Shown: piece by piece, positions 1-39,186 of the stretch
Layout: every line of letters begins with the position of its first letter
Position numbering within the stretch: position 1 is the stretch's first letter
NCBI GenBank assembly: GCA_021162805.1
Contig: JAGGXZ010000212.1
Span: 1-39,186, forward strand
DNA: 39,186 bases
Origin: Candidatus Poribacteria bacterium
GTDB lineage: Bacteria; Poribacteria; WGA-4E; B28-G17
Direction of reading: 5' to 3'
Notes under the pieces: model-generated
The model's database searches: none
Seen by the model: only the letters and a program-made list of their open reading frames with translations
Told to the model about the DNA's origin: nothing
Made by a program: the position numbers and the translations under genes

Positions 1-2
1 TA

Positions 3-446
3 CACTGCACGCAGATATTGGACTGGGCACATGCAGTTGAACACCTTTGGGATGTTGGAAAGATCCTATATGGAGAAGGAACAAAGAAAACAAAAGATTG
101 GGTTAAGCAGAAGGAGTCTCTCCTTTGGGAGGGAAAGGTGGAAGATGTGATAGATTCCTTGGAGAAACTGAAGCGGAAGCAGAGGAACCCTCAAAGGAGG
201 AAGGCATTGCAAGATTTGATAAGGTATTACACCACCAACAAGGATAGGATGAGTTATGCTCTCTACAGAGAGAAAGGCTTACCTGTCGGAAGCGGAGGGA
301 TAGAGAGTGGGATAAAGAATGTTGTCAATCTGAGGATGAAGGGATGTGGTATGAGATGGAATAAGGAAAGGGCTGAGGCGATGTTGTTCTTGAAGGCTAG
401 GTATCTGAGTGAGATCCCTTCTGGTGAGGTGAAATCGGCTGCTTGA
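3..446 (+). mobile_element. ISKra4-like transposase, C-terminal part (cut by window edge)
   Basis: The reading frame is open to the left edge, so only the last ~148 codons are visible. It starts in LDWAHAVEHLWDV, which resembles the region around the second catalytic Asp of ISKra4-type DDE transposases. It continues through RMSYALYREKGLPVGSG and GIESGIKNVVNLRMKGCGMRW, the typical GSGxxES block that carries the catalytic Glu in this family. The end (AEAMLFLKARYLSE) is also family-like, so the C-terminus looks complete. Whether the element is intact cannot be judged from here. The IS end should lie between the stop and the tRNA promoter at 489; the stretch around 460-480 is a candidate terminal repeat but its partner is outside the window. 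Confidence 0.75.
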
Positions 447-488
447 GCCTCCGACAGATTTCTTATACACCCCAACGATAGCGCGAAC

Positions 489-518
489 TTGACACTGAGG
501 GGAGCGAGTTAGTATAAT
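489..518 (+). promoter_or_regulatory. Promoter of tRNA-Leu(GAG)
   Basis: TTGACA (489-494), an 18-base spacer and TATAAT (513-518) form a near-consensus sigma70 promoter. Transcription would begin about 525, just before the tRNA at 532. The -35 box is only ~40 bases from the transposase stop codon. Confidence 0.8.
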
Positions 519-531
519 TCTAATTGAGTTT

Positions 532-617
532 GCCCCCGTGGTGGAATTGGTATACACGGCAGGTTGAGGGCCTGTGCCCGTAAGGGCGTGCCCGTTCGAG
601 TCGGGCCGGGGGCACCA
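532..617 (+). tRNA. tRNA-Leu (anticodon GAG)
   Basis: The acceptor stem GCCCCCG (532-538) pairs with CGGGGGC (607-613), followed by discriminator A and an encoded CCA (615-617). The anticodon loop TTGAGGG gives GAG, reading CUC/CUU. A long variable arm (cccg-taa-gggc type) and the GTTCGAG T-loop confirm a class II leucine tRNA. Confidence 0.95.
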
Positions 618-641
618 TAAACCCATATAAGGGCATTATCG

Positions 642-671
642 AAAGGCAGGTCATCGGATCTGCCTTTTTTT
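642..671 (+). terminator. Rho-independent terminator after tRNA-Leu
   Basis: An 8-base stem AAAGGCAG (642-649) / CTGCCTTT (660-667) is followed by further T residues. It faces the tRNA. The convergent kinase gene reads into the same hairpin, its stop codon lying at 651-653. Confidence 0.75.
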
Positions 672-1562
672 GTGTTTCAATCCGATCAATGCCGCTCCAA
701 ACTCCGGTCCCCTGATCGGTTGAACACATCTGGTGCCTTTTACCCTGCGTGATATGATCTGGGCCACCTTAGATCTGAAAGTAGACTGGCCTTCGAATAC
801 CCCGCCCGTCAAGACGATCAGATCGGGTTCCTCCAACCTGTTGAGCACCGATTCGGCCAGCAACGCCAGCTCTTCCGCCGCCTCATCGAGTATCGCGCCC
901 GCGATTCCATCGCCCTCATCAGCCGCCTTGAAGGTCAGCTCAGCCAATCTCGCCACCTCATCCCTCTTAGCCGATCCGACCCAATAAATCAATTCCTCCT
1001 CACCTCTAAGGCTGAGCTCCTGCAGGATCATATCGCTTAGGATCGTCTTCTCACACCGGCCGTCATATGATCGCATCACAGCTCTCAGCGTTCTGATCGC
1101 GATATCGAATCCGCTTCCCTCATCTCCCAGCCATGCCCCCCATCCGCCGGCTCTGAACTTCTCCCCGCAAGGTGATATCGCCATGGCGATAGAGCCGGTA
1201 CCACAGATCAGAACCGCTCCCCATTCCCTTAACAAACCTCCTACCAGAGCGGCTTCGGCGTCGGTGACGAATTCGGCGTCGATATGCTTTTTAAGCTTTT
1301 CGATCTCCCTTTCCCTGCCCGCTCCCGCCATTCCGACGCAGACGGATTCGACCTGTCCACCGAATTCCCCTGCTTTATCTTCTAAACGCCGGATAATCCT
1401 GAGGATCACCCTCACGCTTTCATCCATCCCAACCTGAAGTGGATTGGCCGGCCTGTCCTCAACCGTCGCTATCTCAGCCAGGTTTTCCACATCCACGATC
1501 ATACCTCGGCTTTTTGTGCCTCCTGCATCGATGCCGATTGCGAAGATTTTCCCTAAAGTCAT
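651..1562 (-). CDS. BadF/BadG/BcrA/BcrD-type ATPase, N-acetylglucosamine kinase-like
   Basis: A 303-residue ASKHA-fold ATPase. The first phosphate loop is GIDAGGTKS (residues 10-18), followed by VCVGMAGAGRE (74-83) and DAEAALVGG (101-109). The second phosphate loop is CGTGSIAMA (120-128), with GAWLGDEGSGFDIA (142-155) and an adenosine motif LTGGVFE near the C-terminus. Eukaryotic and bacterial GlcNAc kinases share this layout and length, so phosphorylation of an amino sugar is the best guess; the BadF family also contains reductase activators, which are normally adjacent to 2-hydroxyacyl dehydratases not seen here. A GGAGG sits 9 bases before the ATG. It is transcribed divergently from the small gene at 1603. 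Confidence 0.8.
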   Translation of the reverse strand: MTLGKIFAIGIDAGGTKSRGMIVDVENLAEIATVEDRPANPLQVGMDESVRVILRIIRRLEDKAGEFGGQVESVCVGMAGAGREREIEKLKKHIDAEFVTDAEAALVGGLLREWGAVLICGTGSIAMAISPCGEKFRAGGWGAWLGDEGSGFDIAIRTLRAVMRSYDGRCEKTILSDMILQELSLRGEEELIYWVGSAKRDEVARLAELTFKAADEGDGIAGAILDEAAEELALLAESVLNRLEEPDLIVLTGGVFEGQSTFRSKVAQIISRRVKGTRCVQPIRGPEFGAALIGLKHKKRQIR

Positions 1563-1602
1563 CGGTTATATCCTCCGATAATATAATAGATCAACCTCGG
1601 GG

Positions 1603-1821
1603 TTGAAGGTGAAGGTGATGGGAATTGACGGAACCGGACTCATATCCAGAATAGGTAAGCTTTTCAGGCTTCACGATCCCCAGCCCGCCGATAAAAAAGG
1701 GAACTCGGGGAAGACGAAGGAACGGAAGATTCAAACCGTGGCCGAGAGGATCTCCTCCGAGATGCTCAAACAGATAGGGCTCGAGGAGAGGAAAGGCACG
1801 ACAGTTGACCTGCGCGGATGA
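1603..1821 (+). CDS. Small hydrophilic protein of unknown function
   Basis: A 72-residue frame starting with TTG at 1603 (MKVKVMGIDGTG) or ATG at 1618. The third codon positions are rich in G and C like the neighbouring genes, which argues for real coding. The protein has no hydrophobic segment; the middle is lysine-rich (DKKGNSGKTKERK) and the C-terminal half looks helical (TVAERISSEMLKQIGLEER). I recognise no family. It ends 8 bases before the convergent URO-D-like gene. Confidence 0.5.
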   Translation: MKVKVMGIDGTGLISRIGKLFRLHDPQPADKKGNSGKTKERKIQTVAERISSEMLKQIGLEERKGTTVDLRG

Positions 1822-1828
1822 TACGGTA

Positions 1829-2908
1829 TCAGAGATACCTGGAGATGTAATTTTTATCCCTATACTCCTCCACCAGTTTCGGATCTATCGGATATCTCCC
1901 GAACTTCCTTGCAGCTTCGACCATCGCTCTGTAATTCTCCGGTTTGACTGCCGGATGTATGCTGTTGCTGGAGGCCAAGATGTGTCCTCCTCCCGGCGAT
2001 GCCTTCGCTATAGTTTCCTTAACGGCCTCCACCACTTCCCCAGGACTGCCGCGCGATAACAGCTCACCGCAATCCACATTACCCACCACGGCCACCCTGT
2101 CCCCATATCGCCTTTTAACCTCGCCTATGTCCATCCCCGCGATCGGTTCGAGCGGATCGATCCCGTTTATACCTGTCTCGATGATCATATCCATGATCGG
2201 CCAGATGTTGCCGTCGGTGTGTTTTATGAAGGGCACACCTTTGGATTTGGCCAAATCCACCATCTCCTTGAGATATGGGAGCACGAATTGTCTGAAGTGG
2301 TCCGGAGACATAATCGGTCCCTTCCTATAGGCGTAATCATCGCCGGTCAGCACTATATCGGCGCCGACCTCTATCGCCCTCTCCATAACCCGTTTTTTGT
2401 AGCCTATCACGATCTCCGCCAGACGGTGGGCGAACTCGGGATTGAACACGTAATCCATCAGCAGGTTCTCCATGCCCCTCAGATAGTGCGAGAATTCGAA
2501 GGCATCATGTCCGAGGAAGACGATGGCCTTTTCGCCTTTGAACCTCCTGACCGCTTCCTCTAAAGTTTTGAGCCTGTAGTCGGCATCGGGATCGGGAGGG
2601 GTGTATCTATCGAGGTCCCTTTCGCTTTTAATCGGCCCGTCGACCCGGTACGGTATGCCCGTCTCACCCTCCACCCTCCATACGATCCCCCATTCGTCCT
2701 GATAGGTCCGATCGTCGAACTGTTTGACGATCCTACCGTCCTCGAAGATCGTCACGCCGTCCAGATCCATCTTCTCGACGAAATCCATATAGCTGATATC
2801 CCCGAACAGCGCTTTTATGACCGGTTGGTTGACTATCAGCTCCCAGACGGGCACCATATCCGGTTCCTCACGTCTGAGCGCCGTCATCATCCTCTCATAT
2901 CCCGTCAT
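1829..2908 (-). CDS. Uroporphyrinogen decarboxylase (URO-D)-like protein
   Basis: A 359-residue TIM-barrel protein of the URO-D/MtaA/CmuA superfamily. Visible family features are the N-terminal ERMMTALRREEPDMVPVWE, the central DDYAYRKGPIMSPDHFRQFVLP, the HTDGN motif (in GVPFIKHTDGNIWPIMD), GINGIDPLEP, VGNVDCGELL and the end GGGHILASSNSIHP. True HemE proteins carry a conserved N-terminal arginine-rich porphyrin motif that is not present here. This looks like the corrinoid methyltransferase-type or uncharacterised branch that is expanded in bacteria with many sugar-metabolism paralogues. The substrate is unknown. SD GGAGGG precedes the ATG, and a good promoter lies at 3013-3041. Confidence 0.8.
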   Translation of the reverse strand: MTGYERMMTALRREEPDMVPVWELIVNQPVIKALFGDISYMDFVEKMDLDGVTIFEDGRIVKQFDDRTYQDEWGIVWRVEGETGIPYRVDGPIKSERDLDRYTPPDPDADYRLKTLEEAVRRFKGEKAIVFLGHDAFEFSHYLRGMENLLMDYVFNPEFAHRLAEIVIGYKKRVMERAIEVGADIVLTGDDYAYRKGPIMSPDHFRQFVLPYLKEMVDLAKSKGVPFIKHTDGNIWPIMDMIIETGINGIDPLEPIAGMDIGEVKRRYGDRVAVVGNVDCGELLSRGSPGEVVEAVKETIAKASPGGGHILASSNSIHPAVKPENYRAMVEAARKFGRYPIDPKLVEEYRDKNYISRYL

Positions 2909-3012
2909 CTCTATCCCTCCACCCTCTATGTCAGTTGATCGGCCTTAGGACCGCCGTATATGGCCAGTCTGCTCATCTATTCTTGCCTCCAAAACTCGCT
3001 TTTTCGCCCGAC

Positions 3013-3041
3013 ATTTTAGCACAGATACAACATTCGGTCAA
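3013..3041 (-). promoter_or_regulatory. Promoter of the URO-D-like gene
   Basis: On the minus strand TTGACC (3041-3036), a 17-base spacer and TAAAAT (3018-3013) form a sigma70 promoter with an extended TGC in front of the -10. It lies ~105 bases upstream of the start codon at 2908. Confidence 0.7.
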
Positions 3042-3117
3042 GGAACGAACTACTTCTGACGCTCAGAGTCTTGACGGCCGATCGGATAGGAGCTATCATT
3101 CAACCGTCTGTGTTTTC

Positions 3118-3220
3118 GCTCATATTATCGCCGAATATGGCGGAGATCCGTTACACGTTCATCGTTTAACGGGAGCGGCAGACCTCTCTGATCTCTGCTA
3201 TACTTAGCGATAATATGAGC
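3118..3220. repeat. Inverted pair of a dispersed ~30-base repeat
   Basis: The arms at 3118-3148 and 3190-3220 are inverted copies matching at 26 of 31 positions, including GCTCATATTATCGC versus GCGATAATATGAGC without mismatch. Related single copies occur at 14345-14372 and 18791-18819. The right arm contains TGC-TATACT (3196-3204), an extended -10-like string. Between the arms are 41 bases with no gene. The rest of 2909-3274 holds only the minus-strand promoter at 3013-3041. Confidence 0.75.
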
Positions 3221-3274
3221 GATTCGTTTAAACGTCAAAACATTGAGCGTTCAACGTGTAGAGGAGGAAGAGAA

Positions 3275-5386
3275 ATGAGCTCTATCTATCTGATCGTGGG
3301 ATCGATCCTGGCGACAGGTTATCTCGCCAGCGATAAATCAGATACAACGGGCGTAACCCTTTTGGATTTCGGCTCCGCCTTCAACGTTAAGGCGATATCG
3401 ACGCATGACGCCGCCGCCGAGCTGGTTTGGCGAGCTGAAGGCTATGCCCTTCGGGTTAGAACAGGTCATTCGCAGCCCTGGCCGGGGATAACGCTTAAGG
3501 CGCCATCCGGCAGGTGGGATCTATCCGCATGGACCAGAATCACCCTGGATGTCCATAACCTGAGCGATCGCCAGGTGTGTATCTTCCTGCGCGTGAACAA
3601 CCCCGGGGCGGACGGGCGGCGAAACTGTGTGACCGGATCGGTCGAACTTGCCCCTGGAGGATCAGGGACGCTTACTGTGCCGCTCCGTCGCCGATTGCCC
3701 CAGCCCCTGGCGGAAAAGCTCTTCGGTATGCGGGGATATCCAGGCGGAATGGTTAAGGAGGGGGGAATCGATGCGTCGGATATCACACAGCTTCTCCTCT
3801 TCGTAAACCGCCCCGAAACCGATCATCTTTTCGAGATAACAAGTCCCAGAGCTGTCGGTCCCTACAGTCAGCCAGAGTGGCTGAATATGTCGCCGGAGGA
3901 TTTCTTCCCGATGATCGATCGTTACGGTCAGTTTATCCATGAGGAATGGCCCGGCAAAACGAGTTCTGATGAGGATCTCCATCGGCGACGTGAGGAAGAG
4001 ACGGTTGATCTCACCGCTCATCCCGGCCCCAAAGGATGGGATCGGTTCGGCGGCTGGATGGATGGGCCAAGGCTGAAGGCCACGGGATTTTTCCGAGTCC
4101 AGAAATACAAGGGCAAATGGTGGCTGGTCGATCCGGAGGGATGTCTTTTCTGGTCACACGGTATCGATTGTGTCAGGTGGACAACCGGCGTGACACCTAT
4201 AACAAACCGCGAATTTTATTTCGCCGAACTGCCGCCTAAGGAGTCACCGTTCGGGATCTTCTACGGAAGTGCCTCCTGGGCGCCTCATGGATACTATCAC
4301 GGCAAACATTATGAGACGTTTAACTTCACAGGCGCGAATCTGCTGAGGAAATACGGCCCCGATTGGAAACGGATCTTCAGCGATCTCTGCCACCGTCGAC
4401 TGCGCAGTTGGGGGATGAATACGATCGGGAACTGGTCGGAATCAGAGATCTGCCTGATGCGACGCACGCCGTATGTGGTGGCGATCAACGGAATGGGGCG
4501 ACCGATCGAGGGCAGCGCCGGCTATTGGGGGAAATTCCCCGATCCATTCGATCCCAGCTTCAAAAGCTCCCTGCACAACCGAATGAAGGAGGAACGAGGG
4601 CGGAGCGCTAACGATCCGTGGTGTATCGGTTACTTCGTCCATAATGAGTTGAGCTGGGGCGATGAGTTCTCGCTCGCCGAAGCGGCGCTTCTCTCCCCCG
4701 CTGATCAACCCGCGAAACAGGAGTTTCTCCGATTTCTGCGTGGGAAATACGGGGGGATCGAAGCGCTCAATAACGTGTGGGGGACGAATTATGAAAGTTG
4801 GGATGATCTTCTTATCTCTCGCCGCGCCCCATCGCGTGATAGGGCAGGCGAGGATCTGAAAGCCTTCTACACGGAGATCGCCGAGGCCTACTTCCGAATC
4901 TGCAGGGAAGCCGTCAAGGAGATAGCGCCAAATCAGCTCTACCTCGGCTGCCGTTTCGCCTGGGTTAACGAACTGGCAATACAGGCGGCGGCCAAATACT
5001 GCGACGTTATCAGCTTCAACAGATATCAACGTAGCGTCGCCGATCTGCATTTGCCTGATGGGATGGATAAGCCGGTGATCATCGGTGAGTTCCACTTCGG
5101 AGCTCTTGATCGAGGGATGTTCCATACGGGGTTGGTGCCGGTGAAAGATCAACAGGAGCGAGCACAGGCATATATCAACTATGTCCACAGCGCCCTGGGA
5201 AACCCGCTTATCGTCGGAACACACTGGTTCCAGTTCGGCGATCAACCCACGACAGGACGAGGCGACGGGGAGAACTATCAGATCGGCTTTCTGGACATCT
5301 GCGATACCCCCTACATTGAGACGATTAAAGCATGCCGGGAGGTAGGGTACACAATGTATCCGTACCGTATGCATGCTGGGAAGTAA
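3275..5386 (+). CDS. Exported clan GH-A glycoside hydrolase (agarase/beta-galactosidase-like)
   Basis: A 703-residue protein. The ATG at 3275 is chosen because AGGAGG lies 8 bases upstream and a signal-like segment (MSSIYLIVGSILATGYLAS) follows; an in-frame ATG at 3215 falls inside the repeat. Residues ~25-210 look like a beta-sandwich carbohydrate-binding domain (SGRWDLSAWTRITLDVHNLS). From ~275 the text KGKWWLVDPEGCLFWSHGID is typical of beta-agarase GH50-like barrels. The candidate acid/base is E458 in YFVHNELSWGD and the candidate nucleophile is E605 in KPVIIGEFHFG. The exact family and polysaccharide cannot be fixed by eye. Neighbouring remnants suggest this was once a richer glycan-degradation locus. 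Confidence 0.75.
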   Translation: MSSIYLIVGSILATGYLASDKSDTTGVTLLDFGSAFNVKAISTHDAAAELVWRAEGYALRVRTGHSQPWPGITLKAPSGRWDLSAWTRITLDVHNLSDRQVCIFLRVNNPGADGRRNCVTGSVELAPGGSGTLTVPLRRRLPQPLAEKLFGMRGYPGGMVKEGGIDASDITQLLLFVNRPETDHLFEITSPRAVGPYSQPEWLNMSPEDFFPMIDRYGQFIHEEWPGKTSSDEDLHRRREEETVDLTAHPGPKGWDRFGGWMDGPRLKATGFFRVQKYKGKWWLVDPEGCLFWSHGIDCVRWTTGVTPITNREFYFAELPPKESPFGIFYGSASWAPHGYYHGKHYETFNFTGANLLRKYGPDWKRIFSDLCHRRLRSWGMNTIGNWSESEICLMRRTPYVVAINGMGRPIEGSAGYWGKFPDPFDPSFKSSLHNRMKEERGRSANDPWCIGYFVHNELSWGDEFSLAEAALLSPADQPAKQEFLRFLRGKYGGIEALNNVWGTNYESWDDLLISRRAPSRDRAGEDLKAFYTEIAEAYFRICREAVKEIAPNQLYLGCRFAWVNELAIQAAAKYCDVISFNRYQRSVADLHLPDGMDKPVIIGEFHFGALDRGMFHTGLVPVKDQQERAQAYINYVHSALGNPLIVGTHWFQFGDQPTTGRGDGENYQIGFLDICDTPYIETIKACREVGYTMYPYRMHAGK

Positions 5387-5472
5387 AGTCCCTTAACGCC
5401 AGTCGGAACCCCCGTTCGGGCGGTAAAGAAGGGATGCCCGGGATCATCCTTGATTTTCCGCAACAACGTGAT

Positions 5473-5601
5473 CTATGACCAGGAATCCTCATTCACCAAC
5501 TCGGCTATGGCTACCGCAGGCTCGTCCTTAAGCGGAACTCCCGTGTAAGGGTTTCGGATGGTGAGGAGCATCCTCCACCAGTTTTTGTAAAGAATGCCGC
5601 A
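5473..5601 (-). pseudogene. Fragment of a glycoside hydrolase (catalytic NE region)
   Basis: On the minus strand about 37 codons read KNWWRMLLTIRNPYTGVP followed by LKDEPAVAIAELVNEDSWS and a stop at 5475-5473. NPYTGxxLKDxPAVAxxExxNED is a hallmark of the segment containing the acid/base Asn-Glu of clan GH-A cellulase-like enzymes. No convincing continuation is seen on either side. The rest of 5387-5665 holds only the LamG promoter. Confidence 0.6.
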
Positions 5602-5630
5602 TTGACAGCTTCTCCTCATTAGAGTACAAT
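5602..5630 (+). promoter_or_regulatory. Promoter of the first LamG gene
   Basis: TTGACA (5602-5607), a 17-base spacer and TACAAT (5625-5630), 35 bases before the start codon at 5666. Confidence 0.8.
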
Positions 5631-5665
5631 CTTTGTGTGCTCAGAAATAAGGAAGGGGGTAGACC

Positions 5666-6472
5666 ATGAGGTTATGGGGGATATTTGTGGTTTTAATGAT
5701 GATATCGGCTATGGTTCCCATGAGCGAAGCCATACAGGTTACTGATCCTGACGTCGCCGCCATTTGGCTCTTTGATGAACCTGTGAAGGAAGAGGCCAAA
5801 GACATATCCAAATACGGACATGTTGGGAAGATCCACGGGAACGTAGAATGGACTGAGGAGGGGAAGTTCGGCGGTGCGATGCTCTTCAAAGGGAATGTCA
5901 GTTGGATAGAGGTTCCCGACCATCCGAGCCTTCAGTTTCCTAAGGGGCAAGATTTCACCATCGCCGCATATGTGAAGACGGAGATGAGTTCTGGTAATCC
6001 GCCTATGATAGTTGCGAAGAATTACCAGCCTTCTGAGACTCGGCCGTGGTATGCGCTTTACTATGCCAATCAGGCAAAGCAGTTGGATGGACATGTCAGT
6101 TTCTTCCTCAGAAATGCCGCCGGTCAAAGCTTTCACATAGCAAGCAAATCGACCATCAATGATGGCGAATGGCACCACATAGCAGGTGTGCGTGAGGGTG
6201 GGACGATAAGGCTTTACGTGGATGGAGAGGAAGAAGCCAGCATGGACGGAGCGGATTGCGATGTGGGGACTAACCCTGCTCCTCTGCACATCAACGGTCA
6301 CCTGAACAGGTGGTTGGTAGGCGCCTTCGATGAGATAATCCTCATAAGAAGGGCCTTAACGAAAGGTGAGATTAGATCCCTCGTTGATGGCGGTATCGCC
6401 AGCATATTTCTGGACGTCTCAAAAAAGGGGAAGTTAGCTATCACATGGGGACAGGTAAAGCGAGGGTTTTAA
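5666..6472 (+). CDS. Secreted LamG-domain protein
   Basis: A 268-residue protein with signal peptide MRLWGIFVVLMMISAMVPMSEA. It is followed by a concanavalin-type LamG/laminin-G fold: AIWLFDEP, GKIHGNVEW, GAMLFKG, FTIAAYVKTE, GEWHHIAGVREGGTIRLYVD and FDEIILIRRALTKGEI. The last residues (KKGKLAITWGQVKRGF) form a short tail after the domain, and a similar tail ends the second LamG protein (29690-30442). LamG domains of this kind usually bind glycans; no enzyme domain is attached. SD AAGGAAGGGGG lies before the ATG, behind a good promoter. Confidence 0.8.
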   Translation: MRLWGIFVVLMMISAMVPMSEAIQVTDPDVAAIWLFDEPVKEEAKDISKYGHVGKIHGNVEWTEEGKFGGAMLFKGNVSWIEVPDHPSLQFPKGQDFTIAAYVKTEMSSGNPPMIVAKNYQPSETRPWYALYYANQAKQLDGHVSFFLRNAAGQSFHIASKSTINDGEWHHIAGVREGGTIRLYVDGEEEASMDGADCDVGTNPAPLHINGHLNRWLVGAFDEIILIRRALTKGEIRSLVDGGIASIFLDVSKKGKLAITWGQVKRGF

Positions 6473-6551
6473 GTCGATATCACATGGTTGGTGCAAGGCC
6501 CGAAGCCAACCAAAGTCGACGCCGCGGCGGGTAAGGTCCCGTCTCATCGTC

Positions 6552-6767
6552 ATGTCGACTGCAGACAACAAGAACTGCCCGGCTGGCAGCAGCTCCAGGC
6601 CGTATCGATCAGTAGCGCTTGCTATTCCATATACCATGGGTATGTGGGGATGGTGCCAGCCGGTGGAGCTCTCACTGGTCGAAGGCAAAAACGCTCTTAG
6701 CTTCACAATGAAATCCCCCAACCATGGCCTGAGCATTAAATACTTCAGGCTGACGCCGGTAGACTAG
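6552..6767 (+). pseudogene. C-terminal remnant of a secreted carbohydrate-binding protein
   Basis: The frame ends with PVELSLVEGKNALSFTMKSP and GLSIKYFRLTPVD, the kind of last beta-strands seen in CBM6/F5-F8-like modules (LxxGxNxLxF...GxxIxxFxLTP). The upstream part (6473-6600) has no sustained coding match and no sound start, so this is read as a decayed gene end. The family assignment is tentative. Nothing else is recognised between 6473 and 6849. Confidence 0.45.
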
Positions 6768-6849
6768 AGGCCGATCCGACTACGCCGGGCTGAAAGGCAA
6801 AGAATGGCAAAGTGGCCTCGCTGTGATCTCCAAGTGACGTAGGGGGAAT

Positions 6850-7842
6850 CTAAGCGGGGAAACGGGCAAAACAGAGGATATCTATCTTTTCATCCCCTTT
6901 GATGATCTGTCCTTTGAAGAGTCCCTCCTGCTGAAATCCATAGGCTTTAAGCAGATCGATCTTTCCGTCTGAGGTGAGCTCAGCGAAACATTGGATCTTT
7001 TTGCTCGGCCAGGAAAGCGTATCCATCAGCGGATCAGCCGAGGACCAGAAATTGGGGTGGACGAACAGATCGAGCAGGCAGACATTCCCGCCCCACCTTG
7101 GGTCATCCATCAGAGCAGCAAATCCCACGATCGCCCCGGTCTTTTCGGACTCCAGCAGCTTAACCTCTCTGTATCTTCTTCCCTCCTCGAGCTCCCTCTT
7201 CAGTGCCAGGAACCCTCCCTCGAAGTTGGTCGGCCCGTAGATGGGGATCATGACGCTCCTGAGCCAGTCCCCCTCCACCACGCCGGTCAGCGCCGTCATC
7301 TTCGCCCAGTCGTGCCATTGAACCTCCTTAACCCTGACCGTTGTCTCCCGAGGGTCAAACCACCTCGACTCGAAATCCTCTTCGGCGAAATACCTCATGA
7401 ATCCTGAACCGGGAACCACGCTTCTGAAGCCAAAGCTCGAATATATATGATATGCCACTCCGCCATATCCCGTGCCGAGGTAAAGCGCCTTCCCCCCGCG
7501 CCGGCGAAAATCCTCCATCTGCTCCCTCATCACAGCCGCACAGGCCCCTTTACGGCGATGCTCGGGTTTCGTGAAGACATGTCCCAGTATCCCAACCCCC
7601 AGATGCTCTACGGTCATGATGTTCGCTATGATCTCATCGCCGAGCTTACCGATGTAGAAATAAGTCTCAAGCTCATCCAGCTCCTCCCTGACCGATCGCC
7701 TGATATGCCATTTGTACACATCGGGCTTATGTTCGAGGAAGGAGTTTATCCTCGAAGCGTATTCCTCATCCGGGGCCTTTACCACCCCTATCTCCATAAT
7801 CTCACCGCTTTTGAGGGTAACGGTCGAAAGCTTCCTGTACAT
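6850..7842 (-). CDS. GNAT-family N-acetyltransferase
   Basis: A 330-residue cytosolic protein. The GNAT core is at residues ~60-145: strand GHVFTKPEHRRKGACAAVM carries the acetyl-CoA pyrophosphate loop (R96-R97-K98-G99-A100), followed by KALYLGTGYGGVAYHIYSSFGFR, which matches motif B. The C-terminal ~170 residues may be a second, degenerate GNAT-like half (VKLLESEKTGAIVGFAALMDD). The substrate is unknown. It is the last gene of the his/GH51 operon, starting 4 bases after the arabinofuranosidase stop. Confidence 0.75.
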   Translation of the reverse strand: MYRKLSTVTLKSGEIMEIGVVKAPDEEYASRINSFLEHKPDVYKWHIRRSVREELDELETYFYIGKLGDEIIANIMTVEHLGVGILGHVFTKPEHRRKGACAAVMREQMEDFRRRGGKALYLGTGYGGVAYHIYSSFGFRSVVPGSGFMRYFAEEDFESRWFDPRETTVRVKEVQWHDWAKMTALTGVVEGDWLRSVMIPIYGPTNFEGGFLALKRELEEGRRYREVKLLESEKTGAIVGFAALMDDPRWGGNVCLLDLFVHPNFWSSADPLMDTLSWPSKKIQCFAELTSDGKIDLLKAYGFQQEGLFKGQIIKGDEKIDILCFARFPA

Positions 7843-7846
7843 CTCC

Positions 7847-9301
7847 TCACCTCACGGCAAGCTTCAGAGTTGTAATGGAATGGGGCGGAAACTCGTAGGA
7901 GAACTCGTTTCCGGGGACCGAGATCGGCCTTTTGACCGTCTTGGCGTTCTCCTTCTCTGAAAAATCGTTCGTCACCTTGACGTCCTCGCCCGTTATCTCA
8001 AAAACCATTCCCGCTTCGATCAATCTGCCGAAATGATTCTCTATCTTGGCCGTTATCGGATCGGAGGAATGCCTGTTGACGACGTTTATGGTGAGGTGAT
8101 CGCTTTCGGGATTATAGCTCGCCGACACATCCAGATAGGGCACTTTGCCATATCCCTCGCTCTCGAACGAATCGCACTCGCAGTGTACGTCGAGCGCCAC
8201 GGATCCGTTCTCATTTGCGTAAAGCTCCAGCGGGAAGAAGATCGTCTGAAGGAACATGTCGTCGGGCTTGGTCATGATGGGAGGGATAACGTTGACCAAT
8301 TGAGCCATATTGGCGATCTTAACATAATCGGCGTTTCGGATGAAGGAGTTAAGGAACATCGCCACCACGAGGGCGTCCTCCAAGGTGTACCGTCCGTGTT
8401 TGGGGTGATCGTTTGGGAAACTGGGCGTGGCGTTCCATTCGTCGAAGGCTATCTTCATCTTCTTGCCGTTATGGTGATATACTCCCCAATCGATTATCCC
8501 TCTCACGGCCCGAATGTACCTCTCGATCTTTTCCGAGACGGCCATGTATTCGTAGTAGTTATCCTGACGGTTGTTCACGTACATGTGGATGGCGATGTAA
8601 TCGCATATGCCGGTCAGTTTTTCGACGACCACCCTGTTCCAGTTCATATCGTATGCGTTCTGCATACAGGAGCCACACGCGACCAGTTTTATCGACGGAT
8701 CGGTCCATCTCATGACTTTGGCGAACTCAAGGGCGAGCTTCGCGTAGTCCTCCGCCTCTTTATGCCCTATCTGCCAATTTCCCGAGACCTCATTTCCCAA
8801 TCCCCAGAATTTAACCTCATACGGCTCCTCGTGCCCGTATTTTCTCCTCAGGTTCGCGTAATATGTATCCTCCCTGCCGTTACAGTATTCGACCCAAGCC
8901 TGAGCCTCGTCCATCGTGCCGTTGCCCATGTTGACGCAGATATAAGGCTCCGTCTCGAGGAGTCTGCAGAACTGTATGAACTCGTCCGTGCCGAACTGGT
9001 TCGTCTCGACGGTATGCCATGCCAGCTCCATCCTCTTGGGCCTAGCTTCCTTCGGGCCGATCCCATCCATCCAGTGATATCCGGAGACGAAGTTGCCGCC
9101 GGGCCATCTGAGAATGGTGACCTTCAACCTTTTAGCTGCCTCGATCACGTCCCTTCTGAATCCCCTCTCATCCGACAGGGGGGAGTCCGGGTCGTAGACT
9201 CCACCGTAGATACATCTTCCTAGATGTTCTATGAAATTTCCGTAAATCAGCGGCGATATCTCATCTATACGCCGTCTCAGATCGACCGATATGACGGCCA
9301 T
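7847..9301 (-). CDS. Alpha-L-arabinofuranosidase, GH51
   Basis: 484 residues from the ATG at 9301, chosen over the ATG at 9316 because GAGGGGGTG lies 4 bases before it. The protein starts (MAVISVDLRRRIDEISPLIYGNF) and continues (LRWPGGNFVSGYHW) as GH51 enzymes do. The acid/base is E171 in FWGLGNEVSGNW and the nucleophile is E288 in KIAFDEWNATP. No signal peptide is visible, so it would act on imported arabino-oligosaccharides. The C-terminal beta domain runs to the end. It begins 1 base after the stop of the MNT/HEPN gene, an odd partner for a sugar hydrolase. Confidence 0.92.
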   Translation of the reverse strand: MAVISVDLRRRIDEISPLIYGNFIEHLGRCIYGGVYDPDSPLSDERGFRRDVIEAAKRLKVTILRWPGGNFVSGYHWMDGIGPKEARPKRMELAWHTVETNQFGTDEFIQFCRLLETEPYICVNMGNGTMDEAQAWVEYCNGREDTYYANLRRKYGHEEPYEVKFWGLGNEVSGNWQIGHKEAEDYAKLALEFAKVMRWTDPSIKLVACGSCMQNAYDMNWNRVVVEKLTGICDYIAIHMYVNNRQDNYYEYMAVSEKIERYIRAVRGIIDWGVYHHNGKKMKIAFDEWNATPSFPNDHPKHGRYTLEDALVVAMFLNSFIRNADYVKIANMAQLVNVIPPIMTKPDDMFLQTIFFPLELYANENGSVALDVHCECDSFESEGYGKVPYLDVSASYNPESDHLTINVVNRHSSDPITAKIENHFGRLIEAGMVFEITGEDVKVTNDFSEKENAKTVKRPISVPGNEFSYEFPPHSITTLKLAVR

Positions 9302-9302
9302 A

Positions 9303-10073
9303 TCACACCCCCTCATGTTCCAATGTATCGAGAAATCCCTCGATTTGTCCCTTTAAAGCGTTGAACAGCTCAGACATCCCTTCGACCAACGGGCGAAGCT
9401 CATCCCAGATCAACTCATAGCCATAGGTATGGCGGAAGAGATGTCTAAATCTAAGGTATCGATGGAGCTTCAAACCGAGCTCATGGTCTATCACGGCTGA
9501 TCGGTTTTCCGTTTCCACCTCCATCAATCTCAGGAGGTCGGTGTGCCATCTTTCGCCTTTGGGCAGATCTCCATCCACCGTTAGGGCGATCCGCTCGAAG
9601 ATACGTTCTACGCCGTTGTAGAAGTCATGAACGTATTTGCCAAGTCCGCCGAGCTCAAGCTCTGAAGGCTCACGTATGCCGGAGGTGAGCAGATCTTCAA
9701 CCTGAGATACGATCCTACCCAGGTTTAGAATCTCCCCTTTTATGAGCTCCCTAAAGGTTCGCATCTCATCCATCTTTTTCTCCCCTTTCAGCATGGCAGC
9801 GATATGTTTTGGAAGGCGTTCAAGAGGGATCAGATCCAGATCTATTCCCTCCGGTATGAGATTCCACAGCTCCTCCATCGCTTCGATATATCTGCCGGGT
9901 TCAAGCCCTTCAACAGCTATATCCACATCAGATCGGTCATGCCAGGGGGTATCTCCGCGAAGCGATCCTGCTATAAAGGCCTCTTTCACACCGAACCGCT
10001 CTTTTAGCACCTTTATACATTTATCCGCCGCCTTCAAAGCGATCGATCTCCTCGTTTCGATCTCATCGCTCAT
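9303..10073 (-). CDS. Fused nucleotidyltransferase (MNT)-HEPN protein
   Basis: 256 residues. The N-terminal domain is a minimal nucleotidyltransferase: FIAGSLRGDTPWHDRSDVDIAV gives G36-S37 and D49-x-D51, and a third acidic strand is at IDLDLIP (D78/D80). The spacing is GSX11DXD, one residue more than the GSX10DXD of MntA. Residues ~105-256 are helical and contain R210-HLFR-H215-T-Y217, which is exactly the RX4HXY motif of HepT/HEPN ribonuclease toxins. In characterised MntA/HepT pairs the two are separate proteins and MntA adenylylates the Tyr of this motif. Here both motifs are on one chain. The ATG overlaps the hisH stop (ATGA). An alternative is a kanamycin-nucleotidyltransferase-like enzyme with a HEPN-fold helper domain. 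Confidence 0.75.
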   Translation of the reverse strand: MSDEIETRRSIALKAADKCIKVLKERFGVKEAFIAGSLRGDTPWHDRSDVDIAVEGLEPGRYIEAMEELWNLIPEGIDLDLIPLERLPKHIAAMLKGEKKMDEMRTFRELIKGEILNLGRIVSQVEDLLTSGIREPSELELGGLGKYVHDFYNGVERIFERIALTVDGDLPKGERWHTDLLRLMEVETENRSAVIDHELGLKLHRYLRFRHLFRHTYGYELIWDELRPLVEGMSELFNALKGQIEGFLDTLEHEGV

Positions 10074-10678
10074 CTCTTCGCCAGCTCCCCGAAGTTTTTC
10101 AATATTCTTAAACCCAATCTCTGGCTCTTTTCGGGATGGAACTGCACTGCGAAGAGGTTATCATGCCAGACCATCGAGGTGAATTCCACGCCGTATTCGG
10201 TGGTGCTGGCGATCAGCGATTTATCTTCGGGAACGACGTAATAGGAATGGACGAAATAGAAGTAGGAGTTATCCGGGATGTCCTTCAGAAGAGGATTGGG
10301 TCTGACGATCCTCACCTGGTTCCATCCCATGTGAGGCACCTTCATATCGGTTTGAAACCTGACCACACGTCCTTTGATCAGATCCATCCCCTCAAATCTG
10401 CCGCCCTCCTCGCTTTCGGAGAGGAGCAGCTGTAGCCCGAGGCAGATTCCCAGATATGGTTTTCCATCCTTAATGGCCTGGACGATCTCCTCGGCGAGCC
10501 CGGATCGCCTGAGCCTTTCCATCGCCGCCCCGAACGCTCCAACGCCGGGGAGCACGATCGCATCCGCCTCTCTCACCTTGCGGGGATCGTCCGTCACGAT
10601 CGCCTTGAATCCCACGCGCTCGAAACCCTTCTGCACGCTCCTCAGATTCCCCATGCCGTAGTCGATTATCGCCATCAT
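10070..10678 (-). CDS. hisH: Imidazole glycerol phosphate synthase, glutaminase subunit HisH
   Basis: 202 residues from the ATG at 10678, overlapping the hisB stop as TGATG. It is a class I glutamine amidotransferase that supplies ammonia to HisF in histidine synthesis. Start MMAIIDYGMGNLRSV and oxyanion region VLPGVGAFG are typical. The nucleophile is C79 in YLGICLGLQLL, and the His/Glu of the triad are H181 and E183 in FHPEKSQ. HMGWNQ and NSYFYFVHSYYV are also canonical. Its partner hisF is not in the window. Confidence 0.95.
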   Translation of the reverse strand: MMAIIDYGMGNLRSVQKGFERVGFKAIVTDDPRKVREADAIVLPGVGAFGAAMERLRRSGLAEEIVQAIKDGKPYLGICLGLQLLLSESEEGGRFEGMDLIKGRVVRFQTDMKVPHMGWNQVRIVRPNPLLKDIPDNSYFYFVHSYYVVPEDKSLIASTTEYGVEFTSMVWHDNLFAVQFHPEKSQRLGLRILKNFGELAKR

Positions 10679-11268
10679 CACTCCAGCACCCCCTTCGTCG
10701 AAGGCACACCTTTGACCCTCTCATCCATCTGTGTAGCCATGTCCAGCGCTTTGGCGAAGGCTTTGAAGATGGCCTCGACGATATGGTGTCTGTTCGATCC
10801 ATATTGAACCAGGACGTGCATTGTTATCCCTGCTCGTCCGACGAAACCGTTGAAGAACTCCTCGACCAGCTCGCAGTCGAAATCCCCTATCTTCCCCTCC
10901 AGATCTGGGACGTTAAAGCTTAAAAATCCCCTCCCGCATACATCCACCGAGACGATGGCCAGCGATTCGAACATCGGTAGGATGAAGAATCCGAATCGCC
11001 TGATCCCAGATTTGTCCCCCAGAGCCTTCGATATTGCCTCGCCGAGACATATTCCCACATCCTCAACGGTGTGGTGGTAATCGACATGCAGATCACCCTC
11101 AGCATGGAGCTCCAGGTCGAAAAGGCCATGTTTGGCGAAGAGCTCGAGCATATGATCTAAAAAACCGATCCCGGTCGATATATCATATCTCCCCTCACCG
11201 TCGAGAGAAAGCCTGACTTTAACTTTCGTTTCACCTGTCTCCCTTTCCACCTGGGCGACTCTCATCAT
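10678..11268 (-). CDS. hisB: Imidazoleglycerol-phosphate dehydratase HisB
   Basis: 196 residues, a monofunctional IGPD. It has the two manganese-binding histidine motifs, DYHHTVEDVGICLGE and SNRHHIVEAIFKAFA, plus GFLDHMLELFAKHG and the GIRRFG substrate loop. Where most HisB proteins read PMDExL this one reads PMFESLA, so the conserved Asp is Phe. The start overlaps the stop of the membrane-protein gene (ATGATGA); the next ATG at 11265 is equally possible. Confidence 0.93.
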   Translation of the reverse strand: MMRVAQVERETGETKVKVRLSLDGEGRYDISTGIGFLDHMLELFAKHGLFDLELHAEGDLHVDYHHTVEDVGICLGEAISKALGDKSGIRRFGFFILPMFESLAIVSVDVCGRGFLSFNVPDLEGKIGDFDCELVEEFFNGFVGRAGITMHVLVQYGSNRHHIVEAIFKAFAKALDMATQMDERVKGVPSTKGVLE

Positions 11269-11714
11269 TTGGGCAACCCCCTAACCCAGAGATACAGAGC
11301 GAGGTTCATCCCCCCCACAAATCCGAACACATAGGATTGCATGGCCGACTCAAGCGCCCTGGTCTGTGTCGGCATGATGGTCAAAGCTATGGGCAGGCCG
11401 AGGGCGAAGATCGCAAACAGGGTGGTAAGCTTCCCCAAGGACGTATCCCACAGTTTCACCCTCCTCAGCAGAGCGTCAATGTAGTATCTATCCCATAAAG
11501 CGGCCGTCCATTTCCCCTCGGCATATCCGAGAACAGCTCCCAGGACATACGCAAATAAGCCGGGACGCTGATCCAAGCCCCAAGCCGCCGATATGTATCT
11601 CCAGAGAAACTGTCCGATGACCGAGGAAGCGATCAGAAGTATGAGCGCCGCCGGTCGCATGAAAAAGGGGAGATGAGGCCTGTGTAGTTTATATCGACGT
11701 TCCTCACTAGACAC
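11265..11714 (-). CDS. Four-helix membrane protein of unknown function in the his operon
   Basis: 149 residues with probable membrane segments at about 16-36, 48-64, 93-111 and 125-145, and basic loops (ALLRRVKLWD). No family recognised. It starts with GTG at 11714, 8 bases inside the end of hisC, and its stop overlaps the hisB start, so it is translationally coupled to both. This conserved-looking packing suggests it is expressed with histidine synthesis, but nothing in the sequence shows a catalytic role. Confidence 0.7.
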   Translation of the reverse strand: MSSEERRYKLHRPHLPFFMRPAALILLIASSVIGQFLWRYISAAWGLDQRPGLFAYVLGAVLGYAEGKWTAALWDRYYIDALLRRVKLWDTSLGKLTTLFAIFALGLPIALTIMPTQTRALESAMQSYVFGFVGGMNLALYLWVRGLPK

Positions 11715-12771
11715 AATCCCTCAACGCCTCTAAAAATAGTTCGTTCTGTTTCGGACTTCCCACCGTTACCCTGAGACATCCCCTCAGCATCCCTGAATCG
11801 AGATTTCTGACCAGGATTCCCCTCTCAAGCAGACCCTCAAAACATCCTGTCGCATCGGGTACCCTGAAAAGGATGAAGTTCGCATCGGAGGGGAAGGGAT
11901 GGACGTTTTCCATCCGGAGCATCTCCTGGTATAGCCTCTCCCTTTCCGAGATTATCAGATGTACCCTTTCGGCCATCTCCTGATCGAACCTCATCGCCTT
12001 CAAAGCTGCCATCTGCGAGATCGAGTTCAGGTTGTAGGGCAATCTGACCTTGTTCACCTGCTCGGCGAGATCTCTCTGAGCGATCATATATCCGACCCTC
12101 AATCCCGCCAGTCCATACGCCTTGGAGAAGGTGCGCAGGATGACGAGATTATCGAATCGATCCAACATCGGCAGGAAACTTCTCCCCGAAAATTCAAAAT
12201 ATGCCTCATCCATGACCACCAGCGTATCGCTCCTCTCCAGCAGAGCTCTGATGATATCCTCATCGAAGCAGTTACCGGTGGGATTGTTGGGATAGCTGAG
12301 GAAGACGATGTTTGGGCTGCCCACCAGACCCTTCATCATCTGATCCGGATCTATGTCGAAGTTCTCGGTCAAAGGGACCTCGACCGTTTTTACCCCCTGT
12401 ATGCGGGATATGATTCCGTACATCGAGAAGGTAGGCACCGGATAGAGAACCCTGGTTTTGGGGGAAGCGAAGAGGGTTATTATGTGGCCGATGAGCTCGT
12501 CGGAGCCGTTACCCATGACGATCTGATCCGGATCGACGAGAAGCCTTTCGGCCAAAGCCTTTCTCAGATCGAGGGCGGAGCCGTCGGGATATCTGTTGAT
12601 CGGCGTCTTTCTAAGCTCCAGGCATATGAGCTCCTTAAGCTCCGCGGGAAGATCGAACGGGTTTTCGTTAGCGTCCATCTTAATGAGGTCAGCGTAGCGA
12701 TGGACGATGTATGGTTTAAGCTGTTCTATATCCTCTCTGAGATACCTTTTCACAAATGGGGATAACCTCAT
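11707..12771 (-). CDS. hisC: Histidinol-phosphate aminotransferase HisC
   Basis: 354 residues, fold-type I PLP aminotransferase. Visible motifs are DANENPFDLP, NRYPDGSALDLRKALAE, GNGSDELI, the YPNNPTGN loop, VVMDEAYFEF and the PLP lysine K217 in LRTFSKAYGLAGLRVGY. Phosphate-binding arginines lie in the same loop. It converts imidazole acetol phosphate to histidinol phosphate; aromatic amino acids are possible alternative substrates in bacteria. It is the first gene of the operon, with GAGG 6 bases before the ATG. Confidence 0.94.
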   Translation of the reverse strand: MRLSPFVKRYLREDIEQLKPYIVHRYADLIKMDANENPFDLPAELKELICLELRKTPINRYPDGSALDLRKALAERLLVDPDQIVMGNGSDELIGHIITLFASPKTRVLYPVPTFSMYGIISRIQGVKTVEVPLTENFDIDPDQMMKGLVGSPNIVFLSYPNNPTGNCFDEDIIRALLERSDTLVVMDEAYFEFSGRSFLPMLDRFDNLVILRTFSKAYGLAGLRVGYMIAQRDLAEQVNKVRLPYNLNSISQMAALKAMRFDQEMAERVHLIISERERLYQEMLRMENVHPFPSDANFILFRVPDATGCFEGLLERGILVRNLDSGMLRGCLRVTVGSPKQNELFLEALRDCV

Positions 12772-12791
12772 CTTTCGCCTCGGCGGGGATC

Positions 12792-12816
12792 AGGCCCGGC
12801 CAGGACGGCCGGACCT
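12792..12816. terminator. GC-rich hairpin between isomerase gene and hisC
   Basis: AGGCCCGGCC / GGCCGGACCT is a 10-base stem with one mismatch and a 5-base loop. It lacks a T tract in both directions, so it may be an attenuating or mRNA-end hairpin rather than a true terminator. Confidence 0.4.
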
Positions 12817-12825
12817 AAGCGGATT

Positions 12826-13674
12826 TTAGGATTTCATCATACATCTTCTGAGATAATTACCGCTGAGCTGGAATCCGAGTTTGCGCCTATCCCCGCTGAA
12901 CAGCGGGTCCTCGTGTTCTATGATGACGTTTCCGTCATATCCGTTTTCCAGGAGCAGAGCGAAGAACTTCGGCCAGTCGAAGTTAGCGAACCCCGGCAGT
13001 CTGTATGTCCACCATCCCCTTTGATATGCCCCTCTTTTTCTGAGCTTATCCCAGAATATCTCCGTATCCTTGGCGTGGACTATGAATATCCTCCCTATGA
13101 AATCCCTCGCGGCCTGAAGCGGATCTATCCACTGCCATATGAGGTGGGACGGATCGAATTCAAGGCCGAGGTGATCCGATTGGACGGCGTCGAACATCGC
13201 CTCCCATGTCTCAGGGGTTACGGCGAGGCTCCCGCCATCGGCGTATGGCCCTTTGCCGGGCCAATTCTCGAAAGCCAGTTTAACGTCCTTTTTCTCAGCA
13301 AGCTCGACGACGGGCGAGAACACCTCTTTGAAGGAGGCCACGTTTTCCTCAAGGGATTTCCCAGGATCGTATCCCATAGGCCCAGCGCCGGTTATGATGG
13401 TATCGCCCATAAGCTTGCATATATCCATCACCTTGGAGAGCCTGTCGAGATGGGAGCTCAGCTCATCCTTACTCGATCTTATCGAGGGCCACCCGGTGAG
13501 GAAGGAGGCAGCGACCAATCCGTTTTCATCCAGGAGTTCCTTGGCCTTTTCGGCCTGTGATGGATCGGCGAGCCATTCGCCCGGAGGCCCGGAGATCTCA
13601 AGACATTCAAATCCCGCCTCGGCGGCGAACCTCACCATATCCTCGGAGAAACCGGTCAGAAGCCCGAGTTTCAT
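12826..13674 (-). CDS. Sugar phosphate isomerase/epimerase (xylose isomerase-like TIM barrel)
   Basis: 282 residues, AP-endonuclease-2/xylose isomerase-like fold. Start MKLGLLTGFSEDMVRFAAEAGFECLEI is typical. Metal ligands appear at AFENWPG (Glu), GLEFDPSHL (Asp and His), IFIVHAKDTE (His) and VIIEHEDP (Glu). This family includes myo-inosose dehydratases and 3-ketosugar epimerases; the substrate cannot be read off. GAGAGGTG lies before the ATG. The gene begins 35 bases after the tRNA-Met and could be read through from the tRNA promoter. Confidence 0.8.
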   Translation of the reverse strand: MKLGLLTGFSEDMVRFAAEAGFECLEISGPPGEWLADPSQAEKAKELLDENGLVAASFLTGWPSIRSSKDELSSHLDRLSKVMDICKLMGDTIITGAGPMGYDPGKSLEENVASFKEVFSPVVELAEKKDVKLAFENWPGKGPYADGGSLAVTPETWEAMFDAVQSDHLGLEFDPSHLIWQWIDPLQAARDFIGRIFIVHAKDTEIFWDKLRKRGAYQRGWWTYRLPGFANFDWPKFFALLLENGYDGNVIIEHEDPLFSGDRRKLGFQLSGNYLRRCMMKS

Positions 13675-13708
13675 GTGTCACCTCTCCATTTTTGGGAGAT
13701 AAAAAAAG

Positions 13709-13782
13709 TGGCGGTGTAGGGATTCGAACCCTAGACGCCACGGGTATGAGCCGTGTGCTCTTGCCGACTGAGCTACACCGCC
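13709..13782 (-). tRNA. tRNA-Met, elongator (anticodon CAT)
   Basis: Acceptor GGCGGTG (13782-13776) pairs with CACCGCC (13716-13710), and the discriminator A is at 13709. The anticodon loop is CTCATAC and the T arm has GGTTCGAATCC. CCA is not encoded, unlike the other three tRNAs. A run of seven T follows on the transcribed strand. A lysidine-modified Ile(CAU) tRNA is the alternative, less likely reading. Confidence 0.9.
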
Positions 13783-13806
13783 ATAATTCTTCAGGTAGGG
13801 AAGAAA

Positions 13807-13883
<77 letters not shown>

Positions 13884-13905
13884 TCACTGCCCTCCTGCCT
13901 TGATT

Positions 13906-13993
13906 TGGTGGGCAAGGAGGGACTCGAACCCTCACGCTCACTAAGGAGCGATGGATTTTAAGTCCATCGTGTCTACCATTCCACCACTCGCCC
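13906..13993 (-). tRNA. tRNA-Leu (anticodon TAA)
   Basis: Acceptor GGGCGAG (13993-13987) pairs with CTTGCCC near 13910-13916, followed by A and encoded CCA (13908-13906). The anticodon loop is CTTAAAA. A class II long variable arm is present. It is the first gene of the Leu-fMet-Met cluster. Confidence 0.95.
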
Positions 13994-14007
13994 ACGTGAG
14001 CATCTAT

Positions 14008-14037
14008 ATTTTATTATATCTTGTGACCTCTTGTCAA
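14008..14037 (-). promoter_or_regulatory. Promoter of the tRNA cluster
   Basis: On the minus strand TTGACA (14037-14032), an 18-base spacer and TAAAAT (14013-14008). Transcription would start close to 14001, about 8 bases before tRNA-Leu. Confidence 0.75.
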
Positions 14038-14116
14038 GGGGGCGAGCCAGAACTTCGCAAAAACTTTTGAAGAATGCAGATGGGGAAAGGCTTAGATGGT
14101 GTAAGTGATTCAAAGG

Positions 14117-14145
14117 AAATTCGCGCTCTAATCTATCGCGAATTT
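14117..14145. repeat. Perfect 9-base palindrome arms in the 13994-14400 gap
   Basis: AAATTCGCG (14117-14125) and CGCGAATTT (14137-14145) flank an 11-base loop. No gene is found between the tRNA promoter and the vanZ promoter; the hairpin has no T tract. Function unknown (operator or RNA end). Confidence 0.5.
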
Positions 14146-14214
14146 GCTCAAAAACCCTTATGCTGCCTAGATTTTCCTCATCTCACGCCCCATGAACTTT
14201 TGAGAAGTCCTGCA

Positions 14215-14244
14215 TTGAAATAGAAGAGATCGATCATGTATAAT
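14215..14244 (+). promoter_or_regulatory. Promoter upstream of the VanZ operon
   Basis: TTGAAA (14215-14220), an 18-base spacer and TATAAT (14239-14244). It implies a leader of about 150 bases before the gene at 14401, containing a copy of the dispersed repeat. Confidence 0.6.
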
Positions 14245-14344
14245 TAGATTGAGATGCTCTTGGAGTGTAGCGCTTTTCCCGATCGATCTTCATCGTTTGC
14301 GGCAAGGTCGCTCATCACAGTTACGGCGGGCGTTGGCTTCGGGT

Positions 14345-14372
14345 TTCCGCTACACTCGACAGCAATATGAGC
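14345..14372 (+). repeat. Dispersed repeat copy (CCGCTACACT...AATATGAGC)
   Basis: Shares CCGCTACACTC and AATATGAGC with the copy at 18791-18819 and, more loosely, the pair at 3118-3220. A nearby inverted AGTGTAGCG (14265-14273) could pair with CGCTACACT here. Confidence 0.6.
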
Positions 14373-14400
14373 GAATCAGGGTCTGATCAGGAGGTGTGGG

Positions 14401-14763
14401 ATAAGATTCGTTAGATATTGGCTGCCTTTATGCATCTACATCGCAGCGGTTATCACCGTATCATCCACGCCCACTCTGCCATCCCCCGATCCCAGACTGC
14501 TTAAACCGGATAAACTGTGGCACTTTCTCGAGTATATGATACTCGGCTTTCTGGTCTTCAGGGCGTTTCGGAGCACATCGAAGAGCTGGGTCGGCGAACA
14601 TCCGTATCTGGCAGCCCTGTTTTTCGTGATCATCTTCGGGGCGACGGATGAGATACACCAGTCCTTTATCCCGGGGAGAAACGCCAGCCCGTTCGATTGG
14701 ATGGCCGACGCCGCCGGGGGAATTCTGGCGATGGGCGTGATGAAAATCCAAGGTAGAAGGTGA
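14401..14763 (+). CDS. VanZ-like membrane protein, apparent AUA start
   Basis: 120 codons. The translated text (I/M)RFVRYWLPLCIYIAAVITVSS is the normal beginning of VanZ-like proteins (short basic stretch, RYWLP, first helix). It runs on through LLKPDKLWHFLEYMILGFLVF, FVIIFGATDEIHQSFIPGR and SPFDWMADAAGG, all family hallmarks, with about four membrane segments. There is no ATG, GTG or TTG in frame between the upstream stop (14368) and ATG 14536, which would delete the first helix and LWHF. AGGAGG (14389-14394) lies 6 bases before an ATA at 14401. I therefore place the start at ATA. The role of the family is unclear (teicoplanin resistance in one case). Confidence 0.7.
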   Translation: MRFVRYWLPLCIYIAAVITVSSTPTLPSPDPRLLKPDKLWHFLEYMILGFLVFRAFRSTSKSWVGEHPYLAALFFVIIFGATDEIHQSFIPGRNASPFDWMADAAGGILAMGVMKIQGRR

Positions 14764-14767
14764 AAAG

Positions 14768-15169
14768 ATGAAAAGGATGATTCCGCTCGTAACGGCGATG
14801 ATGCTTATCCTCCCGATAGAGGGGATGAAGGCTGAGGGCGCTGAGGTTTCCAAGTTCGTCATAACGACCTTCACTCTCGGCGTGGCGATGAGGTTCGGAA
14901 GCGTATATATGTATAAGATGGCAAACGAATCCTACGATCGATATCTTCACACCGTTCTTCAGGCGGAGATGAAATCGCACCTTGACGATTACAAGGTGAG
15001 ACATCAGGTGGGGATGATCCTATCCGGCTCCTCGACGGGTTTCATCGCCTTAAGCGCTATCTACTCCCTTTACCTTGCCCTTCGTCCCCCGGAGGAGAGG
15101 CCTGTCTCGCTCAAGCTGGAGCATAGAGGCCGGGAAACCAGACTGTGCCTATACGCCTCGCTTCCGTAG
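14768..15169 (+). CDS. Small exported or membrane protein of unknown function
   Basis: 133 residues, starting 4 bases after vanZ with AAGGTGA before the ATG. The N-terminus MKRMIPLVTAMMLILPIEGMKAEGA looks like a signal peptide. A second hydrophobic segment is at ~81-105 (VGMILSGSSTGFIALSAIYSLYLAL) before a charged tail. The arrangement resembles small DUF5683-like envelope proteins, but I cannot assign a family. Confidence 0.6.
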   Translation: MKRMIPLVTAMMLILPIEGMKAEGAEVSKFVITTFTLGVAMRFGSVYMYKMANESYDRYLHTVLQAEMKSHLDDYKVRHQVGMILSGSSTGFIALSAIYSLYLALRPPEERPVSLKLEHRGRETRLCLYASLP

Positions 15170-15238
15170 CGTGTAGAGGGAACGTTCTTATCGGGCGTGG
15201 CGCTTCCCCTTGACCGATCATCCGCCGTATACGGCACG

Positions 15239-15284
15239 GTCATTTATAGTCATGTAGGTCATTTCGCCGTCATTTGATGACTAT
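15239..15284 (+). repeat. Helically phased GTCAT repeats
   Basis: GTCAT occurs at 15239, 15249, 15258 and 15269 (steps of 10, 9 and 11), followed by an inverted ATGAC at 15277. ATAGTCAT / ATGACTAT form the outer arms of the stretch. It ends 14 bases before the peptidase start codon. A similar pair of ATGAC (18765, 18775) lies upstream of the PerR promoter. Confidence 0.55.
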
Positions 15285-15298
15285 ATTTCGAGGCAGAT

Positions 15299-16132
15299 AT
15301 GCGTTTTCATCTGAGGATCATCGCAGCCTGCCTGTCTCTGCCGTTCCTAATGGGGTGTTATGCGCTTGAGACATCCCGAAGGAGCGATGTCGATAGCATC
15401 CCGAAGTTGACCTATGTGAGGAGATACGGAGCGGAGTTTCAGGTCAAAAGGACCAGATATTTCGAGATATATTTTTCGCCTAAACAGGAGAAGATAGCGT
15501 CGAAGGCCGCCGGTGAGGTGGACGGAATATATGAGAGATTGTCGGGATGGATGAACTGCCAGCTCATAACACCTTATAAGATATTCCTCCTTCCGGACAG
15601 GCGATCCGTCTATCGGGCGACAGGGGAGATACGGGATATAGGCGGTGCAGTCACGAATAGGAAGGGAACGCTCTTTGTGGTGGCCCAGTACTATAACTCC
15701 CATGTGATCACCCATGAGCTCGTGCATATCTTCCTGAGAAGAAAACTCCACGATAAACCGATACCTATCTGGTTCAACGAGGGAATGGCCGAATACCTCT
15801 CTCACCCGAACCCCACGAGCGACTACATGATCGATTTTATAAGGGAAAAACTCAAGGACAAAAGGCTCTACTCCTGGAGGGAACTGGAGAGGAACATAAT
15901 GCTGAGGAAACCGGAGGTCACCTATCTTGAGGCTATGGGATCGGTGATCTTCATCAGCCGGAGGTTCGGTGAGGGAAGGCTGAAGGAACTCCTGGAACTA
16001 TATGGGAGAAGAGATTATGATAAACCCTTTTCAGGCGCTCTCTCCGATGTATATCATATGAGCTCCTCGGATTTGGAAAAGGCATGCATGGACTTTTTGA
16101 GGGGGAGGAACCATGAGGATCGGGATAGATGA
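15299..16132 (+). CDS. Lipoprotein gluzincin metallopeptidase (peptidase MA-like)
   Basis: 277 residues. The N-terminus ends in a lipobox (LPFLMGC, Cys20), so it should be lipid-anchored outside the cytoplasm. Zinc ligands are H139 and H143 in VITHELVHIF, with E140 as the catalytic base and the third ligand in WFNEGMAEYLS (E161 or E165), the usual gluzincin arrangement. SVYRATGEIRDIGGAVTNRKGTLFV upstream is also typical of peptidase MA-like proteins. GAGG precedes the ATG. Its end overlaps the next gene by 20 bases. Confidence 0.8.
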   Translation: MRFHLRIIAACLSLPFLMGCYALETSRRSDVDSIPKLTYVRRYGAEFQVKRTRYFEIYFSPKQEKIASKAAGEVDGIYERLSGWMNCQLITPYKIFLLPDRRSVYRATGEIRDIGGAVTNRKGTLFVVAQYYNSHVITHELVHIFLRRKLHDKPIPIWFNEGMAEYLSHPNPTSDYMIDFIREKLKDKRLYSWRELERNIMLRKPEVTYLEAMGSVIFISRRFGEGRLKELLELYGRRDYDKPFSGALSDVYHMSSSDLEKACMDFLRGRNHEDRDR

Positions 16133-17435
16133 AAGAGTCGTGACATACATCTGGTCGAGAAAGCGGTTCAAAGGGGAACTCAGGACGACAGACGGTAGAA
16201 CGATATCGGTGATCTCCCCCGGTCAACCGCAGAGAGCCGGCCCGGATTTTACAGGAGCCGAGCTGCTTATCGAAGCCGAGGCGGTGAGGGGAGATGTCGA
16301 GATACACGTCAACGCATCGGATTGGTACTCGCACGATCATCATGCCGATCCGCTCTATAACGGCGTGATCCTACATGTGGTGATGTGGGATGACGGGGTG
16401 AGCCTTCTTATAAGGAAGGAGAACGGCGAGAGGGTGCCGACCGTGGAGCTATACGATAAGCTCGACTCGTCTCTGGAGGAGATCGCCAGGGAGTTTTATG
16501 GAGGCGAAAGGCAGCTCCCGTGTACAAGGGCGTCCGAAAAGCCCGATAGGGTGATGAGACTGCTGGATGAATTGGGATGGGAAAGACTGCTGGAGAAGGC
16601 CGATCTCATAGATGAGATCAGCTCAAAAGAGGGTTTCGAACAGGCGGTCTATGAGAGGATGATGGACGCTTTGGGATTTTCGTCCAATAGAGGAACCTTC
16701 TGCCGATTGGCGAGGCTCGAAAGATCTGAGGGCCTCTTCGGGATGGAGCGGATGCAGATCGAGGCTAGGCTATTTGCGACATCCGGCCTGTTGCCCGATC
16801 CAACGGAGGAGATGGACGGCAGGACGAAGGATTACGTGTCGGCCCTGCGTGATAGACTTGAAGGGTGGGAAGCGGTGGAGGGAGGGCTTTCCAGGGAGGA
16901 CTGGAGATTTTCGGGCATACGCCCCGCCAACTCGCCCGCAAGAAGGATCGCTGCCGCTGCGTATCTCCTCTCAGTTAACGGCGAGGGGCTCCTGGCAAGG
17001 CCGCTTGAGATCGTGGAACGGCTTATAGAGGGGAGGATCAGCAAACGTCAGGCCGTCTCCGCCCTGAGAAAGGGTTTCATCGTGCCCGCCACCGGATACT
17101 GGATGGATCACCTTGACTTCGGACGCAGGATGAGGCCGACGGTAAACCTTATTGGGCCTTCCAGAGCCTCGGATATAACCGTTAACGTGATCCTGCCCGC
17201 CCTCTACCTTTGGGCGGCTAAGAGTCAGAGCTCAACGCTTTCAGAGGCCGTATCGGAGATCTACTCCGCGTATCCTAAACTTCAGGAAAACTACATCACG
17301 AGGAAGCTCACGGACATTTTAGGCCCTATAAAACCCGATGGGGCGCGGAAGCAACAGGGGTTGATCTTCATATACAAAACCTTCTGCTCCGCAGGAAGCT
17401 GCGACATATGTCCGCTCGCCGAGGGTAACCTCTAA
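16113..17435 (+). CDS. DUF2851 family protein
   Basis: 440 residues. The N-terminal third is diagnostic: QRAGPDFTGAELLIE, GDVEIHVNASDWYSHDHHAD and PLYNGVILHVVMWDD. The histidine/aspartate-rich block HDHHADP suggests a metal site. The C-terminus has a Cys cluster, FCSAGSCDICPLAEG, that could bind metal. The function of the family is not known to me. GGGGGAGG lies just before the ATG, inside the end of the peptidase gene, implying coupled translation. Confidence 0.8.
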   Translation: MRIGIDERVVTYIWSRKRFKGELRTTDGRTISVISPGQPQRAGPDFTGAELLIEAEAVRGDVEIHVNASDWYSHDHHADPLYNGVILHVVMWDDGVSLLIRKENGERVPTVELYDKLDSSLEEIAREFYGGERQLPCTRASEKPDRVMRLLDELGWERLLEKADLIDEISSKEGFEQAVYERMMDALGFSSNRGTFCRLARLERSEGLFGMERMQIEARLFATSGLLPDPTEEMDGRTKDYVSALRDRLEGWEAVEGGLSREDWRFSGIRPANSPARRIAAAAYLLSVNGEGLLARPLEIVERLIEGRISKRQAVSALRKGFIVPATGYWMDHLDFGRRMRPTVNLIGPSRASDITVNVILPALYLWAAKSQSSTLSEAVSEIYSAYPKLQENYITRKLTDILGPIKPDGARKQQGLIFIYKTFCSAGSCDICPLAEGNL

Positions 17436-17436
17436 T

Positions 17437-18723
17437 TCATCTCGCCCCGAAAGAACGAATCGTACCGTCCACAGCCGTCATGTAAAGCCTATGGCCGGCT
17501 GCCACAAGGCCGTCCCACCTCGGCGGCGAATTAAGCTTCAGCTGACGGTGGGCGGCGAATCCACCCGCCCACCGCAGAGAAACCGCCAGAGAACCTTCCC
17601 GGTCTCACAGTCGAGGGCGACAACGCTGTGGCTATCGATCTCAGATACGAAAATCTTCCCGTTGGCGACGGTCGGCGCCGACAACGGCTCATGAAGTTTC
17701 GTGCGTCAGATCTCCTTAACCCTCGCCGGAATCGACATGGGTGTCGCACCGCTCCGGCCGATATCACGGCGATACGTCGGCCAATCGGACTTATTCGCTG
17801 TCGGTCGAGGATCGATCGTGCCGTAGGCCGGTCCGCGTAAACCGTTCCGTCGGTCGATCGATCGGCTGAAAGGGCGAGGAATCCCGATAGCTTCGATTCG
17901 GCATAGCAGATACACGGATGAGGCGGGCAGTAAACCAATCCGTTACACGGCATGATCCCGTAAAGGCAGGCGCCGCGAACCCAATCGTTGACCGTCCAAT
18001 GCTTCCTTTCGATATCGATGAACTCAATGCCCGTTCTTATAGAATCGACTCCCTCGAGCCCTCATCCATGATGTAGAAGATCCGCCCACCGGCCGAAACG
18101 AGAGCGGTCATCGCTGAGATGTGATCGTGATGACGACTCCATTTCGGGTTGGCCAGCCATTGTAGATGAGAGGGTGGGCCGACAACCGTATCCTTGGCCA
18201 CAGCGTTGTTCGTCGCGTCGTGGAGATAATGCGTCCACTCATCGATATCCTTAGGCCACGGTTTCCTCTTGATCCGCCACCTTCCGTCCCCGGTCGCTAT
18301 ACATGCAACTCCGAGCGGGCGGAGGACCCTCATGATCTCCGAGTTCGAAACGAGATCCCGTTTCTCGACCACCACGAGGTTCACCATGTTGTCGATGAAG
18401 GGGAGATATGATCCCTTCAGCACTCGAAGAGTTACGCGGCCCAGAAGCCCTCTGGCGTAAAGCATTCTCCGTCCGCTCTCTATCGCCCGTGCGTCCACGT
18501 CCAACCCCTGCACGACGTATCGGTCGTTACGGCAAAGGGCGGCGGCCAACCTGCCCTCACCACAGCCTATATCGACGATCACCCCACCCGTTACCCCTGA
18601 CCTTTTAAGGATCTCCTCGGCGGTTTGATCTACGGCGGTTTCGACCGAGCTTGCCTTCGCTATCCCCCACACAACTCCTAAAAGAAAAGCTGCGATTACG
18701 AAGATACGAAGATGATAGGACAT
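17437..18723 (-). pseudogene. Broken SAM-methyltransferase/PQQ beta-propeller fusion gene
   Basis: The 5' part (18723-18037, 228 codons, SD GGAGGGG) encodes a signal peptide (MSYHLRIFVIAAFLLGVVWG) and a class I methyltransferase domain with VIVDIGCGEGRLAAAL and VQGLDVDARAIESG. It continues into KPWPKDIDEWTHYLHDATNN, NPKWSRHHDHISAMTALVSA and a stop soon after IFYIMDEG. Such proteins normally continue for several hundred residues as a PQQ-like propeller. Downstream remnants in shifted frames still read DWVRGACLYGIMPCNGLVYC, DWPTYRRDIGRSGAT, APTVANGKIFVSEIDSHSVV, ALDCETGKVLWRF and MTAVDGTIRSFGAR, with stops and frameshifts between them and clear internal deletion. The N-terminal fragment could still be translated. 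It explains the whole 17436-18036 gap. Confidence 0.8.
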
Positions 18724-18790
18724 GTTCCCCTCCATAAACGCCATCGATCTTATGAGGACGACGAATGACAATAAATGACTATAATGAAAA

Positions 18791-18819
18791 TCTCCGCTAC
18801 ACTCAGCGATAATATGAGC
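18791..18819 (+). repeat. Dispersed repeat copy (TCCGCTACACTC...GATAATATGAGC)
   Basis: This copy lies 9 bases upstream of the PerR -35 box. AGCGATAATATGAGC matches the right arm at 3190-3220 exactly over 15 bases, and TCCGCTACACTC matches the copy at 14345. Confidence 0.65.
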
Positions 18820-18827
18820 AACTCGAT

Positions 18828-18882
18828 TTGACATCGACCTCCCGGGTGTGTTATTATTAGAAATGATAATCGTTACTATTAT
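18828..18882 (+). promoter_or_regulatory. Promoter and Fur/PerR-type operator of the peroxide operon
   Basis: TTGACA (18828-18833), an 18-base spacer and TATTAT (18852-18857). Directly downstream, 18866-18882 is ATAATCGT-T-ACTATTAT, an 8-1-8 palindrome with one mismatch, inside AATGATAATCG. This resembles Fur and PerR boxes, which are 7-1-7 palindromes ending in ATAAT/ATTAT. Its position over the transcription start fits autorepression. Confidence 0.75.
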
Positions 18883-18901
18883 TCATCTCATCAGGAGTCC
18901 A

Positions 18902-19366
18902 ATGGTGTTTATCAGAGAGGACGAGCTTATAGATGATCTCAGGAAAAAGGGTTATCGGGCGACGAGGCAGAGGCTGACGATTCTCGAGGTCCTCCGTAGT
19001 TCCTCCGTCCATCCGACCGCAGAGGAGCTTTATAACATGGTCAAACCACGGATCCCAAATATCAGTTTGGGAACCGTGTATAGAACCCTGGATCTGTTCG
19101 AGAGATTGGGATTGTTGCAAAAGCTTCCCCTTGGCAAATCCCCATGCAGGTATAACGGCAATCCAAAGATGCACTATCACGCCATCTGTTTGAGCTGTGG
19201 GAGGGTCTTCGATGTAGATGAACCTATTCCGGAAAACCTGGGGAAGCGCTTTTCCGAGGAAACGGGCTTTGAGATAACCGGATATAAGCTTGAATTTTAC
19301 GGATACTGTAAGGAGTGTAGCTCGAAAATAAAAGATCGGCGCTCGGCTGAGGCCGAAGGCCGATAG
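18902..19366 (+). CDS. Fur-family regulator, PerR-like
   Basis: 154 residues from the ATG at 18902 (AGGAG just upstream). The winged helix is GYRATRQRLTILEVL...NISLGTVYRTLDLFERLGLL. The residue numbering happens to coincide with Bacillus PerR: structural zinc cysteines C96, C99, C136 and C139, and regulatory-site H37, H91, H93 and D104. The fifth position, D85 in PerR and Glu in many Fur proteins, is Asn here (CRYNGNP). The rubrerythrin and peroxiredoxin genes that follow support a peroxide-response role rather than iron uptake. Confidence 0.88.
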   Translation: MVFIREDELIDDLRKKGYRATRQRLTILEVLRSSSVHPTAEELYNMVKPRIPNISLGTVYRTLDLFERLGLLQKLPLGKSPCRYNGNPKMHYHAICLSCGRVFDVDEPIPENLGKRFSEETGFEITGYKLEFYGYCKECSSKIKDRRSAEAEGR

Positions 19367-19403
19367 CCTATCGTTGAAAAAACAAACCTCAGGAGGTGTT
19401 CAG

Positions 19404-19910
19404 ATGCGTAAGATGACGGATGATAACCTCAGGGCCGCCTTCGCCGGCGAAAGCCAGGCGCATATGAGATATCTGATCTTCGCACGGAAGGCGGAGGATG
19501 AGGGATTTCCGAACGTGGCGAAGCTCTTCAGGGCTATAGCTTATGCTGAGCAGGTTCATGCCGCGAACCATTTCAAGACGTTGGGCGATCTGGGCACATC
19601 GAGCAAAAACCTGGAAGCGGCTATCGACGGGGAAACCTTCGAGGTCGAGGAGATGTATCCCGCCTATAACGCCGTGGCACAGTTGCAGGGGGAGAAAGGG
19701 GCTCAGAGATCGATCCGGTATGCGCTGGAGGCTGAGAAGATCCATGCCGCCTTCTACCAGAAGGCCAAACAGGCGGTGGATTCAGGGAAGGACGCGGAGA
19801 TCGGTCAAATCTACATCTGTGATGTGTGCGGATATACCGGCGAGGGAGAGCCGCCTGAAAGATGTCCTGTCTGTGGCGCACCCAGGGATAAATTCAAACT
19901 GTTTAACTGA
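19404..19910 (+). CDS. rbr: Rubrerythrin
   Basis: 168 residues from the ATG at 19404, preceded by AGGAGGT. The diiron four-helix domain has FAGESQAHMRY (E16), AEQVHAANH (E49, H52), a ligand Glu around 78-82 and EAEKIHAAFY (E111, H114). The C-terminal rubredoxin domain has CDVCGY (C139, C142) and CPVCGAP (C154, C157). It reduces hydrogen peroxide to water with electrons from a rubredoxin or flavoprotein, typical of anaerobes and microaerophiles. It lies between the PerR-like gene and the peroxiredoxin. Confidence 0.95.
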   Translation: MRKMTDDNLRAAFAGESQAHMRYLIFARKAEDEGFPNVAKLFRAIAYAEQVHAANHFKTLGDLGTSSKNLEAAIDGETFEVEEMYPAYNAVAQLQGEKGAQRSIRYALEAEKIHAAFYQKAKQAVDSGKDAEIGQIYICDVCGYTGEGEPPERCPVCGAPRDKFKLFN

Positions 19911-19943
19911 TTGTTCATATCAAACCCAGAGGAGACAGGTAAA

Positions 19944-20612
19944 ATGGAGGAGATCAAAAAAGGTATACCGCTTATAGGGGATGAGATGCCGGAGTTTCAG
20001 GCTCAGACCACCAAAGGAATCATCAATTTCCCCAAGGATTATAAGGGTAAATGGGTGATTCTCTTCTCCCATCCGGCCGATTACACCCCGGTGTGCACAA
20101 GCGAGTTCGTCGCTTTCGCTAGAAGGTACGAGAAGTTCAAGGAGCTGAACGCCGATCTGATAGGCCTTTCAATCGATCAGGTCTTCTCGCACATCAAGTG
20201 GACCGAGTGGATCAAGGAGAAGCTTGGAGTGGAGATACCCTTCCCGATAATAGCCGATAACACGGGCGAGATCGCCGAAATGCTGGGGATGCTCCATTCC
20301 GAAGCCTCCAACTCCCAAGCCGTAAGGGCCGTCTTCGTAATCGACCCGAAAGGGATCGTAAGGGCAATCATATACTACCCGCTCAATGTGGGCAGGAACA
20401 TGGATGAAATCCTCAGGCTGCTTAAAGCCCTTCAGATAAGCGATAAAGAAGGGGTGGCGTTGCCCGCCGGCTGGCCGGAGAACGAGCTGATCGGCGATAA
20501 GGTGATCGTCCCGCCTGCCACATCCGAAGGGCAGGTCAAGGAACGGCTCGAATCGGCCGAGAAGGGCGAAATTGAGTGCTACGATTGGTGGTTCTGTTAT
20601 AAGAAGCTCTGA
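19944..20612 (+). CDS. Peroxiredoxin, Prx6/archaeal thioredoxin-peroxidase type
   Basis: 222 residues from the ATG at 19944 (GAGGAG upstream). The peroxidatic cysteine is C51 in [37 protein letters not shown] and [15 protein letters not shown] are typical. The long C-terminal arm ends in [12 protein letters not shown] with C212 and C218, as in the archaeal enzymes whose arm cysteines resolve the oxidised peroxidatic Cys. It is the last gene of the PerR-like operon. A weak TAGGCG/CGCCTA hairpin (20613-20642) follows, without a T tract. Confidence 0.93.
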
Positions 20613-20673
20613 TAGGCGGGAAGGCATCCTTAGATACGCCTATGTGGCTGATATAGCCTCCGGAGAATGAGGG

Positions 20674-21306
20674 ATGAGGGGAATTAAATGGCCGATAGTC
20701 ATGGGCTTATCGCTGGTTGTCCTCTCCGTCCTCCTCTATCTGGCCCATTACCTCATCTTCAGGGACCTTCATCACATCTTCATCTACCTGCTGGGGGACG
20801 TGGCCTTCGTCCCCCTCGAAGTTCTGCTCGTTACCCTCGTGATACATGAGCTCCTTAAGGCAAGGGAGAAGAGAAACAGGATGGAGAAGCTGAACATGAT
20901 CATAGGCGTCTTCTTCAGTGAGGTGGGCAGGGAGCTGTTGACCCGCCTTTCAAACGCCGATCCGAAACTGAAGGAGGTGAGAAACAAACTGGCAAAGGGA
21001 CATGACTGGAGTGAGATAGATTTCAAGGAAGCGGTCGATCAAATGATGGGGCACAGGTTCCATGTGGATATCAACCTGATCGACCTGAAGGATCTACGGC
21101 GGTTCCTCATGGGGAATAGAGAATTTCTGGTGAGGCTCCTGGAAAATCCAAGCTTGATGGAACATGAGACCTTCACCGATTTGCTCTGGGCCGTCTTCCA
21201 CTTGGATGAGGAGCTCGAATATAGAGATGAGCTGGATGGTATCAACCCGCCTCCGATCCCAAACTCGCCTCCATGGCCATTCGGTTTACCCTATCTCAGC
21301 CGATAA
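20674..21306 (+). CDS. Inner-membrane protein with truncated C-terminus
   Basis: 210 codons. Two membrane segments (residues ~9-29 and ~35-61) frame the sequence HYLIFRDLHHIFIYLLGDVAF. A long helical cytosolic part follows (GVFFSEVGRELLTRLSNADP, NREFLVRLLENPSLMEHETF, DLLWAVFHLDEELEYR). As far as I recall, relatives of this uncharacterised family continue for ~45 residues with a segment like WLxYMxHLxxxYPYLFSLAxRTNPF. Here that segment is missing and the frame instead ends in a proline-rich stretch that reads out of frame across an aldo/keto-reductase remnant. The protein is probably damaged. Confidence 0.65.
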   Translation: MRGIKWPIVMGLSLVVLSVLLYLAHYLIFRDLHHIFIYLLGDVAFVPLEVLLVTLVIHELLKAREKRNRMEKLNMIIGVFFSEVGRELLTRLSNADPKLKEVRNKLAKGHDWSEIDFKEAVDQMMGHRFHVDINLIDLKDLRRFLMGNREFLVRLLENPSLMEHETFTDLLWAVFHLDEELEYRDELDGINPPPIPNSPPWPFGLPYLSR

Positions 21307-21452
21307 CGGCGGCCGTTCCTTCCGGAGACCCGAAGCTCTTCAGAATAGCCGTGGAGGTAGCCTCGAACTATACCTCAATAACTGATGAGGAGATCGAGGA
21401 GCTTAAGAGGATAGCTCAAGATCAGAAGCCTATATTTGAGCTGGACATATAA
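21273..21452 (+). pseudogene. C-terminal remnant of an aldo/keto reductase
   Basis: The frame reads MAIRFTLSQPITAAVPSGDP, KLFRIAVEVASNYTSITDEE and IEELKRIAQDQKPIFELDI. This matches the last ~60 residues of one aldo/keto-reductase subgroup (LALRFTLSxPxTAAxPPGDxxLF...PLTxEExxEL...GLxPIF). No reductase sequence precedes it: upstream is the membrane protein gene, so an illegitimate junction lies near 21240-21270. Confidence 0.7.
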
Positions 21453-21464
21453 AATCTCCCGAAG

Positions 21465-21494
21465 TACCGGCCTAACGATATTCAGAAGCCGGTA
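21465..21494. other. TACCGGC/GCCGGTA hairpin
   Basis: A 7-base inverted repeat (21465-21471, 21488-21494) with a 16-base loop lies between the reductase remnant and the DUF438 gene. It has no T tract, and its role is unknown. Confidence 0.35.
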
Positions 21495-21523
21495 TATCCT
21501 AATTAAAAACTGGAGGTAATATT

Positions 21524-22705
21524 GTGAACAGGAAGGAAACTTTGAAGGAACTGATAAAACGGCTCCATGAAGGCGCTGATCCCGATGAGGTGAAAGAGCA
21601 GTTTAAGGATCTGATAAAGGGCCTCACGCCGGATGTGATAGCCCAGGTGGAGGAGGAGCTCATAAAGGAGGGGATGCCGAAGGAGGAGGTCCAGAGGCTC
21701 TGTGACGTCCATCTGGCTGTGTTCAGGGAATCGCTGGAGGGAGGGGAAACCCTGGCGCCCGAAGGTCATCCGATCCATATCCTCATGGAGGAACATAAGA
21801 TGCTGTTGCGGTTCGCGGGCGATCTGAGGGACGCGGCTGGAAACCTCCAATCGGCCGGCGGGGAGGAGATGGATCGGATAAATCATATCGTGGAGCACCT
21901 CAAGGATTCGGAAAGCCATTACCTGCGTGAGGAGAACGTCCTCTTCCCCTATCTCGAAAGACATGGCGTCACCCAACCCCCAGCCATTATGTGGATGGAG
22001 CACGATAGGATAAGGGAGGTAAAGAAGAACATATACAGGATCGTGGACGGGAGAGAGGAGATGGATCTTCAGGATTTCAAAGCCCAACTGAGGGAAAGCT
22101 CGCTCGCTCTGGCCGAGATGCTCTCAAACCACTTTTACAAGGAGAACAACATCCTCTTCCCAACAGCTTTGAGGGTCATGGACGAGGAGGAATGGCCCGA
22201 TATAAGGTGCCAGTTCGATGAGATAGGGTATTGCTGTTTCACTCCGGAACTCCCCGAGGTAGCAGCTCCGGAAGTGGAGAAACAGGCTCCTCTGCCCGAG
22301 GCGGGAGGAACGATAGCGTTTGGGACGGGAAGCCTGTCCGTGGAGGAGCTTGAGGGGGTATTGAACTCCCTGCCGGTGGATATAACCTTCGTGGATAAGG
22401 ATGATACCGTCCGATACTTCAACCAGTCCAAGGATAGGATATTCGTCAGGACGAAGGCCGTGATCGGACGCAAGGTCCAACAGTGTCACCCTCAGAAAAG
22501 CATACACCTCGTCAATCGGATACTGGAGGAATTCAAAACGGGCCGAAGGGATGTGGCCGAATTCTGGATCCAAATGGGAGACAGGATGATCTACATCAGA
22601 TATTTCCCCGTCCGCAACGGGAAGGGCGAATACCTCGGATGTATAGAGGTAACACAGGATATCACCGATATCAGGAGAATAGAGGATGAAAAAAGGCTTC
22701 TTTGA
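21524..22705 (+). CDS. DUF438 / hemerythrin-like / PAS protein
   Basis: 393 residues, starting with GTG after GGAGGT. Residues 1-70 are DUF438 (NRKETLKELIKRLHEGADPDEVKEQFKDLI). Residues ~78-215 form a hemerythrin-like HHE domain with candidate iron ligands H91, H132/E136 (SHYLREENVLFP), H160 (WMEHDRIRE) and H203/E207 (NHFYKENNILFP). Residues ~278-385 are a PAS domain (DITFVDKDDTVRYFNQSKDR...YLGCIEVTQDIT). This is a known cytosolic architecture thought to sense or handle O2, NO or iron. It sits downstream of the peroxide operon, in keeping with that theme, but in its own unit. Confidence 0.88.
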   Translation: MNRKETLKELIKRLHEGADPDEVKEQFKDLIKGLTPDVIAQVEEELIKEGMPKEEVQRLCDVHLAVFRESLEGGETLAPEGHPIHILMEEHKMLLRFAGDLRDAAGNLQSAGGEEMDRINHIVEHLKDSESHYLREENVLFPYLERHGVTQPPAIMWMEHDRIREVKKNIYRIVDGREEMDLQDFKAQLRESSLALAEMLSNHFYKENNILFPTALRVMDEEEWPDIRCQFDEIGYCCFTPELPEVAAPEVEKQAPLPEAGGTIAFGTGSLSVEELEGVLNSLPVDITFVDKDDTVRYFNQSKDRIFVRTKAVIGRKVQQCHPQKSIHLVNRILEEFKTGRRDVAEFWIQMGDRMIYIRYFPVRNGKGEYLGCIEVTQDITDIRRIEDEKRLL

Positions 22706-22713
22706 CTTTCCCC

Positions 22714-23061
22714 CTACGTCTGTAGCATCTCGGAAAAACCTGAAATGCGGTGGAAGGTCATGAAATTGGCATCATGCTGATTATGGGCGCCGCCAAGACC
22801 GTCATCATAGGCCGTGCGGGCCACGGCGATGATATCCTTGCCTTCGAATTGCCAATCGAGGTATTGAAAGGCGTGATAGCGGGTATCGGGGTGATGTAGG
22901 ATGATCTTGCGAACCGCCCAATCGCGCAGGTCAGAGGAGCTGATAAGGACGACCGTGTTACGCACACGCTCGATGTTCTCATCCTTATACTTTTCCAGTG
23001 TGATGTTGGTCAGCGACCAGTACAGGCCCGTTCGATCGTCATAGCGGAAAAGGCCATGATG
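22714..23061 (-). pseudogene. C-terminal remnant of a secreted sialidase/BNR-like protein
   Basis: An open stretch of ~115 codons with no usable start reads [60 protein letters not shown] and [24 protein letters not shown], then stops. YDDGxGGAHxxHDANxxTFHR endings are familiar from BNR/sialidase-like secreted proteins of Planctomycetes-type genomes. A stop (23064-23062) closes it upstream. It explains most of the 22706-23144 gap. Confidence 0.6.
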
Positions 23062-23064
23062 TCA

Positions 23065-23093
23065 TTGACCTTATCCCCGAAACGATGTAAAAT
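23065..23093 (+). promoter_or_regulatory. Promoter of the Gfo/Idh gene
   Basis: TTGACC (23065-23070), a 17-base spacer and TAAAAT (23088-23093), 51 bases before the start codon. Confidence 0.8.
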
Positions 23094-23144
23094 TGTAAAA
23101 CGGGTGCCGAAAGGCTTTCAACCTAGTCAGGGGAGGATGAAAGA

Positions 23145-24176
23145 ATGGGAGAGGAGAGGAAGCTCGGAGTGGGCATTTTCGGTGCGGGATGGGTCGCCGG
23201 CGAGCATGCCAGGGCCTATCTGAACAACCCGCACTGCCGCATCGTCGCCATAGGGAGCCGAACCGAGCGGAGCGCCAAGGCGCTTGCCGACAGATACGGT
23301 CTGGATGTCAGGATCTACACCGATTACCAGAAATTCCTGGACGATCCCGAACTGGACGTCGTTTCGATCTGCACGCCGCCCAACCTTCACGCCCAGGAGA
23401 CGATAGAGGCCGCTCAGGCCGGAAAACACATCCTGATCGAGAAGGCCATAGCGATCAAGCTGGAGGATCTGCCCAGGATGGAGAAGGCGGTTAAGGAGGC
23501 GGGGGTCAAAACCGTCGTCAGCTTCGTGTTAAGGTGGAACCCGCTGTTTCAATGTATCAAATCTCTGCTCGAGCAGGGCGCTCTCGGCAGGATATTCTAC
23601 GCCGAGGTGGATTATTGGCACGGGATAGGACCGTGGTACAAACAGTATAGCTGGAACATCAAGAAGGACGTCGGCGCAAGTTCGCTGCTGTCAGCGGGAT
23701 GTCACGCGGTGGACGCCATGAGATACTTCCTCGGCCTGGATAAAAAAGTCGTTGAGGTCTTCGCATACTCCACTAAGATCTGGCAGGAGTACGAATATGA
23801 CCCCACCATAGCGGGGGTGTTGAAGTTCGAGGACGGGACAATAGGTAAGATCAGCTCCTCGATCGAATGCACGACGCCCTATCAATTTAACATCGATCTT
23901 TTGGGGGAATACGGCACGATACGAAACAACAGGATCTACTCCAAGAAGCTGATGCCCGGTCAAACCGATTATGCCGCCATACCCACCATCCTTCCCGACA
24001 GCGGCGACGTCACACATCACCCGTTCCAGGGCGAGATAGATCACCTTATAGACTGTATACTCAACGATGTCGAATCGCACGTAAACCTTTCAGACGCGGT
24101 TAAAACCCACGAGATAATCTTCGCCATGGATCAAAGCGCGGCCGAAGGGAAACCGGTCAAACTGCCGTTGTTGTGA
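23145..24176 (+). CDS. Gfo/Idh/MocA family oxidoreductase
   Basis: 343 residues. The Rossmann nucleotide-binding loop is VGIFGAGWVAGEHARAY (9-25). The DVVSICTPPNLH and HILIEKAIAI segments follow; the usual EKP lysine motif is EKA here (E99, K100). The C-terminal alpha/beta domain carries the catalytic-region GCHAVDAMRYFLG. It is a cytosolic NAD(P)-dependent sugar or inositol dehydrogenase-like enzyme whose substrate is not determinable. SD GGGGAGG, own promoter. Confidence 0.9.
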   Translation: MGEERKLGVGIFGAGWVAGEHARAYLNNPHCRIVAIGSRTERSAKALADRYGLDVRIYTDYQKFLDDPELDVVSICTPPNLHAQETIEAAQAGKHILIEKAIAIKLEDLPRMEKAVKEAGVKTVVSFVLRWNPLFQCIKSLLEQGALGRIFYAEVDYWHGIGPWYKQYSWNIKKDVGASSLLSAGCHAVDAMRYFLGLDKKVVEVFAYSTKIWQEYEYDPTIAGVLKFEDGTIGKISSSIECTTPYQFNIDLLGEYGTIRNNRIYSKKLMPGQTDYAAIPTILPDSGDVTHHPFQGEIDHLIDCILNDVESHVNLSDAVKTHEIIFAMDQSAAEGKPVKLPLL

Positions 24177-24195
24177 AGATCTTTAAACTATATGC

Positions 24196-24224
24196 TTGAC
24201 ATATGATAAGTATTCTGGTAATAT
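24196..24224 (+). promoter_or_regulatory. Promoter upstream of the recombination-like gene
   Basis: TTGACA (24196-24201), a 17-base spacer and TAATAT (24219-24224), giving a near-consensus sigma70 promoter just after the oxidoreductase stop. Confidence 0.8.
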
Positions 24225-24252
24225 TTAGATAAATCGGGGGACGGCATGGGGG

Positions 24253-24276
24253 GAGGCGTCGTTTGAAGGATGCCTC
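24253..24276. repeat. GAGGC...GCCTC hairpin repeat, copy 1
   Basis: GAGGCGTC (24253-24260) and GATGCCTC (24269-24276) form a hairpin followed by GCCCT. A close relative (GAGGCATTC/GAATGCCTC, then GCCCT) is at 39103-39125. The copy lies in the leader of the next gene. Confidence 0.55.
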
Positions 24277-24313
24277 GCCCTGCGGGATATCAAGCCTGGG
24301 AGAAGTGATCGGG

Positions 24314-25192
24314 ATGAAAGAGGAAAAGGAGAAGGAACGGGAAAATAAGGAAAGCACCGAACTTGCCCCTCTGGAGGAGTACGATATCGTCAATCAGGTC
24401 GATGATAGGACGATCATCGAGATGATGACCGGTCAGGCCATCCAGGAGTATGTCTACTCCTTCAGGCAGGGTAACAGGGTTATCGAGGGATTGACCTTAG
24501 CCGGGATAAACGAGGCGGCCAACCGACGGGGTGGGATACAGGTTGATGACATCACCTTTGAGGAGAGGGAGAACTCCTGGATCGTTATAGTTAAAGCCAC
24601 CGATACCTACACCGGCTCCTCCAGATACGGGGCATGTGAACAGCCCAAGAGGATAAACGGTAGGGAGGACCCCTTCGCTTTCACCAAAGCGGTTCACAAG
24701 GCTCAGCGTAACGCCATCAAACAGCTCATCCCCGTGCCCATAATCAAAGAGGTGCTCAACTTCTACCTGCACAGGCAGGGCAAAAAGATCGAGGAGATGC
24801 CGGAGGAGAGGGCAAAATCGACGAACGACAAGATCTCAAACGCCCAAAAGTCCACCTTCGCGACCTATCACAGGTTGAGGGAAAGGCTGGAGAAGGAGGG
24901 GATCAAACAGGAGGATTTCTGGGGATACGTTAAGAGGCGGTACAGGGTCGAGTCGCGAAACGATATGACCGAAAGACAGTGGGTTGAGCTCTCCGCCGAG
25001 CTGAAGGCCGCTGAGGGGAGTGAGATGTTGTTCTCGGATATGGTGAAAAGGGTGAAACAGTCGATGGCCGCGGAAAAGCTGTTCGGCGAGGCGGAGCCTG
25101 AGGAACAACCTCAACCCCAACAGAAGAGCCAGAGCCAACAACCCCGGAAGGAGGAGAAGAAGATACCGGGGGACACCCTGTTTCAGATATAA
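24314..25192 (+). CDS. Uncharacterised protein with phage-type recombination features
   Basis: 292 residues from ATG 24314 (GGGAG 11 bases upstream). A TTG at 24263 has a better SD but lies in the hairpin repeat. After an acidic/lysine-rich N-terminus, residues ~25-150 form a compact alpha/beta domain (VIEGLTLAGINEAANRRGGI, SWIVIVKATDTYTGSSRYG) ending in AFTKAVHKAQRNAIKQLIP, a helix reminiscent of Rad52-like single-strand annealing proteins. Residues ~174-233 (SNAQKSTFATYHRLRERLEK...VESRNDMTERQWVELSAEL) resemble the C-terminal helical module of phage annealing/recombination proteins. A Gln-rich tail follows. Function is inferred, not shown. It has a strong promoter of its own and may run into dapA 15 bases later. 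Confidence 0.7.
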   Translation: MKEEKEKERENKESTELAPLEEYDIVNQVDDRTIIEMMTGQAIQEYVYSFRQGNRVIEGLTLAGINEAANRRGGIQVDDITFEERENSWIVIVKATDTYTGSSRYGACEQPKRINGREDPFAFTKAVHKAQRNAIKQLIPVPIIKEVLNFYLHRQGKKIEEMPEERAKSTNDKISNAQKSTFATYHRLRERLEKEGIKQEDFWGYVKRRYRVESRNDMTERQWVELSAELKAAEGSEMLFSDMVKRVKQSMAAEKLFGEAEPEEQPQPQQKSQSQQPRKEEKKIPGDTLFQI

Positions 25193-25207
25193 GTTTGGAG
25201 GTGTTTT

Positions 25208-26080
25208 ATGTTTGAGGGCTCAATTGTAGCCATAGTAACCCCTTTCAAGGATGGAAAGGTTGACGAGGAGAAGCTAAAGGAGCTCGTGGAGTTCCAGATC
25301 TCAAACGGAACCCACGCCATCGTTCCGTGCGGCACGACGGGGGAATCGCCGACCTTATCACATGAGGAGCACGAGCAGGTGATAGATATCGTTGTGGAGG
25401 CGGTGGACGGCAGGATCCCCGTCATCGCCGGCGCGGGTTCAAATAGCACCGCTGAGGCGCTTAGGTTGACTAAACACGCCAAGGAGGCGGGCGCGGATGG
25501 AGTCCTGTTGATCACGCCTTATTACAACAGACCCACCCAGGAGGGGCTCTACAGACATTACATGACCCTGGCCGATGCCGTGGACATACCGATGATCATC
25601 TACAACGTCCCGTCGAGAACCGGATCGGACATCCTTCCCGAGACGGTCGCCCGGCTGGCCGAGCATCCCAACATCGTCGGCATAAAGGAGGCCACGGGAT
25701 CTCTGAGGAGGGCAAGCGAGATAATCCAGGCGTGTGGCGAGGATTTCGACCTGCTCTCGGGCGACGATTTCGTCACGCTTCCGATGATGGCCGTCGGCGG
25801 CAAGGGGGTCATCTCGGTGGCCGCTAACGTCATACCGGCTCAAGTTGCTCAGATGTGTGAGCTCGCTAAAGCGGGGGATTTCGCAAAGGCCAAGGAGATA
25901 CATCACAGATATTTCCAGCTTTTCGTGGGGCTTTTCCTGGAGACCAACCCGATACCGGTCAAGACGGCGATGCAGATGATGGGACTGATAAACGGCGAGA
26001 TGAGATTGCCCCTCTGCCCTATGTCCCAGCCCAACAGGGAGAAGCTTGAGGAAATTATGAAAGGGTGTGGGCTGTTATAA
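25208..26080 (+). CDS. dapA: 4-hydroxy-tetrahydrodipicolinate synthase DapA
   Basis: 290 residues, class I aldolase barrel. The Schiff-base lysine is K160 in VGIKEATG, and the catalytic triad partners are T44 (CGTTGES), Y132 (IIYNVPSRTG) and Y106 (LLITPYYNRP); R137 would bind the substrate carboxylate. GDD at ~189 and GGKGVISVAANVIP are also canonical for true DapA. It condenses pyruvate with aspartate semialdehyde for lysine/diaminopimelate. SD GGAGGTG lies 5 bases before the ATG. Confidence 0.95.
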   Translation: MFEGSIVAIVTPFKDGKVDEEKLKELVEFQISNGTHAIVPCGTTGESPTLSHEEHEQVIDIVVEAVDGRIPVIAGAGSNSTAEALRLTKHAKEAGADGVLLITPYYNRPTQEGLYRHYMTLADAVDIPMIIYNVPSRTGSDILPETVARLAEHPNIVGIKEATGSLRRASEIIQACGEDFDLLSGDDFVTLPMMAVGGKGVISVAANVIPAQVAQMCELAKAGDFAKAKEIHHRYFQLFVGLFLETNPIPVKTAMQMMGLINGEMRLPLCPMSQPNREKLEEIMKGCGLL

Positions 26081-26565
26081 TGGAGCTAGTTTCCGTCACA
26101 TTACCCCGAAAGCTCAGTTCGAGACTGAGAGAAAAAGCTCAAGAGATAGGAACTTTTCCTGAGGAATTAACGGTTGAGCTGATACTCCAGGGATTGAACG
26201 AGGAGCTTGATCCTGAAGAGCTCGTGGAGCATTACCAGGCCCTGAGTGAGAAATATCTTGCTGAGGCTAGGGAATTACTAAAAAGGGGAGACCTTGTTCA
26301 AACTTCGGAGAAGCTATGGGGCGCCACCGCGTTGGCAGTTAAAGCGGTGGCAGCAAAAAGAGGGTTAAAGTTGGAGAGGCACGGTAGCCTTTGGAATTTT
26401 GTAAGCAAACTCTCAAAGGAGAAAGGGGATGAAAACATTATCACGCTTTTCATTGTGGCGAATGGTTTACACCGAAACTTTTACGAGGATCAGATGAATA
26501 AAGAATCTTTAGAAGTTGCCATTAAAAACATCGAACAGCTAATCGGTAAATTAAGGGGGTTTTAA
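26080..26565 (+). CDS. PaREP1-like protein
   Basis: 161 residues from ATG 26080, which overlaps the dapA stop (TAATG). The N-terminus (MELVSVTLPRKLSSRLREKAQEIG) looks like a short ribbon-helix-like or coiled segment. The rest has the PaREP1 pattern: YLAEARELLKRGDLVQTSEK, LWGATALAVKAVAAKRGL, a later His and NGLHRNFYEDQMNKE. PaREP1 proteins are known chiefly from hyperthermophilic archaea and have an all-helical fold I believe to be related to HEPN. Third codon positions are richer in A/T than in dapA, hinting at different ancestry. Function unknown. Confidence 0.7.
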   Translation: MELVSVTLPRKLSSRLREKAQEIGTFPEELTVELILQGLNEELDPEELVEHYQALSEKYLAEARELLKRGDLVQTSEKLWGATALAVKAVAAKRGLKLERHGSLWNFVSKLSKEKGDENIITLFIVANGLHRNFYEDQMNKESLEVAIKNIEQLIGKLRGF

Positions 26566-26609
26566 ACTCTGCCTTGTTCCTTCGATAAAGATGTGGGAAG
26601 TGAGATAAC

Positions 26610-28157
26610 TTGAGGTTCGGCGCTAAGCTAACCTTCTCCATAACCCTTGCCGCCTTGATCCCAACCTTGATATTCCTACTGCTTTCATATGACCTCATAT
26701 CACGGAGCATAGAGAAATGGGCGGATAAGAGGGTTGAGAGGGCCCTTATGGAATCCTCCAGAGCAATCATGGAGATAGAGGCCTTCCACGCCAATCAGAT
26801 GTCCGACCTGGTCAAACGGATCGCGATGGACGTGGAGCTTGCTGACGCCCTGGAGGCCGGAAAACCCGTGGGAGACATCGTTAGCTCGCACGCCCCCAGT
26901 GAGATCCTCGCCGTCTACGATAGATCGGGCAAGCTTCTCTTCTCCTCGCTCCCCGATATCACCCCTAAACGGATAACGGATTTCCTCCCTTCGGTAGAGG
27001 ATTTGAGCTTCGAGCCGACGACGAGCGACATACCGATGGTGGATGGCGAGCTCTTCGCCTGCGCCATGCCGGTTTTAAGCGAGGATGGACGGCGAAGACT
27101 CGGCGCGGCCGTCGTTTTCAGAAAACTCCCGTTCGCCAGAAGGAGGGTTGAGGAGGGCAGAAGGCTCTACCAGGCGCAGGCGTCCGGCAGATCTCCGGCG
27201 ATCAGAACCGTCCTGATAACCCTCTCCCTGGCGGCTATCCTGATCTTCGCTATCTCGATCACCGCCTCATCCCTCATGATGCGCAGCGTCAAACGGTCCC
27301 TCCGTAGGCTCATGGCAGGGATAGATGAGATAGGAAAGGGTAACCTGGATTACCGGGTTCAGGTGAACTCCAAGGATGAGTTCGCCGAGCTGGCGGGGGC
27401 GTTCAATCGGATGGCTGAGCAGATCAAACGGAGCAGGGAGGAGATCAAACGGGCCGAGAAGATGGCAGCCTGGAGGGAGGTCGCCCAGAAGCTGGCCCAT
27501 GAGATCAAGAATCCGCTCACCCCCATACAGCTTTCGGCGCAGAGGTTGAGGAGAAGATACCGATCCGGCGATAGAGAGGGATTTGAGGAACTGCTCGATA
27601 GGTGTGTCGATACGATCATCAGGGAAGTGGAAGGGGTGAAGAGGTTGCTGGATGAGTTCTCACAACTGGCCAGGATGCCGCCGCCGAAGATGGAGCCTAT
27701 CTCGCCAGCCGAGGCCGTGGAGGCGGCGCTGAACCTGTTCGATGAGATGCCGGGAGGAATCAAGGTGGAGACGGATCTGGATCGATCGGTGAAGGTCACG
27801 GGCGATTTCGATCAGATCAAACGGGCGATCTTCAACCTGATAAAAAACGCCGTCGAGGCGATGAAAGGAACAGGAGTGATAAGGATATCCGTTCGGGCGG
27901 AGGGTGAGGGAGCCGAGATCGAAATCTCGGATACCGGTCCGGGCATCCCCGACGAGATGCGAGATCTGCTCTTCGTCCCACATCTGTCTACAAAACCGGG
28001 AGGAATGGGATTGGGATTGGCGATCGTTAAAAAGAGCATCGATGACCACGGTTGGAGGATCGACGTCAGAGATAACCCCAGAGGGCGTGGGACGAGTTTC
28101 ATCATAACCATACCTAGCAGGGTACATACCGAGTCTCCCGCAACATCTCCCCTGTAA
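26610..28157 (+). CDS. Membrane sensor histidine kinase, NtrY-like
   Basis: 515 residues from a TTG start. TM1 is at ~8-26 (TFSITLAALIPTLIFLLLS), an extracytoplasmic sensor domain lies at ~30-195, and TM2 is at ~198-222. HAMP is at ~223-275 (IGKGNLDYRVQVNSKDEFAE). The dimerisation domain carries the phosphoaccepting H297 in KLAHEIKNPLTPIQLSAQRL, the NtrY-type H-box. The ATPase domain has N413 (FNLIKNAVEAMKG), DTGPGIP (441-447) and GGMGLGLAIV. No response regulator is adjacent, so it is an orphan here; NtrX-like partners would be encoded elsewhere. Confidence 0.92.
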   Translation: MRFGAKLTFSITLAALIPTLIFLLLSYDLISRSIEKWADKRVERALMESSRAIMEIEAFHANQMSDLVKRIAMDVELADALEAGKPVGDIVSSHAPSEILAVYDRSGKLLFSSLPDITPKRITDFLPSVEDLSFEPTTSDIPMVDGELFACAMPVLSEDGRRRLGAAVVFRKLPFARRRVEEGRRLYQAQASGRSPAIRTVLITLSLAAILIFAISITASSLMMRSVKRSLRRLMAGIDEIGKGNLDYRVQVNSKDEFAELAGAFNRMAEQIKRSREEIKRAEKMAAWREVAQKLAHEIKNPLTPIQLSAQRLRRRYRSGDREGFEELLDRCVDTIIREVEGVKRLLDEFSQLARMPPPKMEPISPAEAVEAALNLFDEMPGGIKVETDLDRSVKVTGDFDQIKRAIFNLIKNAVEAMKGTGVIRISVRAEGEGAEIEISDTGPGIPDEMRDLLFVPHLSTKPGGMGLGLAIVKKSIDDHGWRIDVRDNPRGRGTSFIITIPSRVHTESPATSPL

Positions 28158-28224
28158 GCAAGATTCAAGCGTGGAGTAGTTCTCTGCATATCGCAGATGC
28201 TAGATGAAGGAAGGAGGTTAAGAG

Positions 28225-28302
28225 ATGAAGACAATCTGTGAGCCGGCAAGGGAGGTGCCCATTGTGGCGGAACGGGATGCCATCCCGCCGATCCGGATGT
28301 AA
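28225..28302 (+). pseudogene. N-terminal stub of an FAD-dependent oxidoreductase
   Basis: An excellent SD (GGAGG, 8 bases upstream) leads an ATG encoding only MKTICEPAREVPIVAERDAI-PPIRM before a stop. REVPVVAExDVxVxGGGPAG is how one group of FAD-dependent oxidoreductases begins; here the frame breaks exactly where the GGGPAG loop should appear and nothing downstream continues it. It is read as the surviving 5' end of a deleted gene. Confidence 0.5.
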
Positions 28303-28377
28303 CCGCCCTATAGCTTCGTTCGATGAGTCAGATGCTAATGGAGGCTATAGAGAAGAGCAAAAGAAGGAGGAAATGAA

Positions 28378-29280
28378 ATGCAGGTTGGAATGATAGGATT
28401 GGGGCGCATGGGGATGAACATGTCACGCCGCCTCCTTAAAGGCGGTCATGAGGTCGTGGTCTACAACCGAACGAAGGATAAGGTGAAACAGATGGAAGAG
28501 GAGGGGGCGATCGGATCCTACTCCCTGGAGGAGCTCGTCCGCAAATTAACCCCTCCCAGGGTCACCTGGATGATGCTTCCGGCAGGGAAGGTTACCGATG
28601 AGCACGTCGAACTCCTGTCCGATCTGCTCTCTCCCGGCGATATACTGGTGGATGGGAGTAACGGCTTTTATAAGGACGACATCCGCCGCGCCGAGAAGCT
28701 GAGACCTAAGGGGATACATTATATGGATGCAGGGGTGTCGGGAGGAGTATGGGGCTTGAAGATGGGATACTGCATCATGGTCGGCGGCGATGAATCGGAC
28801 TTCAGATCGATCGAACCCCTGCTGAAAAACCTCGCGGCGGAGGAGGGATACCTTTACTGCGGACCGACGGGCGCGGGGCATTTCGTTAAGATGGTTCATA
28901 ACGGAATAGAATATGCCATCATGGAGGCGTATGGCGAGGGATTCGAGCTGCTTAAAACGTCGCCCTACGGCGAAAAACTCGACCTCGCCAAAATCGCCCA
29001 TCTGTGGAATCGGGGAAGCGTCATAAGATCCTGGCTGCTTGAGCTTTTGGAATCGGTTTTCAAAGAAGACCCCGATCTCTCCTCGATCAGAGGATATGTG
29101 GAGGATTCAGGCGAGGGAAGATGGACGGTGAAGGAGGCGGTTGATATGGCGATATCCGTGCCGGTTATAGCCCTTTCGCTTTTCAAGAGGTTTCAATCCA
29201 GGCAGGAGGACCTCTTCTCCGATAGGATCCTTGCCGCCCTGCGTAGGGAATTCGGCGGACATGCTGTCAGGCAAGGATGA
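28378..29280 (+). CDS. gnd: 6-phosphogluconate dehydrogenase (decarboxylating), short NAD-type
   Basis: 300 residues, the short (YqeC/GndA-like) form. The NAD(P) loop is GMIGLGRMGMNMSRRLLKGG (4-23) and YNRTKDK (29-35) follows the second strand. Substrate residues are in VDGSNGFYKDD and DAGVSGGVWGLKMGYCIMVGG. The catalytic lysine is K171 with N175 in GHFVKMVHNGIEYAIMEAYGEG. It oxidises 6-phosphogluconate to ribulose 5-phosphate. SD AAGGAGG precedes; an out-of-frame ATG at 28373 is ignored. Confidence 0.92.
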   Translation: MQVGMIGLGRMGMNMSRRLLKGGHEVVVYNRTKDKVKQMEEEGAIGSYSLEELVRKLTPPRVTWMMLPAGKVTDEHVELLSDLLSPGDILVDGSNGFYKDDIRRAEKLRPKGIHYMDAGVSGGVWGLKMGYCIMVGGDESDFRSIEPLLKNLAAEEGYLYCGPTGAGHFVKMVHNGIEYAIMEAYGEGFELLKTSPYGEKLDLAKIAHLWNRGSVIRSWLLELLESVFKEDPDLSSIRGYVEDSGEGRWTVKEAVDMAISVPVIALSLFKRFQSRQEDLFSDRILAALRREFGGHAVRQG

Positions 29281-29340
29281 TCCATCACCCTTGCCTATCT
29301 GCTTTCCTTTAACCGCTGTATTTTTGGGGCGAACTGCGTA

Positions 29341-29640
29341 TCATAAAGCCGCTGAAGGCGATGGGGTAGGGAACGGTCCGACTCCCTCCCTCCCCCACGA
29401 TATGGGTTGTATGCCTTTACAGGTGATCTCGAGGATCTCCTGTGGGCGAAGCCAGGCGGGAAGGCGAAACGTCACCTGCACCACGGTGCCCACTCGGTCG
29501 CTGGCATAATCCTCGTTCACACAGATCAAAACCACAGTGTCCAATCCGGCCAGCAGACTTCGAACCCACGGCCGTCGGGACCCCGCCACAGGCAGAGAAA
29601 TCCAGCGGAGATAAAGATTCCGTCCTACGGGATATGAACC
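29341..29640 (-). pseudogene. Remnant of a secreted glycan-related protein
   Basis: On the minus strand an open stretch reads GRNLYLRWISLPVAGSRRPW, LAGLDTVVLICVNEDYASDR, VVQVTFRLPAWLRPQEILEI without a start codon or SD. The pattern (LAGxDTVVLxxVNxDYxSD...LPPWLxP) looks like the beta-sandwich end of secreted glycoside hydrolase-like proteins. The family is not firmly identified. The remainder of 29281-29689 holds nothing recognisable. Confidence 0.4.
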
Positions 29641-29689
29641 ATCCCCTCAACCTCTGTAGTTTAAGGGTTAAGAAAACAGCCAGAGGTTC

Positions 29690-30442
29690 TCATTTCTTCA
29701 ATTCGCCCCAGATCGAAGCAAGCTTTCCCACGGGCTCAACAGAGGTGGGCAGCTTCATGACGAGCTGGATCTCATCGGCGGTAAGAGCGCGGTTATAAAT
29801 CCTTATCTCATCTATTATCCCGTTGAAGAAGTCATAGGGGTTAGAGGTATCCGTCTTCTTGATCGCGCCGATGCCGAGATGCTTGTTAGTAACGCTTATC
29901 TTTCCCGCTCTGGGTTTGCTATCGGTTTCGACGCCATCCACGTAGAGATGTTCGGCTTTGCCGTCATATGTGATGGCAACGTGATGCCACTCTCTGAGCG
30001 GTGTTGGTTTGGAATCATAGAGTGAGCCGATCCAACCGTTAACGTGTACATCTCCCGAAAGTTTGCTCGCCCTTACCTTGATGAGGTAGGCGTCGCCCTT
30101 ATAGACCAGCTTTCGTTCACCGCTGGCGGGTATATTGTATGCGTTAACCCACGCCATTAGCGTCAGCTCATCGGTAAGGTCGAGAACGGGGTTATCCCTG
30201 ACGAACACGAAGTCATCAACTCCATCAAACTCCAGAGCTTTTCCCGATTTACCTTCGACCCACTTAGGGTCCCCCTTTATCTCGCCGTCAACGCCGTGCT
30301 CCGTTTTATCCTTAACATCGCCGTTAAGTGGCCAGTATACGACGAGGTTTTCCTCAAACGGTTCGCCCGAGTAGGCGATCGCTGTCATAAGCCACAAGGT
30401 GGATATTACGGCTATTGCCATGGATATAAGCGTAAATCTCAT
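29690..30442 (-). CDS. Secreted LamG-domain protein
   Basis: 250 residues. Signal peptide MRFTLISMAIAVISTLWLMT...AYS is followed by a LamG domain: LVVYWPLNGDVKDKTEHGVD, GKALEFDGVDDFVFV, LTLMAWVNAYN, REWHHVAITYDGKAEHLYVD, FFNGIIDEIRIYNRALTADEI. The tail (VEPVGKLASIWGELKK) resembles the tail of the LamG protein at 5666-6472. GAGGAGGGG lies 5 bases before the ATG. Probably a carbohydrate-binding surface protein; no catalytic domain. Confidence 0.85.
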   Translation of the reverse strand: MRFTLISMAIAVISTLWLMTAIAYSGEPFEENLVVYWPLNGDVKDKTEHGVDGEIKGDPKWVEGKSGKALEFDGVDDFVFVRDNPVLDLTDELTLMAWVNAYNIPASGERKLVYKGDAYLIKVRASKLSGDVHVNGWIGSLYDSKPTPLREWHHVAITYDGKAEHLYVDGVETDSKPRAGKISVTNKHLGIGAIKKTDTSNPYDFFNGIIDEIRIYNRALTADEIQLVMKLPTSVEPVGKLASIWGELKK

Positions 30443-30536
30443 CTGTTCCCCTCCTCAGTGTATTAACGGAACAGACAGTAGGATACAACAATTCAATGGA
30501 AGAATCAACGGATAATTTCTCCTCGCTTCCCGCACT

Positions 30537-30566
30537 TTGACTCAGAATTCCGATCTATGGTATTAT
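30537..30566 (+). promoter_or_regulatory. Promoter of the radical SAM gene
   Basis: TTGACT (30537-30542), an 18-base spacer and TATTAT (30561-30566), 48 bases before the start codon. Confidence 0.75.
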
Positions 30567-30613
30567 AGAATTGCCGGTGATAGATCCTTGTTGGCGCGCC
30601 GAATGGATATCGC

Positions 30614-31444
30614 ATGATTAAAAAGATAACCTGTAAGACCGTCTTAACCAAAAGCGGCGTCGGGGAAGGATATACGCTCAACCCTTACTTCGGCTGTCAA
30701 CATTCCTGTGTCTATTGTTACGCGAGATACCTGCTTAGATATAGACCGCACGATGAACCCTGGGGTGGATTCGTTGACGTCAAGTGCAACGCACCTGAGG
30801 TGCTGGAAAGGGAAATCCGAAGGAAAAATCCGTCATCCGTTTTCCTCAGCACCGCCTGTGACGCGTATCAGCCGATCGAGTCTGAGCTTAAGCTGACAAG
30901 GAAACTCATCGAAATACTCGCCGATTCACCTTTTCAGATCAAAATACTGACCAAGAGTTCTCTCGTCCGCCGGGATCTCTCAATCTTGGCCGAAGCCAAG
31001 CTTCCTGCGTCCTTGGGCGTGACGATTACGACGGTCGATGAGAGAGTACGCTCCCTTATTGAGCCTCTCGCATCTCCCTCCTTTGAAAGGCTCGCTGCGA
31101 TAGAAGAGGCGAAATCGCTGGGGATAGAGACATGGGTGATGGCCGGCCCATTGATGCCGCTCATCACCGATTCGGTTGAGTCGTTGGAAAAGCTCTTCAC
31201 AAAGGCAAAGGAGGTGGGGGCGAGCTTCATATATGTGGATAAACTCAATAGGAGAGGGGGCGTATGGGAATCCATATCGAATTTTCTGTCGAAACATAGG
31301 CCTGGATTGGTGAAGATCTATCACAGATACTTCTTCGATAGATCCTTTCGCGATGAATACCTCCGGGCCCTACGTGAAAGGGTGCGATCGGCCGCATCAA
31401 AGGCGGGATGGGATGAGGGGAAAATTCACATGGAATCTATATGA
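30614..31444 (+). CDS. SPL-family radical SAM protein
   Basis: 276 residues. The 4Fe-4S motif is C28-HxxC-xxC: NPYFGCQHSCVYCYARY with C28, C32 and C35. NAPEVLEREIRR, VFLSTACDAYQPIE, ILTKSSLVRRDLSIL and GVTITTVDERVRSLIEP match the Rv2578c/SplB-like group. True spore photoproduct lyases repair thymine dimers, but many relatives in non-sporulating bacteria have unknown substrates. SD is weak (GGATATCGC). It may be co-transcribed with the sigma factor 45 bases downstream. Confidence 0.85.
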   Translation: MIKKITCKTVLTKSGVGEGYTLNPYFGCQHSCVYCYARYLLRYRPHDEPWGGFVDVKCNAPEVLEREIRRKNPSSVFLSTACDAYQPIESELKLTRKLIEILADSPFQIKILTKSSLVRRDLSILAEAKLPASLGVTITTVDERVRSLIEPLASPSFERLAAIEEAKSLGIETWVMAGPLMPLITDSVESLEKLFTKAKEVGASFIYVDKLNRRGGVWESISNFLSKHRPGLVKIYHRYFFDRSFRDEYLRALRERVRSAASKAGWDEGKIHMESI

Positions 31445-31489
31445 AGATACATCGTCTTTAAGATTGAAGGACACGATTCCGGTGAGACG

Positions 31490-32080
31490 ATGGTCGATCC
31501 CCAAACGGTTAAGAAGGCTCAGAACGGAGATCACAAGGCCTTTAAAGAGCTTTACGATTCAACGAGCCTTGGCATTTACAACCTGATGTTACGAATGTCC
31601 GGAAACAAGGAGACCGCGGAGGATCTGACACAGGAAGTCTATCTACGTGTGTGGCGTTCTTTAGGGAGGCTGAAATCGCCAAAGGCCTTCGTGACATGGC
31701 TTCACAGGATAGCTATGAACGTCTACCGTGATTGGTCTAAAAGCGCCTCACACAGACTGGAGGAGATGAGGGTGGGGATGCAGGTTCAGGGTCAGGATGA
31801 TGATCCCGAGAATGATGAGGGTCTGGATCTGATACCTTCACCGCATCCCTTGCCTGATGAGGAGACTCTGAGAGGCGAGATGAAGGATGTAATCGAAAGG
31901 GCGATCTCATCTCTGCCGGAGAAATATAGGGCCGTGGTGATCATGCATCACATCGAGGGACTGGGGTTGAAGGAGATAGCTAAATCCCTCGATGTGGCCC
32001 AGGGGACGGTTATGTCGAGATTGGCAAGGGCAAGGGCCATGCTCAGAGAAAGATTATCCGGATATATCGAGGGGGATTGA
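31490..32080 (+). CDS. ECF-type RNA polymerase sigma factor
   Basis: 196 residues. Region 2 is DHKAFKELYDSTSLGIYNLM...AEDLTQEVYLRVWRSLGRL with the conserved TQExxLxxW core. An acidic linker (DDDPENDEGLDL) separates it from region 4, ISSLPEKYRAVVIMHHIEGL then LKEIAKSLDVAQGTVMSRLA-RARAMLRERL, the -35-binding HTH. It is followed by its anti-sigma after 3 bases. The target promoter type is not evident in the window. Confidence 0.93.
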   Translation: MVDPQTVKKAQNGDHKAFKELYDSTSLGIYNLMLRMSGNKETAEDLTQEVYLRVWRSLGRLKSPKAFVTWLHRIAMNVYRDWSKSASHRLEEMRVGMQVQGQDDDPENDEGLDLIPSPHPLPDEETLRGEMKDVIERAISSLPEKYRAVVIMHHIEGLGLKEIAKSLDVAQGTVMSRLARARAMLRERLSGYIEGD

Positions 32081-32083
32081 GCC

Positions 32084-32542
32084 ATGAGATGCGAGGAGGT
32101 AAGGGAGATACTTCCGGAATATACCGTTGGGGCGTTGAAACGGAGGAAGGCCAGGGATGTCGAAAGGCACCTCGAGATCTGCCCCGATTGCAGAAGGGAG
32201 TTGGCCGCTCTCAAGAAGATAGGAGAGATGATTGAAAATATGCCGCTTGAGAAACCTCCGGCCAACATCTGGGATTCCATAGCTGTCCAGATTGAGTCCG
32301 AATCTCAAGAGCGGGAAACCCTTTGGAGACGATGGCTTAAACCTAAGTTTATACCGGCATGGTCCGCTATTGCCCTGATAGGATTTGCCGTCTGGATCTA
32401 CCTGGGATTGATAAGGTTGCCCCAAGGGGAAACCCAACAGATGATCCCCCTCGAGCTGAAACAGCATGCGGTAGCCGCCTGGAACTCTCCCTTTTCCGAT
32501 ACCGCCGCCTTGGCATTATACATAGGGGAGGGAACCCGATGA
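32084..32542 (+). CDS. Anti-sigma factor with zinc-binding (ZAS) domain
   Basis: 152 residues. The N-terminal domain has the HxxxCxxC signature at H29-C33-C36 (ERHLEICPDCRREL), preceded by C3, the usual ZAS metal set. One membrane segment is at ~90-110 (IPAWSAIALIGFAVWIYLGLI). The short outer part has no recognised domain. It should hold the upstream ECF factor at the membrane until a signal releases it. Its stop overlaps the next start (ATGA). Confidence 0.88.
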   Translation: MRCEEVREILPEYTVGALKRRKARDVERHLEICPDCRRELAALKKIGEMIENMPLEKPPANIWDSIAVQIESESQERETLWRRWLKPKFIPAWSAIALIGFAVWIYLGLIRLPQGETQQMIPLELKQHAVAAWNSPFSDTAALALYIGEGTR

Positions 32543-33573
32543 GAAGGGAGGTTCTCATCCGGATCGCTATAATCCTGATGATGGCGCTTTCAGCTATGTC
32601 ACAAAGCGATGAGGTGACATCTCAAAACCTCAAATCGGTTCTAAAGGGCGCTTACGAAGCGGAGGATACCTTACAGTTGCACGGAATTAAAGAGACGATA
32701 GCTACTCTCCCGAGAGGAACGGTTAAAGTACGCGTGGAGTTTTGGCAGTCCAATGGGAGAAGGCTACAGATATACCTCACTGGCCCCTTGGCTGGCGATA
32801 AGATCCTGGAGATGAAAGGTGTTGTCTACTATATCTCACCCGGAGCCCGGAGAGTGACGGTGGCTCATCCGCCTCTCACTCCAAGTTCCACCCTCGATCT
32901 CTTACTGAGAAATTACAGGGTCGAGAGGGCCGGTGAAGACCTTATCGCCGGAAGAAGATGTGTTATTCTCTGGATAAAGCCCGTCTATAAAGGTAATCCC
33001 TCCAGAAAGGTATGGATCGATTCTGCAACGCTTTTCCCGCTTCGAAAGGAGAGTTATGACTCAAACGGTGAACTGGAATCGGTAAGCACGTTCACGAAGG
33101 TCGAATATAATCCTGATATACCTGAAGGGCTATTTAAAATACCCAAAGGATGGAGGGTTGAACGTCCGGGGTTCAAGCCGATCGATTTAGATCAGGATCT
33201 TTCATCCGAGCTCGGGTTTAAACCCATACTGCTCAAAATCCTGCCTAAGGGGTATGTCCTCTCCGGCGCTTTTATCAACGCTGCTCCGCCCGGCCCTGTG
33301 CTCCAGGTGAAATATACGGATGGAATGAACCAGATCTCACTCTTCGAGAGGATTAGGATTCGCAGGAGAGGTATGGGCATGGGATGGATGAGGGGACGAA
33401 GGATGATGGGAAGGAAGATGATGTGGGGCCGGAAGGCATGCATGATGTTTGAGGATATCGGAGTGCAAGCCGGAAAAGCGGTAATGGTGCCTCATCCCAG
33501 ACTTCTCATCATCATCGTCGGCGATGTTTCCGAGGAGATCATGCGTCATATCGTCGAGGAAAACTTCAGGTGA
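32539..33573 (+). CDS. RseB/MucB- or LolA-like envelope protein with Met-rich insert
   Basis: 344 residues from ATG 32539, coupled to the anti-sigma. Signal peptide MRREVLIRIAIILMMALSAM. Residues ~25-200 resemble the lipoprotein-binding fold of RseB/LolA (VKVRVEFWQSNGRRLQIYL, VVYYISPGARRV, RKVWIDSATLFPLRKESYDS, VSTFTKVEYNPDIPEGLFKI). A C-terminal domain follows (LPKGYVLSGAFIN, LQVKYTDGMNQISLFE). Between 278 and 303 lies a Met/Arg-rich stretch with nine methionines and a Cys at 301. It likely senses the envelope signal that controls the anti-sigma. Its stop overlaps the convergent methyltransferase stop by 8 bases. Confidence 0.8.
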   Translation: MRREVLIRIAIILMMALSAMSQSDEVTSQNLKSVLKGAYEAEDTLQLHGIKETIATLPRGTVKVRVEFWQSNGRRLQIYLTGPLAGDKILEMKGVVYYISPGARRVTVAHPPLTPSSTLDLLLRNYRVERAGEDLIAGRRCVILWIKPVYKGNPSRKVWIDSATLFPLRKESYDSNGELESVSTFTKVEYNPDIPEGLFKIPKGWRVERPGFKPIDLDQDLSSELGFKPILLKILPKGYVLSGAFINAAPPGPVLQVKYTDGMNQISLFERIRIRRRGMGMGWMRGRRMMGRKMMWGRKACMMFEDIGVQAGKAVMVPHPRLLIIIVGDVSEEIMRHIVEENFR

Positions 33574-34321
33574 TCTCCGGCAAAACGGATTTTCTACCCA
33601 CCGCGTACATCACCTGCGTATGAACCTCACCCTCGAAAAGGCCGGTCTCAGCTATCAGATAGAGCTTAACACAGAGGTTGAGAACCTTCCAGGCCATCCA
33701 CCTCAACCCGCTGGCTAAACCGTGGACGACCGGCTTACAGGGGAAGATCCCTACCGGATCGAACCCCGCCGCCCTTAAAACCTGAGTTATACTCACGGGG
33801 GTGAACCCGACCTCATGGGTGAAATCGCCGAACGCTATTCTCGCGCCAAATGGAGAAGCCATATTGGGAGTTGAGAGGATCAGAATCCCATCCCTCATAA
33901 GGGCTTCATGGGCGGCATCCAGAAAAGGGAAAACCTCATCTTTGGTTAGATGCTCGATGAAATCCAAGGCGAGAATCAGGCTGAACTCCTCTCTCCTTTC
34001 CGAAAGATACCCGATGGCATCAGCAACCTCGACGTTTTCAGCGCCTCTCAACACGGCCTCCTCTATCTGTTCCCGGCTCAGATCGATCCCGCGCACGTCG
34101 GTATAACCCATTCTCTGAAGTATGAAGATCATCTCGCCGCTTCCGCATCCCACATCCAGTATCGGAGCCGCCCTATCCTGAGGCAGAAACGGGGAGAGAT
34201 AGGATCGAAAATGGGATTCGAGTACCGAGGATCTCCATCGGTAGTCATGGGCGTGTGCAGCGTGTGTCGTGACATACCGCTTAAAAAGCCGATCTCGATA
34301 TCCTTTGGGATTCATCCTCAT
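33566..34321 (-). CDS. Class I SAM-dependent methyltransferase
   Basis: 251 residues from ATG 34321 (MRMNPKGYRDRLF; a further-upstream TTG at 34351 is possible). SAM motif I is ILDVGCGSGEMIFIL (54-68), the acidic end of strand 2 is VRGIDLSREQIEEA (D80), and ILALDFIEHLTKDEVFPFLD, GILILSTPNM and FTHEVGFTPVSITQVLRAAG are typical of small-molecule or sugar methyltransferases near polysaccharide loci. A hydrophobic segment (~190-215) may associate with membrane. The substrate is unknown. Confidence 0.85.
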   Translation of the reverse strand: MRMNPKGYRDRLFKRYVTTHAAHAHDYRWRSSVLESHFRSYLSPFLPQDRAAPILDVGCGSGEMIFILQRMGYTDVRGIDLSREQIEEAVLRGAENVEVADAIGYLSERREEFSLILALDFIEHLTKDEVFPFLDAAHEALMRDGILILSTPNMASPFGARIAFGDFTHEVGFTPVSITQVLRAAGFDPVGIFPCKPVVHGLASGLRWMAWKVLNLCVKLYLIAETGLFEGEVHTQVMYAVGRKSVLPEIT

Positions 34322-34486
34322 TTTCCCTTTTTCATCAATGTGATATCCCAAGCGGATAACACCCTATCACAGAATTCCACTCTGCTATTTCGCGGGAGAG
34401 CGATATTCCCTCCTTTCGGCCCGTATATTTTATAACGCGCAGGAAAGGGCGTCAAGTAGGAGCTGCGGGTGGCTTGCAGTGGGTGT

Positions 34487-34515
34487 TTGACAATCATACA
34501 CTGTTATGCTAAAAT
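34487..34515 (+). promoter_or_regulatory. Promoter of guaB
   Basis: TTGACA (34487-34492), a 17-base spacer and TAAAAT (34510-34515) with an extended TGC before the -10. A GGAGGT Shine-Dalgarno follows at ~34535. Confidence 0.85.
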
Positions 34516-34526
34516 TCAGCAATTAA

Positions 34527-36050
<1,524 letters not shown>

Positions 36051-36077
36051 GCTGAAAAACTAGAATCGGGGTTTGAC

Positions 36078-36662
36078 GTGAGAAGGAGAAATCCGAAAAA
36101 TATAGATCTGGGAAGACATGCCCCGGGGGTGGTAAATGTAGTGGTGGTGACCCCAAAGGGCAGTAGAAAGGGATACAGATATGACTCCAAAAGACGGAAA
36201 TTCGTCGTGGATTGTACCTTCGGAGTGCCCGTCCCAACCGATTACGGTTGGCTGCCTCAGACTATCGGCGAGGATAACAACCCGCTGGAGACGATGGTGA
36301 TCACCAGATATACTGCCCGACCGGGATATATCTATCAGGCCAGACCGATCGGCACTCTCAAACAGAAAAACGGCGAACATAAAATCATATGCGTTATGCT
36401 GGGCGATGATCGCTTCGCCAGGATCCAGGATATCTCCGACCTGGACAATAAGACGATCAAGAGGATCGTCTCCTTCTTTGAACCCTTCTTTGAGTTCGAC
36501 GGATGGATGGACAGGGAGGAGACCTATAAGCTGATCGAGAAGTCACACCGAAGATACCTCGATTCGAAAACGAAAGGTAAGGGAGATGCCGCTGGAAACG
36601 ATAAGATGGAACCGTCAGAAGAACCAGATCGAACTGATAGATCAAACCCTGCTTCCGAATGA
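36078..36662 (+). CDS. Family I inorganic pyrophosphatase homologue with degenerate active site
   Basis: 194 residues, GTG start. The fold-defining text is present: VVVVTPKGSRKGYRYDSKRR, DYGWLPQTIGEDNNPLETMV, RPGYIYQARPIGTLKQKNGE and IQDISDL. But key acids of the E. coli enzyme are changed: the DGDPxD metal motif is D66-N-N68-P-L-E71, the D97/D102/K104 region reads KQKNGEHK, and the E20 and K29/E31 positions are T25 and G32/R34 by my alignment. It may bind rather than hydrolyse phosphates, or use another chemistry. The C-terminal ~30 residues are a polar extension that overlaps mtnA by 77 bases. Confidence 0.75.
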   Translation: MRRRNPKNIDLGRHAPGVVNVVVVTPKGSRKGYRYDSKRRKFVVDCTFGVPVPTDYGWLPQTIGEDNNPLETMVITRYTARPGYIYQARPIGTLKQKNGEHKIICVMLGDDRFARIQDISDLDNKTIKRIVSFFEPFFEFDGWMDREETYKLIEKSHRRYLDSKTKGKGDAAGNDKMEPSEEPDRTDRSNPASE

Positions 36663-37629
36663 GCTGAGATATATATCATGTAAGAGCGTGGATGAACTCT
36701 GGGAGGCGATCAAAAACCTGAGAGTCCGCGGAGCTCCCGCCATCGGCATCGCAGGGGCGTTGGGAGTTGTTCTGGGCATATGGAACAGCCGAGCCGAAAG
36801 GTATGAGGAGTTCAAATCGCAGCTCGATTCCGTCGCCGGTTATCTCGCCACCTCACGTCCCACTGCCGTCAACCTCTTCTGGGCGCTCGATAGGATGAGG
36901 GCTGCGGCCGAAAAACATAGGAACAGGCCGATATCCGAACTCAAGGGGATCCTGCTTGAGGAGGCTTACAAGATCATCGAGGAGGACAGGCGGATCTGCC
37001 GAGCCATAGGCCGTAATGGCGCCGAGTTGCTGCCTGATGAATGCACCGTCCTGACGCACTGTAACGCCGGCGCTCTGGCCACGGCAGATTACGGAACGGC
37101 GCTCGGAGTGATATATGCCGCCGTGGAGATGGGTAAAAGGATAAAGGTCTTCGCCGATGAGACGAGACCTCTCCTGCAGGGTGCCCGGCTGACGGCCTGG
37201 GAGCTCATGCAAAACGGCGTTGACGTCACCCTGATCTGCGATGATATGGCCGCGACCGTCATGAAAGATGGCATGGTCGACTGCGTGATCGTCGGGGCGG
37301 ACAGGATCGCCGCAAACGGCGATACCGCAAACAAGATCGGCACCTATAACCTGGCGATACTGGCTAAAGAACACAAATTGCCCTTCTACGTCGCTGCTCC
37401 CGCTTCCACCTTTGACCTCTCGCTGGAAAGCGGCGATCTGATACCGATCGAGCGGAGAAAACCGGAGGAGATCAAACGACCCTTCGGATTGAAGATCGCT
37501 CCGGAGGAGGTCAAGGTCTATAACCCCGCCTTCGACGTCACCCCTGCTCGATATATCACGGCCATAATAACGGAGAAAGGCGTCATCCATCAGCCCCTCG
37601 CGGAGAACATCCGAAAGATGCTGATGTAA
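36586..37629 (+). CDS. mtnA: S-methyl-5-thioribose-1-phosphate isomerase MtnA
   Basis: 347 residues. RVRGAPAIGIAGALG (47-61), THCNAGALATADYGTALG with catalytic C159, VFADETRPLLQGARLTAWEL, VIVGADRIAANGDTANKIGT with catalytic D239 and FYVAAPASTFDLSL match MtnA; these numbers correspond to C160/D240 of the Bacillus enzyme. It isomerises MTR-1-P to MTRu-1-P in methionine salvage, and some homologues act on ribose-1,5-bisphosphate or deoxyribose analogues. The start lies inside the pyrophosphatase-like gene, with AAAGGT about 7 bases upstream of the ATG. Confidence 0.95.
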   Translation: MPLETIRWNRQKNQIELIDQTLLPNELRYISCKSVDELWEAIKNLRVRGAPAIGIAGALGVVLGIWNSRAERYEEFKSQLDSVAGYLATSRPTAVNLFWALDRMRAAAEKHRNRPISELKGILLEEAYKIIEEDRRICRAIGRNGAELLPDECTVLTHCNAGALATADYGTALGVIYAAVEMGKRIKVFADETRPLLQGARLTAWELMQNGVDVTLICDDMAATVMKDGMVDCVIVGADRIAANGDTANKIGTYNLAILAKEHKLPFYVAAPASTFDLSLESGDLIPIERRKPEEIKRPFGLKIAPEEVKVYNPAFDVTPARYITAIITEKGVIHQPLAENIRKMLM

Positions 37630-37715
37630 ACCTGAAAATACCCGCCGTCGTAATCAAAAGCGGATTACAGTTCCTCTCCCGCTCCCTGTTTATGACTGAA
37701 ATGGAGGTTTAAATC

Positions 37716-39098
37716 ATGAGGCGATATGTTTTAAACGTCATGATGATCGCCCTGATGGGCTGGATCGCCTGGGGAAGCGCCTTATCTCAAACCCCCTCCG
37801 ATGTGATCGAGAGATGCTCCCCCGCCGTCGTTAAAGTTGAGGCCAAAATCAGCGTGAAAGAGGAGAAACTGCCCGATTACTTCAAGGAGCCTTTTGAGGA
37901 GTTCTTCAAGAAGCCCGGCGAGATCTTCCGCTTCCAGATCCCATCTCCTAAACCCCACGGCAGAGAGGAGATCCCAAAACCCACATCCTTGGGCTCCGGC
38001 TTCCTGATCGACGGTGAGGGACATATAGTCACGGACTATAACCTGATCGAAAGGGCGGAGGATATCAAGGTGACGCTGTCAAACGGCAAGGAGGTCAAGG
38101 CCGAGGTGGTCGGATCGGACGATGTCTCAGGCGTCGCTGTGCTGAAGGTCAATCCAGACGAGCTTGACGATATCGAACCCCTTCAGCTCGCCGAAACCGA
38201 ATCCCTTAAACCCGGACAGACCGTGATCGCCCTAGGACATCCCAAAGGGATGGATCTGTCGGCCAGCATGGGGATCATAAGCGGACTGGACAGAAACGTG
38301 GGGAAACTCTCCGGGTTGATCCAGACCGATGCCCTGATCCGACAGGGGATGGGCGGCGGTCCCCTTCTGAACATGGAGGGGAAGGTCGTAGGCATGAATA
38401 TAGCGGCTGAGGTTAAGAGGCTTGAGGGATTCGGCTTCGGATTCGCCGTGCCCGCCGATACGATCAAAAGGGTCTCCGAATCGCTCATCCGATCCGGAAC
38501 GGTCAGAAGGGGATACCTCGGCGTCTATATATCCTCCATAGATGCCGATCTGGCCAGGAAGCTGAAGCTCGGAAGCAGGGAAGGCGTGCTGATAACGGAG
38601 GTCATGCCCGGCTCCCCCGCCGAAAAGGCCGGATTTAAAAACGGCGACGTGGTCATCGAGGTGGACGGAGTGAGGGTTAAAGGCCCCACCCAGTTCCGGC
38701 AGCTGATCCTCAACACCGAACCCGGGACCGAGACCAACATGAAGGTGATCCGCGATGGTAAGGAGATCGAACTGAAGGTCAAGATAGGAGAACGAGCCGG
38801 TGAAGGGAAAACCCCCAGCTTGTTCACCTGGCGAGGTATATCGCTGCAGGAGATGACGGATGAGCTGGCGAAGAGGTTCGGATATGAAGGCGAGGAGGGC
38901 GTGCTCGTGGCGAACGTCAAATCCGGATCTCCCGGATATGAGGCCGGCATCCAGCCCGGCGACCTGATAACGGACGTCGAGAGGAAACCTGTCAGCTCGA
39001 TCGATCAGTTTAAGGAGAGGGTCAAAGGATTAAAGGGCGATGTATTGCTACATCTCAGACGGGGCAAAGGGGCGCTTTTCGTGGTGGTGAAAAAGTAG
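37716..39098 (+). CDS. HtrA/DegQ-like protein lacking the catalytic triad, two PDZ domains
   Basis: 460 residues. Signal peptide MRRYVLNVMMIALMGWIAWG...ALSQ places it outside the cytoplasm. The trypsin-like domain (~27-255) keeps the DegP/DegQ text: SPAVVKVEA, GSGFLIDGEGHIVTD, GSDDVSGVAVLKV, GQTVIALGHPKG, GIISGLDR, FGFAVPADTIK. The catalytic positions are changed: the His of TNxHV is N109 (TDYNLIE), the Asp of TDLAV is G139 (SGVAV), and the Ser of GNSGGP is G213 (GMGGGPLL). PDZ1 (~263-355: RRGYLGVYI, GSPAEKAGFKNGDVV) and PDZ2 (~368-455: GSPGYEAGIQPGDLI) are intact. It is probably a chaperone or scaffold rather than a protease. SD GGAGG. Confidence 0.9.
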   Translation: MRRYVLNVMMIALMGWIAWGSALSQTPSDVIERCSPAVVKVEAKISVKEEKLPDYFKEPFEEFFKKPGEIFRFQIPSPKPHGREEIPKPTSLGSGFLIDGEGHIVTDYNLIERAEDIKVTLSNGKEVKAEVVGSDDVSGVAVLKVNPDELDDIEPLQLAETESLKPGQTVIALGHPKGMDLSASMGIISGLDRNVGKLSGLIQTDALIRQGMGGGPLLNMEGKVVGMNIAAEVKRLEGFGFGFAVPADTIKRVSESLIRSGTVRRGYLGVYISSIDADLARKLKLGSREGVLITEVMPGSPAEKAGFKNGDVVIEVDGVRVKGPTQFRQLILNTEPGTETNMKVIRDGKEIELKVKIGERAGEGKTPSLFTWRGISLQEMTDELAKRFGYEGEEGVLVANVKSGSPGYEAGIQPGDLITDVERKPVSSIDQFKERVKGLKGDVLLHLRRGKGALFVVVKK

Positions 39099-39102
39099 GG
39101 AC

Positions 39103-39125
39103 GAGGCATTCAAGAAGAATGCCTC
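39103..39125 (+). terminator. GAGGCATTC/GAATGCCTC hairpin after the HtrA-like gene (repeat copy 2)
   Basis: A perfect 9-base stem with the 5-base loop AAGAA starts 4 bases after the stop codon, followed by GCCCTTACTTGATTT. The T run is weak, so termination is plausible rather than certain. The sequence is related to the hairpin at 24253-24276. Confidence 0.55.
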
Positions 39126-39133
39126 GCCCTTAC

Positions 39134-39162
39134 TTGATTTCCCCCTTGGTTTATGCTAAACT
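39134..39162 (+). promoter_or_regulatory. Promoter for a gene beyond the window
   Basis: TTGATT (39134-39139), a 17-base spacer and TAAACT (39157-39162) with extended TGC. The TTATGCTAAA core is shared with the guaB promoter. Confidence 0.5.
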
Positions 39163-39186
39163 AAGTCCAGTTAGATATTTTAACCA

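Follow-up and report, generated by a model that had tools for sequence, protein, structure and literature searches.

What does an HtrA protein do once it can no longer cut? The question is raised by a gene in the window, the whole stretch of 39,186 nucleotides analysed here (contig JAGGXZ010000212.1 of a Candidatus Poribacteria metagenome-assembled genome, assembly GCA_021162805.1). HtrA proteins unite chaperone and protease functions. The product of this gene resembles an envelope quality-control protease, with the architecture of DegP/DegQ, and lacks the catalytic triad. Its layout is as follows.

37716..39098, + strand: pseudo-HtrA gene, 460 aa, DegP/DegQ architecture without a catalytic triad
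37716..37790, + strand: signal-peptide-like N terminus, aa 1-25, recognised by eye and from a helix at residues 2-20 of the model
37851..37982, + strand: LA-loop-like insertion, aa 46-89, Phe-rich, with low model confidence
37986..38480, + strand: trypsin-like (pseudo)protease domain, aa 91-255, from Pfam and the model
38502..38795, + strand: PDZ1, aa 263-360, from Pfam and the model
38826..39086, + strand: PDZ2, aa 371-457, from Pfam and the model

The reading frame begins with ATG and stays open through all 460 codons without a frameshift, and its codon-position GC is normal for the genome and resembles that of its neighbours. Pfam places Trypsin_2 (PF13365) at aa 93-227 with 107.5 bits (E 1.3e-30; cut-off 27.6), followed by PDZ_2 in two stretches (94.9 bits), the domain order of the HtrA/Do proteins. 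The carboxylate-binding-loop motif YLGV is retained in the PDZ1 sequence, and the column of F64 in the LA-loop-like insertion is the same as in active HtrAs. Narrower families do not accommodate the protein. It scores 364.7 bits with the Do subfamily TIGR02037, below the curated cut-off of 416.2, and 219.4 bits with the DegS equivalog TIGR02038 (cut-off 422.95); DegS has one PDZ domain and a membrane anchor, and the two PDZ domains of the window protein also separate it from that family. The MamO model NF040961 gives 64.6 bits against a cut-off of 800.

An AlphaFold2 model of the protein has a mean pLDDT of 89.3, with most protease and PDZ residues above 90. The closest PDB folds are Legionella DegQ and E. 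coli DegP, whose protease plus PDZ1 chains reach TM 0.85-0.89 of the target. Because active homologues were included in the alignment supplied to AlphaFold, a DegQ fold is expected, and the model indicates compatibility rather than proof. A second homologue (from genome G042, introduced below) was modelled with a pLDDT of 79.7, its strands and helices following one another as in the first model. The initial annotation described an unshifted frame, a preserved fold and two intact PDZ domains, and the open frame, the Pfam domains and the predicted DegQ fold agree with it.

It also placed the three catalytic positions at the residues below, and alignment with the E. coli DegP chain, whose His, Asp and Ser fall opposite these residues, arrives at the same columns, as do MAFFT alignments with 75-188 homologues.

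38040..38042, + strand: N109 (AAC) in place of the catalytic His
38130..38132, + strand: G139 (GGC) in place of the catalytic Asp
38352..38354, + strand: G213 (GGC) in place of the catalytic Ser, GMGGG for GNSGG

The protein therefore lacks the His-Asp-Ser triad by which active HtrA/Do serine peptidases are recognised. Further residues of the active consensus are lost from its catalytic motifs, namely N107, V110, T184, A190, N209 and N212.

Homologues with the same kind of loss are found in two families of Poribacteria, here coded f1 and f6. The window genome (G000) belongs to f1, in the same class as G042 (OY282444.1, 'uncultured Poribacteria bacterium'), the closest complete genome with a homologue of the window type. 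A profile search of 85 Poribacteria genomes recovered full-length members in G042, G035, G022, G065, G064, G006 and G061, all of f6 and each scoring at least 544 bits, against 364 bits for the top active homologue. No member reached 544 bits in G062 and G063, also of f6. In the sole other f1 genome, G001, the gene lies in two parts at the ends of contigs (L082 and L037), which share 98.4% identity over 317 bases, and the joined protein has a single PDZ domain, PDZ2 being lost. The family thus comprises nine homologues (f1, 2/2 genomes; f6, 7/9) and is missing from most of the Poribacteria searched. The 80 best loci of a contig search held no orthologue outside Poribacteria, the one exception being itself a Poribacteria record (L130). 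A search of 82 genomes from the KSB1-type phylum likewise gave no orthologue: its top score was 383 bits, and full-length members reach at least 544, with profiles that differ slightly.

In the His/Asp/Ser columns the window protein reads N/G/G and that of G001 A/N/G. Among the f6 members, G042, G035 and G064 read E/G/G, G022 G/G/G, G065 D/G/G, G006 E/G/A and G061 H/G/G. Asp and Ser are absent in 9/9 members, replaced by Gly except for one Asn and one Ala, respectively, and the His column varies (one H, the rest N, A, E, G or D). As none of the nine retains Asp or Ser and G061 still has His, the loss of Asp and Ser probably came before that of His, although a reversion to His in G061 is possible. 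The initial annotation had looked to relatives for the same triple loss, or for random drift at these positions that would undercut it. The loss of Asp and Ser is fixed, and drift is confined to the His column. Among 189 homologues read, which cover part of the lower-scoring paralogues in other genomes, 175 have H/D/S, two have H/E/S and one is a fragment; the other departures from the triad are solely clade members or the second triad-less paralogue described below. The nine sequences still group in one clade, of single origin, when the catalytic-motif columns are left out of the tree (ultrafast bootstrap 97, SH-aLRT 98).

The window genome contains five Trypsin_2 genes. Three of them (L001, L002 and L004) carry H/D/S, so the active HtrA that the earlier reading proposed to look for in the same genome is present. 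An intact DegQ-like paralogue is also found in G001 and in f6 genomes. The fifth gene, L005, is a second triad-less HtrA (L249 6891-8246 on G000:C105, equal to L005 1315-2670). Its triad columns read L/G/G, its protease domain has no His, and a single PDZ domain is followed by an FlgD-Ig-like C terminus. Upstream of it on the same strand lie genes for an ECF sigma factor, an anti-sigma-like protein, a SPASM-type radical SAM protein and a glycosyltransferase-like protein. No orthologue of L005 was recognised in the 85 Poribacteria genomes. With catalytic columns removed it falls outside the nine-member clade (26/52 support) on a long branch, and from these sequences its triad loss is probably separate from that of the clade. 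A common origin was considered but is not supported: the two were grouped in a first tree that included the catalytic columns, and the grouping did not hold after their removal and the addition of outgroups.

Losses were tallied over those columns that are conserved in 85% or more of the active proteins. In the clade they amount to 11/17 catalytic-motif columns, 10/32 other protease-domain columns and 1/15 PDZ columns; its active sister clades have lost 0/17, 0-3 and 0-4, respectively. For the two f1 members the losses are 7/17, 4/32 and 0/15. V110L and A190G are fixed in 9/9 members and rare elsewhere, and the L3-type Arg193 and structural columns are retained in 8-9/9. Selection was measured among five genomes of the f6 genus g14, where dS is unsaturated (0.36-0.94). 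There the dN/dS of the pseudo-HtrA is 0.17-0.26 in the dead protease domain, 0.18-0.27 in PDZ1 and 0.11-0.23 in PDZ2. The active DegQ-like orthologue, in three g14 genomes, gives 0.07-0.11, 0.12-0.15 and 0.16-0.18. The dead protease domain of g14 is relaxed about two-fold, yet clearly selected. In the window lineage dN/dS is not measurable, as identity to the nearest relative is no more than 39%. The earlier view of constrained rather than decaying sequence stands on the purifying dN/dS of g14 and on the lack of stops and frameshifts; the comparison of protease with PDZ domains that it called for applies to g14 only. We place the proteins in a working class of HtrA-fold pseudoproteases, which is not a database family: the fold is kept, the triad is lost and selection is seen in f6.

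The surroundings of the gene are less informative. Its immediate neighbours in the window are as follows.

36586..37629, + strand: upstream neighbour of the MtnA/IF-2B family (mtnA), 86 bp before the pseudo-HtrA gene
39099..39129, + strand: hairpin of 13 pairs, immediately 3' of the stop codon

The hairpin is a possible terminator, although the whole scan shows no hairpin excess over chance, and the contig ends at 39186, 88 bases past the gene. An inorganic pyrophosphatase frame (36078-36662) overlaps the MtnA-like frame by 77 bases (36586-36662) in another frame, and one start or end may be misplaced. The neighbour in G001 is a sugar kinase. In f6 the neighbours are a cytochrome-like membrane protein and uridine kinase (g14), hisG (G006) and nuoA/nuoB (G061). 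A conserved operon is ruled out, as the neighbours differ between the families and none is common to f1 and f6. In g14 the gene after the pseudo-HtrA, in the same orientation, encodes a membrane protein that has CxxCH motifs but no Pfam match (L053 5519-6472, L048 2720-3616, L050 2739-3638).

What has been kept (barrel, LA-loop-like segment, PDZ binding loops) are the features with which HtrA proteins oligomerise and hold clients, and what has been lost are those with which they cut. The simplest reading is a pseudoprotease of the envelope (periplasm) with the DegP/DegQ fold that serves as a non-cutting, PDZ-driven client-binding chaperone or adaptor, to which we give a probability of about 0.5. 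Protease-dead DegP keeps chaperone activity. A DegP/DegQ-like paralogue in the ancestor of the two families would have lost Asp and Ser, which would have freed the other catalytic motifs from constraint while the barrel, the LA-loop-like segment and the PDZ peptide-binding domains were retained. The pseudo-HtrA would oligomerise as other HtrAs do. Its PDZ domains may capture unfolded or C-terminal peptides of envelope proteins, and such clients could be held or delivered uncut, side by side with the cell's intact HtrA paralogues. Against this reading, no informative conserved neighbour appears in the loci compared. It is not a core chaperone, since it is absent from most Poribacteria and from 2/9 f6 genomes. 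The missing PDZ2 of the G001 member and the restriction of the dN/dS values to g14 also count against it.

Several characterised systems bear on these roles. The clade resembles DegP/DegQ in domain order, predicted fold, the LA-loop-like segment, the structural Gly/Pro/Arg columns and the PDZ ligand-binding loops. It differs in lacking Asp and Ser, in the window protein His too, and in most catalytic-motif columns. PflC of Campylobacter, compared by description, likewise has an HtrA fold without a catalytic triad, but the two differ in that PflC is a shorter protein of the flagellar medial disk in a different phylum; its C-terminal PDZ domain regulates oligomerisation (PMC12222027). MamO and the inactive MamE copies are Trypsin_2 pseudoproteases beside an active homologue. 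MamO has Thr for Ser and a metal-binding His pair, and promotes MamE-dependent proteolysis (PMC4794232). These, however, are magnetosome-island proteins, and no magnetosome genes are seen here. Inactive plant and cyanobacterial Degs also retain a degenerate HtrA domain (PMC3473262, PMC4877387). The second, inactive protease domain of AtDeg7 serves trimerisation (PMC3473262), and Deg5 and Deg8 form hetero-oligomers (PMC4877387). AtDeg7 differs in having an active domain within the same chain, and the inactive Degs come from other lineages. The suggestion that loss of the whole triad goes beyond known single-residue pseudo-HtrAs is overtaken by PflC, MamO and inactive MamE, and the inactive Degs. 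The Poribacteria clade is a new, unstudied lineage of a protein type already documented, and none of the papers searched names Poribacteria together with DegP.

Readings that deny a function without cutting fare poorly. Decay into a pseudogene is largely refuted, as is an error of assembly or sequencing: a single base could separate each replacement from an active codon, but the Asp and Ser losses recur in eight further genomes, stops and frameshifts are absent, dN/dS is well below 1, and the loss is concentrated in the catalytic motifs with the PDZ domains retained. That the protein is still a protease acting through other residues can be set aside almost entirely. Its His residues are His81, His103, His175 and His446, none of them in the catalytic column; although His103 and His175 lie near the catalytic motifs in sequence, neither is conserved, and a conserved alternative His sought among the clade members was not found. 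In the G001 orthologue, His is missing everywhere after residue 3, within the signal-peptide-like N terminus, which makes a relocated His-dependent triad impossible there, and no conserved nucleophile takes the place of Ser in the clade.

The functional alternatives are harder to separate from the chaperone or adaptor, which ranks first, ahead of a partner of active HtrA and then a PflC-like scaffold, an order that the evidence discriminates weakly. A regulatory partner, forming mixed oligomers with an intact paralogue such as L001 or acting as its allosteric switch, is a tentative second choice. The coexistence with an intact DegQ-like paralogue, the retention of Arg193 and the precedents of MamO/MamE (PMC4794232), Deg5/Deg8 hetero-oligomers (PMC4877387) and the dead AtDeg7 domain (PMC3473262) favour it; genetic linkage to an active HtrA is absent, identity to L001 is only 33-36%, and G062 and G063 hold active HtrAs with no pseudo-HtrA detected. 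In a related and somewhat more speculative form, the clade would serve the Poribacteria envelope protease system as a dedicated subunit, regulatory or structural but not catalytic: an ancient dead HtrA retained for gating or assembling an active one. If so, the MamE/MamO principle would have a further, independent instance outside magnetosomes. The drifting His column and lost cleft residues suit a role independent of the cleft, as in a structural scaffold of an envelope machine whose fold and oligomerisation surfaces serve as a building block, for which the triad-less PflC is a model (PMC12222027). Such a scaffold is unlikely here, as machine genes are absent nearby, in the window and relatives, and the PDZ columns are conserved, perhaps needlessly for a pure scaffold. 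A peptide sensor of an envelope-stress sigma pathway seems quite improbable. It is brought to mind by a row of ECF sigma, zinc-finger anti-sigma and RseB/MucB-like genes at 31490-33573, 4.1 kb upstream of the pseudo-HtrA. L005 likewise lies downstream of an ECF sigma/anti-sigma pair (L249 3161-4293), and no sigma gene was detected within about 4-6 kb of the three intact paralogues. However, an opposite-strand methyltransferase and three housekeeping genes intervene in the window. RseB-like matches occur in 15/16 Poribacteria tested, mostly with a sigma gene near, and no HtrA adjoins the module in the loci read. The f6 pseudo-HtrAs have no sigma gene nearby and G001 has no RseB match, so the linkage is not conserved in relatives.

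Dead HtrAs kept by evolution are natural separation-of-function mutants. The clade exhibits an order of decay (Asp and Ser in 9/9, His drifting) while the PDZ domains stay selected, and with active and dead paralogues in one cell it lets an HtrA role without cutting be tested. It also counsels caution in annotation, as such genes are likely labelled serine proteases in uncultured bacteria. A different departure from the triad is seen in the two H/E/S homologues, L038 3663-5234 (G004) and L124 2898-4553 (a KSB1-type bacterium): Asp is replaced by Glu, the remaining catalytic motifs are intact, and the hosts are from different phyla.
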